Shown here in pieces: positions 1-64,000 of a stretch of DNA of 64,000 nt. Position numbers and translations under genes: made by a program. The DNA is taken from positions 1 through 64,000 of the forward strand of contig NXFV01000959.1 of NCBI GenBank assembly GCA_002803225.1, written 5' to 3'. This DNA is from Gamarada debralockiae (lineage: Eukaryota > Ascomycota > Leotiomycetes > Helotiales > Hyphodiscaceae). A model generated the notes under the pieces. That model did not search any database. It saw nothing but the letters and a program-made list of their open reading frames with translations, and was not told the origin of the DNA. Within the stretch, counting starts at the first letter, position 1. Every line of letters starts with the position of its first letter.

Positions 1-606
1 GGCATCTTCAACATAGGCATGTCGTTGGCGCTTGTGACGGCCTGGTCTTCTAACTGGGGGTACAACTGAGACTGTACAGGTCTGGTGGTCTCGGGGGTCA
101 TGAAAAACAGCATCCATAGAACCATGATCTCCATGCTCAAAGGTCATCCTCATCGCGCGTGTAAAAGGTTGTCCAAGAAGAACTATTGGCAGAGTCTGTC
201 CCTTTGATTCCCGAACCAGGAAGAAAACTGTAGTGCACCCAACTCTATGTTCAATTTCGATATCAGCCTTTGCCATCCCGGCGAACTGAAGTACCTGTCC
301 TGAAACCGTCTTCAACTTAAGGTTCTCCGTAGTTAGGATTGGACACCCAAGGCTCTTGGCAAGCTCGTATGACATAACATTGGCCTCTGCTCCCGTGTCA
401 AGCATTGCTGGTTCAGAAGCTACATCCGTAGGTCCCATGATATTGACTGGCAGCTTGGGGGTTGCCACAATCCAACCTCGAGTTGCAAAACCATCTAGAC
501 CGAGCGATTGGATGCTGACGACAGCTTCTTCCTTAATGGGCTTTCCTTCGATAAGAGACTTCAAAGCAGTTCGGGCAGCATCAGTGACCTCAAACAGTTC
601 TCGGTA
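1..606 (-). CDS. retrotransposon retropepsin (start of pol), partial
   Basis: Open without any stop from 606 down to base 1, in exactly the gag frame and separated from it only by the TAG at 607-609. It starts YRELFEVTDAARTALKSL, with no ATG near the start. The aspartic-protease signature LDTGAEANVMS lies at about 385-418 and the second conserved motif LLGQPF at about 163-180. Retropepsins of this type process Gag-Pol. Synthesis would need readthrough of the UAG or another bypass. The product continues beyond the window edge. Confidence 0.8.
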
Positions 607-3555
607 CTAGATCAGATCGGCTAGAAGCTTGTCCCGAACAGCTTCTGCAGGATGTCCACTTCCCAACTGGGTAATCAAGTCCCGGTATCCTTTTGACTTC
701 TTGGGTTGACGTGCTGTGAGCTTAACTCGGCGCTGGGGCTCTCCAGTAACAGTTTCAGGCGAGATCCGGTCAAATTCCTCGAGAGACTGTACAACGTTGG
801 TTTCCTGATGAAAATCGGGCCTCGGAATCACCTCAATTGTTTCCTTAACACTCATGTCCTCTGGGTCCTCTGGCTCGTATGCAGATTGTCTCCGTACTTT
901 GGGTCCAGGTAGTTTAGCCTCTGCCTCGATTTTCCTCTGAAGTTCAGCCTTGTCCTTTCGCGCTTTACTCCAATCGGTGTGTTTGGTAACCTTGGATTGA
1001 ACACCACTGCTTGAAGTCTTAGGCTTGGTGCGGGCCTGGGATGTATTGGCCATGAGAGTCGTCCATTCGTCGAGTTCGGAGTTAGAGTCAGACTCAACTT
1101 CCACGGAACAAGCGTGTATCCTTTTATCAAGAAGGTCATCGATATCTCGTCCGTTATTATCAATAACAGAGTAGTGTTGGACTGGAAGCTTTGGGGTTTC
1201 TGGTCGCTTTATGATACTTCGAAGTAGAACTGCATTGGCTCCGGTTGCATTGGCCTTCGCCCGTGCCTGGGCTGCCTCCTCTGCCTGGTCCTGCTCCTCC
1301 CGTATATTCCCAGCCCATCGAGTAACATCCGGGTCATACTGCGTTCCTCTGGTCCTGGAAATGATTTGTCGAACCCAAGGGGCATCTCGACGCAACATGA
1401 TTTCTTCCGCTCCTTCCTTCCAGGGTCCAAAACAGAGTCTTCCGTTGAAATTCTTGTGACAGACCCTACTCTGGACAAGCTCTTGGAGTTGCGGGCATCT
1501 ATCCGAGTGTCCGTGAGGGAACTGTTCCGGGTTACCATTCTTGTCGATGTTGTAGCAGGCATAGCAGTTGGGTCTCCCGTTATACCCATTTCCACCACTA
1601 AAGGCACTATATACAGCGGACGCGTTGATAGTATCGTTGGTAGGAACATTTTGGTTGTTCTGAAAGGCCTGAGATCGTTGATTGAAACCAGGTCCACGTT
1701 CACCACGAAATCCTCCGTACCCTCGACCTTGGTAGTATCCTCGATTGGTGTACCCAGAGTTGTTTTGGCCTAGGGCAGCTCGAAGCTCCTGGCCGATTTC
1801 CTCCCGGACATCACGGATTGCATTGGTCTGAGCAATGCGAAGTTCTTCCAGTTGTCGAGCCAAATCGTTCCGTGGATCTTGGGTCCTGGCGCTTGCACCA
1901 AACTTGGTAGGGAACATCCGGTCTAAGGCAGGCGCCTGGGGAGGTTGCGCTTCTGGTTCGTCTGGTGCAGTCCTCTTGTGGGTGTTCAGATCTTTTAGAA
2001 TGTTGTTGATAGCGCTAGCTTTCGAGCTTAGCATGACTGGGTTCCGGCTTTCCTTGTATCGGTTGATTACTTCGTCAGATTCACAGACCCCAATAGCAGT
2101 CTTGTGGAAATTGGCGTACACCAGGGTCTTCCCATCATCCAGGTCTACATTGTGCTTCTTGACGATCTTAGAGCGGATCCGATCCGGCAATGCAAAAAGA
2201 AAGAGATTGGCCCGTTCCACTTCATCAAGAAGGTTCCTTTCCTTAAGACTAGCAGAAACCCGATAGAAGAGCTCGATAAAGTCCTTCGATTCGATTTGTC
2301 CATGCTGTGCCGATAAGACTAGGGCATCTAGGAAAGGGCGAGTGTGCTTGGTATAGTCGTCATCATAGTCTCGGTACTTCCTTTTCAGGGCTGCAAAGAA
2401 AGCCCCCTCATCGAACGGCTCGTTGGTGTACTCCGGCATGGCCCTGACATCGTCACGAAGAGCGATATCAATATGGCGAAGGATTCGTCCGTGTCTGTCT
2501 TCTCCATTACAGTTCCAGTCTTTAAAGAAGGCGAGGAGTTCATCAACCCAACGCGTTGCTCCTTGGCCATCAAAGATAATACCAGCTGAGGCAGGAGTTG
2601 GTATCACTGCACGCAGCACAGTGATATTGTTGGTAGAGTTGGCCAGATCACTTGGGTTACCAGAGGCCATTTCGACTGATGGTTCACTTGGCGTTGAAGA
2701 ATCTGATTGCAGTTCTGGGGGCGTATTCTGTTGGCTCTCTGGTTGAGGTTGTTGTCCGTTTTCTGAAGTGCTGCCTGACGGTGGTGTGTTGGTTGAGGTT
2801 GTTGAAGGATTCCTAAGGGCCGGTGGTGTTGATGTTGTCCTTCCTTGATTATGGTTGGTTGACTTCCTCTTCAACGAAGAAGCTCTGTTGTGCATTCCTT
2901 GAAAACAAAAGAAAATAACCCGTTGTTGTCGTCCTTGTTGATATTGTTGTCCTTGATCGTCTTGATGATGTTGTCGATTATTTTTTCCATCATGTCGCTT
3001 CCCTTGAGGGGGAACCCTTCCTTTTGACCCCATCCTCCCCCTTGAGCTTAGTCCTGGGCGCTCAGACTTCCTAACCCTTTGATTCCAACTCTCGTTTCGA
3101 GCTGATACTGCTCGTTCACCCCAAACAGAAGCTTTAATGACTTCAGGGTCAACATCACAGTATTTCCGTGGTCCTGAGTGGCTTTCTTCCCATCTCATAC
3201 TCAAGGCAAAAGCCCCTTCAAACATCAACTCCGCAATGATACGGAAGATCAGGAGGGTTGTGACGCAAAACGTGATCAGGACCTGGTTCCCAAGCTCTCC
3301 AACACCTCTCCATCCTTCCTGATAGGGTCCCAGGAGACCTTCCTGACACCTGCCCCTTTCCCCTATCACACTATCCAAGTCCTCCTGAGGTTGGACCTCT
3401 GCCTCAGGTAAAGCCACAGATCTTACTGTAGTTCTACCTATCTTTACCCCTTTTCTTATAGAATTGGCCATTGCCTGTGATCCGCTTGGACCTTGGCAAG
3501 AGGCACCCGTGACTAAAACCATTCCAACTCTCTGTTGATGGCGCTTGTAACCCAT
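607..3555 (-). CDS. retrotransposon Gag-like polyprotein
   Basis: A 982-codon frame from an ATG at 3555 to a TAG at 607-609. The middle (roughly residues 340-540) has the all-helical, charged character of retrotransposon gag capsid regions. The part before it is very rich in Pro, Gln, Ser and Thr. A Cys/His cluster near residues 685-715 (CYACYNIDKNG..., then HGH and further Cys) looks like a non-standard zinc knuckle, preceded by a Gly/Arg-rich RGYGGFRGERG tract that fits nucleic-acid binding. The first 220 residues look unlike gag. An alternative initiator at 2895 (MHNRASS...) follows a pyrimidine-rich stretch ending in CAAG, so either the leader is spliced or translation starts at 2895. The frame continues without a shift into the protease beyond the TAG. 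Confidence 0.75.
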   Translation of the reverse strand: MGYKRHQQRVGMVLVTGASCQGPSGSQAMANSIRKGVKIGRTTVRSVALPEAEVQPQEDLDSVIGERGRCQEGLLGPYQEGWRGVGELGNQVLITFCVTTLLIFRIIAELMFEGAFALSMRWEESHSGPRKYCDVDPEVIKASVWGERAVSARNESWNQRVRKSERPGLSSRGRMGSKGRVPPQGKRHDGKNNRQHHQDDQGQQYQQGRQQRVIFFCFQGMHNRASSLKRKSTNHNQGRTTSTPPALRNPSTTSTNTPPSGSTSENGQQPQPESQQNTPPELQSDSSTPSEPSVEMASGNPSDLANSTNNITVLRAVIPTPASAGIIFDGQGATRWVDELLAFFKDWNCNGEDRHGRILRHIDIALRDDVRAMPEYTNEPFDEGAFFAALKRKYRDYDDDYTKHTRPFLDALVLSAQHGQIESKDFIELFYRVSASLKERNLLDEVERANLFLFALPDRIRSKIVKKHNVDLDDGKTLVYANFHKTAIGVCESDEVINRYKESRNPVMLSSKASAINNILKDLNTHKRTAPDEPEAQPPQAPALDRMFPTKFGASARTQDPRNDLARQLEELRIAQTNAIRDVREEIGQELRAALGQNNSGYTNRGYYQGRGYGGFRGERGPGFNQRSQAFQNNQNVPTNDTINASAVYSAFSGGNGYNGRPNCYACYNIDKNGNPEQFPHGHSDRCPQLQELVQSRVCHKNFNGRLCFGPWKEGAEEIMLRRDAPWVRQIISRTRGTQYDPDVTRWAGNIREEQDQAEEAAQARAKANATGANAVLLRSIIKRPETPKLPVQHYSVIDNNGRDIDDLLDKRIHACSVEVESDSNSELDEWTTLMANTSQARTKPKTSSSGVQSKVTKHTDWSKARKDKAELQRKIEAEAKLPGPKVRRQSAYEPEDPEDMSVKETIEVIPRPDFHQETNVVQSLEEFDRISPETVTGEPQRRVKLTARQPKKSKGYRDLITQLGSGHPAEAVRDKLLADLI

Positions 3556-3792
3556 GTCGTAAATCTTAAACTATACCCAGAATGTAAAATAACTTGATCC
3601 AATAAACCCAATTCCATCAAGTCAGACTAAGCTCTCTCCTACAATGGCGCTATATCCTGAAACATGTGATAACCCTGAAACAATCATCCCCTGAACTATC
3701 TTGCACAACTTGAAAGCATCAGAACTAAAGCAAACAAAGCAAACATCCCTCACTTGAGAATGCGAATGCCTTCACTTGACTGCGAAAAAGGC

Positions 3793-3810
3793 TCCCTGCG
3801 TAGGCCACCA
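3793..3810 (-). other. primer-binding-like site of the retrotransposon
   Basis: One base inside the inferred LTR end the minus strand reads TGGTGGCCTACGCAGGGA. A leading TGG pairs with a tRNA CCA end, and the position is where a primer-binding site should lie. I could not assign a tRNA, and self-priming elements also exist in fungi, so this is a positional call. Confidence 0.4.
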
Positions 3811-3811
3811 A

Positions 3812-4167
3812 TGTAGAAGGAACGAAATGCGAGTATAAGCGCGTCCCGATTGCGCTGTGTATCGCACGTGCTCTCAGTGAGGGATAGAACAAAAACGATG
3901 CAAAACGAAGGTCATAGTGCATGAAAGCACACCCAAATGTGTCTGAAAACGAGGTAAAAAACTGTATTGTATGATGTGTGATTATGCGTAAGTATCTAAG
4001 TGCTGTCCTGGCTGCGAAGGCCATTTATGTCCCGCTGGCACGTGACATCCAGCTAAGCGATCAGCGTGACCGATTTCCCCACCACAGTAATAGTTGCCAT
4101 GTGAAAGCGCTCATGAAATCGCCTGTGAAATCGCCCGTGTACCTTCAAGAGCTAGGCTCTTGTTACA
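3812..4167 (-). repeat. 5' long terminal repeat (356 bp)
   Basis: Read on the minus strand the block starts TGTAACAAGAGCC and ends CTTCTACA, giving the TG...CA ends with inverted TGTA/TACA termini expected of an LTR. It sits directly upstream of a primer-binding-like sequence and the gag frame. A CATAAATGG stretch in its middle could serve as a TATA element. The partner 3' LTR is outside the window, so the boundaries rest on terminal motifs and context, not on a direct repeat that I can compare. Confidence 0.6.
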
Positions 4168-4187
4168 TATAATATAGATATATATAA

Positions 4188-4464
4188 TAGCTGAGGTAGC
4201 TGGAGGGCAACAAGAGGGATTACAGTACGTTAGAGTAGTAACAGTTCAATAATAGAAGAAGTAGTTGTTGTATTTGTTGTACTAGCAATAGGGGGTACCT
4301 AAGTACTAGTGTAACAGCACTTCTTCAAAGAGTCTTCAATGCGTGAGACTTCATTTCGTTGAGCTGTCACACTATCGGCACAACCATTGCTTCTTCTTTT
4401 ACTGAACTGCTACTTCTCTTATATACTGTGATCCCTCCTGTTGCCCTCCAGCTACCTGTAGCTG
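4188..4464. repeat. LTR-like palindromic repeat, about 80-bp arms
   Basis: The plus strand from 4188 (GCTGAGGTAGCTGGAGGGCA...) and the minus strand from about 4464 (GCTACAGGTAGCTGGAGGGC...) match over about 80 bp with roughly ten differences, giving a large imperfect inverted repeat around a loop of about 110 bp. The minus-strand arm holds a TATATAAGAG box, as expected of an LTR promoter, so this is probably two head-to-head solo-LTR fragments or a small palindromic element. A related 40-bp stretch recurs at 14642-14681. The retrotransposon LTR begins only 20 bp to the left. Confidence 0.6.
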
Positions 4465-6321
4465 TATTGTATAAAAATACTAAGCTAAGGAGAGAAGGAA
4501 AAGGTTCTATAAGTGCATGACCTAATATATCTAAAGGGCACGCTAGTATGCTCAGCCCTTCACGCGTTGACATATCAAGTCTAGTCCTTTCCTCTTTTGA
4601 CCTTTTGCCTTGATTGTAGGAGCTTTTCAGACCTTCCTGACAGTGCCATGGAGTACTCGGCAGCGCGATTCCATATCCGGTCTCGGAAAGGGATTTACTT
4701 GAGACTGTCGTCTCGAGCCTTAGACCTCAGGCATCAATTCCTTCAGGGCCGTCACAGTAGCTAGCTAGTGGATAGATAGTACGGTGAAGGCGCCTTCCAT
4801 TAGCCACGGCACGTCTTTACAGGTAAGGCCTAGTATAGAGCCGCTTGGTTTAATAGGCAGCGAGTAATCTATTGAAATAGTAGAACTACTGTGCCTGGTT
4901 TTTTTTCCTTTTAGGTTTTCCTAGGGTTTGTACTTCTAGGATGTCAGTTGGGACGGTTTTTGGGGCGAAATATCGTAAATTCTTGACTTAGCTAGATATC
5001 TATGGCGCGTAAAAAATCAAGGCGGGGTACAGCTCCTTTATCCTAAAGGAAGAAGCAAATACAGACTAGACCCAATAAGGAAGGGATCAGCATTCCAACC
5101 AACATAGGAGTGCTGCATAGCTCACTAGCTGGCCAGCGTAAGAACATCAACCAACCAACCAACCAATCGACCTCCTAATTATAACTCTAAGGAATGATAT
5201 TAAGACAGCGCTACTTTTTAGTATAAATGTAAAGAAAGATTTGGTTACGTAGAACATTAATAGAGTTGATTGTTGTGGGTATAAGATACAGCCTGTAGAG
5301 CCTGTACTTCTACTGTAATGAATGTAATTCGACCTGATTTCCCCCATACACTGAGCTGCGCTATTGTGCAACCTAGACTACCTTTGTTGCTTATGATTGG
5401 TTGGATCCTCGATCCAACATTAACAGGCCAAATGCTAATCCCAAATGCTAATCCCAAATGCTAATCCCAAATGCTAATCTATCAGAAATCCTAGGTGAGA
5501 TGCTGACCATTAGCCATACGAAAAGCCGACAGTGGAGACTAATAGTGTTGTCAGATGCCCCTTGTTGGTTGCTATGGTGACGGCTGTTTACATGTATATC
5601 GGGTTCTGGCAACCCCATGGTTCTTCCCTCCTTAGATATCAATACATACATGATTTTAACACACAATATCGTCTGATCGACAAGTGTATCCACTCAACCC
5701 TTCTCAGACATCTCTGTTTGTCAGCTTTTGACTGTTCGATTTTTATTAAGAGGGATTATGCTGTAGGTTCAAAAAGCTGCTTCTAACCCACTACCCAGCC
5801 ACTTAGGACTCACAAGAAGGATTTCGAAATATTCAAGGGCTCATGCCCCACCAACGGTCCTCGCTTCAAGCTGTACCTGATTTGGATAAATGGTTAGGGC
5901 GATGCCGCCTCAATTTAGTTAACTAGCCAGCCTATGCATATTCAGATTGTTTAAGTTCATATGATATTTTCACTAAGCCCAAAATATCTCTTCGTTGGCC
6001 CAGGCGCTATACAGAAACATGATAACAACTCGTACATCGTCTCCTAGATGTGAATTGCCTTCTGGTGGCCCCTGGAGCTTAATCCCTCTCCTCACCACCT
6101 TTGCAACCTTTTTGAAGTTGGGATCGGATAGTTTAAGTGGGTCTTCGAAAAAAAAAAAAAAAAAAATTTTTTTTTTTATGTCTGACGCTGTTACGTCCGT
6201 CAGATATCACGTCTTTAGATGTAGCAATGCTAACATCTGCGGAATTGTCGCCGTGAGGCCTTGTTTGTCTTCAGTGTTGCTGTCAACCAGACTCAATGCT
6301 CGGCACCAGCCTTCCCCACTC
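4465..6321. other. gene-free, repeat-bearing region
   Basis: Apart from the 13-bp minisatellite and a homopolymer block at 6148-6177 (19 A followed by 11 T), I see no reading frame with protein-like composition, no splice-consistent exons and no RNA gene. Confidence 0.6.
5428..5479. repeat. 13-bp tandem repeat, four perfect copies
   Basis: Unit CCAAATGCTAATC repeated four times without a mismatch. It lies in gene-free sequence. A short AACC run occurs at 5148-5165. Confidence 0.9.
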
Positions 6322-7086
6322 CTACACCATTTGCGACCCAAGTTCATTTGTACGGTAGAAGCCGCGGTTGCGCTTGCTGTCCGTTTCTTCGGCATCGGAG
6401 GCTCGAGCCTTTATGACGCAAATCAATCGCACTACTCTTCTTCGCCTGCTGTGTAAGATGCGCAAAACTTTTCGCGGAACCTCACTCATGTAGGCTACAA
6501 GATCGAGCCGTATCGGAAGCCCATCCACCAAGTCTAAAGCAACTTTAAAAAGACTTATGGCGCCGTTATGCATTACGATGAGATACTCGGACGTCCCCCA
6601 TGTGTATCTCTTTGTACTGAACGGCTCTTCGTCCACGCGTTTTAAGACCTCCAAGTCCGCTTCAGAGCCGCTTGGGTCGAGGGTCTGCCGGATGAAAAAT
6701 TTGCGAGAACATCCCCTCCAAATCGAGAGCCATTTTTTGTGGCCCATAAAGTCCCGTACAGGGGCTGCAACGCCTTCGATACTGCCTCCACCGACCCCTG
6801 CATTTAAGGAAATCTTGGCCTGCTTCGAGAGCTTTAGGCTCACCAAGTCCTGATCATGGGTAAAGGATCGGCTCGACGGGAGCGTGTATGCGTTCAACTG
6901 GGCCCAGTCAGGGAATAAACGAGAGAATGTGATCGACCTTGCTGTATCCCAATGAGGCTCTACAGTTCCTGTGACGAATTTCTGAACAGATCCGTCTGCT
7001 TGTGGCAGTATCTGCCCTTTCGGTGCGGAATTTTGCCGTTGGTGGAAAGTGAGCCTGTTCCACCACGTACGCACTACCATGTACAT
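6322..7086 (-). CDS. hypothetical protein, 254 residues
   Basis: Uninterrupted frame from an ATG at 7086. I do not recognise the family. The product starts MYMVVRTWWNRL, has no obvious signal peptide or membrane segment and ends in a basic region (HSRRRRVV...). It is downstream, on the same strand, of the decayed repeat module at 7285-7840, so it may be the surviving 3' part of a larger decayed gene and not a free-standing one. Against it being real: no homology that I can name, no evident promoter, and damaged surroundings. In favour: 254 codons without a stop and fairly ordinary composition. Confidence 0.35.
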   Translation of the reverse strand: MYMVVRTWWNRLTFHQRQNSAPKGQILPQADGSVQKFVTGTVEPHWDTARSITFSRLFPDWAQLNAYTLPSSRSFTHDQDLVSLKLSKQAKISLNAGVGGGSIEGVAAPVRDFMGHKKWLSIWRGCSRKFFIRQTLDPSGSEADLEVLKRVDEEPFSTKRYTWGTSEYLIVMHNGAISLFKVALDLVDGLPIRLDLVAYMSEVPRKVLRILHSRRRRVVRLICVIKARASDAEETDSKRNRGFYRTNELGSQMV

Positions 7087-7284
7087 AAACTGGATTGAGG
7101 AAAGGGATATGAGAGCCTGGTGATATTCCTACTCCTGCTCCTGCTGCATCTTTATTACTAGCATAAGCTGCCTCAGCGACCAGATTGGTTGGTAGCCATC
7201 CTAATAATAAAAATAAAATTAATGAGTATGGCTCCCGTCCATGTTCTGCACCAACTGGAGCTGGGGCAGCAGTAGCAGGTGCAG

Positions 7285-7840
7285 ATTACAATCCGAACAC
7301 ACCTGGTGTGGGTGCTTTGGTTCCTGTGAAGTTCGACGCGCTGGATCCCAATCTGTTGGCAACCTTTGGGTTTGGTAGGGAGGTGAAAGGCAGGATATAG
7401 AGCGCCTCTTCGAGACGACGGCTATACTGCGTCAGGCTGATGCCAAAACTGCTGCCTGTGTTCGGCCTGTAGAAGTCGTCATCCCGCGACCAGAGTTTAC
7501 ACTCTTCGTCCTCAAAGTCAGCATCTGACTGTGCATCGTTTGTATAATCGCTTAAGTCCTTTAAGATATCCTTCTGAAGCGCTTCGGGAGCGTGTATAGG
7601 GACAACTGCAATTTCACCTGAATGCTTCAGTTGGGACAGGCCTTTGTAACTCCTCGATTCTGGTCTTGGAGGATAAAACAGCTGCCTGCGTTCGACGTGG
7701 AGAAGTCGTCATGCAGCGACCATAGCTCACACTCTGCGTCCTCAAAGTCAGCGTGTAGCTCTGTATCGTTGGTGTGATTGCTCATACACTTTAAGATATC
7801 TTCGCGAAGAACTTGTAAGGTTTCTAGAGGTCGGCCGGTT
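7285..7840 (-). pseudogene. decayed gene carrying a duplicated peptide module
   Basis: Two minus-strand segments (about 7680-7825 and 7446-7620) encode related peptides. The upstream copy reads LREDILKCMSNHTND...DFEDAECELWS and the downstream copy LQKDILKDLSDYTND...DFEDEECKLWS. Both are followed by a DDF..N.GS tail. The two copies are not in one continuous frame: the upstream one runs into a TGA after about 20 further codons, while the downstream one is preceded by an open stretch ending in EIAVVPIHAPEA and continues to a TAA near 7285. No ATG starts either copy. The module family is unknown to me. The preserved third-base variation argues that the duplication was once translated. Confidence 0.55.
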
Positions 7841-7893
7841 AGTGTAGTGGTTTAGGAATGGGCGGCTCGAGAGCTTTCGTCCGACCTGAGTGC

Positions 7894-9275
7894 CTACTCT
7901 AGAAAGAGTTGCCAAGAGTTACGACAACCTTTGAGCCGAAACTCTGTCCGCATCGCAAATCTATAGAAGAGATTAACCAGTTTAGCTAACCTAGGGGTTG
8001 CCTGAGACGGAGTGAAATAAATACAAATTACTGAGGAAAGCCCCAGCTGCTTCTGGACATTTTCACATTTGAACGTCATTACTAACCCCATGCAGTCTAA
8101 TTTAGAGCGGGTAGGCATCCTCAGAGCTATGACTAGTAAGGGTTTAGGGCCTTAGCTCTGTACTAAAAGTTAGCCCATCAGCATCGATTCCTCCTGGAAT
8201 AGGTTTAAGCTTTCCTGCACTTCCTATACGTCATACACTTCATATTTCTAATTAGCTACATTGAAATATCGACGGATTACGTTAAATCTAGGTTATGGTC
8301 TAACTACAGCCAAAGTTGGTTGGACCGTAAGTTTGATAGCCGGCCAGCCTTGTCTTGTGCGGCCACATATTTCAGGGCATCAAATTCTTGTGACCGACAG
8401 AAACTGTCGTGCACGGACCTACGGCGTAGGTCATGTGATATGGCCTGTGCTCAAGCTAGGGAAAACCTCAATATCGAGCCTGTATCAAGCGGCCGGCCAT
8501 TCTGGAGTTTCTCATAGCGCTGCTAATGGAAGCTTGACTTGTCAAAATTCCTTCGAACAATGGAGCTACAGTGTTTATCTTGCTATTTCAATCCATCATC
8601 ACAGCCGCTCACCATCTCCCCACGGAAACCGAAGCCTTCCCTGCTTCAGCCCCAAATTACCCCACTTGCCTAAAAGAGCACTGCTCGCGAGCCGGATTTT
8701 GAAACCAATGCCCGCCTCCTCCCTTTCCTAACTCCGAAATATCCATCGCACCGTCTTCTACATTCACGAGTCTGGATATGAGACGAGATGGCGTGAAATC
8801 GATGCGAGGATGGCGAAGGCGTTTGGTGAAATGACGAAAGTGGTTGGCTCACTGTGTTTGACACTTTCAGCGGCGGCGAATAAAGACCTCGCGCTTCCTC
8901 ATCATTTGAAGTCGAAATGAATTTTCGTTCACGAAATCTTCTCGAAAGACGACAGGAGCATTAGAAAAATTCCGGTAAACGATTTCAATCGCTGTTCAAT
9001 CGTTCACTCGATTTCGGCGATTTACTTGGTACCCAAGCCTACTTCCTGTAATAACGCCTTTCAAAGCTCAAAGTCAAAGGCGAGTAAAGTTTCCCACTCC
9101 TGGATCCAGAAAGAGCATTCCCCTCATCTCATTTTTTCAAATTCATTCAATCACGCAGACTATTCCATTTACGCAGTCGTTCAATCAAATCCACTTTCTA
9201 ATGCGATTCAACAGCCTCCACATCTATCACGATCAGCTTCTGAAGGCGTATCAATCCACCGAACAAATAGCCAAG
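7894..9275. other. intergenic, no gene seen
   Basis: Only short frames with unconvincing composition. The last 100 bp form the promoter and leader of the aldo/keto reductase gene, which starts at 9276. A weak tRNA box-A-like word lies just to the left at 7840-7850 without a good box B. Confidence 0.6.
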
Positions 9276-10320
9276 ATGACGACCACAACGCAAGCTAAGC
9301 TTGATATCACTTCGACAGTGAAGATGAGATCGGGGTATGAGATGCCTGTTCTGGGATACGGTGTGAGTTTCAATTTTGTATTCTTTTGGGACATCATTGA
9401 CTTGCAGTTGAATTTGGATCATTCTCTTCAATTGAGCGACTGAATTCGAAGTCTTGATTCCGTCTCCTATATCCTCTTTTGTTCAGTTGGATTGACCATC
9501 AGTACTGACAATTACCCAGGTCTACCAAACACCGCCAACCACAACCGAGTCTGTCGTATCATACGCTCTGAAAACCGGATACCGTCACATCGATTCTGCC
9601 CGCGTCTACTACAACGAAGGGCCCTGCGCTCGTGCTATGTCCTCCTCTGGCCTTCCACGCTCGGAGATATTCTTCACCTCCAAAATCTACTCCAATTCCC
9701 TCTCATACACCGAAACAGTCTCTCAAATAAACTCAACAATTAAGGCTACCGGCCTTACCTATATTGATTTGATGCTTATCCATGCACCATATGGAGGTTC
9801 CACAGGTCGCAAAGGTGCGTGGAAAGCGTTGGTAGAAGCAGTCGAGGCTGGTAAGGTGCGCAGTATTGGAGTGAGCAATTACGGGGTTCATCATTTGGAT
9901 GAGCTGGAGCAGCATATCAAGGAGCTTGAAACTGAGCGCGGCCCAGGAAAGGGAGGAGTTCTTTCAGTTGGTCAATGGGAATTACAGCCGTGGCTCTCAC
10001 ATCCCGATATCGTTGCGTGGTGCAGGAAACGCGGCGTCGTTGTGCAGGCATTCAGCCCTCTAACTCGTGGAAAACGGTTGAACGATCCACTTTTGAAGCC
10101 CCTGATGAAAAAGCATAATAAGACGGCAGCTCAGGTACTCATGCGGTGGCCACTGCAAATGGGGTTCGTTCCGTTGCCGAAGAGCGAGAAGCCTAGTAGA
10201 ATCGAGGAGAATGTAGATATTTACGATTTCGAGCTCACGGAGGAGGATATGAGAGTGCTAGATACGGGCAAGTACGAGAATTCGGCTTGGGATCCTACGG
10301 TTACGCCGTTGGATCAGTAG
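9276..10320 (+). CDS. aldo/keto reductase
   Basis: Two exons, 9276-9362 and 9520-10320, joined in phase 0 (donor GTGAGT, acceptor CCCAG) to give 295 residues, close to the usual AKR length. Family members reduce aldehydes or ketones with NADPH in a TIM barrel. The tetrad is visible: Asp54 and Tyr59 in HIDSARVYYNE, Lys84 in FFTSKIYS and His117 in MLIHAP. SIGVSNYG and the cofactor-binding PLPKSEKPSRI block near the C-terminus also fit. The exon junction restores LGYG-VYQTPP, the usual first strand. The start was chosen because the upstream in-frame extension has no AKR character. The convergent neighbour at 10785 is an acyltransferase. The substrate cannot be told. It resembles small fungal AKRs in both primary and secondary metabolism. 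Confidence 0.92.
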
Positions 10321-10784
10321 ATATTGTATTTTGCACGGGGTTATGGGAATTGTTGAATTGAGTTGAGGCATTGAGGAACGGTGATGCGCATGGCTGGACA
10401 GTTACTGCATTAGATGTATTGCGCCTAGCTCTAGGAGTGAAGAAACAGTACAGTGTACCTGAGCTATCAAGCTACGAATTTATTTTAGCGAATAAAACTT
10501 ATGCGGTCCAAATGTTACTTTTTGCTACTTCTAACCTCTGCTCCAATTCTCCAAGTGGAGTAGGCAATCCAGTCTCATCTTATTTAGGATGATTGAGATG
10601 TTTGGAATTCAACAACTCGCATGGTGTCGAAGTCTGCAGTTCCGTACTTCAATCATTCAAGCAGTGTGATTGATGCGCCTTCTTTCCATCACTATTTGCA
10701 AACCATTTAGCTCCAGAGTCAAATCGTATTGTTTAAAATTTCAGATCATAGCTACTACATCGCCCAAATTTAGAACAAGATGGC
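10321..10784. other. convergent intergenic spacer
   Basis: 3' ends of the aldo/keto reductase and acyltransferase genes face each other. No further gene or repeat seen. Confidence 0.6.
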
Positions 10785-12384
10785 TTAAACATATCGATCC
10801 TCACAAATGCCCTCCACAACATCCACCCACCTATCCAAAAATTCTTGCATCTTGTCCTTCGGATTCCGAATCGCGTTGAAAACGAGACAGAGGGTGAGTT
10901 TGTCGTTCCAGGAGTGCGATCGTGCTGATACCACAGCTTGGCTTTGATCGGTAGCCAATTGATAACTCTCGAGCACCATCTCCAAACCCTCATACCCAGT
11001 ACCGGAAACCTTATAGCTGGAGCTTAGGAGCTGAGATCCTGGAGGGTCAGAAACGAAATATGGGCATGTGCGGGGTTTGGTTGGTGTGCCTTTGGGTGCG
11101 TTCCTGTTCACTTGTTAGCATTGTTTCTTTCGAAGAGTGCTGAGATGCGACGAGCTCTCACTTCATATTGGCCCAATTTGCGACGAAGCTCTTCGCATCC
11201 CTCTCAGTTGCTTTCGCAATTCCCCTTTTCTTTTGGATCCCTGCCCACTCGTCCCTGACGTACTTCGCAGCATTCCAAAACTTGCCATCCAGGAATAGCT
11301 CGCAAGGAACATCGATAGGCTGAATCGCGACAGCACTGTTGACATATCTCCTCTTCTCACAGTACTCTGGATACATATACCCATTCCTCAAATCCATTGC
11401 CGAACCGCTCTTATACAGATCATCGGCAGCAGGTTTGGTCTCTGCTGAGTCAAAGATAGCTTTCAAGAGCGAGGCATGAAGCACCGAGGTAAGCTTGACG
11501 CCATGGGCGCGGCCTACGTTGAGAAGCTTTGGAAGGAAGGTGTCAGGGAACGTATGAGCGACGAGCAATGTACCGCGAAGCTCGGGCGTTGGGGCGTGAA
11601 TGTCGGGACGGTAGACGGGAAGCCCTATATCGGGCTTCGCAAAGCCCTTCAAGCGGACTTTCTGGGTCTCGCCAGCAGGAAGCTCGGGCTCATCATCTTT
11701 CTCGAGCAGCAGGCTTGGAGGCAACAATCTCTCTATCTCCTTACCCCATATCATCTCCTCACCTGTCAACGGGACGGCCAACCGCTCCAGGAACTCGTTC
11801 AAAATGCTTCGGATCCCGGCGCCGTCTGTGAAGACGTGGTGGGTGTGCATCAGAACATCGAAGCTGTTGATTTCCCCCTTTTTGACGTCTTCGGGATCGA
11901 CGATAATGTACATGAGGCAGTAATCTCCGTCTTCACTCGGGATAGGCGTAGTTCGAGAAAGTTTTTCGCGGAGCGCAAGCCAGCCGCCTTCCGCTTCGAC
12001 GACTTTGACGGTTCGCTTGGCCCATGCATTGATGCCTTCGTCATCTTCGATGTCATATACAGCTTTCTCACCATCTTGAACTCGAGTGGCGATGCTAGGG
12101 TACGTCCAACGTGTTTGGATAAAGGCATCAGTGGCTCGCTGTTGAAAAGTCGTCAAGTCAAAGATCGAGGATACAGAGGAGGAGCTCTTGAGGGTAAAAG
12201 ACGCGCCGATGAACGGACAATTCTGCCCGTATAGATCTTGGTTGAAGATTACGAACATGCGCTCAAAATAAGTAAGAGCACGAGTAGTGGACGATCCATA
12301 GGAGGAAGTAGTCCACAAATACTTGGCCTCGTCCTCATTCTTGAGCAAGGCCTGGTAGGGCGACATGGTGATTGCTGACGGCAT
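10785..12384 (-). CDS. HHxxxDG acyltransferase (condensation-domain superfamily)
   Basis: Two exons, 12384-11162 and 11103-10785 (58-bp intron with a GTGAGA donor, GCTAAC branch point and AACAG acceptor), encode 513 residues. The catalytic motif HHVFTDG is at residues 182-188, as in condensation-domain-like acyltransferases (trichothecene O-acetyltransferase type, alcohol acetyltransferases, NRPS condensation domains). The His acts as general base to move an acyl group from CoA or a carrier protein to an alcohol or amine. Later segments such as LTSVLHASLLKA fit the second half of the chloramphenicol-acetyltransferase-like fold. The ATG at 12384 (MPSAITMSPYQ) is preferred; no in-frame ATG lies further upstream. 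With the reductase and P450 nearby this suggests a tailoring role, but the acceptor is unknown. Confidence 0.85.
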
Positions 12385-13470
12385 CTTTGGACTAATGGGA
12401 GGTAAAAGAAATGGCGAAGATGTTTGAATGGCAAATAAATGCAAGATTTGGTGTAGGAAAGAAAGAGAACTGGGAGGTACGGTGGGAGTCGAGGCAGGCA
12501 ATATAGATTAGACTTCTAGACCCAGGCTATCTAGAGACCAACACTCTGGGGTGGCAGGGACTTCACAATGCAAAACATTCTCGCTCTCCGTGTATCTTCC
12601 ATCTCGCTTTGGAACATGATACGGAAGTTTGTATCGGAGGGAGAACGTGGATCAAACTTACGGACTCCGAAATCATGCTCAGCCACGGCACCCGACTCTG
12701 ATCAGGCATGTGTCACGTGACCTGCTTGCGAATGACCTGTGGAGGGTGATTCTGTGTCAAAGGAGCTGGAAAGAACACTGGAAGCGCCAAACTGAGTATG
12801 ACTTGGGTCTGAATTTATGGATGGAGCTAATGGATGAGAAAGGGGTCTTGGGAGCGGCGTGCTGGCGGTGAGTGGGCACCCTCGCAGGCCAACTCATAGC
12901 CGGGTCGATAAGTCCAACCCTTGCTCTTGAAAGTGGCGTGAACATGACCATCCGTGGTAATAGCTAAAATGGGTTGAAAATTGCTGTTTCGAAAGAAACA
13001 AGAGTGCGAGAAGTTCCAGCAAAGCGTCAGGCGAGATGAGAAGACGGTCAAGAGCGGCAGAAAACGCCACCTTTCAACACTTCCTTGCTTACTGTTGCTA
13101 GGCTCGTAATTATAACCAACGAAGTATGAAGCAATTTGATGCTATAATGACCTTTTGAAGCTTCATAAATTGTAGATAAAATTCTCCCATAGCCTATTCC
13201 AAGGAATAAAGAATACAAAACGTGTTGGATTTCTCCGAAACGTCAGACTGTTGTTAAGGTTAGCGGAGATAATAAACCCAGAGTCCAATGGCTTGCAACC
13301 TTAAGCGGTCCTCAGGATATCTCAATTTCCCCACGTTTCAATCAATTGTCCTATAAAATAGTTAACCCATAAAAACTTGAGGTTTGTTTATTCAATTACA
13401 ACAAGAAAAAAGTTAAACCGGGAGTAGGGCCTCGCTATCAACGCAGAATACCATATTCCGTGAAGATAGT
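12385..13470. other. intergenic, no gene seen
   Basis: Promoter side of the acyltransferase gene and upstream region of the dead dehydrogenase. No convincing frame, repeat or RNA gene. Confidence 0.55.
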
Positions 13471-14389
13471 TTGTGTTTTCAACCACACATCCCAATCCTA
13501 ACGACCTCATTTGAAGATCAAACCATCATCGTGACCGGCTCAAACACCGGTCTTGGTCTCGAAGCCGCTCGTCACTTTGCGCGACTCGGCGCCCGCAAGG
13601 TGATTCTTGCCGTGCGTTCAATTCCTATGGGCGAGGCAGCCGCAAAGTCCATTCATGAATCAATTGGAAAGGAGGGAGTATGTGAAGTTTGGCGCGTTAA
13701 CATGGGGAATTGGGACTCGATCAAGGAGTTTGTGAAGAAAATGGAGGCGTTGGAGAGATTGGACGTCGTTGTGGAGAATGCGGGCATTGCCAAGATTGAG
13801 TGGAGTGAGATGGAGGGCATGGAGAGCACAATTGCGGTGAACGTTGTGAGGACGTTCTTGATGGCGTTGAATTTGTGGCCGTTTTTGAGAGCAGAAGACT
13901 GGTGTGACGCCGAAGTTGGTGATCACGAGTTCTGTGGTGCTGGAATCTTCGGAGCCCTCAACAAGAAAGAGTCTTCCTACATGAAGGATCGCTACAACGT
14001 CTCAAAGCTCCTTGAAGTTTTCATGGTTCGCGCGCGCTCGCCGAACGTATGAACTCCGGTACTCATGCAAAGGAGCCTGTAATTCTCAACTGCCTCAATC
14101 CAGGATTGTATCACTCGGCTCTGTCAAGAGACATGCAAGGAATCCAAAGCTTCGTCTTTGAGCTCGTGAAATCCCTGATAGCTCGAAAGACTGAAGTTGG
14201 AAGTCGAACCATAATTGCTGCTGCAGAGGTTGGACAGGAAAGTCATGGACTGTATATGAGTGAGTCTCAGGTCAGGGATCCGAGTCCATTTGTGAGGAGT
14301 GACGAGGGAAGAAGACGCAGGAGAGGGTCTATACGGAGTTGATGGCGATCTTGGAGAAGATCCAGCCCGGTATTTCGAGGAATATCTGA
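13471..14389 (+). pseudogene. short-chain dehydrogenase/reductase pseudogene
   Basis: Clear SDR pieces in the right order but in several frames. The cofactor motif VTGSNTGLG is near 13540, followed by ILAVRS and the NAG motif as VENAGIA. In another frame comes TGVTPKLVITSS, the strand that carries the catalytic Ser. YNVSK (active-site Tyr/Lys) is at about 13993, then ILNCLNPG and finally TQERVYTELMAILEKIQPG. Lesions: a frame switch near 13890 and back near 13940 with loss of the usual residues between; a CG dinucleotide gained in a CG run near 14033; and loss of one A in a GGAAGAAG run near 14310. No ATG begins the frame. The reconstructed reading would stop at 14389. The family is the fungal retinol-dehydrogenase-like type. 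Assembly error could explain one shift, hardly all. Confidence 0.85.
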
Positions 14390-14641
14390 CGAGCCCCAGG
14401 ATAATGGAATAGTCCAACTCTTAGTGTCATCAGCACAGCATCAAAACATCACTCGAGTTCGCAAGTCGACCATGATTACGTGCTAGGCGGACCACTCTTG
14501 CTCCCCTGCCCCTACTTGTAGGGAAATATATGGATTTGGAAAAACTGTTCAAATCTGCAAGCTGAATGTTTGGCAGCGCCTGACTTGTATCAACCGCACT
14601 CAAACCCCCTGTTGGATCTCTTCTATTCTCGCCTTCGCCGG

Positions 14642-14681
14642 GGTCACCGTTCCTGTTGCCCCCAGCTACTCGTAGCTGTTA
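14642..14681 (-). repeat. LTR-terminus-like fragment
   Basis: Minus strand reads TGTAACAGCTACGAGTAGCT followed by GGGGGCAACAGG, closely related to the arms of the palindrome at 4188-4464 and starting with the same TGTAACA as the intact LTR. Probably the end of a solo LTR; I could not find its partner end with confidence. Confidence 0.45.
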
Positions 14682-14689
14682 CAATAAGA

Positions 14690-17297
14690 TGCTATAGTTA
14701 AAGCGTCCGGGCTTATAACCTGTTAAAAGGTCAAAGCGATTATAACAATAGTCATAGCATATAGTACATATAGTATATTAATGAGCTTGATGAGCTTCAC
14801 AGCTTGTATTGATAGTACGAGCAGGAAGTTGATTGATAATGCATGATAAAGATAGTGATGGGGCTCTCTTAGTCCCTTTATACCACGTCACAATGCATAA
14901 GCAATTTCTGACAGGTCCGATAGGTAACCTGCCAGGTATAGACTATGAGGTAGCTAATACATAGTACTAGCTGTATACAAGGAGTGAAGAGGCTCCGATC
15001 TTCGTTCCTTAATCTGTAACGGCATGAACACTCGGAACCCCTTACTCGAGCCTTACTTCCGAACGTGCTTCTCTATTGCTAGTACCTTAGTATTCAGGGC
15101 ATTACCGTATGCTGAGAGCTACTTAAATGAGCGTCATTCACAACTTTAAACTTTATTCCGAGACAGCAATTTCAACAATCCCTACATCAACTTCAGAATA
15201 CCCGTATGTTGACCCTGCACTTCTCGCCCCTCTTATTTCATTCAACCTACATGTGGAAGTACGCTACTGGATATGTTACAACAGCTATCGACTCCTCAAA
15301 ATGACTCAAAAGCAGCCTTCACCGTAGGCAAACCTAGACAAATTCCCCACTGTCACAGACCCTTATCAGAACTTCACAATCTTTGCTAGTGACTATAGTT
15401 GTAACTATTTCACTTTCCGCGGTCAGGAGTTTACATCTCGGGTAACCTCCTATTGCCGGTATCGACTTTGTCTTTGCCACGCATGGCTCGTATGAGATTG
15501 GGAAGGCATATTCGGAATAGAATACTGGACACTTATGAGTGAGATTGAGTGTTACTTCATTGGGAATGCGTGTGATATGCTACTAACTAATGGTCAGATA
15601 CATTTGTGTGGCAGCGGAATAGAGGGCTGCGCCGGTGTTGAAGAGGGAGGAGTTTGGGGCGATTTGAAGGAGAATTGAGATGGAGAGGGCGCGGAAGTAG
15701 GGGTTGGATGAGATGCGGGAGGTGGTGTAGAAGTTCATGTAATGATGGCGCTGCTCGGAGGTGATAATATGAGAAGTCTGATCAAGATTCGATAGTAATA
15801 TGGATTCTGGGGAGGTAGCGGAACTTTGGAAACATAATGGTAGTAATGAGCACTCTGCGGAGTTATTAATGAGAAATCTGTATGGCTTCAATTCATGCTT
15901 ACTAGTAATTTATCGCAGTAACTTGCATGTGTACACGGCCATAGACGTAACTTAACCCCCATATGAAGGCAACACAGATTTTGCAACGCCACCAGCTCCG
16001 TGTGGGTGTGGTTGGGATTTGGTGCATGCAATCTGAACTTTTAGGCAACAACATTTGATGGGATATAAACACAATTTAGTTACACAAAAATCCTCACAAA
16101 CGCTGCGACCTGATTCGAGATATATTAAGGCATTTCTCACGTGCAAAGTCTGCCTCGTCTCCCCAAACTAGAGTGTCAAATATTAATAGCACTCAATGTC
16201 ACTGGGCTATCTTAGTTCTATCATCGCCTTCCCCTGCTGCGGGAAAATTAATCTAGGTTCTTGGAACGCTGTTTACGAGGTACGTTCTCGATTTCAAGTC
16301 CAACTACAATCTCTCTACTATTTCTGAGAAGTTGGAAAAGGATCTCCTGGCTAAAGTTGAGGATGGATATACCGCGGGTTGGGACGGATATGAAATCCGA
16401 GTACGCACGTCACACCTCGAGATGGGATGGAAAGGGCGGTGAAGAAGATTGATGCGCTGGGCGTGAGCAAGGAATCGTTGAATCCTAACGCGGTTTGACT
16501 GCTCCAATCCAAAGAGAACACAGGGCTCCCTGGCAGTTTGCTGACTGCAGGGTCGAAGATGTCAGGAGTGAATGAGAGAATACGTGGAAGCGTTGATTCA
16601 AAAGGAGATCCTATCGGAGAGTGCGCTATTTTCTTGATGAAGTAAAGGCTCTCGAAGTTCTAATCCCTGAATAGGAGGACGCGATTGAATGACTACCTGA
16701 GCTCAATTAAAGACGGCAGGGAACAGCGAACTATTTGATCAGGCGTCGTGCCATCCATCCTCACATTACTATGTTGTAGATCAATTGATGCATATACATC
16801 GCAACTAACTTATCTCTCCGTAAAGTAGCACAATCGATTCCAACAATGACCTCAGTGGGAGTTATGATTTAATCCTACTTTAACCATGCTGTCGTTAGCC
16901 TCATCGGATGGACAATCTCAACCTCTCAAAGATTTCCCATCGTGCATGCTGAAGATAAATGAGGTATCAATGGGCCGACGACCATATTGTACTGCTCCCA
17001 ATCATGAACGTTGCTCGTGTGACGCTAGTCCTGATCTTTGACCGGTGGGCATAGGAGCTGCTCAATACGATTGCAGTTTTGCCACGTGTCTGAGAAACAG
17101 AGCTTCTATGTTTTCACGTACTCGGTGACAATTCATGTGTTCGGAATACGCTGTTTATGGGTTCTTGCGAGCTACCAACTTTTGGCGGCTCTTTATCATG
17201 AAAGTCGATTTAAGGCAGTGATGTTCGCGGACTAAAATGTTGTGCGTCCTGGTACTACTTACGAAACATTGTGGCTTATATTGAGATAGGGATCGCC
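14690..17297. other. gene-poor region with coding remnants
   Basis: AT-rich in the first part, no complete gene. One remnant at about 16280-16498 (plus) reads VLDFKSNYNLSTISEKLEKDLLAKV... and, after a frame shift near 16425, AVKKIDALGVSKESLNPNAV then a stop; it looks like the C-terminal end of a lost gene that I cannot name. Nothing else is supportable. Confidence 0.45.
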
Positions 17298-20223
17298 ATG
17301 GCCTCGCCCTCGCTAAAGCGAGCCTACCAAGCATCTGCACGGCAATGGTCTCAGCCTCGCCCTGATCCAGGCAAATTTTACAACGACAACAAAGATCTAA
17401 ACAACTACGCAACAACTCCAGGATCAGTTCCAAAGCGACAGCGGAGACAGCTGCCAGACTACCCACGGACTGCGAAACCGATAGAATACCCAGTCAACGA
17501 TAGACACGCTCATCCTGATGAGCAGGGCTGGACAGCCTTGTCTGAAGTTTCTGCGATCGTGTCTCCTCGGAATCTTACAAATCAACCCCGCGAGTTGAGG
17601 AGCATCGATAAGCTTGGAGGCTCTCATGTATACTCCCTACCGCTATTCTCTACGACTCATTTGCCTACTTGGCCCACTGACATGTCTGGTGACCAATTCA
17701 GTCAATCGCAGGCTGAATGCAGCGCTGCTACAATAGCACCGTCGACAGCATTCTCATATGGGGTGCCAGAGTCGATACAATCGGATTCAGGGTCGCTGGC
17801 AAACTCCAGTGCCTATGCTGAGATGTCTATGGATTCATTTCTTGATGACATATTCAGTGTTGTCCACGAATCTGATGGTTTTGGCCCGCTGGGCAGTATT
17901 GGATCCTTGGGTTTGGGAGGATGGGTGGAAAACATAGATCGACCCCGTCAACCCTACCCTCAACCAATGTGGAATGACCTTTTATTACTAGACCAGTCTC
18001 GTGAGCATTACACTGATAATGGTGAGTCCCATTTTGGGTGTAAAACAATAATGTTAACGCTGTTCAGGCCTTTGGAAAGTCCCGCATTCGACAAATCACG
18101 ACCTGCCCCTCCACCACACCGGACCCCACCACATTGAACTCGGCCCATCAATTGCCCCTACACAGCCCGACTCGATACTAGAGACACAATATCAGTGGCC
18201 ACCAACAACAACCGACTCAACCTCGTGGGATGGATTTCATACTTTAGAAGGCAATTTTGTGCCCGAGGATTCACAGCCCCAGGAAATGTGCACTGTCAAG
18301 CCATGTATGACTAGCTATGGAGTTCAGACATCATTTAAACCTACGAGCGAATCGCACCTATTGTCTTCATCAACTTGCAGCTCGATGATTTCCCAACCGG
18401 AATCTCCTAGTCTCATACTAGCAAGTTCTTCCAACTCATCAACACCGCAAGAAAAATTCCCCAGGATACTTATTCCGAAGCTGAAGAACGGCCCCAAATC
18501 GTATGACAACTCGCAGACAAATCTGAAAGACGCTTTAACAGAACCTACCAGGGCAATGCACATTCCGCAACCCATCAAGTGGGACCACACATCAGCATCA
18601 GAACTTAGTGGACAGAGTGTCAAAATCCACCGGAAAGTGGGTCGTCGAAAAGGCCGCCTAGATCCTGTACGAGCTAGGAAAGTACAGGAGATAAGACGTA
18701 TACATGCGTGTATGGCATGTTGGTTATTAAAAATTCCCGTAAGTATAAGTGCCTCTTTTTGGATAGGTGCCCTACTGATGCTTGATGCCTATTTAGTGCA
18801 CTGCAGGTGATATATGTCTCCGTTGTAAAAGCTTGAAAGCCACGACCTTAGCGCCTATAATTTGCACAAGGAAACATTTAGAGGATTATGCTGAACTCTT
18901 CTTCCCAGGTGAGCCATTGAGCGGTTCAACATAAAACGTGGAAATCGGGCATTTGGTTGATAAGTCATAGAAATTCTCGTGTTTCACCTTCGACAATCAG
19001 CTGTTGAAAACTTGACTAGTGATCTCAGCAAGGGATTCGTCATTAACGACGTTGAAGCAGACCTCACTTGTGGCTCTGGTCATCTGCCGATAACACTGAC
19101 AGTGGCTGAGTTTGCTCCGGCAAATCCAAAGGTTTCATATATCCATACAATCACTTATGGACCAGGAGACAAAGTAGCTATGTTCGCTCAGCGGTATCCC
19201 CCACCGATGGCATTACGGAATTATTCCATGGGTACTTTGGTAGACAAATGCCGAACATACGTCAAGTGTCTAGCTAGAAGTCAACGAGATCTCTCAGGAA
19301 TGACCCCAAAAAATATGAACGAAATCTCTAGGAAAGTACTAGAAACTATCAGTCGGTATCATAGATCAACTTGCCCGTCAAGAAATGTAAGTTCTCCTCT
19401 CGAAGGATTTGAACTATGAAATTTACTGAAATTTCGTTCAGACCCCCCTTCTCGACAAAGCGATAATGCTCTATAATGCCCATTATTTTATGGGAAGGAC
19501 TGTCCAGTTTACAGACAAAACTGCGGATAAAATAGCTTCGACTCTTCGGCAGCCTATTACAAGACCATATGAGTACTCTTTAATCTCCAGGCTATTGAAC
19601 CGGCAGATCAAATCAGCCATGCACTGTCTGCTTCGCGATTTAACAAGAGAAGTCCTTGAAGAGCTTGAGAAAGATCTGAAGACGAGAAGCAAAGCTGTTT
19701 GGGCCACAAGTTTCTGCGTAATTTCGATTATTTGCATCTGCATGGAAGACGTTCAAGTTGCCATCAACGGTTTAATCATGGATATGAAAGTGAACCATTC
19801 TGAGAGCCACATCGCATCCTCGGAAGAGTGCATCGAAATCTGTCGAAAGCTGGACGACATACCTTTTGAACACGCTGTCAGACTCTTTCATGGCATCTAT
19901 AAAACCCAAAAGGCACCGTCGACTCACCGGAATGACCATATCTATAATCCAATTCGAGACGGCGCACGAATAGACTTCAATGAGGATCTGGACCAGGAAT
20001 CTGCGGACTTAGTGAATGACGTTCGGAAGATACTTCATGATCATTGTGAGCATCCTTCTCCGTGGAGATTTTGAGCTAACAAATTGCAGATGCTGACCTT
20101 GCAGAAAGGGCACGAGTCCCTTCGTTCGATTTTGGCCTTGACAACTTAAAACAGCACATGATCTTTCGTGAAAACAACTCAGGCAGGCTTCTCTCAACTT
20201 TCTTGAAGTCGTTCAAGGATTGA
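17298..20223 (+). CDS. Zn2Cys6-like fungal transcription regulator, six exons
   Basis: Exons 17298-18021, 18068-18738, 18797-18908, 18971-19386, 19442-20045 and 20090-20223 join with consistent phases and GT-AG signals into 886 residues. After a long low-complexity N-terminal half (Ser, Pro, Gln, Thr-rich, acidic patches, fitting an activation region) comes a basic segment GRRKGRLDPVRARK and a Cys cluster at residues 456, 459, 466, 472, 475 and 488. Its CX2CX6CX5CX2C spacing matches Zn2Cys6 binuclear clusters, except that the last gap is 12 residues and not 6-8. The cluster is split by the second intron. The C-terminal part is helical with no named domain. Unlike typical Zn2Cys6 factors the cluster is central, a layout seen in a poorly characterised fungal group. 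Location suggests it could control the neighbouring metabolic genes; that is inference. Confidence 0.8.
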
Positions 20224-22935
20224 AAACCGAAAATGATCCGAAAACCTCACGCCGTGCTTGCCACATCTCCAGTCGCTACCAGGTCACTGATATACTGAAA
20301 TGACGACACGAGCCTAAAATTTAGGCACCCTTCTGTCTGCCTCATTCTGCCTTTACTACAGGCAGTCTTGTTCGGCGGCCCTACGTCGGGCTACCTGGAT
20401 CCCGTGACGACAACAGAAAATGCCTATCATGTTTTTTGTAGGACTCATGACCATACAAATAAGGCCGAACTGGACTTGGTGACAGGCCGTGTGGGCGTGA
20501 GTCGGTAATTATGCGTTGGTTCGAGAAGCAGCAGCCGAGCCAACAGCACATTAGTGCAATGCGACGCCATGCAGATAAATCCTCTGCCGTTCGCACTGGT
20601 ATTAATTCCGGCATGCTGCGTACCAGCTGAAGTATGAAAGTAAGACATTGGAAGGCCTGGTGACAGCCTTCGGGGTCAGGCATCAACATCGGAACATACC
20701 TTCAAGGGTGAAGGAGATCACGAATGGGTGTCGTGCTGGACCGTGCATGAACTGTAGATGCTTGACGTAATATTGGCTGGGAAGTCATACTGCAGTATCG
20801 CAAAGTCTACTCGTAGGAGACCATGTAAACTACGAAGGTACAAGTAGCGGGGGAAGCGGGGGAAATTTTGTCTTTGGGGCAGATTGAAAAGCTTGGATAA
20901 TCAATTCTACTGTGCCGTACTTCGTATCCGACCGTCGCAGTTGTGCCCCATACTCGAATCACAGTGGAACAACCAATGTGAGCATCCCTTTTCACATGGC
21001 GATTATGCTAAAATTTTGCGGTGCAGAGCGGGATGATTATCCCCTGTGCCTTTTGCAGCGTGACCTGCGGTCACTCTTACACTCGCACTAGCGGCCGCTA
21101 GCACAGAATATTCCCTCTGTTGCACAGAATGTATCTTACTTGAATCATGGTCAAATTGAATAAAACCTTGAGTGATCTCTATCTCTGCTTCTGGACACTT
21201 ATTCGGGAGTCTCAGTTTGCATTGTTTAGAGCGTTTGCTGTTGTTTCTTCTATTGGCCCCCTGACGTCAGTGTTTTTCAAGATGGAGGTGCGTGAACCGC
21301 CTAACCTTTTCTTACTGGAAAGAGATTGGGAGATGCTGGAATGGCCAATTTTATGATCAGCGGCCCAATTAACTGACAGAATATAATGATTAAAGTTTCC
21401 GATTTTGATAATCTTTATTGGTGTCTTATACCCTAATATGCAATCAAGATCCAAGGTGATTGTTTGGTGCTGCGGGACGAACGACAAAGCGGCGTGCGTG
21501 CGTGTGCATAGACGCATGGTCTTGTGCAGCGAACAATGCGGACTGCAGATGACTCGTCTCCGAAATTTAGGGACAATTACACAGCAATTTGTTTTATCAG
21601 GGAGCTCCTCATCGCGGAGATGAATCTTCTCTGTTTCGCTTGTTCAATGGAATCAGTGTCGAAATTTCTTTCTAGGATAAGGAGTTGTAACTGGGGAGCG
21701 GTAGCGTTTGCGTGGTCTAAGCAGAGCAGTCTACAGTTCACAACGTCTACACCACGAATAACGGAAAGACTGTTTCTGTAGTTGCTGTGGCAAATTCCTT
21801 GTTGATATCACGCGCCAAGCGCTTTGTAGCTTAATAAAACGCTTCCACAACTACATTTCACGTAATTTGATCAGCCAAGGGATATTCACGAGACGGTTAA
21901 CATAGCGCAGAGACATACGAGGCGATCCGTAAGGCGATCCGTAAGGCAATCCGTAAGGCAATGTATTGAAATATTGGCATTTGCCTCATGAAGTTGCCTT
22001 GCTGCCTGCTCACAAGACGAAGCCAAATTCAGATGCCGAGGACGGACCCGCCAATCATTCTACTCGGAAATTTGAGAGCGGTACCGGACCAGTGTTCCCT
22101 TCTTCTCATCTCGTCTCATATTCCTCAACTTAATGGTCGCACACAGTGCCCTTACAGTGTCTGCGATCGGATCCCGGTATGCCGATGTAAGAGTTTCCGA
22201 GAGGTCTTCCCCTCATATTTAACCAGAAATAGCAGAAATGTAATTTGCCGGTTAGGAAGGTCGTTCATTGCAATACGTTACAAATGAACTTGTGAACTAG
22301 ATATGACCTCATAGAGCTCCGGAGTCTGAGACCGCGAGTGCAGGTCTTGTCCACCTTACTAAACCCCTACCAGGCGATGGGGAACACGCGAACGAAACAA
22401 TAGAATATTGGTTTCTCGGATCTAAGCCCCTAAAAGGCCGAGCTTGAATAATGAAGTTTGATGAGCCACATTGGGAACGCTGAATACCTCGCCCATGAGG
22501 AGTTATGAGAAAATGTGATATTGATATGCGCAGAGTCCAGAGATGTTCTGTCTCGTCAGATCCAGTGTAGACAGTGCTTTGAAAGCAGGGGACGGATCCT
22601 TCTCAAATGGTGTTGGGAGTAACTCAGTCGGATCTGAGCTGTGACACAATATGCCGGCGGATGGGATGCTGGAAGAACACTCCAGATTCTGAGGTTGTGC
22701 CACTAGTTTCCAATAGTCACTAGCCCTGAACATTCCGTGGTACCATATATATTTAGGCCCATAGGATTTCATGCGACACGTTAATTATCGCACGTGTTGA
22801 TGGACAGCGCTTGTCCGGAGGCCGATAAAGCTAATAGCGGTCAATGCTAGACTCTTGGTGTCACACCTGGCTGACATGCCATAAATTCAAATAACGCCTT
22901 CCAACAACTTATTCCACACTACCTTCTTGTTCATA
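20224..22935. other. intergenic, no gene seen
   Basis: No protein-like frame despite 2.7 kb. Contains one short tandem repeat (21921-21956). The sequence is not unusually AT-rich. Confidence 0.5.
21921..21956. repeat. 12-bp tandem repeat, three copies
   Basis: Unit GGCGATCCGTAA, third copy GGCAATCCGTAA, followed by a partial fourth. Confidence 0.85.
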
Positions 22936-23799
22936 ATGTACGGCTTGACAAACATCGACGAACTGAACGAAGAACCATTTTTGCATCAAGGCGGGCACCC
23001 TGCAATGACTTCTCCAAACTTCTCGGAAATTGACGATCCTTTGTGGATCGCGATGATCGAAATCCACGGGGGCCTGGTGAGTCAATCTGCCGCACGATCC
23101 CGAAATTCGAGATCTTCAACTCCTTTGACATAACTGATATGCATGTAGTACCTCGAGCATAATGATGTAGTTTTCGCACTTGACGTCTCGATATCCGACA
23201 TCCAAGAAGCGAAGTCGCCAGGAACAACGAGGACAGAATTCGTAAGCCCTGACCGTCCCGATCAGTGTCCATTCGACCATGACTGACAGCCTAAAGGATG
23301 AAAATGCTTGGTTCATCCCCGCGATGTTCTTAAAAGTCGACATGAGCTCTGTAAGTGGCCGACGTCCAATTCGTTGTACTTAGATCCTCGAATCCAGTGC
23401 GACTTGCAAACAACGCTGAAAGACACTGAGAGCCGAAATATATCTTAGAATTCGTAAGCTTACGTCCGTTGTGATCTTCGTGCTCACGATTTCCAGGACC
23501 ATACACTCGGTGCTCCAGTGGACGAAGATGATCCAAAAAACAACGGCGGTTCGAAGGACGACCCTCCTCCAGATACGGTATGTCCTCTTAGACCCTCTTC
23601 AACTTCTACCTCCAAGAATACACCCAGAGATCAGTACAAAGGGTCCTTTCCAAGGATATTTTCTATTTGTGGCTGGGTGAATTGGGAAGTAGCCAATCAC
23701 CACCGCCGCGCCACCTTGTGGCTGATTTATCCCAATGCTGTACATCAGGACTTCCAGTACAACCAGAGACTACCGTCACAGTACAAGGCTCAGAGCTAA
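22936..23799 (+). CDS. possible four-exon hypothetical gene
   Basis: Tentative model: 22936-23076, 23149-23241, 23297-23350 and 23497-23799, all joined in phase 0, giving 196 residues. Donors are GTGAGT, GTAAGC and GTAAGT, and the first two introns end in branch-plus-AG patterns. The product starts MYGLTNIDELNEEPF, is acidic in the middle (PVDEDDPKNNGGSKDD) and ends in a Trp-rich segment (ICGWVNWEV). No domain, signal peptide or membrane span is recognisable. The third acceptor (AAAG) is weak and the last intron is long for this genome, so this may be a decayed gene or a chance model. Confidence 0.35.
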
Positions 23800-26058
23800 C
23801 AATTGTATAGTCATATGGCGGCAGATAATTGACATCTCTGCCTTCCACCAAAAAGTGAGGAATAGCTTTCTATTCATATGCCCTATTCTCGAAATCAGGC
23901 TCTTTCGGAACAATTGTTCAGATCATGCCCCTGCGGACACCTTCCCAGTTCGGTCGCCGAACGCATTCTCATTGGCCGAGGTCCGAGGGGTTTTCAGATC
24001 CCGACTTCACCGTTGTTCCCCCGTCCAATCTTCGCTCGTCCTACCAGACATGGTTATATCCAATTGCCTTTTTGGTGCTGACCAGATATCTAGTTTGATG
24101 ATCTTTCGTGTGGGCCTCATATCAGCATGGTGTTTCTGGGTTTTGGCGTCATGTGGAAGAACACACTGCCCGTTTCCCTCGTGAATCATGCATCACATGT
24201 TTTGCAAACTGAGCCCGTTCTACATATTCTTGCCTGTGGAAGGGTTTTTCATTTTATAGTATTTGATTCAGGAGCAATGGGTTCTCAATTTTGACTTGCC
24301 AATTTTGTAGGTAGAGCGCACAGACAGAATCATCAAATATTTCTCTGGGGCGCAAACACTTCTCGCATTGCCTTCTATGCCAAAATTATAGGCCTTTGGA
24401 AAAGATGATATATCACAGGTAATTCGACGTCGGAATCTCGACATGGACATTTTCCATTTCCGTCTTTGGACTTGGGCTGTTGCCTATGCGCTAATCATCA
24501 ACCCAATGCGTCCGATGTCTTGCACTTGCCTTTGGAAGAGAAGGGACGAAGAGTTTTCGTGGGAAAATGAAAGCACAATGAACATCATTAGCATGAGTAC
24601 AAAGGCAGGCGCAATTGAAATTCGCCCCTTCTCAGGAATACCAAAATTCCCTAAATCTCTATAAACGCGCGAATTTATAACTATACCAAAACTTATTAAA
24701 ACGCCCTTAAGTCAAGCACAGTAAAAGAATAGAAGTATATTTATCTTTTGGTAGTTTTTTATGTTCTAGAATTATTAGTTCCATTTTAAAATCAATTGTC
24801 TTTAAGGCCCTTTTTTAGAGTCTGGCTTAAATTTTGAAGCTGGACAATTTTCAATTGCGGCGCTGTATTATCATGTGAGCCCTGGCACGTGAGTAAAACG
24901 GACCGAAAACTTTAGTATTTTGTTATATGCCACCTGTAACTATAATAGTAAAACTACTTTAATTCGAGCGAATTAAATGTAATCCTATTGTTATTTACTA
25001 GTATTGTAAGTCTATATAGGGAAGGTTCAACTTTCTTTCTTTCCTTTTTTTCTTTACAATTAAAAATCAAAGCAAACTACGGACTGCAACTATACTTGTT
25101 ATCGACTGTAAATAGATAAATGACCCTTACAGACTCCCAAGCATGGCCAATTTGGCCTAGAACGTTCTCGCGGCTTTTACTGTAAGATATTTCTCTTCTT
25201 CGCTCTTACTTTTAGACTAAGCAGATACTAACGGACCGGGCTGCCCCCGCTTCCACTTCAAATGGTCGAGATCGCATTGAACTTAAGTGGGCATCTGCTG
25301 GGTGTAAAGAAATTTTGCGATATAATGAGAAAATCCCTGGGCAGAATAGCATTATTTTGTTTTATTTTTTGCTTAATTATTATTTTTTCTTTCCTGTGGG
25401 CATGTTTAGCCAGCCTCAAGGTATCTGCCATTCAGGTCGCTCTTCAACTGTCTCGTCCACTTCAGCACAACGTTTATTTGACCATGTTACACAAGAACTC
25501 CTAGCAAATGGTGCACTTTGGATGACTTTCCAAAGTGGCTATTTGAAGAATTTTGATAAAGGGAGGATGAGAGCGACCAATAAGGTACGTGTTGCTCCGA
25601 CCCAACCAGAGTATCATTCTTCGGATGGCTTGTGGATCAGGCCTGAAAGCTATTCAGACGTGGGATAAGTTGATGTGGTGCAGTTAGATACTCTTCAACT
25701 AGCACTGTGGTTGTATTGAATTTTTTTCAGAATCGAAAATCTACAGGAAAAGGTCCAAGAAGAGTCAAAATATGAAAATCTTTTCGGTAGCGTTGGTCCG
25801 GCTTTCCCAAAACGGATTCGGTGGCTGATTGAGGGGTAAACAGGGGCTTGAAATGAACCTCAGCTTTAGAGCTGTACGGAGGTACGGAGACAATTTCACC
25901 TTCCATCTTCTGATACCATTGATCTCATATCCTTTCGCAATGTTTTGTTTTTGAATGATTTTCTGTTCATAACAGCTTCATTTAGCGTGTTTTTGCGACT
26001 CTTTTGACGCGTCCTGGTTTTAGTCACTGCCAACGAAAGCTCCGCAAAGCCAGCAGCG
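23800..26058. other. AT-rich region with retroelement-like and STAND-like debris
   Basis: 24660-25120 is strongly AT-rich and could be an old, mutated repeat. A peptide-like frame at about 25245-25590 (LKWASAGCKEILRYNEKIPGQ..., then TSAQRLFDHVTQELLANGAL) could be a worn gag fragment, but I cannot confirm it. A 55-bp stretch at 24431-24485 closely matches the 3' end of the STAND-type gene (33056-33110). No intact gene seen. The last part is the P450 promoter. Confidence 0.45.
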
Positions 26059-27725
26059 ATGGAGATCTTACAAAGAATCCTCGACGTGTTCGGAGAACAC
26101 AGGTCACTCATAATCGTGTCTGTCATCATTACGGCTCTATTTATTGCCGCGAAACCGTTATTCAGCGTCAAATATGACCCCCGCGAGCCTCCCATCATCT
26201 CACATCCAATCCCTTTCATCGGTCACGTTATCGGAATGTTTAGACTTGGCGCCAGGTATTTCGACTTCATCAAGTACGTCCTTCCGTTTCTTTTCAATCT
26301 CAATCCTATTAATCCGCGAGCCACTCTTTCTGACCCTCCCGCAGCCAAGAACACAACTACCCAATCTACACTCTCCCAACCCTCACAGGCCGAACCTACA
26401 TCATCACCTCACCAGCGCTCGCAGCAATTATCCAGCGTACCTCCAAGTCCACTTCATTCTACTCCGCCATCCTGGAAGTGACGAAACGTCTTAGCGCGTT
26501 CGATAAGCCAACCATGGACATCATCTTGACGAACGCGAACGGCGACCAAGGAGATTTTGGACTCATGCCCGAATCGCATGACATGATTGCTAGCGTTCTC
26601 GGACCCGGTCCAACATTAAACGGCATCATCAAGCTCCAGCTTGAGATTTTCACCGAGACCCTGGGAAAATTGAACCCCAAAGATGGTGAAGTTGTTGATT
26701 TGCTCGAATGGCTCCGAGAGCAGTTCACCATGGGAAACGCGCGCACAATGTACGGGCCCGAAAACTTATTCGCCATACACCCGGAGCTAATCAAGGATTT
26801 CTGGGTTTTCGAAAAAGGCATGTTCGGTCTGCTCGCCGATATCCTTCCCTCCATCTTCGCTCGCAAGGCATACCTAGCCCGCAAAAGAATCTTCGCGGGG
26901 TTGGTTGAGTATGTGAAGAAAGAGCGGTATAAGAAAGCGAGTTCGATGATCCAGCAAAGAGTTGCGATTAATTTGAAACATGGGATTACCCCAGAGATGA
27001 CGGGACATTGTGAACTGATTATGCTTTTCGCGATTGTTGGGAATGCGATCCCAACCTCGTTTTGGTTGTTGGCGAATCTGTTTTCGAGACCTGAGTTGCT
27101 TGCTGAAGTGAGAGGAGAGATTGAGAAGGCTGTTACGGTGGTGAAAGGAGATAGTGGGAAGGAAATCAGGGCCATCCATGTTGATACGTTGAAGTCTGTC
27201 GCGCCTGTGCTGACGTCCTGCTTTCGGGAGACGCTCCGCATGGCTGCGAATCTCACTTCCGTGAGGTGGATATTGGAAGACACGATGATCGCGGATAAGT
27301 ACCTTCTCAAGAAGGACTCAATTGTTCAGGTTGCTAGCGGAGTCATTCATATGGATGAGGAGATCTGGGGCGCAGATGCGGGCGAATTCAACCCTCGCAG
27401 ATTCGTAACAGCGACCGAGAATGCGTCGGACAAGACCGCCACGGCACCGCTTCCGAAGAATGTGCCGTCAGCAGCCTTCCGAGCCTTTGGGGGTGGGAGC
27501 GTCATTTGCCCCGGTCGACACTTCGCTCAGAGCGAAATCGTTGGATTTGTAGCTGCGGTTGTGATGGGGTTTGATTTTGAGAGGCCAGGTGGTGGGGTGA
27601 TAGAGTTGCCAGAGAGGAATAATGAGGTGATTCCGTTGGCTGTGATGAAACCGAAGGATGAGTGCAACGTTGTGATAACAAGGAGAAAAGGGATGGAGGG
27701 TGTGAAGTGGGAGCTTGAACTATGA
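26059..27725 (+). CDS. cytochrome P450 monooxygenase
   Basis: Exons 26059-26273 and 26345-27725 (donor GTACGT, acceptor CCGCAG) give 531 residues, normal for a microsomal P450. An N-terminal hydrophobic anchor (about residues 17-31, SLIIVSVIITALFIAA) is followed by the Pro-rich hinge YDPREPPIISHPIPFIGH. The K-helix ExxR motif is in CFRETLR, and the haem-binding loop FGGGSVICPGRHFA carries the proximal Cys at about residue 460. P450s insert oxygen using electrons from the NADPH reductase on the ER membrane. The GGGSVICPGRHFA loop resembles fungal CYP7/CYP8-like members, but subfamily assignment needs a search. The upstream gap is AT-rich and the next gene, an NmrA-like reductase, is convergent. 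A tailoring role with the other oxidoreductases in the window is possible. Confidence 0.93.
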
Positions 27726-28289
27726 GACTGTATTCCTGAAAATAGAGGGTGCGACGCTAGTCGAGAGAACAATTCAAAGTGTGCTTTTGAATGAAAGTCA
27801 ATCCCCAGAAGTGTCACTGAGATGTACCATAAAAGGGGCTCGCAGAGACAGAGTTTCTGCTAACGACAAGTAGAACGAGCTTGTTGGCAATCAGAGCGTT
27901 GCGACTTTAGCCACAAAAGGATAAGTACTACAGCCATAATTGTGTACCCCACAAGAGGTTCAAAAGTTTCACTGGGAACCTGACTTCAGGCAGGAATTTC
28001 GCAGTGTTTGGTTTTCACAATAGTTTTTTGTTAACAGCAGCTTATCGACAACGAAAACTCAGCACGACAGGAATGAAGCTTTCAAAATCACCTGCTTAGT
28101 CTAAGAAATTCGCGCCAGGGACACAGTATTTCTTACTTTGTCGCCAAGGAATGTGTTCGTTTCCCTCAGTTCCACAATTCTAACCGTACAATGCACCTCT
28201 CGTTCAATGCTTCATCGCACCATAGAACTTCTCCCAATCAAACACACATTTCCAGAAGCCCAATCTTCCTTTCACGAAGCCACTCGCTC
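27726..28289. other. convergent intergenic spacer
   Basis: Between the 3' ends of the P450 and NmrA-like genes; nothing further seen. Confidence 0.55.
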
Positions 28290-29213
28290 TCACTTCAAAT
28301 TCCTCACCATCCACCCCCTCACATCCTCAACTTCAATGCCCTTTTTGACATTAAACGTCACCTCCTTATCCCAATAACAGCCCTTTCCCTCCGCAAAAAC
28401 AACCCTATACTTACCCACAAAATTCTCCGGGTCCCTCCTCAACTCCTCTTTCAACGCTTCTACTGTCCAAACCTCCCTCTGCACCTTCTTCCCCAGCACC
28501 TCATCCACTAAGTCCGCCATTTCCCCATAAGAGATGGTTTCCCCAGCAATGTAGACGACTTCGTTTTTGAAAGGCGGATTAGTCTCAAAAACGATCGCTG
28601 CTGTGAGTTTCCCGATGTCTTCAGGCGTAGTCAAAGTAACTTTGTTCTCCCATCCACCCAAAGCCCTCACGATTCCCTCACCATTTTGATACTCGAGATC
28701 CACGACGCCAAAATAATCCTCGAACAAAAAACTCGTAAACATGCCCGTAGAAACAATGATCCATTCCGTCTCCTTCTGACCCCTCAACAAATCCCTAACA
28801 TCCAACTGCTCATCAAATAGTGTCTGCGCGCTTCCTCTCCCAATGACATCATAATCGACGCCAAATTGCCAGGGAATATATCGTTTCACACCAGCTTGAA
28901 GGACAGCTTGAGCGATCTTGACCTGGGAGCCAGGACCGGATGCAAAGCCTAGGCAGGAGATAATTAGGTCGTAGGGTTTGAAGAGGGAGACGAGGTCAGG
29001 GATAGTGGAGGTTGCGATATCGCCAGGTACAAGTGAGATATTGAGGTTTTGGAGGGTTTTGTGTTCGGCAGCTTTGGAGCTTGATGGTGATGAGATGGTT
29101 GACTGGCGCAGAAGAACGGAGATTTTGGTTGTAGATGGAGCTTGTTTGGCAAGAGAGGTGAGCATTGCCATGCCCAGCTCTCCGGCACCGAGAACGAGGA
29201 TGCTGGCTGCCAT
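28290..29213 (-). CDS. NmrA-like / isoflavone-reductase-like NAD(P)-binding protein
   Basis: Single exon, 307 residues, ATG at 29213. The N-terminal MAASILVLGAGELGMAML is a Rossmann dinucleotide-binding start (GxGxxG variant). It continues with VLLRQ, where an Arg after the second strand fits NADP preference, VPGDIATSTIPDL and the fourth strand LIISCLGF. YIPWQFGVDYDVIG is the conserved segment of the atypical SDR group that contains NmrA, HSCARG and plant phenylcoumaran/isoflavone reductases, which reach further than classical SDRs and may be redox sensors or reductases. A C-terminal substrate domain (EDIGKLTAAIVFE...) is present and the length is normal. The gene lies head-to-tail with HIS7, whose 3' end is 248 bp upstream. 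The substrate is unknown. Confidence 0.88.
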   Translation of the reverse strand: MAASILVLGAGELGMAMLTSLAKQAPSTTKISVLLRQSTISSPSSSKAAEHKTLQNLNISLVPGDIATSTIPDLVSLFKPYDLIISCLGFASGPGSQVKIAQAVLQAGVKRYIPWQFGVDYDVIGRGSAQTLFDEQLDVRDLLRGQKETEWIIVSTGMFTSFLFEDYFGVVDLEYQNGEGIVRALGGWENKVTLTTPEDIGKLTAAIVFETNPPFKNEVVYIAGETISYGEMADLVDEVLGKKVQREVWTVEALKEELRRDPENFVGKYRVVFAEGKGCYWDKEVTFNVKKGIEVEDVRGWMVRNLK

Positions 29214-29461
29214 TATTGATGGATTTGGGGAAGTACCTAAGTTAGAGAGGGAGTACTTTTGATAGATATAGAGAGCAGACCGTTAAATAAACTTCTGTAT
29301 CTCCGCACACGGAGCACCGAGTATCATTACACAAAGGGGAACTTGGCGCTCTGCAAAACACGTAAGGCTGACAAATAGACTCGGACAAAGACAGTCACGT
29401 GAAGTTGAGAGTCACCCAAGATCATAACGTGCAGCAGCAAGATGACAAAGTCTTTGTCTAT

Positions 29462-31200
29462 TCACAGTTCGCTCTCAAACTGCCTGACCATCTGTCCCTT
29501 CTCTGCGAGAAATTCCTTCACTTGCTTGACAGTGTACTCGCCCCGGTGAAACATCCCTGCGCCGAGAGCAGCATCTGTCTGCGTTTTCGAGAAGACTTCT
29601 TCGAAATGACCTGGGTTACCTGCTCCGCTGGAAGCAATGACTGGTATGCTGATGGCGCTCTTCACTTGATTGATCAACTCTAGATCGAAACCGCTGTTTG
29701 TTCCGTCCTTGTCTATGCAATTCAGCAGGATTTCTCCAGCGCCCATTGCCTCCACTGCCTTCACCAGCTCTACCACATCCATATCCCGCGTTTCTCGCCC
29801 CCCTTTGATAGTGCATGCATACCAACATGCTTGCTCGCCATTCGGACCGGGGTATTTCGTTTGGATGGTGTTGTGTTTCGTCTCGGCCGGCTTTGAAATA
29901 TAAACTCTCTTCGGATCCACGCTAACAACCACAGCTTGATTTCCGTACGCGGCTGATATCTGCTCAATGGCTGTATTTCCAAATAATTGTTTTCCACCAG
30001 CATAGTACTCCTCCGCTGCAGTCACAGCATCTGACCCTATCGACACCTTGTCTGCGCCGCTCTTGAAATACATTGTGGCGATTTCTAAAGCTGGGACTTT
30101 CGTTCCGTCTGTATCTGTAGTATCTCTAATTCCTCCGCCGATTGTAAGCGGTACGAAGACCGTTTCTGATGTCCTTCGCAGAATCTCCAGCATAGGTAGA
30201 TCTGCTAGCGGGCAGTCCCGGAAGCTTGTGATATTGAGAAATGTGACTTCGTCTGCTCCTTGCTCGTAGTATTTCCTCGCCATTTCCACGGGCTTGCCAA
30301 GATTTCGGACATGGCCTCCTGCTGACTTTTCTCGTACATCGTATTGATCGCCTTTTGTCACGACAAGATCTCCTTGGTCGTTAGTTCGAACGTCTAAGCA
30401 TGCAATGACCCTTCGTGTCAAGCCTTCCTTTGCTGCTTGTAATCCTGCTTCCACTCCAGACTCTTGTAGGGACTCGCCATCCAGAAATGCCTTTATAACT
30501 CTCAAACCAGCAACTCCGCTCTTTTCTGGATGAAACTGGGTAGCCAGAATGTTCCCCTTCGCCACAGCACCCACGAATTCCTCATCTCCATATCTTGCCG
30601 TCGCGACAGTCCAGCCCTGGTTCTCAAGGGCCCCTTCCCTGTATGGTACCTTGTATGAGTGGACGTAATAATATTTCGAGCTGGGTCGTAATCCATAAAC
30701 TTGCTTATTTGATGTATTCGCGCTATTCCATCCAATGTGCGGGACTGATTTCGAGCTGTTGTCAAATCTATCGAGCTTGCCTTTGATGAGACCTAGTCCT
30801 GGGACTGCTGGGTTTTCTGCAGATCCTTCGAACAATACTTGCAATCCTACGCAGATTCCCATAAATGGCTTTCCTGATTCGATGTGTTTTCGTATTGCGG
30901 GAAGGTAACCAGCGGAGGAGAATTGTGTCATGCAGTGGCCGAAGTGGCCGACGCCGGGAAGGATGAGTTTCTGCGAATAAAGAGTTAGCTAACGCTTTTC
31001 TAAATCCTCAGAGTTTCGAAGATAGGTAATTATAGTCTGCAAATATCCCTCTAGGTCCAATTGTACAGCTCACTCACATCTGCTCTCTCGACATCTTGTG
31101 GACTTCTGATCCACTCCACATTGTATCCCACTTTCTCGATGGCATTGACCAAGCTTCGCACATTACCTGCGACATAATCGAGCAGATATACCTTCGGCAT
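29462..31200 (-). CDS. HIS7: imidazole glycerol phosphate synthase, fused HisH-HisF
   Basis: Exons 31200-31078 and 30970-29462 (107-bp intron, donor GTGAGT, acceptor TTCGCAG) give 543 residues, the eukaryotic bifunctional size. The N-terminal glutaminase has the nucleophile Cys81 in GICVGLQ, preceded by [11 protein letters not shown], and the His-Glu pair in QFHPEKSG. The C-terminal cyclase barrel starts at RVIACLDVR and shows TIGGGIRD and [11 protein letters not shown] phosphate-binding and catalytic strands. The enzyme makes IGP (to histidine) and AICAR (to purines) from PRFAR and glutamine-derived ammonia. The first exon, [17 protein letters not shown], is required to complete the glutaminase fold and fixes the start. 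A TGAGTCA element 76 bp upstream suggests cross-pathway (Gcn4/CPC1-type) control. Confidence 0.97.
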
Positions 31201-31275
31201 CTTTACTTCTTTGAAGGCATAGAATGGCGAGAATTACTACGAACTTTGAATTGGACAAGATCTGTTGACGCGAAG

Positions 31276-31282
31276 TGAGTCA
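31276..31282. promoter_or_regulatory. TGAGTCA, Gcn4/CPC1-type element of HIS7
   Basis: Perfect TGASTCA palindromic core located 76 bp upstream of the HIS7 start codon, where amino-acid starvation regulators of the bZIP Gcn4/CPC1 family bind in fungi. A 7-bp word can arise by chance, but position and gene function agree. Confidence 0.6.
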
Positions 31283-31919
31283 ACACTGAAATTTTTGGCG
31301 GTGCAACTGCGCTGTCCCGCAATTTCTGCCAAATATGACCGCCTTCCGACTTTTTGTTCCAAACGTTCAAACGAACTTCTTCATTCACGCACCAACCTCA
31401 CTCGAATCCCGCCAATTAGTGTTCACGGACACTCCCCTTTCCTCCCCAAATGCGTAAGAACTTCAATAGATATACCCCGCACATTCAAGAGCATTGGCTC
31501 CCCGTCTGCTTCCCCAAATCTGCCTGATGTAGGGCGCATTTTTCAGGCTCGCCCAGCCTCATCTTCTAATTAGGTGTCGTGACTAGCCCTAATTCTCGCA
31601 GGCAATAAAGTAAATCGTCTTTCCTCTCTTATCGTGCCATTTCTATTTGTTCTCTTTTTGACTTCTTTCTGAATACTTTCATATCCTCGACCCATATAAC
31701 TTACTATATCTTCTAGGTGCTGCTCAGCCCCCCAAAATGAGGGTTTGCTAATTCCGGTACGGTACGACAACGAGCTGATGACAAGGCCTCAGGCTCACGG
31801 ACCTTTCACCCTAGTTGGGCGGCCGCATCAAAGAAGGCTGCCCAACCTCGAACCGAGCCTTGCGTTAGAAAGCTTTCGTTTTACAGTAAAAACAATCAAC
31901 TCCACTGACGACCTCGAGT
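31283..31919. other. divergent promoter region
   Basis: Separates HIS7 (minus) from the STAND-type gene (plus). No protein-like frame. Confidence 0.55.
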
Positions 31920-33115
31920 ATGTCGTTCGGCTGGTCCGCTGGCGACATTGCCGCGGCAATCAGCTTGTTGGTTGAAGTTGTGCAGGCACTTGACAGCGTT
32001 CATGGGGCCGCGAACAACTGTCGGGAAGGTATCGTATTCCTCAACAGACTCATCCATACCCTCGAGCCTTTGAAAACCTTCACGGATATTGATGCAAGCC
32101 CTACATTCAAAGACGAGATCTGCAGGGAAATCGACGCCATCAAAATACCTGTTGAAGAGTTCCTGGCAATCGTCGTGAAGTACGAGTCAAGTCTAGGGCC
32201 AATGGCCCAGAACGGGCATTACCGTCATGTGGGAAGGAAACTCCAGTGGCACTATTCAGAGGCTAGGAAGCTAGAGAAACTAGAGAAGAAGATTGGAAAT
32301 TATATGCGGACCTTGGATATCCTTCTTCAGCGCCTAACAACGTAAGTTATCGGTGACATGATACGGAAGGGTAATGTCATAAGAAACCAAACTGATAAGT
32401 TGACAGCGACATTATATCCTCCACCCAGAAGAGTTTACCAGAAAGCCTACGTGCAATCTTCACGGAGGTTTTAGATGGCCGACTCCGATCCGCCTTTCGG
32501 GATGATCTCAGACCGTTGGAGGCAAACATGTTGGCTTTAAGAGAAGAACTTTCTCAAAATCATCAAGCCTTAATCGGCTATCTCGGAAAGAACATGCTTG
32601 TTACTTCCGCATTAGACACAATCTTAGAAACCATTATGGAGTCGAAAACCAAAAGGCAGGCCGAAATCTTGGAAAGCCCTAGATTAAGGGATATTTCTGA
32701 CTCTCCACACATTGCTGAGAGCGATGACGCCTATACAGCAGCCCAGTTACAACCGGACGTCTCCAGACTGGATGTACAAGGTCTGTACTTGCCGGATGCA
32801 GCTTGCATCTACCATGCCAGTCAATTTCGCCCCGAAAAAAGAGTTAACACAAAACTACGATGGTGGTGGATGGAATCCAGATCAAGCTTTCTTTGGATAC
32901 AAGAGCCGCTGGGTAACAGATCCGCGTCGCTTATCAGTACCGGAGTCTTGATTGCAGCTCAACTAGCAAAAATACCAGTGATACGACTTTGCTGCGTGGA
33001 TGAATGCAGACCAAAAGCCCGGATATCGACATCTTTTGAACGGCTCATCCAATATCGGAATCTTGACATGAGCAATTTCCATTCCGTCTTTGGACCTGAG
33101 CTGTTGCTGCTCTAG
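31920..33115 (+). CDS. fungal STAND-type N-terminal domain protein, C-terminus atypical
   Basis: Exons 31920-32341 and 32407-33115 (intron donor GTAAGT, acceptor GACAG) join in phase into 376 residues. The start MSFGWSAGDIAAAISLLVEVVQALDSVHGAA and the helices up to about residue 140 (HVGRKLQWHY...KLEKLEKKIGNYMRTLDILLQRLTT) form a helical N-terminal domain common in fungal NLR/STAND-like and ankyrin proteins, probably for homotypic signalling or membrane action. A further helical linker follows. The last 90 residues (WWWMESRSSFLWIQEPLGNRSASL...) sit where a P-loop ATPase would begin, but a proper GxxxxGKS/T is absent and the frame ends soon after. I suspect a truncated or rewired STAND gene. 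It is co-oriented with the HET gene 454 bp downstream. No exact function can be given. Confidence 0.65.
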
Positions 33116-33568
33116 CCTGAGCTGTGGGTGAGACCAACTTAAATCAGGCTAAGCAACTTAGCAAGTGATCCGAGGGGAGCCTAGCCTAGTATCCCTTCGA
33201 ATGTGAGTTTACAAGCGCCTTGGCAATGTCGCGTACCGACCAATTAACACATAATTGAGTATCAAGGCTGCTAATGAAGCCTGCCTTGCATTCAACCTCG
33301 AGGCCAAGGCTCATTTTAAATTTCAATTATTATTATGGCGTTCGATCCCAGCAATCTACAATCAATTTTTGAAATCTCAAGCTTCATCGTGACTCGCAGC
33401 ATCGTGATTTTCAATACAGTACATTTCTACTGCGCAGCCAGAATCTCACAGTCAAAACGAGTTGCAGCGTAGGACAGACAGTAGACTTTGATACCATTGC
33501 TCCTGCCTCACCTACAAATCAACAATTTACCTCGAATATATCTGTGACGAGTCAGAGATTCGCCCACT

Positions 33569-35527
33569 ATGTTGAATTACCAACCTCTTAATTTCACGAC
33601 CTTCGAATTCCGGCTTTTGAAAGTGCTACCCACTCAGGCCGGAGACGACAATAGCACCATCCGCTGCTCCCTTGACCACAGCTCCTTGATTGAGCCTCCC
33701 GAGTATCACGCTCTCTCTTATTGCTGGGGAGACCCGGAAATCACGACAAGTATTATAGTTAACGGGGAATCCATGCAAGTCACCACGAACCTCGACGCTG
33801 CTCTCCGGGAACTCAGATCCCAACATTTGACGACGCTTTGGGTGGACGCATTGTGCATCAATCAGGAGGACGTGACTGAGCGAGGACTCCAAGTCACACG
33901 TATGGGGTTAACATACTCCAGGGCGGAGGAGGTGATAGTGTGGCTTGGAGAAGAAGCCGATGACTCTGCAAGTGTCATGGTTTGCCTGAACGAAGCGTCT
34001 AAAGGGAAGTCCTTCGATTTGGTGCCACCCATCGTCAAGCCCGCCATCTTGGCATTGCTACGGCGGCCGTTCTGGAGACGGGTTTGGATCATCCAAGAAG
34101 TTTCGAAATCCCGAAAACTTAGGGTTTTCTGTGGGGCTTATAACGTTGATTGGGAACAAATGTACGACGTTCTTACAGCTTGGAAACTTGTTCCCCCTGT
34201 GATCAAGGCACTCCAGAGATTTCGATCAGTGGAGCAGTTCAATGTGGATATAAACCGCCCAGAGCTCATCAAAGGGCTTTTCGAAACTATTCACAGTCTG
34301 TCAACCGACCCCCGTGACAAAATATATGCGATTTTGGGACTATGTTCGGACGGACCGTATCTTGTTCAGAGTCCAAATTATGTGCAACCCCCTGAAAGGA
34401 TATACTTTGATCTTCTCATGGCGCTTATATCAAGAAATCCAAAATTAAACTACATGGCCCGACAAATATCCACAAGCAGTACTTTGCTGGTCAGTAGTAT
34501 TCCTCATCCAGACTGGACAATGATAACCCACGGAATTCCATTCTGGACTTTGAATGCATTGCTCGTTAAACAAGTAGAACCCATAACTGGATTTTATATA
34601 GATCCTATGGCTTCTAAATTTTTCCCTGTATCTCGCCGTGTTAGAACAATCGGATTAGAAGAGTTTCCATCCCTCTCATTTTCTGGATTACACGCATCGG
34701 TAGTCGTCATAGATTCGATATTACAACTCCCAAATGGCCAATACAATAGCCCAGATAGCAGCGACGCTACAGCCAACCTGCCAGAAGCGAGTAATGCTGA
34801 CGCACGACATGTGATGACATGTTTTGGGAATGCTCTGTTACTACATCACTCCAGCAGCGGAAAGTGCGCCTCTTTTCAATCGCCACGTCAACGGAAAAGG
34901 AGCCCATTCATTCATCCATTGTTGGTGGCATGTGCCTTGACATATTTGTGCACAAGATCCAGTTCGAGTGACGACTTCGACGACAAACCCGGCAGTACGC
35001 TCGCTTTCTCTGACTGGTACAAAAACAACGGATCTCTCAAGTTTTGTGGAGAGAAGTTAGAGATGTGGGCGAGGGTCTACTCCCAAAGTTCCGAGTACAA
35101 ATTCGAGGCCTTTCCACTACTTTACCTTGGACGTGTCAAAGGAAGAATCCGGGACGTCGTTCTGGAGATATCACTCCTCATGATAGAAGGAATCCAGTGG
35201 GCAAAAAAACACAAACTTTGTCTTGCGACGGGTCAGAAGGCGAAGGTTATTCAGCTCGTGCCTTGCGAAGTGATGCAAGGAGACCTACTTTGTCGGATCC
35301 GATACAGCTGGGCGCCAATTTTCATTCGGCCGGAAGGTAATAGGGGCTATCAGTTTGTTTCATTCAGTAGGGCATCTCCATGGCTCTGTAGAAAAAAATA
35401 TGACTATATTCGAAATTTCTTCAACCGGAAGGTGAAGATAGATATGTGGGATTGGGTAAATGGGGTTGTTAAATCTGACCACGGAGAACAGGAGGAAAAG
35501 AAGTGGGAAACAATTACAATGTATTAA
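33569..35527 (+). CDS. HET-domain (heterokaryon incompatibility) protein
   Basis: Single exon, 652 residues, ATG at 33569. The HET domain covers about residues 45-200 with its three signature blocks: EYHALSYCWGDPE, LWVDALCINQEDVTERGLQV and, further on, EEVIVWLGEEADDSASV leading to RPFWRRVWIIQEV. STDPRDKIYAILGL, standard in this family, follows. HET domains are TIR-like cell-death effectors in fungal non-self recognition; most family members are of unknown specificity. The C-terminal 400 residues have no repeats that I can see. The gene is intact, in contrast to the HET remnant at 50630-52843. Codon use is unremarkable and the 3' flank becomes AT-rich. The adjacent upstream STAND-type gene on the same strand suggests a recognition locus. 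Confidence 0.93.
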   Translation: MLNYQPLNFTTFEFRLLKVLPTQAGDDNSTIRCSLDHSSLIEPPEYHALSYCWGDPEITTSIIVNGESMQVTTNLDAALRELRSQHLTTLWVDALCINQEDVTERGLQVTRMGLTYSRAEEVIVWLGEEADDSASVMVCLNEASKGKSFDLVPPIVKPAILALLRRPFWRRVWIIQEVSKSRKLRVFCGAYNVDWEQMYDVLTAWKLVPPVIKALQRFRSVEQFNVDINRPELIKGLFETIHSLSTDPRDKIYAILGLCSDGPYLVQSPNYVQPPERIYFDLLMALISRNPKLNYMARQISTSSTLLVSSIPHPDWTMITHGIPFWTLNALLVKQVEPITGFYIDPMASKFFPVSRRVRTIGLEEFPSLSFSGLHASVVVIDSILQLPNGQYNSPDSSDATANLPEASNADARHVMTCFGNALLLHHSSSGKCASFQSPRQRKRSPFIHPLLVACALTYLCTRSSSSDDFDDKPGSTLAFSDWYKNNGSLKFCGEKLEMWARVYSQSSEYKFEAFPLLYLGRVKGRIRDVVLEISLLMIEGIQWAKKHKLCLATGQKAKVIQLVPCEVMQGDLLCRIRYSWAPIFIRPEGNRGYQFVSFSRASPWLCRKKYDYIRNFFNRKVKIDMWDWVNGVVKSDHGEQEEKKWETITMY

Positions 35528-36391
35528 AATCCTACGCAACTATTTATAATAGTATTATAAAAGAAATAAGAGCAGTTTAATATAAGTACCTTTAATTAAT
35601 ATCTGTTTGTTTAGATCCTGTCGTTTATAGTATGCTTTTGGTACTCATAGTGTACAGATTTCTATGTACGCGGATGTACAGTACACATCTAGATATAAAT
35701 AACAAAGAGGGGCAATTTTAGAGTAATAAGAGAGAGATCGGCGAGATAGATGAAGAGAGGCGAGAGAAGGAGAGAGAGGAAATATTTAGAGGTAAGAAGG
35801 AGACGACTATGTACAGAGTACGAAGCGCTAGGCCAAATACACCGAGGGATATAAACTATACTGAAGTATAATATAGATAAGGTCCCTGTATATGTCACAG
35901 CTCTCACCAATTGGAATTATGTTTAAGCCTATAAGCTCTATACTATGATATATCTAAAGAGAGAAGAAAGCTACGAGGGAAGATTCTAAGTAAGTAAAAG
36001 GCGGCGCTAGGGGAGCACGTGGCTACTCTAACAATATGGGCATTTCTGTAGTGTATGGAGATAAGTAGACGGGAACAACTGTTCATGGATGAGTTCTAGC
36101 TAGAAGAGGTTATGAATGTACAGTGGTAACAGATTTCGTACCCCTGGCTAAGTGAAGGGTGGCGCTTTCGGGCCCCTCGTTAAAAGTTGACGGTTTTTAA
36201 TGAGATGCATCAACAGGGTGAGCAGACCTGAGCCGTGCATGAGTCAGCAAAGGCGGCGCAAGTCATGTGAGCCTCAGTGTCGAGATTCTGGCGTTGGAAC
36301 TGCTCATCAAATTAGTTGATTTATCTGCTTGCCATCAAGCTCAATCAGCCTTTACGAGTCACGCTGACTTCATCTCATCACGTTTTTATAG
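35528..36391. other. AT-rich intergenic region
   Basis: AT-rich with a purine-rich run of GAGA words at about 35727-35785. No gene seen. An intron acceptor TATAG at 36390-36391 opens the next remnant. Confidence 0.5.
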
Positions 36392-36974
36392 CTCGACCAA
36401 AGTGTAGACACTCTACCACTGGTACTCGACCTTCTTAGAGATCATATCTCTCTAGATTCCGCACCTCTAACCTGTCAGATCGACTGGTTCCATACATTAG
36501 AAGACAGATGCAACGCGTCCTTGACAACATACCTAAAGGAACTCTTGAGAATATTGCGTTCATCTAGCAATGTTTCTATGGGTCAGTCCATGGCCGTGAA
36601 ACTCTTGATAACGCCTGGCCAATCTTTGGTTCTCGAAGTTTTTAAGCCTGAAGAAAAGCTGGAAGCCACAAATCCTACGGAAGAGCATTATTGTTCGATA
36701 GTATGAGCTTTAGCTCAGATACCACATGGTACTAGAGTACTGTGAAACTTTTGTTGTCGAGTGGCGTAGGAATGTCTTTCTATTTTCCCGGAATTCAGGC
36801 AGGCATCTGAGCACCAACCTCATATTCTCAACCTGTTATAGCTTGGAAGACGAACTTTCCACTGTCATTTGGGCAGATCCAATCCCACGCATAGTATCAT
36901 GGCATACTTCTCTAGAAACTCGATTTCAAATTGCGGTCCCTCCGCAGGCCTTCATTCAGCGCTCGCTCTTCTAG
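36392..36974 (+). pseudogene. unidentified gene fragment
   Basis: Plus-strand open stretch from the acceptor at 36391 (LDQSVDTLPLVLDLL...) to a TGA at 36704-36706. The next frame then gives YHMVLEYCETFVVEWRRNVFLF and ends IAVPPQAFIQRSLF at a TAG at 36972-36974. The two pieces look like successive parts of one protein but no proper intron fits between them (only 18 bp), and no start was found upstream. Family unknown to me. Its end lies 24 bp from the end of the convergent AAA pseudogene, as would two neighbouring former genes. Confidence 0.4.
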
Positions 36975-36997
36975 TATAAACACCCTCCTCTTTTCAA

Positions 36998-39314
36998 TCA
37001 CTCTCTGAAAGTGGTCTGGCATACTTCTACAAAGTCTGCATAGCCATCTGGAGAAGCATTATCTGCATCGTTTGCGGCAAGAGCAATGGCGGTTTGGAGT
37101 GCTGGAGGAAGAAGTTGAACACGTTATCTGACTGCGACAAGCTAACATGCTCTGAAAAGAGTCTAGGTGGCACCAACCATTCCTGGTCTCTCGACCATTC
37201 AGCTCCAACTTCCCCAGGGTCTCATCTGTACAAACAAAAAATTTGCCCGTTCGGTTACGGATATATCTCTCCTCTCTTTCTTCAATTTTTCCAAAAAAAA
37301 ATTGTTCCAGATACGTCGACGTGCTTCTTCGCTTAGAGTCTCGTACCCGATTGCGATCTGTATCCGCGATAGAAATGCATCATCGATTTCTCCTAGCCGA
37401 TTGATAGTCTCACTATGCCAGTAAAGGATTATCTCGGACACATAAAAGATCTAGCTCACTAAGAATAGCATTCCCGTGTAATATTTCATCGTGCGAAGGA
37501 AAACCAGCTGATATCAGCATAATCAGCTGCTTATTGCCTACTCATGTGAACAGCCTCACCTGACAGTAGGCCGCTTCTCTGCAAGCTATTACCCTTTCTT
37601 CTTTCCAGAAAAACATCTGCCTCATCGATGAGCATTATAGCGCGCCCCCCCCCTTCTTCCTTTCTCTTTTCAAAATTGGCTGCTAAGCTGAACCACTTTG
37701 TCATCGTTTGTTCTATGTGCATATCGGGAATGTTAGAAACGGTCAACGCAAGTAGAGGCCACCGAGTATACTCGGCAATGCATTCTACTAACATCAGTTA
37801 AAAGGAGCTATTCAGAGCTCAGTGCTATCCTACCAACTGTGTAGGTTTTCCCAGTCCCTGGACGGCCTAAAGGAAGAATTTAGCAAGCTGCTCATATTCT
37901 TAGGTCTCATTTCGTACCATTCAGCAAGAAAACTTGGCCTTCACCCTTGTCTTGGAAAAATCAGCTGCCCAGACCTTTGTGGGTCTTTGCTGTTTCTACG
38001 GCGAGATAGAGCTTTGAGAGCGCTAATGTCGTCCCTTCTGAAGGAAGTACGAGGTGACTCATGGCATCTAATGGCTCACTAGGCCACTTACATTCCTTGA
38101 TAGAGCCGATATCGAAAGTTACTGCGTTGACATGATAAGCCTTTTATGGTCTTCATAGCAAACACAAGCGAGCTGAGGGACTTACTCCAAAGTTTCTCCT
38201 TCGGAGCAAAACCTTTGATGCTATTGGCAGAAGAAAGTAATGTTGACTACTCAAATCTGGGTTTGAATTCGGATTCACGTTGTTGTATTCCCCCACTTCA
38301 ATTCTCCACCGTCCAACGGCTCTCTCGGACGATGGTAGTTGTATGTATAATCTCTATCGTCATCGTTGTCCTCACTCTCAGAACCCTGTTCGTATATGAT
38401 TGGCGGAGGCGGTACATATGGAGGTCGTGAATAGAGCTCGAAACCTCTTGAATCAACCATGATTTGGCCATCGTACTAATCAAATATTAATCAGTTTAGT
38501 ACACTATGGTGTAATATATAATTGGTTGCCAATGGAGACTTCCTTTTAGTAGTCCCTGTATAGCTCATATGAGCCGGGGATTTCCCGATGGAGCTCATAG
38601 TACTGCCGACCTCTGATCCGCAAGGTCTCCCGAGTTTTATTGCCGTCAAGTCCACCAAGAAATTTGCTCGGAAAGACACTCAGAGAGATGATAGATGATC
38701 TCTCGCTCACCCTGATATTCAAGAATAGAATATTTGTGGCTCTCACGAAACACACTTTGACCTCTATATGCAAGGTTCCAGACAGTCACAATCCATCGAT
38801 TGTATCGATCTCTGCGATTTTCCGATCTCACAGCCGCCCCTTAAAAATTCTGAGCGTTCTCTTTATGTTTTATGGACTGAATAACGTACCCCGTATGCTT
38901 TCTGTTCACCTTCCTACAAACATCTTCGCTAGGCCTGAAGAAAAGGCAAAGCATTGCATAAATTGTCACAGGCTGCGGTTGTAGGTACCTTTGCAGTTCG
39001 GCCTCAATGTCTTGGTGGTACTGCGGGGCGAGGTACTTCAAGAGAACCTCAATATCGTGCGCGGTATCTTTGTCGCAAGTCTCGTCTTGGTTGTGGGGGG
39101 CCTGAAGATGAGTGTCGTCCGTCTTGTTTGATATAGGCCTGTCGCTGGTGTATGTATCTTTGAAAGCTTGAAGTTCGTGATAGTGATGCATCAAGACTTC
39201 TTCACGCAAACCCAATCTGTCTCTTCTCGATAGAAACGGGCAGGGCAATGTACTCGTATACAACAGCATATTATTTACCTCGGAAGTATCATCGATAATG
39301 GTTTGTGCCTCCAT
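36998..39314 (-). pseudogene. DUF7025-type AAA ATPase pseudogene
   Basis: In order on the minus strand: ATG at 39314; LLKYLAPQYHQDIEAE and VTIYAMLCLFFRPSEDV; then, after an intron, RWIVTVWNLAYRG, VFPSKFLGG and YDGQIMVDSRGFEL, the N-terminal domain often called DUF7025. Walker A (GRPGTGKTYTV, about 37833-37866), Walker B (AIMLIDEADVFLERR, about 37605-37650) and lid segment IDDAFLSRI...SEEARRRIW follow. The C-terminus ends ...YADFVEVCQTTFRE at a TGA at 36998-37000. Lesions: a 7-bp tandem duplication at 38686-38699 that shifts the frame, another frame break near 38555 and an in-frame TGA at 37961-37963 just before the Walker A exon. These fungal ATPases are of unknown function, with BCS1/ClpA-like single AAA modules. 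Confidence 0.8.
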
Positions 39315-39504
39315 CTAAATGGTGTGCTGTTGTCGGGAACCATAAGTGGGGGTTGACGCCAGATAACGCCCTCTTCCCCACAATTAGTGGCATTCTTCTG
39401 TTGGGGCTTGGGACTGTACGACGGGATATCTTCATCTTTTGTAGATAATAACCCAGGCCAGACAGTACCCGAACGCCAAAAACCCATTATCAGCACCGAA
39501 CAAG

Positions 39505-40577
39505 ATGGCTCCAATCGCACTCTTGCCTGAGACCGAAGTCGAGGCAGTCCCTGTCACGAAAATCGCAGCGTACAGGTATGCATCGTTTTGGAGCCCTTGT
39601 TGGGCTTTGGCTGACTTGAACATCTTCACAGTCCAAATCCAAAACACACTGACTGGTATGCCGACTTGCAAGCCAACGGGTACGCAGTTGTCAAAAATGC
39701 GATTCCGTACGATCGAGCAGCTGCATATCAGCAAAAGGCTTTCAACTGGATCACATCATTCGGAACAGACCTGGACATGTCCAACCCAGATACTTGGATC
39801 AAGTCCAACCTCCCCATCCAAAGCAAAATCAACACTTTCCACTTCTACGGTGTCGTCCACGAGAAATTCGTTTGGGATGCTCGCATGGAGTCTGGAGTTC
39901 TCGAAGCATTTGAGTCTTTGTGGGGAACCGAGGAACTTCTCGTCAGTTTCGACAGTCTCAACATCACGTTTCCGAACCGCAAAGATGTTCCAAGAAAACC
40001 TGCTTGGGAACACATCGATCAAAGCCCGTTGAGGAGAGGATTGCATTGCGTACAGGGCATTATCAGCCTGTCGAGTTCTGGGCCTGAGGATGGTGGTTTG
40101 ATGGTCTACCCAGGCTCACACAAGCTCAATGATGAATTCTTCGATACACAGACAGACAAGTCAACATGGGATCCGTTGGACCGCTACATGTTTTCTTCCG
40201 AACAGCTGTCCTGGTTTGCGGCTCGAGGAATCCAGCCGCACAAAGTGTGCGCTGAGCCCGGAGATCTGATTCTGTGGGATAGTCGAACAGTCCATTATGG
40301 AGCTGAGCCGACAGAGCAGAGCAGCACGATTCGCACTGCAATATATGCCGCATACACTCCTGCGAAGTTTGCGAGCAAAGAGGCATTGGAGACGAAGGCG
40401 AAGATCTTCAAGGAGTATGGGGGAACAACACATTGGCCGCATGATAATATCAGGATTCGGAAAAATGAGGCGTTGTTTGAGGACGGAACACTGGACCCAA
40501 GGGATAGGAAGGAGCCTTTGGAGAAACCAGAGATGAGTGATAAGTTACTGAAATTGGCGGGCGTTATGCCATATTGA
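39505..40577 (+). CDS. phytanoyl-CoA dioxygenase (PhyH) family protein
   Basis: Exons 39505-39575 and 39632-40577 give 338 residues. The Fe(II)/2-oxoglutarate dioxygenase facial triad is visible: His151 and Asp153 in WEHIDQSP and His245 in TVHYGAEP. Arg258 in TIRTAIY is placed for 2-oxoglutarate. The N-terminal LQANGYAVVKNAIP strand and GGLMVYPGSHK are typical PhyH segments. Such enzymes hydroxylate small molecules, and fungal members act in secondary metabolism as well as in lipid breakdown; the substrate is not inferable. The first exon is needed to provide an ATG (39505), and the junction codon AG/T restores Ser. The gene starts 190 bp from the start of the dead AAA gene on the other strand, so they once shared a promoter region. 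Confidence 0.9.
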
Positions 40578-41031
40578 AGTGTAATTTCTGCGTAGTTGAA
40601 ATAGAAACACCTTCCACCAAACACAAATCGAAGCCTGCGATGGGAATTGGGCATTATTGCGACGGATGCATTTGCGACCCTTGAATGGTGAAGCCCGGCA
40701 TCCACCTTGCCCCAATCTTCAGAACATATAAGGCGAAGAGCTGTCCATGGATCAGACAACAATGAAAACTAAAATCACATCTTCCTATGATATGATATGA
40801 TGATATGGGTCACAAGCGAACCGCTTGTGAAAGCTGTGCTGCGATAAAGACGAGTAGTAACAAGGGTGGGGCCATGCTCACGATGCATAAGTAAGTTCGC
40901 AAATCAGAATCTCGTACCCCTCTTAGCCAAATCATAGATGCACTTGGGCCATTGTTGATTGTGGAAATGCTGAATCGGATTGAAGGATTCGACCTCTCAT
41001 GCTGTCACGGATCCGAACGAAGCGTGCTGAG
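40578..41031. other. intergenic spacer
   Basis: 3' flank of the dioxygenase gene with a short ATGAT microsatellite around 40788-40806. Nothing else seen. Confidence 0.5.
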
Positions 41032-42730
41032 CTGGCCAGAGACCCCTGTCGGCCAGTCGCGAACCAGGAGAGGACATGAACGGTCATATAATGGCTGTAT
41101 CAACTGCTTGAAAAGGTACGTCAATCGGAGAGCCCATTGAATCTCCAAAAAAGGCTGCTCTTACCAAGGACATAATCGCGACTAGTTGACTGATCACCGA
41201 CAGACGAAAGAAATGCGATGAGTAGATGCCGGGGTATGGAGATTGCTTGCGTTTGAGACTTGAATGCCAATGGTGCCCAAAACGTACAGAGAGAGTCCTC
41301 TCTTCAGACCAACGGCAGGAGCCATTTCGAACCGACGACTCTCCACAACATCCCTCAACCTCTCGAAGTTGTAGTCCAGCGGCAGCGTTCCTAGATTGGA
41401 TCAATCTCATAGAACCAGACAGGTCGTAGGACTTGAACAAGGATCTTTCGAAGAGCAGTACCATGATCGTTTCGCCAGTACTCCGTAACGAGCCCGAGAC
41501 TCCCAACCTTACTACCAGTGACAGCTCTGAACAAGCTAACTGGAGTCACAGAATCTTTGAGCCATTGGTCAATTGGTGAAAAGCATCTACCAAATCATTT
41601 CCTGCGAGCAGTGTCACGAGCTATAGTGGTGATGGACGACGGTGCAAACCCATTCCTTCTTCACTTCGTGCCTTTGGCTTTGAATTATGAGCCAGTAAGA
41701 CACGCAATTATTGCTCTTGCGTCATGGCACTTGGCGAAGGTTTACCCGGACTTTGAAGTGACGTGATGAGATACATGAGTTTGGCTTTGCAGGGTCTGAA
41801 GGCCGATCTCTATTTATCTAATCGAATTGAAAGTGCGCTTGCAACGGCACTCTTGCTATGCCTTCTCAAGGTAGGTCGGTCCTTTAGAACGAACAGAAAA
41901 CGACGCTGACTTGTCAAGATATGCGAGGGCAAATCAAGGAGATGGCTCCTAAATCTACATGGTGCAGCAGCACTCATCTCCCGGTCCACGCCAGTGCAAG
42001 GCAAGTCTCCTATAAGTTTCTTATACGATCTATACGAATTTCTATGTTGCGTCACAGGTTTGACTTCGGTTGAGAAGACGATGCTTGAGGCCAGTGTTCC
42101 TGCGAGACTAGTTGCCAGAGGCAATATTTCTGAGAGCCAACAAATTCATCCACTTTATGGTATCGCCGAATGTCTCTACCAAGCACTAAACCGCATCAAC
42201 CAACTAGCCGCTGATCGCACTTCTAGACGGATAAGACTGAAGCCAGTGACAGGTTTTGCAATCAGCAAATGAGATCGAGCTCTCACTGCAAGCATGGACG
42301 CCATCCGAGGTCTCTGGCGATCATCGGGATCACCAAGACTTGACTGCCGTAGCAATGGCAATCCAATTGGCTGCCATCATGCAGCTCCATCAAGTCATCA
42401 CAGAAGGGCATGACACTGGCCACCCCAAAGTAGACAGCTACTGACAAAATACTGTCTGCGCTGTCTATCATCCGCCCAGGTTCCAAAACCGAAGCGCACA
42501 TTTTGATCCCATTATTCATGGTGGGCGTTGGAAGTGTTTCCCAAGGCAAATAGGCTGACCATGGAGTACAGACTGAAGGCCATGGAAACAACGTCGGGGT
42601 TAGGAAATATCTTCGATGCTCACAGGTTGTTGGATACTGTCTAACAGAAAATGAACGATAGACAGCGAGTCGTTAGATTGGGAGGTTTTGATGAAAGTTG
42701 ACGTCCCGGGCGTAGTCTTGCTGTAGGATA
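41032..42730 (+). pseudogene. Zn2Cys6 transcription factor pseudogene (Fungal_trans_2 type)
   Basis: A zinc-cluster start, SYNGCINCLK, is spliced (intron 41116-41203) to RRKKCDE and then meets an in-frame TAG at 41223-41225. The following residues, MPGYGDCLRLRLECQW, show the second half of the cluster with Tyr where the fourth Cys should be. Downstream segments in various frames match the helical regulatory region of this family: VSRAIVVMDDGANPFLLHFVPLAL, HAIIALASWHLA, MSLALQGLKADL, SISFLYDLYEFLCCVTGL and PLYGIAECLYQALNRIN. Further stops occur near 41763 and 42430. Once a regulator, possibly of the adjacent dioxygenase; now unable to make a zinc-cluster protein. Confidence 0.8.
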
Positions 42731-42857
42731 TCGACCAATCTAGAATCGTTCATACAAAGCCAACCCGCTGCAAAGCTCAGTGACCCACTCCCAAATATAA
42801 ATTGATCGATGCAGTTTCCGACAAAATGGGTATCTTTGATTTCTGAGAACTTCCAAA

Positions 42858-44045
42858 TTAATACAAAGTTTGCTTCTCAAGATGGATTAAGCCATTAGCA
42901 GGCTATATCAAGTCAGCGTGGGATTCCACCAAAGTCTAAGGTAACTGACCGGAATGAACTGTCGCAATCGCACACCAGCCTCCTTGAACACAGCTGCAGT
43001 CTCCGAATCCATGCTATAGCCTTGGCTGTAAACCACCTCACTGACTCCAACTTGAGCGATCTTGATACTACAAGTCAAGCATGGACAAGTGTCGCAGTAG
43101 AGAATTGAACCCTCCCTGATGCGTTCTCTGCCTGCTTCCAGGAGCGCGTTTTCCTCTGCATGAAGGCACAGACATGTTCCCAAGCCAACACCAGAGCCTT
43201 GACCTTCGTTGCAGCGAGGACATCCTCCCTCTCCACAATTCTTCAATCCCCGTGGCGTACCATTGTATCCGGTGCTGATGACGCGTTTTTCTCGAACGAG
43301 CACACACCCAACTCTCCTCTTCATGCAATTGCATCGTTGAGCGGCCAAGGATGCCAATTGCATAAAGTATTGATCCCAACTCGGCCGCAATCTATCCTCA
43401 TTTGTAAGGTCCAACTTTCCCAGTGTTGCATACAGATGTGCGAGGTCGGAAGATGTATTGAGAAGTCGGACTGTGGCTCGAGATATGAGAGGGAGGAGAC
43501 CAGTATCCGGGGAGTAAAGATGCTCGTCTGATTTAAGAAGGAATTCTTCGAGCGTGAGACTTTGTGATGTGGAGTGAGACTTTTGTAGTCGGGCTTGGAA
43601 ACGTCTCCATCGAACACTAACCGGCGCGTCGACGCTGATTAGAATGAAGAATGGGCGGCGGAGGAGTTTATCAAGGATTTCCTCGGTATGGATGTCGGTT
43701 GTAACCCATCGTTCTCGCCATTGTTTCGTGACGAAGTCAAGCAGGTCATCTGCAGTGTCGAAGGAGTGGGTTTTCGGGGAGGGTTTCGTTTTGCCGTTGA
43801 CATATGGGATTATATGCGTCAATTTCGCATATTCTTCCTCTTCTTTGACTCCAGATGTGCCATTGGTCTCCATAAAATCTCCATTCGCGTTGTCTCGTCG
43901 AAGGTAGAGGTGAGTGAAGCCATGATGCTCTGCTAGATACTCTGCGATGGTCCGCTTCCCAGCACAAATTCCTGATCCGTATTAGAGTCTGGAAGGAATT
44001 GTAGGAGAAGAAGATTTTCTTACCTCCACACAGCCCGATTAACAT
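42858..44045 (-). CDS. DCD1: deoxycytidylate (dCMP) deaminase
   Basis: Exons 44045-44024, 43971-42950 and 42902-42858 give 362 residues. The short first exon restores a P-loop-like start, MLIGLCGGICAGKRTIAEYL, typical of fungal dCMP deaminases, which carry an N-terminal kinase-like domain. The catalytic domain shows the zinc signature HAEENALLEA (His278, Glu280) and PCLTC (Cys305, Cys308), plus GYNGTPRG for dCMP binding. The enzyme converts dCMP to dUMP for dTTP synthesis. I add the third exon because reading through gives VSYLRLWWNPTLT, unlike the family, whereas splicing at GTCAGT/ATAG gives RQFIPPANGLIHLEKQTLY, the usual ending. A read-through stop at 42908 is the alternative. It is divergent from ATG7. 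Confidence 0.93.
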
Positions 44046-44440
44046 CTTTCTCGAGTTTCTCCGTTGTTTAAAGATTGGCGTACTCAGGGGAACACCAGCA
44101 AACGCGTTATCGCGCGTTGAGGCTGTCCGGAAATATATTTATCCAGATTCCGGCCAGGCACCACCCGTGTGTAGCCATCCGTCCACCTCAGGCGACCAAC
44201 TCGTCATTCAACATGACAACCCCACATGACTCTTTCTCTCCGAACAGAACCAAAAATATTCACGAGACTGATAACTAGCAGACGCCAGTCACGAAAGAAA
44301 TCTCTCAGAACCTCACAAGAGCCCAACATCAAAGCTCTCTGATAAATCAACAGAGAATATCTCCCCGTGCTATTCCACTCTTTCGGCAATTCTGACACTA
44401 CACTTTGCCTTGCCACGACGGAGCACTTGCTGTCGCTGAA
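44046..44440. promoter_or_regulatory. bidirectional promoter region, DCD1 / ATG7
   Basis: 395 bp between two divergent start codons. No specific site recognised. Confidence 0.5.
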
Positions 44441-46705
44441 ATGGCCTTGAAATTCGCTCCATTTGGCTCTGAGATCGAGTTGCCATTTTATACAGCTCTT
44501 TCGCAATCCAAGATCGATCATGACAAGCTCGATGATTCTGCTCGGACTGTCCTTGGCTTGTACGAGCCTCGTGCGACCTCATCTCCAGATGAGAGCTGTC
44601 GCATGCGGGTTTTGGGAAATGCGCTGACGAGTGACGAGTGAGTCGAAGTCTATGGTTTTAGAGGACAGAGAGATACTGACTTGGTCGCAGTGTCCCATCA
44701 AATAATATCCGGGCCGAGGGAAAGATAAAGAATGTCAACACGATTGAGGATTTCAAGAATATTGACAAGGCAGCCATGCTTCAAACAGCCGCCAAACAGG
44801 TATGCACTCATTTCCGCTTGGCCATAGTCAAATGCTGACTTTCAAAGATCTGGGACGCCATTAATGACGGCACCATTTATTCTATCCCTTCTCTACTCTC
44901 CTCTTTTACCATAATTTCATTTGCCAACTTGAAGAAGTACACGTTTACGTACTGGTTTGCTTTTCCTGCCCTTCATTCTGAGCCTGTCTGGAAGCGAGTC
45001 GAGTCTTCAAATCCAGAAGAGTTGACTGGAAAGGAGACCACCGCACTGGTTGATGAGGTTGGCACCTGGAGATATGGCACTGACAACCGCGAGCATGGGT
45101 TTTTCTTGGCCAAGAAAGTTCGTCAATCTTCTACTGAAGATGACCGCCCCAAGACCCCTGGTACACCTGGCAATGAGTTGGGCTACAAATGGGTTGTTGG
45201 TTCCCTTCGTGCATTCGAAACTGGTTTCTTTAACGGCGTCGACCCAGCGGACCAATTTGTTTGTTTTGTTGACCCCTCTACTTATCCTGAAAATCCAGGC
45301 TGGATGCTTCGAAATTTGCTTGTGCTGATCCGACGAAGATACAAGTTGAGCAAGGTGCAAATTCTATGTTACAGAGACGTTCAATCGAAGCGACATGAGG
45401 CCAGAAGTCGAATTCTTCATTTGGAGACAGAGGAAGATGCGAATAGCACCGAGACGACTGAGATGCCGAAGGTAACTGGATGGGAGCGCAATAGCATTGG
45501 AAAGCTGAGCCCAAAGGTCACGAATTTGGCCCAATATATGGATCCTCAACTCTTAGCAGATCAGTCAGTCGATTTGAATCTGAAGCTCATGAAGTGGCGA
45601 ATCGCTCCAGATTTAGATCTCGACAAGATCAAAGAAACGAAATGTCTTCTTCTTGGTGCTGGAACGCTGGGCACGTTCGTTTCACGAGGTCTTATGGCAT
45701 GGGGTGTACGGAAGATCACATTTATCGACAACGCGACAGTTTCATTCTCAAATCCCGTGCGGCAGCCATTATTCGATTTTAAAGATTGTCTCGACGGAGG
45801 CGCAAAGAAAGCGTACAGGGCAGCGGAGGCTTTGCAAGAGATCTACCCTGGAGTTGACAGTACTGGGCATGTTATGTCAGTTCCGATGCTTGGGCATCCC
45901 ATCACAGACGAAGCCAGCACAAGATTGGATTTTGAGACGCTTCAAAAGCTGATTGATGACCATGATGCAGTTTTCCTTCTCATGGACACGCGCGAGAGTC
46001 GATGGCTTCCGACAGTGATGGGGAAGGCAGCTGGAAAGATTGTTATGAACGCAGCGTTAGGATTTGACACTTACGTGGTCATGCGACATGGAGTGGCAGC
46101 AGCTGACGGTGGTGCAGCAGCTTTGGGTTGCTATTTCTGCAACGATGTTGTAGCTCCTGGAGACGTATGTTACCCCTCTCCCTTGACCGTAGAAATTGCT
46201 AACTTGAAAATAGTCTGTCAAAGATTTGACCCTCGACCAGCAGTGCACTGTGACTCGTCCAGGAATCGCACCCATAGCCTCAGCTCTCCTCGTCGAACTC
46301 TTGGTATCCATCTTGCAACATCCACTTGGAGCTCAAGCTCCGGCTCCAAAGACATCCACGAACCAACAGTCATCATCAGTCCAGTACGAGCGCGATCCTC
46401 CAACCCATCCTCTTGGTCTCGTCCCCCATCAAATCCGAGGGTTCCTTTCAAATTTCAACAATATGCTCATTAGTGGACAGTCATATGACTGCTGCTCGGC
46501 ATGTTCTCCGAAGATAGTTGAGGCATATAAGAAGGGTGGATGGGAGTTCATCAAAAAGGCTTTGACGGAGAAAGATTACGTTACCGAACTCAGTGGACTG
46601 GCAGAGGTGCAGCGTGCTGCGGAGGCTGCTGCGAATGATGTTGAATGGGACAGCGAGCCAGGTATGGAGGATGGCGATGACGAGGGAGAGGGAGAACTTC
46701 TTTGA
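44441..46705 (+). CDS. ATG7: autophagy E1-like enzyme Atg7
   Basis: Four exons, 44441-44637, 44691-44799, 44848-46164 and 46214-46705, with matched phases, encode 704 residues. Atg7 adenylates Atg8 and Atg12 and passes them to Atg3 and Atg10. The N-terminal domain starts [22 protein letters not shown], the conserved Atg7 opening. The adenylation domain has the nucleotide loop [19 protein letters not shown] (GAGTLG at residues 372-377), the [18 protein letters not shown] block and a Cys pair for structural zinc (CYFCND and, later, CSACS). The catalytic Cys552 lies in [10 protein letters not shown] at the start of the last exon, which supports that splice junction. The C-terminal tail is acidic. 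Acts in the cytosol; no regulatory element recognised. Confidence 0.97.
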
Positions 46706-47173
46706 TACTTTCAATCATTGTACAATAACGATTTGGGCGCGGAACGTTGGGTTTCAAGTTGGCGTTACAGGAAGGGCATATGCGTGAGGTGGATCTGGAG
46801 GATGGAGGATGGAGGATGAGGTACGGAGGTAGGCGGCATTTCAAACATTATGGCTGGACATTGCCAAGGCGGCGCTAGGTAGTTTAGAAGCGGCAATCTG
46901 GATTGGCAAATGATTTCTGTATGAGCACCTCACCCGTCCTGTCTCGTGTTTAGTCACATGACTGAAAAGAGCGCCACCCCCGATTCGGCTAGCAGCGGGA
47001 ATGGCCGCTAATTTCGAGCTCTCAATCCAAGGTTCGAAAATATCAATAGCTTCAAACCAGTTCAATTGCAATCCACGACATGAATTCGTTCGTCTCGCCC
47101 CTCTTCCCCACCCATATCATCACTCAAATAACACAAGGCCATAGTTACTGTACATAATACCCTTTTCCCAACC
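46706..47173. other. intergenic spacer
   Basis: 3' flank of ATG7 and promoter of the PPR-like gene. No gene seen. Confidence 0.5.
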
Positions 47174-49615
47174 ATGCGCTCCCAATTAACGCGCAGCGTC
47201 TTCCGACGCCTTCTCTCGAACGAACCCCTCGTCTTCCAATGTCCTACTCGATCCTCCCTTCGTCCTCATCCTCGATATGGCTTACTACGAACTCCGGTGC
47301 GGAGGACACTGTTTGGGTTCTCGAGGAAGCCGCCTAGAGAACCGAGGGAGCCTGAGATTGCCCCTGGGTTGAGCAAGATGTTAGATTTGAATTTGATGGA
47401 TAAAATTGGTGCAAGGCCCCCTCCGCCTACGGAATTGGTCCAGGCGTGGAATACTTTCTTCGGGCATAAGGTTTCCAAGAAGGAGGGTATGAATAACCTA
47501 CAAGCGCAGCACGTCGTGCGGACCTTCAAATATTTGCAGAGGGCCAGTGCAGAGCCCAGCGCAGAGGAAGGGCTTTCAGTAGATGCCTTGAGAAATGCGC
47601 TGGCCGTCACAAGAATGATGCCTGATGGGAGTAGAGATACACACGTTGAACTTGCCAGATTGTTGTTCTGGGAGCTTTCAAAGAGGGCTGATGGCACCGA
47701 ACTTCATCATGTTGGGCACGCAAATGTCAAGAACTTCGCTACAGTATTAGCAGAGTCAGGACACTCGAATGAGGCTAGGGACATCGCAGTGCAGTACTCG
47801 GCAATTCCTCCCGATGCAGAGTGGTTCGCTTCTTCGAAGGCTTCTTCGAAGGAGAACCTAAAGAAGACGAAAAGCTTACTTTGGAAACTCGTCATAACAG
47901 GCTACGCGAAGGAAGAGAACGAGGCAGAGCTTCTGAAGACTGGCGAAATGTTGGAAGGTTTTGGATGTGAGAATTTTTATCATCAGATCATGACGACGTT
48001 TTATGCTTCGAGAAATGATGTTCCAAACACCAAGAAGTGGTACAACATCATAGCTGCGAATGCCGTTCCAAGTCCGACTACGATGTCCGCAATGCTCAGG
48101 TTCAGCATCCGCAATAATGAATTAGATTGGTGCAAGATGGTGTTCCGCGAGGTTCTGGATAGGAATCCAACCAAACTTACGTGGGACATCCTCTTTCAGT
48201 GGGCAGCTGGAGCTTTGGGTAAAGGGGTTGAAGACGTAGAACGCATGATAGAAGTCATGATTCGACACAACTCCGACGACAACAGCATGCGCCCCGACGT
48301 GGAGACCATAAATGGACTCGTCGAACTTGCCATGTCTTCAAACGACCCGTACCTCGCCGAACGTTATATAGCCCTGGGAATGAAATACGGCATCCAACCA
48401 AACGCCCAGACATTCCTCCTCCAGCTGAACTACCGAGTGTCAGCTGGTGACTTGACTGGCGCCCAAGCCGCTTACGATGCTCTCCAATCCGAAGAAGTCA
48501 TCAATAATTCTGATCTCCCCGCAATCAACAAGTACATCCGCGCTCTCTGCGCTTCAAAAGCCAATCACTACGACCGTGTTGTATCTATATGTTCTGACCT
48601 CGATGAACGCAATGTACGTCTCGAACCCGATACCGTCTCCGCAATCTGTATGATGTACCTCTCACGCGGCGAACACAATGATGTACTGGACACCCTCCAA
48701 GCCAACGTCTTCCACTATACACTCGCCGAAAGAGCTTCCATCCTCAACACCTTCGTCGCCTACTGTTTAGACCACAAGAATAACACAACAAATGTCTGGG
48801 AAGCATATAACATCTTCCGCCACGTCTTCCAAGAAACACCCATCGAGATCCGGACAAAAATCATGAACGAATTCTTCGCACGCAAAAGGAGCGACATGGC
48901 ATGTCATGTGTTCGGGCACATGCGTCAACATATTCGCAAAGAATTTCGCCCAGTCCTTGACACCTACATTGATTGCTTCCGTGGTATAGCTCGATGTAAC
49001 GATAAAGAATCCCTCGAAATGGTGCATAATATGTTCAAAATGGATTCCTCGATCGAGCCAAATACCAAGCTGTATAACAGTCTTATGATGGCGTATACGC
49101 AATGCGATGAAAGTGACCGAGCGCTGGATTTTTGGGATGATATCACGAATTCGAGAGAAGGGCCTTCGTATGAGTCGCTAGAACTTGTCTTTAAGGCGTG
49201 TCAAGAACAGCCATTTGGTGATCGAACGGCGAGGGAGATTTGGAGCAAGATGCGACGTATGGAGATTGAAGTTACGAGAGAAGTTTTTGTCGCTTATGTT
49301 GGTGCTCTGGCGGGACAAGGCAAGATAGAGGAGGCACAGGAAATGGTGGAGAATGCTGAGAAGGATTTGGGGTTGAAGCCAGACGTTCTCACGTAAGTGA
49401 ACCTCTCCGTATTGCTGATGAGCGCGAAGCTGACGTTCTTGGACAGGATCGGAACATTTTATAACGCACTGCCTGGGCAGAACCGCAAAGATCTCGTCGA
49501 ACAATGGGCGAAGGATACGTATCCCAATGTTTGGACTGAACTCGAAAAACTTGGGCAAAGAACGATGAAGGAGGGACACAGGATGTTTAATATGAAGAAG
49601 TTGATCAAAGCTTAA
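47174..49615 (+). CDS. mitochondrial PPR-like protein, probable CIA84-type complex I assembly factor
   Basis: Exons 47174-49392 and 49447-49615 give 795 residues. The N-terminus is a typical mitochondrial presequence (Arg/Ser/Leu-rich, no acidic residues: MRSQLTRSVFRRLLSNEPL...). The rest is helical with degenerate pentatricopeptide-like repeats, for example MPTTMSAMLRFSIRNNELDWCKMVFREVL-like pairs, RPDVETINGLVELAMSSNDPYLAERYI, QPNAQTFLLQLNYRVSAGDLTGAQAAYDAL and EPNTKLYNSLMMAYTQCDESDRALDFW. The segment GFSRKPPREPREPEIAPGLSKMLDL resembles complex I intermediate-associated protein 84 of Neurospora, which acts in membrane-arm assembly; other fungal PPR proteins are possible. The second exon is required because the first ends at ACG-TAA, whose GTAAGT is a perfect donor. 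Confidence 0.8.
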
Positions 49616-50629
49616 TAGAAGGAGAGGGATGTATATTATGTATATATACGATGTTCATGGCATACAGGATACTTCTTCATCCAAATAAGACCGCGACTAT
49701 AGGACGCACAACCCTTTCTACGATCAGTCGTTCACTCTGTGTGAGCTGTTCAAGTGAGCTCAAGGAGACATGCCAATCCGCCTGCAAGCCGTAGGTGTCT
49801 GGATTGCTGGAGACAACTTCGTATGCATCCACATTTCTCGGTGGTACCGTTCTATCATACCGGTAGTCGAGATATCTCCGTCACGTACTGTTGACCAGCT
49901 CCAGGGCCCGCCAAACTCCGTCGAAGAGCGTCGAAGCTGGGGAAGACGTATTCCTGTTTTTATCCATGTTCAGATTAGGGGTGAGGTTGGGCTCCATTAC
50001 TGTTGCGGTACTTCCTTGGGCTGCGTCAAAGGCTCAACCGTACCCGAGAACATCAAGACGTATTCGTATCTATATCTGTATCTTGATTAGTTAATACACG
50101 TCCAGGAGTCTGGAACCAAGTCGCTGCAAGTTAAGGTGCCTCCTGGACTGGCATACTGACGGATTAATCTGTCACCGACTCTCTCGTCCCGCATTATCTG
50201 AAAGACGTACGCTTTTGTGAGGCGGGTGTGTCGTTTTCCCGGGCCCCTGTGCTTCCCATTAGAATCCAACCTTCTTTGTCGGACTACTGACAATTCTTCT
50301 TCTTGGATATTTTAGCGTTTGGGTCCGATAGGTGATGTAAAACAAAGGCCTTCCAATTTTTATGCCTATCTAGATTGTACCTTTTCTGAAACACGTTACA
50401 ATGTGACTTAGATTGGGAGGGGAACGGGAAGTCAGCTCGAGCATTCGAATGCTTCTCCCAGATTGGGAAACTCCATGGCTCTGGGTGGACACCCGAGACC
50501 TTGCATTATGCAGAGCAACGGGTAAGAGAAATCATGCTAGCAGGTGTGTCTTAGCTCCCCACTCCAAGTTTTGTCTTTTCCCTAAGAATGTTGTATTGTA
50601 GAGGGTATCATCGGATTCCAAGTAATGTT
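49616..50629. other. intergenic, no intact gene
   Basis: 3' flank of the PPR-like gene. A frame at about 50413-50600 containing LLPDWETPWLWVDTRDLAL may be an upstream shred of the HET remnant that follows, but is too weak to call. Confidence 0.45.
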
Positions 50630-52843
50630 CCGCGAGGTTTTCGGGCGGCCGGCGCGCCTGGACAATCCAGGAAGTGACGCTTCCGAATCCTGACAACGTG
50701 GTATTCTTTTGTGGATCTAAATATATCCCTTACACTCATCTCTAAGTAGCTTTCTCAGTTCTATTCTCATCTGGCGTTATGAACGGGTTTCTTGCTACGA
50801 TCGAAGATGCACTCGCTCTCTAGCTTTACCTATCTAGCACTACCTATCTAGCACTCTGGACGCCAAACGGGAACGGCCCCTAACAAATAACCACGTTACG
50901 GGCTCAGGATCCTTCTCAATGGCCAAAACCTTGCACTTTTGCGCAAGAAGAAAGTTAAGGATCTAAGAGATAAGATTTTTGTGCTCCACGGTATACTTGA
51001 AGGACTCAGTGTGAGATTGCCTGCACCGGACTATATGAAGCCGGCTGACGGCGTATTCAAAGATGCGGCCAAAGCGAGTTTTTTCTACGATAATAATGTT
51101 AACCTCTTAAGCTATCTAGCCCTAGGTCAAAGTCACGAGCAAAAGGACTTTGATTCCCGCGCCTGCCTTCGATTGCACAATTCACTTACCAGAGCACCAT
51201 GTGGATGCTACGCTTCCAGACAAACGGCGGTGTCGTAGTAATATAGAAGCAGCACCGGAACGCTTAACAGCAGAAGAATACAAAAGACTACCATCATGGG
51301 CTCTGAACCTATCCTTGGATGGCCCTGGTAACTGGTTGACTGGCCAACTGGATGGAATATTGAATTCCTTGAGCTCCCACAGCAGCAACATTTCTTTATT
51401 AACTCCAGATGTCTGTGTTCAAGCAGCTAGTAGTCTAGGATGCCAGCAACCTGAACATCCGGTCTGGGAATAAAGCAATAGTGTTGCTCGGCACACTTTT
51501 TGGGAACCGTTGGGCCCAAACCGCTGGATAGAACACCGAAATACCACCATACCCGATTCATGCACACTCTTCCGAAGCACAAAATTATCCAAATCGACAT
51601 TCCGCTTATCGCCGGAGCAGAATAGCATACGCGCGTCTGGAAAAGTAATTGATACTATTCCTGATTCCGACATAGTTGTTAGCGTTGCAATGCTTGAAGA
51701 ACCATTCTGGCTATATCTTATCTACGGTACGAACTTGAGCAATTCTTCCTTCCACGCCGTCTTCGAACAACCCATCCGGCCGATCGCCTTCGCAGTACTG
51801 AAGAGTATAGCTTTTGATGTCGCACTGAGTCTCGTCGCTATTCAGCACAGTGCAGGCGTTTCCGCGTCCCTCTCGCTAGTTAACAGACCTTCGACCGACA
51901 TCCTTAAGAAAAAGAACGTGAATTTAGTTGAGCATCTCCAATATCTCGCGTACAGTCCATCTAGTCATTTAGAAGCTTTATCTCTCGTCTGGTTTGAGGG
52001 CATTATAGACGTGCTGTATGTAGTGCGAGCGCTCGCCGTTGCCGTTGGAACCATTCCAGATGCGCAATTCTATAGCACTGCCGTCGTTATGGTGGGTTTA
52101 TACATAGTGAGGGTGATTAGGAGTACAAGGCTTCAAATAAAGTAGGATAAGAACCCGGATAGCTCAAATTTTGGAGACGAGTTTGAGCTGTTTCCGCGGA
52201 AATCGATGGTGTTCTCTATGGCGAGACTTCTTACGATTCTTCACGGCGGTGGACGAATCCTTCGGTCGCTATATCAGCCCCTCTTACCTCATACTTTTAG
52301 CCTTCGGGAGGTTTTCTTATTTTAAGCGCATTTTTGAGTATGGTATTGGGTCTTATGTTCAGTTTCTTGCTCTCATCCTAGGAAAATCATTTTTCTTTAA
52401 CGCGGCTAGCAAAGGGGTGCTCGGCCACTCCGCCTCGTTTGGGAATTCGTTTGTCTCCTCATAGCCCTGAACATATGGCTCCTTCTTTGGCCATTCAGGT
52501 GTGTCTTCATATTTTCTTCGATATTTGAAAACCCAAGATCTTGTGGCTCCGTAGTGCTTCGTTTCTTCGGGATGTAATGTCGAGTCTGGTATACGATCCG
52601 TCTGGAATCAACGTAATGGAAAAAGACTCCTTTACCACGCAGAGCGGTAGAACTGGAAGTTCATCAGCAAGAACTCGAGAGAGAGACGTTGTTGCGTTAG
52701 TTGCTGGACTTCGATGGCCGTTGATCTTAAGATCAGCTGATGACAAATTCAAAGTTGTGAATATTGCTTACGTACATGGAATCATGCAAGGGGAAGCTTG
52801 GCCTGACCAAGAATGTGATCTAGAGGAGATTGGACTTGTCTAA
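50630..52843 (+). pseudogene. HET-domain gene remnant
   Basis: Successive pieces of a HET protein in several frames: RRAWTIQEVTLPNPDNVVFFCG (about 50655-50720, then a stop), KDLRDKIFVLHGILEGLSVRLPAPDY (from about 50955), KRLPSWALNLSLDG (from about 51284), GKVIDTIPDSDIVVS (from about 51640) and, at the end, RERDVVALVAGLRWPLILR...VVNIAYVHGIMQGEAWPDQE (to 52843). The last block is the conserved C-terminal segment of many HET proteins. Stops and frame changes at about 50745, 51470, 52145 and 52460 rule out a simple spliced gene. The N-terminal HET signatures (SYCWG, WIDALCINQ) are missing, so only the second half of the domain survives. Confidence 0.75.
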
Positions 52844-53979
52844 ATTTATGTACTGTAGAAAGGTCTATCTCCTGGTTAGAAAGCTAGCAAGCAAATCACA
52901 TATTTTAATTAGCCTAGAATGTCAATAATGACTCCTTTTCTCTGTATTTCTTGGGCCAGATTCCAGAATACTTGAATTTCTTAGATCTATGCTAAAGATA
53001 CTAACACAAAAGAGGGAAGGCCATGAACAATATTCTTCTTCTAGGTTCAGAATAAAATGAACCTATCTTTATATTATACTACCTTAACTTGATATGCATT
53101 GGAAGATTATCTTTCAGAACAGCAGTCAACTTATACGTTTGATAATACTACTTTCCCGACCTCGGACCACTCTTTGTATCTGCCTTGTTACCTTATTCGT
53201 AACTTACATAATTATAACCTTCCAGCATCACGAGGATCCGCCGATCCAGGTTATATGACAATGAAGAAGAAGAATACAAAGGGCGAGAACAGCACCCAGT
53301 TGTTGCTATCTCCATATATCCTTGAGCCAGCTCCATTCCTTTCGTTAATGTTGAGGTTGGTATTATAGAAGACGTGGGTTCCGGGGAAGGTGTCGTTGAC
53401 GTTGAGCTTGGTGTTATATAACATAGGCGTACCGAAGAAGGTCCATCGGGCATATTGAGCGTATTGAACACGAGGTAGTAGGAGCGGCTAGTGGCCGAAG
53501 GGTGATAACGCTTGAGGACGGCTGCTATGATAAGTCAAAATCAAGTGGGATGGCTCGCTACCTGTTAACGCCCATGGATATGCCCTGAGAGGTGACAACT
53601 CGAAACGTTAGGTAGTCAAGCGTAGGCAGAAGGGAAGCGAGAAAGCGCCGCCCAGGAAACCAGCAAAGAAGAACTAATAAGTTATGGACTAACGGAAGAG
53701 CGTCTGCTGGGGAAGGGCGAGGATTACGCAGAATTGAGAAATAGTCACTATTAATGGTTGGGCAAGTCTCGTTGTCATTTGACAGGACTAGACGGTTGAA
53801 CATCAGAATAATACAATTCATCTCTTCTGTTAGATGTGCAGCACACATTGTAATTTTCGTGGCTGTTCTTGCACGAAAAACTTCCGAGAAGATAGAGATA
53901 GTATATTACTTCTCATTTCTATGTCCTCTCACGCAGTTCCCGAGAGAAAACCAAGCAGCTAGTCTTATTACATCAAAGG
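52844..53979. other. intergenic, no gene seen
   Basis: AT-rich in parts (52850-53220). No supportable frame. Contains the 3' flank of the CHAT-NB-ARC gene. Confidence 0.5.
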
Positions 53980-56900
53980 CTAGCTCAGATTTGATTGCAA
54001 GCCTGAGAAAACCTGATCAAAAATCTGGGGAATAACATGCTTATCAAGCTCCAGCCTCCTGAGTACTTTTTGAGGAATCATCTCACAAAGTTCCTTGGGT
54101 ACATTCCTTAACATCTCAATCATGACTAGAGAATTTTGAACCGCGGAAAGAAAATCGCCCTCTCCAAAGAATTGTATATATTTGGCCCTTTGGATCTCTG
54201 CCTCATAGAACCACTTATAGGCTCGTTCCACTTCCAGATGTTGAGGCAGTAGCCACGGTAGTGTTGCCATGGCATCAGAATGATCATACCGCTGCAAGAG
54301 ATGCACCACAGTCTTGAGAGCAAGTCGAGGGCGTCTAGATTCTCCAAAGTGGCGGTGCAGTGTCCTGAACTGGTTCCAGTCTGTGAAATCCCGCGCGAAA
54401 AATCTACCAAGATTCGTTTCAATTGGCTCGTTGAATGAACCTGGGCTTTCAAGTCTCCGCATGGTTTTAATTTCCGTCAAAGCTTGAGCATAGTCTTCAG
54501 TGTTAAAGGCAGCCTGCCACGTATGGAAATGTTGTTGCCAGATCAAGCTTTTAAAGTTGTTGCGTGTAGGTTGGACGAGGCAATCCGGTATTCCGGGATA
54601 GTTGCCAGCCTCGTAATCCCGAAGTATGGATTCGATCATCGTGATCGCATCCGCATAGCGACCTTCTTCCACGGCCTGGCCCGCAGTCATCAGAACGTTG
54701 ATGAAGTCCCGGGAGCTCAAAAGCATTTGCCGCTTCCCCGACATGTTCTTGAATGGTATGCCAGGTAAGAGTGTGGGATCATCAATCTCTTCAAGTTTGT
54801 CCAATGTTTCTATAGCCTTCTCGAAGTCTCCTTCTAGTAACGCTTGCTGGTGTTGTTGGATAAGATTCCCAAACTGTTTGCCAAGCTCCAGAAGTTTCGC
54901 TTTTCCTCCCGGCTTTTGTGCATATTCGCGATATTGCCCTAGCAGATCCTTGAAGTGCCTCTTTGGTGGTTTCTCAAATTTTTGCCCAACAACCTGCTCC
55001 GACTTCTTTCTTTGTGCTGTCTCGTACAAACTTTCTGCTTGCGAGTGGTAGTATCCATTCTCTGGCACCCGAAACTCCGAGCTTTTGATGTCTGCCAAGA
55101 AGGTTTCATTCATCTCCGGGGTTTCGCCAAGCCCCGCAACAGAGGTGCACAGTTGAAGCATTTGATACGTGGTCTCGGATTGCTTCTTTAGCTCTAACAT
55201 CTGGTTGAGATCTTCTGCATATGCTTCATCTGTCCGATAAATTCCAATCAAAGAATTTTGTAACTCTATGGACGACTCAAAGTTCCGTTCCTCCATAGCT
55301 TGGGCCAAAAGAGCTTTGTAATGCTTGATAGCCTCTACTCGATTTCGAACGCTCAATGAATTTTCCAGCTCTGCACTTCTAGTAGTAGAATCTAAATCCT
55401 GAGAGTAGCCGATCCAGTCGGTGGAAAGATCGTGCTTAATAGAATTGATGTCTAGTCCACTGAAACTCTTTCCAGCCAGCTCTGCAGGACCCGTTCCATT
55501 TTTAATTGACTCTTGTACCTCGGCTATATCGGCCTTCATGTCTCTCCTTCGGATGAAGTTCTCGATCTGGGAAGTGCGCTGCTGCAAGCTTGGGATATGT
55601 TCAGCGATTTGATCCCAGGTCACAGATTCGATGTCCACTAGGGATGGCAGTCCCTCCAGCCCAGATATTGCACTACGAAAGGTTGAACATTCCGCCAATG
55701 ACTTCGAACCTTGCGAGAAATCGGCTGAGTCGCGGTACATCATAGCTAACGAAACGGCGCCAACGAGATCTTTATCTTTGAGCAGCTCGTCGTCCGTTTT
55801 GTCTATCATGTCAAAGGTGAGTAGAGAGAACTCCTTAGCTCGCTTGGTAGGAAGAGTTGAAATTATCAAGTGCGCAGATGTGAGGTAATTCCCAGCCGAT
55901 ATCATCAGCAACAGAGCTCGAACGTCTGTCGGAATTATACGGCGGGAAATGAATCTTCTGACGAAGGTTTCGTATTGTTTGGCCAAAAGCGCTGTCTCAT
56001 CAACGGACAGGAACCACATCCCGGCGCAGCCGTACATCTGCAAAGAATATGGCCAAAAATCCAGGCAAATGAGCTCTTTCCCCAGTGAGCAGAGTCTTAA
56101 ACAAGTGATGATATTGTAGAATGCTGGCTTCAGGACTTCCTCGAAGCCTCTGAATTTCCCAGCCTCAGCTGTTGTTCTCATAAATTTGTCCAAGTTTCGG
56201 CTTGATATCCCGCTGAAGAATAGCCGAGTGAACCATGGTACAGATACATCTGGCATTGAGTCTTGGTCGGACTCCAGCGCCCAACGAAGAGGTCCCGAGA
56301 GCATCACCCTTGCAGAGGTAAATATGCAACGTCCCGCGAGGGTGAATAATGGGTGCATGTGTTCAACAAATCCTTGGCCGTCTAGGGAAAAATAGCCCCT
56401 ATCGACCCCAAAATCTAATGCCTCAGCAATTACATGTTCCTGAGCCGCCTCTACCAACGTGTTTAAAACTTTCTTCGAGCATCCTTGATGCCAATAGAGA
56501 ACCAAGGCTGCGAAGACGTTGGCATAAATCGGCGGCAGTCGTCCAGAAATACTGGAAAAGAACATATCTCGTCTCAGAAACGAGCTTTCATTTGATGTAA
56601 CAGGCCAAACTCCCGAAAATTTGTGGAAGAGAATTTGTTGGAACAGTTCCTTCCAAGGATGGCCCTGAGACGCAGTCGCTCGTAGAACTGTATGAATGGC
56701 AAGTGGGTTGCATTGAAGTATGTTGAGGACTTGTGACAAGACGTCTTCGTCTTCATGTCCCCACTGACTTCTGTCAACACCGTTGTCTCCAAGTAGATTG
56801 TGGGCAAACTCTATCGCGTCAGGAAGGGACAAGCCGTTCAATTCATAACGGGGGAATGTAGGCAGGTCTGGGAAGTGCTTCTTCCACCAGTCATCGTCGT

Positions 56901-58728
56901 TCCTTCTCCCTACGAGAACGAGTTTGAGGGCTTCTTCTTCGTTGTCTGATCTGATGCTAATAATGTCTTTTATTAAGGTCATCAGAGCGAATCTTGTTCT
57001 TTCAGACCACCGACCATGATCGGTCATCTCATTCACATCCGAGTGGCTTGCTTCCAATTTGTCCAAAACGATAACTTGGTAATCGTCCCTAAGTTCCGCT
57101 AACGTGGATCGATACTCGGTCTCGTCTTTCCCAATAACGCATGATGTTGACTGATTCGGCCTGCCACCTAACAACTGCTGAAGAAGCGTTTCGGGAGTAT
57201 CAGTTCTACCCAGGTGAAGTGATGAACAGTCCACATGGAGTGTCTTTTCAAATAGCCCAGTTTCTTCCCAGCAGCGAAGAAGGTGGTGAATGAATGCTGT
57301 CTTGCCAACGCCAGCAGGTCCTGACAGTCCAGTAATGTTTGATCCAAGGAATATTGTTTCGAAGCGGAGTACGTCAAAACCTCGTCCAACTAGAGGAGAA
57401 GAGGTTGTAAGTTTGTCTTTAGAGACCGTCGCTAGTACAGGAGCTTCGATCTGGAAATCCTTGTCTGGAATGCCGGAGATCTGAAGCTCCACGTCTTTCC
57501 CACTGGCGTAGACTACCGGTACTATCCAGTCCTCTAGCGGTCGGTTGATGGCGAAACGAGCGTCTCGGTTCGGCGAGCAACGCAGCTGTTCCCGAGCATC
57601 TCGCACGGCAATCGAAAAAGGCTTGCCACTGGCGATGAGAGATTCGTAAAAGCAGCGCATGAACTCTGTGCAAGTGCTGCTGAGGATTTTGTAGGCCATA
57701 GCTAGCACATTCTGAACACCGGCCTTAGTGAACGTTCTCGCTATATTTGCCTCGTCTCCTTTGTTTGCCTTGGCAGACTCGCAAGCGTTGAGTACGGCAA
57801 TTCTAATGTTGTGCTTCCGCAGCAGATCCGCGACGGCTCCAGCTCGTGTAGCGATCAATGTACCGTTCCCTTTTCTTGATTGGAATTTCAGAAAAGCCGC
57901 AGTGGTACCTTTATCTTCCTCCTTCTCACCGGGAACATCAACTACTCCGTGTACGTCGAAATGAATAATGTGGATATCACCGTTGCGTCGAAGGCTGGAT
58001 CTTTCATCCAAGTGCTTCTTCAAAGCCTGGAATGAGCCTGGACGAACTACCTCGATGTTAAGTCGAAAGGCGGCACCTCGAGTCTCGAGGTCCCTTTTGA
58101 GTGTTTGCATGCTGTGGAATACCAGGTTCGGATCTACCTCGCCTTCACCCCTCCCGATAAGTTTGCGCGAAACGACGAGGAGGATGTTCACCGCAGGTAC
58201 TCCTCGTGACCAAGACTCGACTCGCTTAATAGAAAGAATTGAAGTTTCCTTTTGAGGAATGATACGTCGCACTGTTGTCCGTATATTGAGGTTCTTCCAA
58301 AGTCGGGGATACTCAAGAACTTCCCAGTGCAGCCGATGGACGGTATTTGACGAGACTGCATTTGAGTCTTCCGTGTCTTCGACAATGTCTATCTCAAGGA
58401 CTTTGTGTTTAGGGCTTGTGGGACCCGTTAACCTCCTCCATACTCGGCAGAGATGAAGCTGATCAAACAAGCTATCGGCATAGGAGTTGAGCGACTCTGC
58501 CGCAACGTCTGCTCTGTCTTTCTCGAAGGGTGATTTGTGAAGGTAATCTTCCAGATACCAGCGGCATTCATCCTCATCGGCCTCGGAGAACGGATCCAAC
58601 AATGTAACCTTCCTGGCAAAGCAGGCGCCTCCAAGATAGACAGTAACTTCCCATCCGGATGAGGCCGCCTTAAATTGCCGCACAAGTATCCTTAGATGAT
58701 GGGTTGGACTTCTAGAGGATTCTGCCAT
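53980..58728 (-). CDS. NLR-like protein with N-terminal CHAT protease and NB-ARC-type ATPase
   Basis: Single uninterrupted exon of 1582 codons, ATG at 58728. Residues about 150-415 form a CHAT (caspase-related) peptidase domain: His260 in IIHFDVHG and Cys316 in VLNACESAK are the expected catalytic dyad, followed by VLAMAYKILS and FMRCFYESL as in the family. Residues about 445-700 form a STAND ATPase: PLVGRGFDVLRFE, Walker A GPAGVGKT (470-477), Walker B YQVIVLD (550-556), an Arg-bearing LVLVGRRND strand (603-611) and CNPLAIHTVLRA (673-684), the GLPL-like motif that points to NB-ARC rather than NACHT. The remaining 880 residues are helical, charged and without clear repeats; probably the sensor part. 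Such proteins oligomerise on ligand recognition and activate the N-terminal effector. The divergent neighbour encodes a gasdermin-like protein, the likely substrate. Confidence 0.9.
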   Translation of the reverse strand: MAESSRSPTHHLRILVRQFKAASSGWEVTVYLGGACFARKVTLLDPFSEADEDECRWYLEDYLHKSPFEKDRADVAAESLNSYADSLFDQLHLCRVWRRLTGPTSPKHKVLEIDIVEDTEDSNAVSSNTVHRLHWEVLEYPRLWKNLNIRTTVRRIIPQKETSILSIKRVESWSRGVPAVNILLVVSRKLIGRGEGEVDPNLVFHSMQTLKRDLETRGAAFRLNIEVVRPGSFQALKKHLDERSSLRRNGDIHIIHFDVHGVVDVPGEKEEDKGTTAAFLKFQSRKGNGTLIATRAGAVADLLRKHNIRIAVLNACESAKANKGDEANIARTFTKAGVQNVLAMAYKILSSTCTEFMRCFYESLIASGKPFSIAVRDAREQLRCSPNRDARFAINRPLEDWIVPVVYASGKDVELQISGIPDKDFQIEAPVLATVSKDKLTTSSPLVGRGFDVLRFETIFLGSNITGLSGPAGVGKTAFIHHLLRCWEETGLFEKTLHVDCSSLHLGRTDTPETLLQQLLGGRPNQSTSCVIGKDETEYRSTLAELRDDYQVIVLDKLEASHSDVNEMTDHGRWSERTRFALMTLIKDIISIRSDNEEEALKLVLVGRRNDDDWWKKHFPDLPTFPRYELNGLSLPDAIEFAHNLLGDNGVDRSQWGHEDEDVLSQVLNILQCNPLAIHTVLRATASQGHPWKELFQQILFHKFSGVWPVTSNESSFLRRDMFFSSISGRLPPIYANVFAALVLYWHQGCSKKVLNTLVEAAQEHVIAEALDFGVDRGYFSLDGQGFVEHMHPLFTLAGRCIFTSARVMLSGPLRWALESDQDSMPDVSVPWFTRLFFSGISSRNLDKFMRTTAEAGKFRGFEEVLKPAFYNIITCLRLCSLGKELICLDFWPYSLQMYGCAGMWFLSVDETALLAKQYETFVRRFISRRIIPTDVRALLLMISAGNYLTSAHLIISTLPTKRAKEFSLLTFDMIDKTDDELLKDKDLVGAVSLAMMYRDSADFSQGSKSLAECSTFRSAISGLEGLPSLVDIESVTWDQIAEHIPSLQQRTSQIENFIRRRDMKADIAEVQESIKNGTGPAELAGKSFSGLDINSIKHDLSTDWIGYSQDLDSTTRSAELENSLSVRNRVEAIKHYKALLAQAMEERNFESSIELQNSLIGIYRTDEAYAEDLNQMLELKKQSETTYQMLQLCTSVAGLGETPEMNETFLADIKSSEFRVPENGYYHSQAESLYETAQRKKSEQVVGQKFEKPPKRHFKDLLGQYREYAQKPGGKAKLLELGKQFGNLIQQHQQALLEGDFEKAIETLDKLEEIDDPTLLPGIPFKNMSGKRQMLLSSRDFINVLMTAGQAVEEGRYADAITMIESILRDYEAGNYPGIPDCLVQPTRNNFKSLIWQQHFHTWQAAFNTEDYAQALTEIKTMRRLESPGSFNEPIETNLGRFFARDFTDWNQFRTLHRHFGESRRPRLALKTVVHLLQRYDHSDAMATLPWLLPQHLEVERAYKWFYEAEIQRAKYIQFFGEGDFLSAVQNSLVMIEMLRNVPKELCEMIPQKVLRRLELDKHVIPQIFDQVFSGLQSNLS

Positions 58729-59214
58729 TGCTATAGCAAAACGAGACGGATAGTGTTTGCGATGTAATCAGGCAGATGGACTGTGACGAGATGGGCATTT
58801 CATGCCGACTTGCCGCAACAAGCTCCAGGAGGACTATTTAGAACCCGGCATTTCTCGAGATGCTCAATAACTTTCAGAAGTAACCATGCACTGGTTTGTA
58901 GGTGATTGTTTCGAGGTGGAAGGCCTTGAGATGTCGAAGCTGTGTACGTTGACGTTGACATCTGACCGATTTCAGCTTCAGCGCTAATTTTGTGGCGTAC
59001 TCAGCTGCTGAGCTTGAACTAATAGCCTCTCAACAAGTTTCACGCCGCTGCGTGACCCCTGCCAAGAACGGCTCGCAGAGAGAAGATACCAACTATTTAT
59101 AGCATCGTATAGTATTTTTTTGGCGTGACCTTTGGTAGCGTTCCCAGCCTTGTTTCCTCACCCCAAAATTCCACGACTGGCGACAGACACATAACACCAA
59201 CAGGACATTGCAGG
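58729..59214. promoter_or_regulatory. shared divergent promoter region of the CHAT-NB-ARC and gasdermin-like genes
   Basis: 486 bp between the two start codons. TATTTATA at 59094-59101, 114 bp before the gasdermin-like ATG, could be its TATA element. No TATA-like word of similar quality was found for the protease gene. A common promoter would allow paired expression; this is inference. Confidence 0.5.
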
Positions 59215-60096
59215 ATGCCGGGCCGCCACTTCGTCCTCGACGAACCCGCTTCGGAAAGCAATGCTGGAAGGTTGATTGGTCGTGTTGTCCTAGATATCAC
59301 ATCGCCTCTCAGGGCATTCGCACCGAGAGAGGCTGCTGAAGGTACACCGGCGGGCCGTAACCCTCAAGACATCATCCCGAATATTTTGCCTATTCCACAA
59401 TCGTCCACAAACAGGAAGGATTTCATCCAGAATAATGTTTCGGGCGAGGGTCGAACCGGCCTCACGGACTTCTTTGGCTTCAACATCACCAGAACCGAGG
59501 AAGAGAAATTGACCTTAAAAAGCAAGGTGGTCAAGCAATATTCATTGGAACAGACCAAGGATGTCTTCGACGAACTGATGAGAGACCATTCATATAACAG
59601 CGAGGTTCGACAGTTTCTGAAGGAGCACAGAATCCGGAAAGCATATTTTGTTGTGGGATTCATAACGACAGAAGGCTCAGTCTGGACCCGCGAGCGGATG
59701 CGAGGAAATTCGGCCGGAATCAAAGGCCAACTCCCATTGTCTACCGCCGCCCTTGGACCAATTACTGGACCTGATCTGAGCATGAAACTGTCTACGTCAG
59801 ACAACAAGGTTCGAGAACAGAAGTTTTCGTCGAAGGAACCTCTGATATTCGCGGTTGCTTATGATGTCGTCAAATTGAAGAAGAGGTTCGATAAAACCGT
59901 CCCAGGATATTTCAGAGATGATGTGGTCCTGGGACCGGTGAAATATGTCAAGTCAAAGCATCTGGTGATGGGACGAGATGAGGATGAAATTATCGAGGAG
60001 GAAGAAGATTCGGAGGAGGATGTTGAGCTTGATGGTGGTTTGGATTTGAAAGATCTTGGTTCTGGGTGGGATGGACTGAGTTTTAATGTGGTGTAA
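59215..60096 (+). CDS. gasdermin-like pore-forming protein (putative)
   Basis: Single exon, 293 residues, ATG at 59215; an upstream in-frame extension lacks an ATG. Length matches fungal gasdermin-like proteins such as HET-Q1 and RCD-1. The pattern also fits the pore-forming fold: an early strand GRVVLDITSPLRAF (22-35), helix-rich middle, then long amphipathic strands KAYFVVGFITTEGSVW (142-157) and SSKEPLIFAVAYDVVKLKKRF (205-225), which parallel the strand pair ending in LAFRV-type sequence of gasdermins. A very acidic segment (residues 255-271) begins a short C-terminal tail of about 40 residues. In HET-Q1 a comparable tail of about 5 kDa is removed by a protease to release killing activity at membranes. 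The divergent CHAT-NB-ARC gene is the expected activator. Assignment rests on pattern and context. Confidence 0.7.
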   Translation: MPGRHFVLDEPASESNAGRLIGRVVLDITSPLRAFAPREAAEGTPAGRNPQDIIPNILPIPQSSTNRKDFIQNNVSGEGRTGLTDFFGFNITRTEEEKLTLKSKVVKQYSLEQTKDVFDELMRDHSYNSEVRQFLKEHRIRKAYFVVGFITTEGSVWTRERMRGNSAGIKGQLPLSTAALGPITGPDLSMKLSTSDNKVREQKFSSKEPLIFAVAYDVVKLKKRFDKTVPGYFRDDVVLGPVKYVKSKHLVMGRDEDEIIEEEEDSEEDVELDGGLDLKDLGSGWDGLSFNVV

Positions 60097-62329
60097 GACG
60101 GCATGACCACAGGGTGTTCACGAATACGGGTTTAGGAGCAGTCGCAGTTATGTGGTGGTGAGTGCAATGCCAAATGTGAAGGTGCAGGGTACTACGGAGT
60201 ACATTTTATAGCGAGCGGAGATTCAAATTGGCCAACAACCTTCGAAACCCCCACCGCTATTCGCTACATTCCCAAAACAGCCCAAGAAATTTGGCAAAAT
60301 CCGCGCGAAGAAAAAGCAACAACTAAACGCTCTCCCTCGGTTCGCTCCAATCCAAGTACGGAAGTCGAATCCCATCCGTTTTATAATCTCCCCCATATCC
60401 TCCATCCTAACCATCTTCTTCATAATTTGACTGATGCACCATCACACTCCTATTCAGCAGTATAAACTCTCCCCTTTCTCCCACCACAAAGCAGCAAACT
60501 CCCCATGGAAGCAGCCTGCCTAATACACACCGTAGAAACTAGAGATCCAATATATGTCATTGTGTCGATATCGCTATCCTGCGGGGACTGAGCCGCCTGG
60601 GGAGTTTAAATAAAGTTTTATGGCATTTCCTGGGGCGTAGGATTCGAGGTGGCGCGACGGTGGCGGATAGGGCGTTGATTACTCGCCGTTGAGGCAGATA
60701 ATGCGGTCTTGTAGGAGCTTGAAAAAGATGCCTGATGTGCGCCAGTATCCTCCGTGGATTATCAGCATCAGGGAAGTATCTGCAGGGCAATTCAGCTTAC
60801 ATTGGTCTCAGTAGTGTATGGCACAGGGGTCCAAGATTTCAGCCGTTCTGCTCCTGAGGGCACTGAGGAGAAACATCATATGCTTTTGCGGACCGCATTA
60901 CGAGCAGGCACCCGCAATACCTTCATTGTGATCATCTTGAATGCAAGTGGATTTGTGTTGCTGTTACCTGATCATGATGTCGTCAACGTCGAAGCTGGGA
61001 GTCGCGATTGAAGATGCGCAACTCGCTTCTTTCATCTCGGACCGAAACTTTTCACCCAGCCACCAACACCACATTTTTGTACATAGAGTAAAACCTGGAT
61101 ATAAGAATAGGCCCGGGACCGGACTTTGTATTCTTATATAAGAGGATATTCTTGGCAAAAGTGGTGGTCCTTACCCCAAAAAAAACCCTGCGGGCATGCC
61201 ACGATATCACCTCCAACTGCAACGATAATACTGATATCTTAGTCACTCTGGTCGGATGCTTGGAATTAACCTGCGGCTTTCAAGGTGGAGCGGATTTGAT
61301 GCCTTGGGAATGCAAGTGGAGATTTCAACGTTGGACGTAGGCAATGTAGGTAAGTTAAGGAGGAGGAAGGTCAGCAGCAATGAGAATGTTGCCTACAACG
61401 ACAGTTCCTTCAAATAGAGGAGAAACTCATCCCAGAATATAAAGCCTCCTACTGTATGTCTTCATAACCACTCGGAAAGTAGACCTCTTAGCGCACTTTG
61501 GCGTACCAAAACAACTTCAGATAACAACCTCAAGATACTCTTCAGAGACAATTATGAAGCCGTACGAGATAATTTGACCGATACAATGCTATTTGGAATA
61601 CTAGGCAGGATATTTCGAAGGGGCGGGATGCGACGCGGAAGTGAAGACGACCGAGAGAGGGGCAAGATTACGGAGGAGGAATAGCGACGAGGAGAAAGCG
61701 ATTAATGACAACATTCCCACGAACAAGAATCGTATTTCCACCACCCAAGAACTCAATATCTCTCTATAACCTAACGATTCATGATCACAGAATTCGCACC
61801 CCAGAACCAGCTCAGGAACATACCTCAGCGACATTTCTCCAGCCCCGGGATCACGTAGCTGCGTGTGCTCGGCTGCGGCATATAGTCTAGCTCTGGCTAC
61901 ACATTGATCTAACACTCCGAAGAACTTTATACTCTGAACTGCAGGTACGACAAGCGCCCAGAGAGATGTCGTTGGCACTTACCGTTCGCACTGTGGTTGA
62001 TGTACGGTCACTTGAGAATCGAGTGAGGAACGAAACCAAGGAAGTATTTTCATGCATCAGTATCATTTATCTCTCTCTGGATGACTATGAGAAGCGCAAA
62101 CTATGAAGGTATGGAAGGGAATTCGTAATTTATCAATCGTCAGAAAGCCACCCCGTATGAAAAATCGCAGAAACAAAGTGTGAACAAAGGAAACTCGTGA
62201 GGGTGTTTCAATCGTGACCCATATCCATCCAGACTATCCCATCCCATCCTATTTCCAACCATCAAGCCCATCCAATTAACCGTCCAAAGAGCATCCAGTT
62301 GTCAATCCAAAGAAGCTCCACCCAACGAA
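60097..62329. other. intergenic, one MITE-like structure
   Basis: No supportable gene. At 61097-61139 the words TATAAGAATA and TATTCTTATA form an inverted pair around a GC-rich core with CCCGGG, then GATATTCTT recurs, similar to termini of Tc1/mariner-derived miniature elements. Frames on either strand around 61600-61980 lack an ATG and protein-like composition. Confidence 0.4.
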
Positions 62330-64000
62330 CTAATCCCTCCGTTTCCTCCTAGAAGACGATTCCCTAACATCAGAACTACTTCCACCACCAAGAGCAGCAC
62401 CCAACCCACCACTTTGAATCAGTCCCCCCAAAAGATCCTTCCAACTTTTCTTCCCGTCAACTACGTCCCCAAAATCATGCATGATTATCTCCACCATCTC
62501 TCCCTGTCCGCCAGTACCTGCACCACCACCTCTCGTCCCATCCAGTGGCCTGCCGTGCTTGTCGAACCTCGGTGGTAGTTCCTCGATATCACTTGAAGAA
62601 GTAGGGGATGGCGAGCGCGAAAGGTTACGGTGGCGTCTGCGATGCTTGGAGGGTTGGTTGGGCCGATCAGAAGATGGGTCAGAGTTACGTCTGCGGCGCC
62701 GTCGACGTTTGTGGCCTGTAACTTCATCGTCGTCTTCTCTGTCTCTGTTGTGATGATGGTGGTGATGGTGGTGTTCTCTGTCCTCTCGCGAGGGATCATC
62801 GTAGACTTGATCGTCGGCATAGTCGTTAGGCGGTAGGTAAGTACTTGCGGATGTAGGAGGCGTGGGATTAGATTTCGAGGTGTGGATTCGATCGAGACGG
62901 CGAGAAGAGGTGGGTGAGAGGGGAGCGAACTGGACTGATTTGTTGTGTGGCCGTTCTTCACTGGGCGAGAGGGGTGAGATAGAGCGAGAAGAGGGAGGCG
63001 TCATGGATGCGGCTGGGGAGGGAGGCGATGGGGCGCGGCGGGTTGGAGGGATGGTAGCGGGATCGGGGTTTATACGGCCTGTCCAGGCCATGTCAGTGTT
63101 ATGTTTCTTGTCGACATTAATACAACTTTCAAGAGAGACTAGAACAAGAGAAACGCACCCTCGTCACGCAAATGCTCATTTGGTTCAAGAGGTGCCGTCG
63201 GCGGCGGAGGAAAATACGGTACCTCGCCAGCATTCCGCGCCGTATTCGGTACAGGAACAGGGATAACAGGAGGAACGGGGGCCGCGGTCTGAGGAGGTAT
63301 GTTTGCACTCACATTATCGCCCGTTGCTCTTGGCGGGGGGTAGCCATATGGATCATGAGAGGCCGCTGGGCCAGGCTGGGCCGCATAATCTTGCGGATTG
63401 TAAGGCGGGATGGGAGGCTCATTAATGTGAGTCGTGGACTGGTTTGGATGCTGTGTGAAGCTTGGTCCAGCTGCTGCCATAGGCGGGGGCGCAAATTGGT
63501 TCGTTTCGGGGTAATAGGAGCCACCTGAGGCATGAGGTGGAGAAGGAGAGTAGTTATCATCGTAGTGATCATTTGCGTAGTAGTTTTCTGGAGGAGGCTC
63601 TTCTTCGTAGCCTGGTTGTTGTCGTTAGAATACGGTACAGGACGTCGTGAATAACAAACAGGTGCTTGAAATGAATTTACAAATGAAATACATGAGATAC
63701 TGCATCATCTAGGAATCAGATTTGACAACCGCTTTGACAGCGATGCCCTGATTGATGATGCAGATCGAGAGCGGGAACGAGATCTCGAGTGCTGGGGGTC
63801 CTCACGTCTCCGTTCGCGCTCGCGCTCGCGCTCACGCTCCGCCTCCTTTTTCTCCTTCCGCTTCCTGTATTTATGAACACCAATAGCTGTGGCGCCCGCG
63901 GCCGCAGCAGCTCCAGCTAAATCCCTAACCCTGCTTCGGCTTCGGCTTCGTGAACGATGTCTTCGATCGTCTGAACTTGAGGAGGAATGGCGTCTACGGC
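62330..64000 (-). CDS. DUF3824-type RS-/proline-rich protein, 5' end outside window
   Basis: Minus-strand gene running off the right edge. Exon 62330-63078 joins 63159-63611 (80-bp intron, phase 1), restoring EHLRDEG-RINPDP; the branch/acceptor CTGACATGGCCTGGACAG is clear. The acceptor of a further upstream intron is at 63612-63613, with CTAAC before it. The upstream exon, beginning beyond 64000, encodes RRRHSSSSSDDRRHRSRSRSRSR, then RDLAGAAAAAGATAIGVHKYRKRKEKKEAERER, the hallmark of the fungal DUF3824 family, and further RS repeats to about 63690. I could not fix its donor. The visible protein is Pro/Tyr-rich in the middle and has a His8 run, Arg runs and a Gly-rich C-terminus (GGLGAALGGGSSS). 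RS-like composition suggests a nuclear or condensate-forming protein, but the function of the family is unknown. Confidence 0.8.

Follow-up and report, generated by a model that had tools for sequence, protein, structure and literature searches.

Of the gasdermin genes in fungi, more than 80% cluster with a protease gene according to the cited parts of PMC12881547, and 19% lie no farther than 10 kb from a CHAT gene according to the excerpts of PMC10197012, which also describe dozens of gasdermin-clustered proteins as NLRs or NLR-like proteins with CHAT. Such CHAT-NLR/gasdermin clusters go back to Clave et al. 2022, as quoted in PMC9815663, PMC10197012, and PMC12881547. In P. anserina, a TPR-CHAT protease is stated to activate its clustered gasdermin, and HET-Q1 to be activated by removal of a C-terminal fragment of ~5 kDa (both in the cited part of PMC12881547). 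Orthologues of the CHAT protease Craspase cut near the C-terminus of their substrate at non-conserved sites (between L and D, M and K, or A and S), and the authors suggest in the quoted section that docking rather than the scissile bond sets the specificity (PMC11106740).

The gene pair described here is a well-supported further example of this already published module class. It shares with the fungal CHAT-NLR/gasdermin clusters, as far as the quoted descriptions go, the adjacency of both genes, the N-terminal CHAT domain on an NLR, and a short-tailed gasdermin, whereas its gasdermin belongs to a subfamily without a Pfam model and with a distinct C-terminal tail motif, and the sensor region of its receptor carries no named repeat. 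The TPR-CHAT/gasdermin locus of P. anserina likewise has a CHAT gene beside a gasdermin gene, and one further pair of the genome investigated here (contig C869) has the same TPR-CHAT make-up; in contrast, our receptor holds a NACHT ATPase between the CHAT domain and the helical region. With HET-Q1/HET-Q2 of P. anserina the likeness would consist in a gasdermin with a C-terminal piece for removal by a protease, as proposed here by analogy. According to the cited part of PMC12881547, however, HET-Q2 is a subtilisin-like serine protease and het-Q1/het-Q2 are idiomorphs, whereas the present partner is a CHAT protein and both genes reside on one chromosome. RCD-1-1/RCD-1-2 of Neurospora crassa represent the closest solved fold, RCD-1-1 being the closest PDB sequence with one profile (A2) only, but RCD-1 is described as having no inhibitory C-terminal domain and as requiring two variants for death (PMC11760362, in the part cited). 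Bacterial systems resemble the pair in that proteases are encoded next to a gasdermin whose C-terminus carries a short inhibitory piece (PMC10197012, quoted part); no sequence relative was confirmed in our prokaryote pattern scan, and the link to them is one of fold and logic. Finally, the incompatibility gene hetB of Aspergillus fumigatus encodes a CHAT protein, so that a CHAT-domain protein sits at an incompatibility locus, with the difference that no gasdermin is shown there in the cited part of PMC11138114.

A divergent receptor-gasdermin gene pair

The window, by which we mean the whole analyzed stretch of 64,000 nucleotides, belongs to contig C452 of a 54.3 Mb source assembly consisting of 1112 contigs. 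The gene pair is arranged as follows:

53980..58728, minus strand: CHAT-NACHT-helical receptor protease, 1582 aa, single open frame
58729..59214, no strand: start-to-start gap of 486 bp, candidate shared promoter region
59215..60096, plus strand: gasdermin-like pore-former, 293 aa

ORF calls confirmed the two divergent frames of 1582 and 293 aa at a distance of 486 bp, as a preceding sequence-only reading had described them. Both frames are uninterrupted and require no intron, and the 293-aa frame sits within a 323-codon frame starting with GTG at 59125. Lying head to head with the gasdermin gene across these 486 bp, the protease gene is found within 10 kb of it. Elsewhere in the window, a 652-aa HET-domain protein of the incompatibility type (33569-35527, plus strand; Pfam HET, E 7.2e-30) is encoded ~18 kb from the pair, and a 982-aa frame (607-3555, minus strand) has a retrotransposon Gag-type look by eye.

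Predicted fold of the gasdermin-like protein

59215..59955, plus strand: gasdermin pore-forming domain, approximately residues 1-247

The strand pattern that had been read as gasdermin-like was borne out by a structure model and a fold search: the predicted fold is that of the gasdermin N-terminal (pore-forming) domain with RCD-1 as the nearest fold, and the contrary outcome, a fold unrelated to gasdermins, did not occur. Model confidence is intermediate (pLDDT 63.8, pTM 0.61), and the best RCD-1 chain was matched with TM-scores of 0.43/0.51. The fold-search matches further included CDC and MACPF-type chains, and the identity to gasdermins in these searches was 5-15%; both would fit a protein of another beta-rich pore-forming or lipid-binding group (e.g., CDC/MACPF-like) that resembles gasdermins in outline alone, an alternative to which we give next to no credence. 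On the level of sequence profiles, RCD-1-1 was the best PDB sequence with profile A2 (E 0.0073), the third with A1 (E 1.9), and absent with A4.

No Pfam family was found for the 293-aa protein, and NCBIfam and PADLOC returned nothing for it or for the two further gasdermin-like proteins of the genome on contigs C1095 and C869. When the 25 proteins of alignment A1 were scanned against Pfam, seven families came up at E <= 1, the commonest being GerD (7/25, best E 0.0022), which was taken as chance. Twelve relatives share 59-80% identity with the protein, nine of them with 292-309 aa and the others with 277, 353, and 401 aa. Prokaryotic or viral relatives were not confirmed among 94 pattern matches from viral contigs and 157 from genome contigs.

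Domain composition of the receptor

57562..58059, minus strand: CHAT protease domain, residues 224-389 (PF12770, E 4.9e-16)
57781..57951, minus strand: candidate catalytic dyad, from His260 (57949-57951) to Cys316 (57781-57783)
56992..57327, minus strand: NACHT/STAND ATPase core, residues 468-579 (PF05729; Walker A GPAGVGKT at residues 469-476)
56341..56355, minus strand: HPLFT, residues 792-796, invariant in 8/8 aligned proteins
53983..56181, minus strand: C-terminal region, residues 850-1582, candidate sensor, almost all helical in the model

The CHAT domain scored 59.4 bits against a Pfam cut-off of 24, the match spanning positions 123-273 of the 289 profile positions and leaving the beginning of the CHAT model unmatched. 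Pfam thereby confirmed the domain behind the dyad motifs pointed out earlier, which are indeed present: His260 lies within IHFDVHG and Cys316 within LNACES, and both residues are invariant in 8/8 aligned proteins, the window receptor included. Domain and conserved His-Cys dyad together qualify the receptor as a predicted protease of the CHAT type (clan CD). The underlying alignment (A3) comprises the window receptor and seven relatives, the three most distant (P0032-P0034) of 10 hits being omitted, and derives from a search whose scoring was confined to the 7993 candidates with the most words in common. Four of the relatives (P0025-P0028) have a length of 1525-1580 aa and are 54-65% identical, with P0027 and P0028 originating from Hyaloscypha variabilis (Helotiales).

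The NACHT match passed its Pfam cut-off narrowly (28.0 versus 26.7 bits). Within the aligned receptors, the P-loop residues G470, A472, G473, G475, and K476 as well as N674-P675 are invariant (8/8). The ATPase proposed at this position stands, whereas its designation as NB-ARC type does not: NB-ARC is absent among the Pfam hits of the receptor, and a genome-wide NB-ARC scan with at least 43 matches did not return the receptor locus. We replaced the label by NACHT/STAND, and the protein can be addressed as a predicted STAND NTPase with P-loop in the NLR/STAND sense, by a narrow margin. HPLFT is a candidate winged-helix MHD-like motif. In NCBIfam and PADLOC, the receptor obtained only weak hits, CHAT-like or of other kinds.

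For residues 850-1582 the model was almost wholly helical (pLDDT 68.4, pTM 0.39), and no repeat family exceeded the Pfam cut-off. P58(IPK) TPR chains ranked top in Foldseek, where no match reached E <= 0.001. Judging from this model, we suspect a degenerate TPR-like sensor solenoid.

Recurrent pairing of gasdermin-like and CHAT genes

A genome search with the window gasdermin led to three places, C869 being reached only at E 0.03. Searches with the gasdermin-like proteins of C1095 and C869 recovered the same three, and the C869 frame was also retrieved at E 1.4e-10 by profile A5, from which the C869 protein had been left out. CHAT had at least seven matches in the genome. The two additional pairs are composed as follows:

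Contig C1095: 313-aa gasdermin-like protein (37% identical) and divergent 1635-aa CHAT receptor, 337 bp apart
Contig C869: 285-aa gasdermin-like protein and divergent 1187-aa TPR-CHAT protein, ~1.2 kb apart

Hence, all three clear gasdermin-like genes (C452, C1095, C869) are divergent from an adjoining CHAT gene, and the gasdermin-CHAT linkage put forward for the window holds within the source genome. The C1095 receptor matches the window receptor with 29% over 841 residues and has CHAT above the cut-off, with NACHT, AAA_16, nSTAND6, and NPHP3_N below it. CHAT His and Cys motifs were located in the C452 and C1095 proteins; in the C869 protein the Cys motif was located by script, while the His motif AHFACHG was missed by the script and read by eye. 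The C1095 receptor (C-terminus in the frame closing at 870) and P0031 have a cysteine-rich end, possibly metal-binding, which is not found in the window receptor.

The lengths kept in the relatives of both proteins, together with a diverged version of the pair elsewhere in this genome, show the observation to be more than chance. The genes might be neighbors by chance or by promoter sharing alone, with the CHAT-NLR and the gasdermin-like gene serving separate pathways; against this stands the repetition of the divergent arrangement on C1095 and C869. Taking 8 kb around each of the seven CHAT matches, the naive chance of three independent adjacencies amounts to ~1e-9, or ~1e-6 if the two related pairs (C452, C1095) count once, and the same clustering applies to ~80% of fungal gasdermin genes according to the cited parts of PMC12881547 and PMC10197012. 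In favor of such separate pathways, no gasdermin relative named from Hyaloscypha variabilis was seen among the protein-search matches, though its CHAT-NLRs are in the database, which indicates that the linkage is perhaps not universal or that the small gene is unannotated; furthermore, other CHAT genes adjoin non-gasdermins, namely the caspase gene on C446 and the gene for a 276-aa protein on C422. Overall, we consider a merely fortuitous neighborhood very improbable and retain the reading of a functional pair.

On C446, the caspase-domain protein (1155-1952, minus strand; Peptidase_C14, E 1e-17) is divergent from the CHAT gene (3645-6707, plus strand), with a further plus-strand frame (2886-3617) between them, representing a possible caspase-CHAT pair. 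The 276-aa protein on C422 (3291-4121, minus strand), having no Pfam hit and being divergent from the CHAT gene at 4953-7952 (plus strand), may be another kind of effector. Contig C707 contains a CHAT gene relic with stops, a GC content of 0.32, and a signature resembling repeat-induced point mutation (TA/AT 1.6), and there are no frames of 100 aa around it in 10 kb; among the six CHAT proteins compared, it is closest to the C869 protein (32% over 432 residues).

Two further frames were not counted as gasdermin-like genes. On C872, a 206-aa frame (529-1149, minus strand) with an acidic tail was found with A2 (E 3e-4) and A5 (E 1.3e-3) among 1229 frames and is divergent to frames leading into a CHAT frame, which we read as one gene; its hhalign probability was 8.6%, its start is missing, and profile A4 gave no match, and we did not accept it as a fourth pair. 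A frame on C24 (4939-5577, plus strand) was not found by profiles A2, A4, and A5, and the genome CHAT scan gave no match on this contig, a contrary lead for the pairing. The C24 and C872 frames resemble each other (38% over 61 residues at E 0.02; E 2.4e-6 when blastp was run with composition correction switched off) and show by eye a gasdermin-like core and acidic tails, with the first part missing. A subtilisin as partner was also discarded, with none of at least 14 S8 matches in the genome being located on C452, C1095, C869, C872, or C24.

Acidic tail, junction, and C-terminal motif

59941..59976, plus strand: conserved junction of pore domain and tail, residues 243-254 (Leu250 in 25/25, His249 in 17/24, Met252 in 17/25)
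59971..60093, plus strand: acidic C-terminal tail, residues 253-293, net charge -15
60076..60090, plus strand: C-terminal motif LSFNV, residues 288-292, at the tail end, motif in 23/27 sequences

The acidic C-terminal tail recognized beforehand proved to be real and a common property of the aligned proteins. With the split set at residue 253, all 25 A1 members, including the window protein, have tails of 38-63 aa with net charges of -12 to -23 (three members being N-terminally extended and three having no N-terminus), while the remainder ranges from almost neutral to basic (-1 to +17). In the model of the window protein, pLDDT stays below 50 across residues 248-293.

This tail bears on the question of whether the gasdermin needs to be cut at all. 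The gasdermin might be real and yet be activated by gasdermin pairing or receptor contact, with CHAT acting on another substrate or on itself. The several gasdermin-like genes of the source genome would suit this, as would RCD-1, the closest fold, which in the account quoted from PMC11760362 depends on two partner variants and is devoid of an inhibitory C-terminal domain. RCD-1 (257 and 244 aa), however, is unlike the 25/25 aligned proteins with their acidic tail, and at the three clear loci each gasdermin-like gene adjoins a CHAT protein with His and Cys motifs. We therefore judge activation without cleavage to be unlikely, though less so than the alternatives weighed above. Activation by cleavage is preferred, the receptor cutting the gasdermin tail by analogy with the tail removal in HET-Q1 and with the TPR-CHAT/gasdermin pair of P. 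anserina.

Residues 243-254 are a candidate zone for cleavage or docking. Since Craspase orthologues cut non-conserved sites, the conserved junction is put forward as the scissile bond with reserve, and both this junction and the motif at the tail end may have a role in docking instead of marking the cut. The tail-end motif [SYIGLT]F[NDEST][VILMF] occurs in 23/27 sequences, against 1.5 sequences on average and 7 at most when the data were shuffled 2000 times; the C1095 protein, P0017, P0024, and P0035 are without it. None of 17 C869-type proteins carries the window-type motif, and their own terminal pattern (G-E-x-hydrophobic x3) is present in 12/17 of them and in 1/27 of the window type. Both patterns were written after viewing the alignments and many of the sequences are close relatives, so that these figures overstate independence. 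Judged by titles and abstract openings, no description of the tail motif was found among the papers searched.

As a tentative idea, which we hold to be doubtful on balance, the motif might be specific to its subfamily and act as a latch, or as a tag for docking, that is recognized by the cognate CHAT receptor, with each gasdermin lineage having its own 'key'. The tag could be the S/Y-F-acidic or polar-hydrophobic motif, and docking, rather than the scissile bond, would set specificity. That the C1095 gasdermin does not have the window motif fits such a tag and equally fits a motif of little importance.

Proposed mechanism and meaning

Predicted fold and within-genome pairing support the overall reading as a CHAT-NLR/gasdermin cell-death module, with the corrections given above. 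We regard it as quite probable that the gene pair forms a two-gene fungal 'contracted pyroptosis' module, in which a receptor protease trims a gasdermin tail, leading to a pore and death. At rest, the 293-aa gasdermin would be kept inactive by its acidic tail of ~41 residues and the 1582-aa receptor by its own NACHT ATPase. A cue, possibly arising from allorecognition or from a parasite (e.g., a mycovirus), would bind the helical C-terminal region, upon which the ATPase would oligomerize and the His260/Cys316 CHAT protease become active. The protease would then trim the gasdermin, at a site around residues 243-254 in the case of complete tail loss, after which the released pore domain would oligomerize in the plasma membrane and kill the compartment. 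Cleavage activation, oligomerization, and the non-self cue are inferred in this scheme by analogy.

With the window pair, a clear CHAT-NLR/gasdermin module is added for a branch of gasdermins left unnamed by Pfam, NCBIfam, and PADLOC, in a fungus that may be a leotiomycete to judge solely from the named relatives of its receptor. Two diverged copies of the module and a TPR-CHAT type in one genome constitute a natural test of protease-gasdermin matching. Should the tag reading be true, parallel protease-gasdermin modules would operate in one cell without cross-talk; the tail motif would then explain in concrete terms how such death pathways stay apart.
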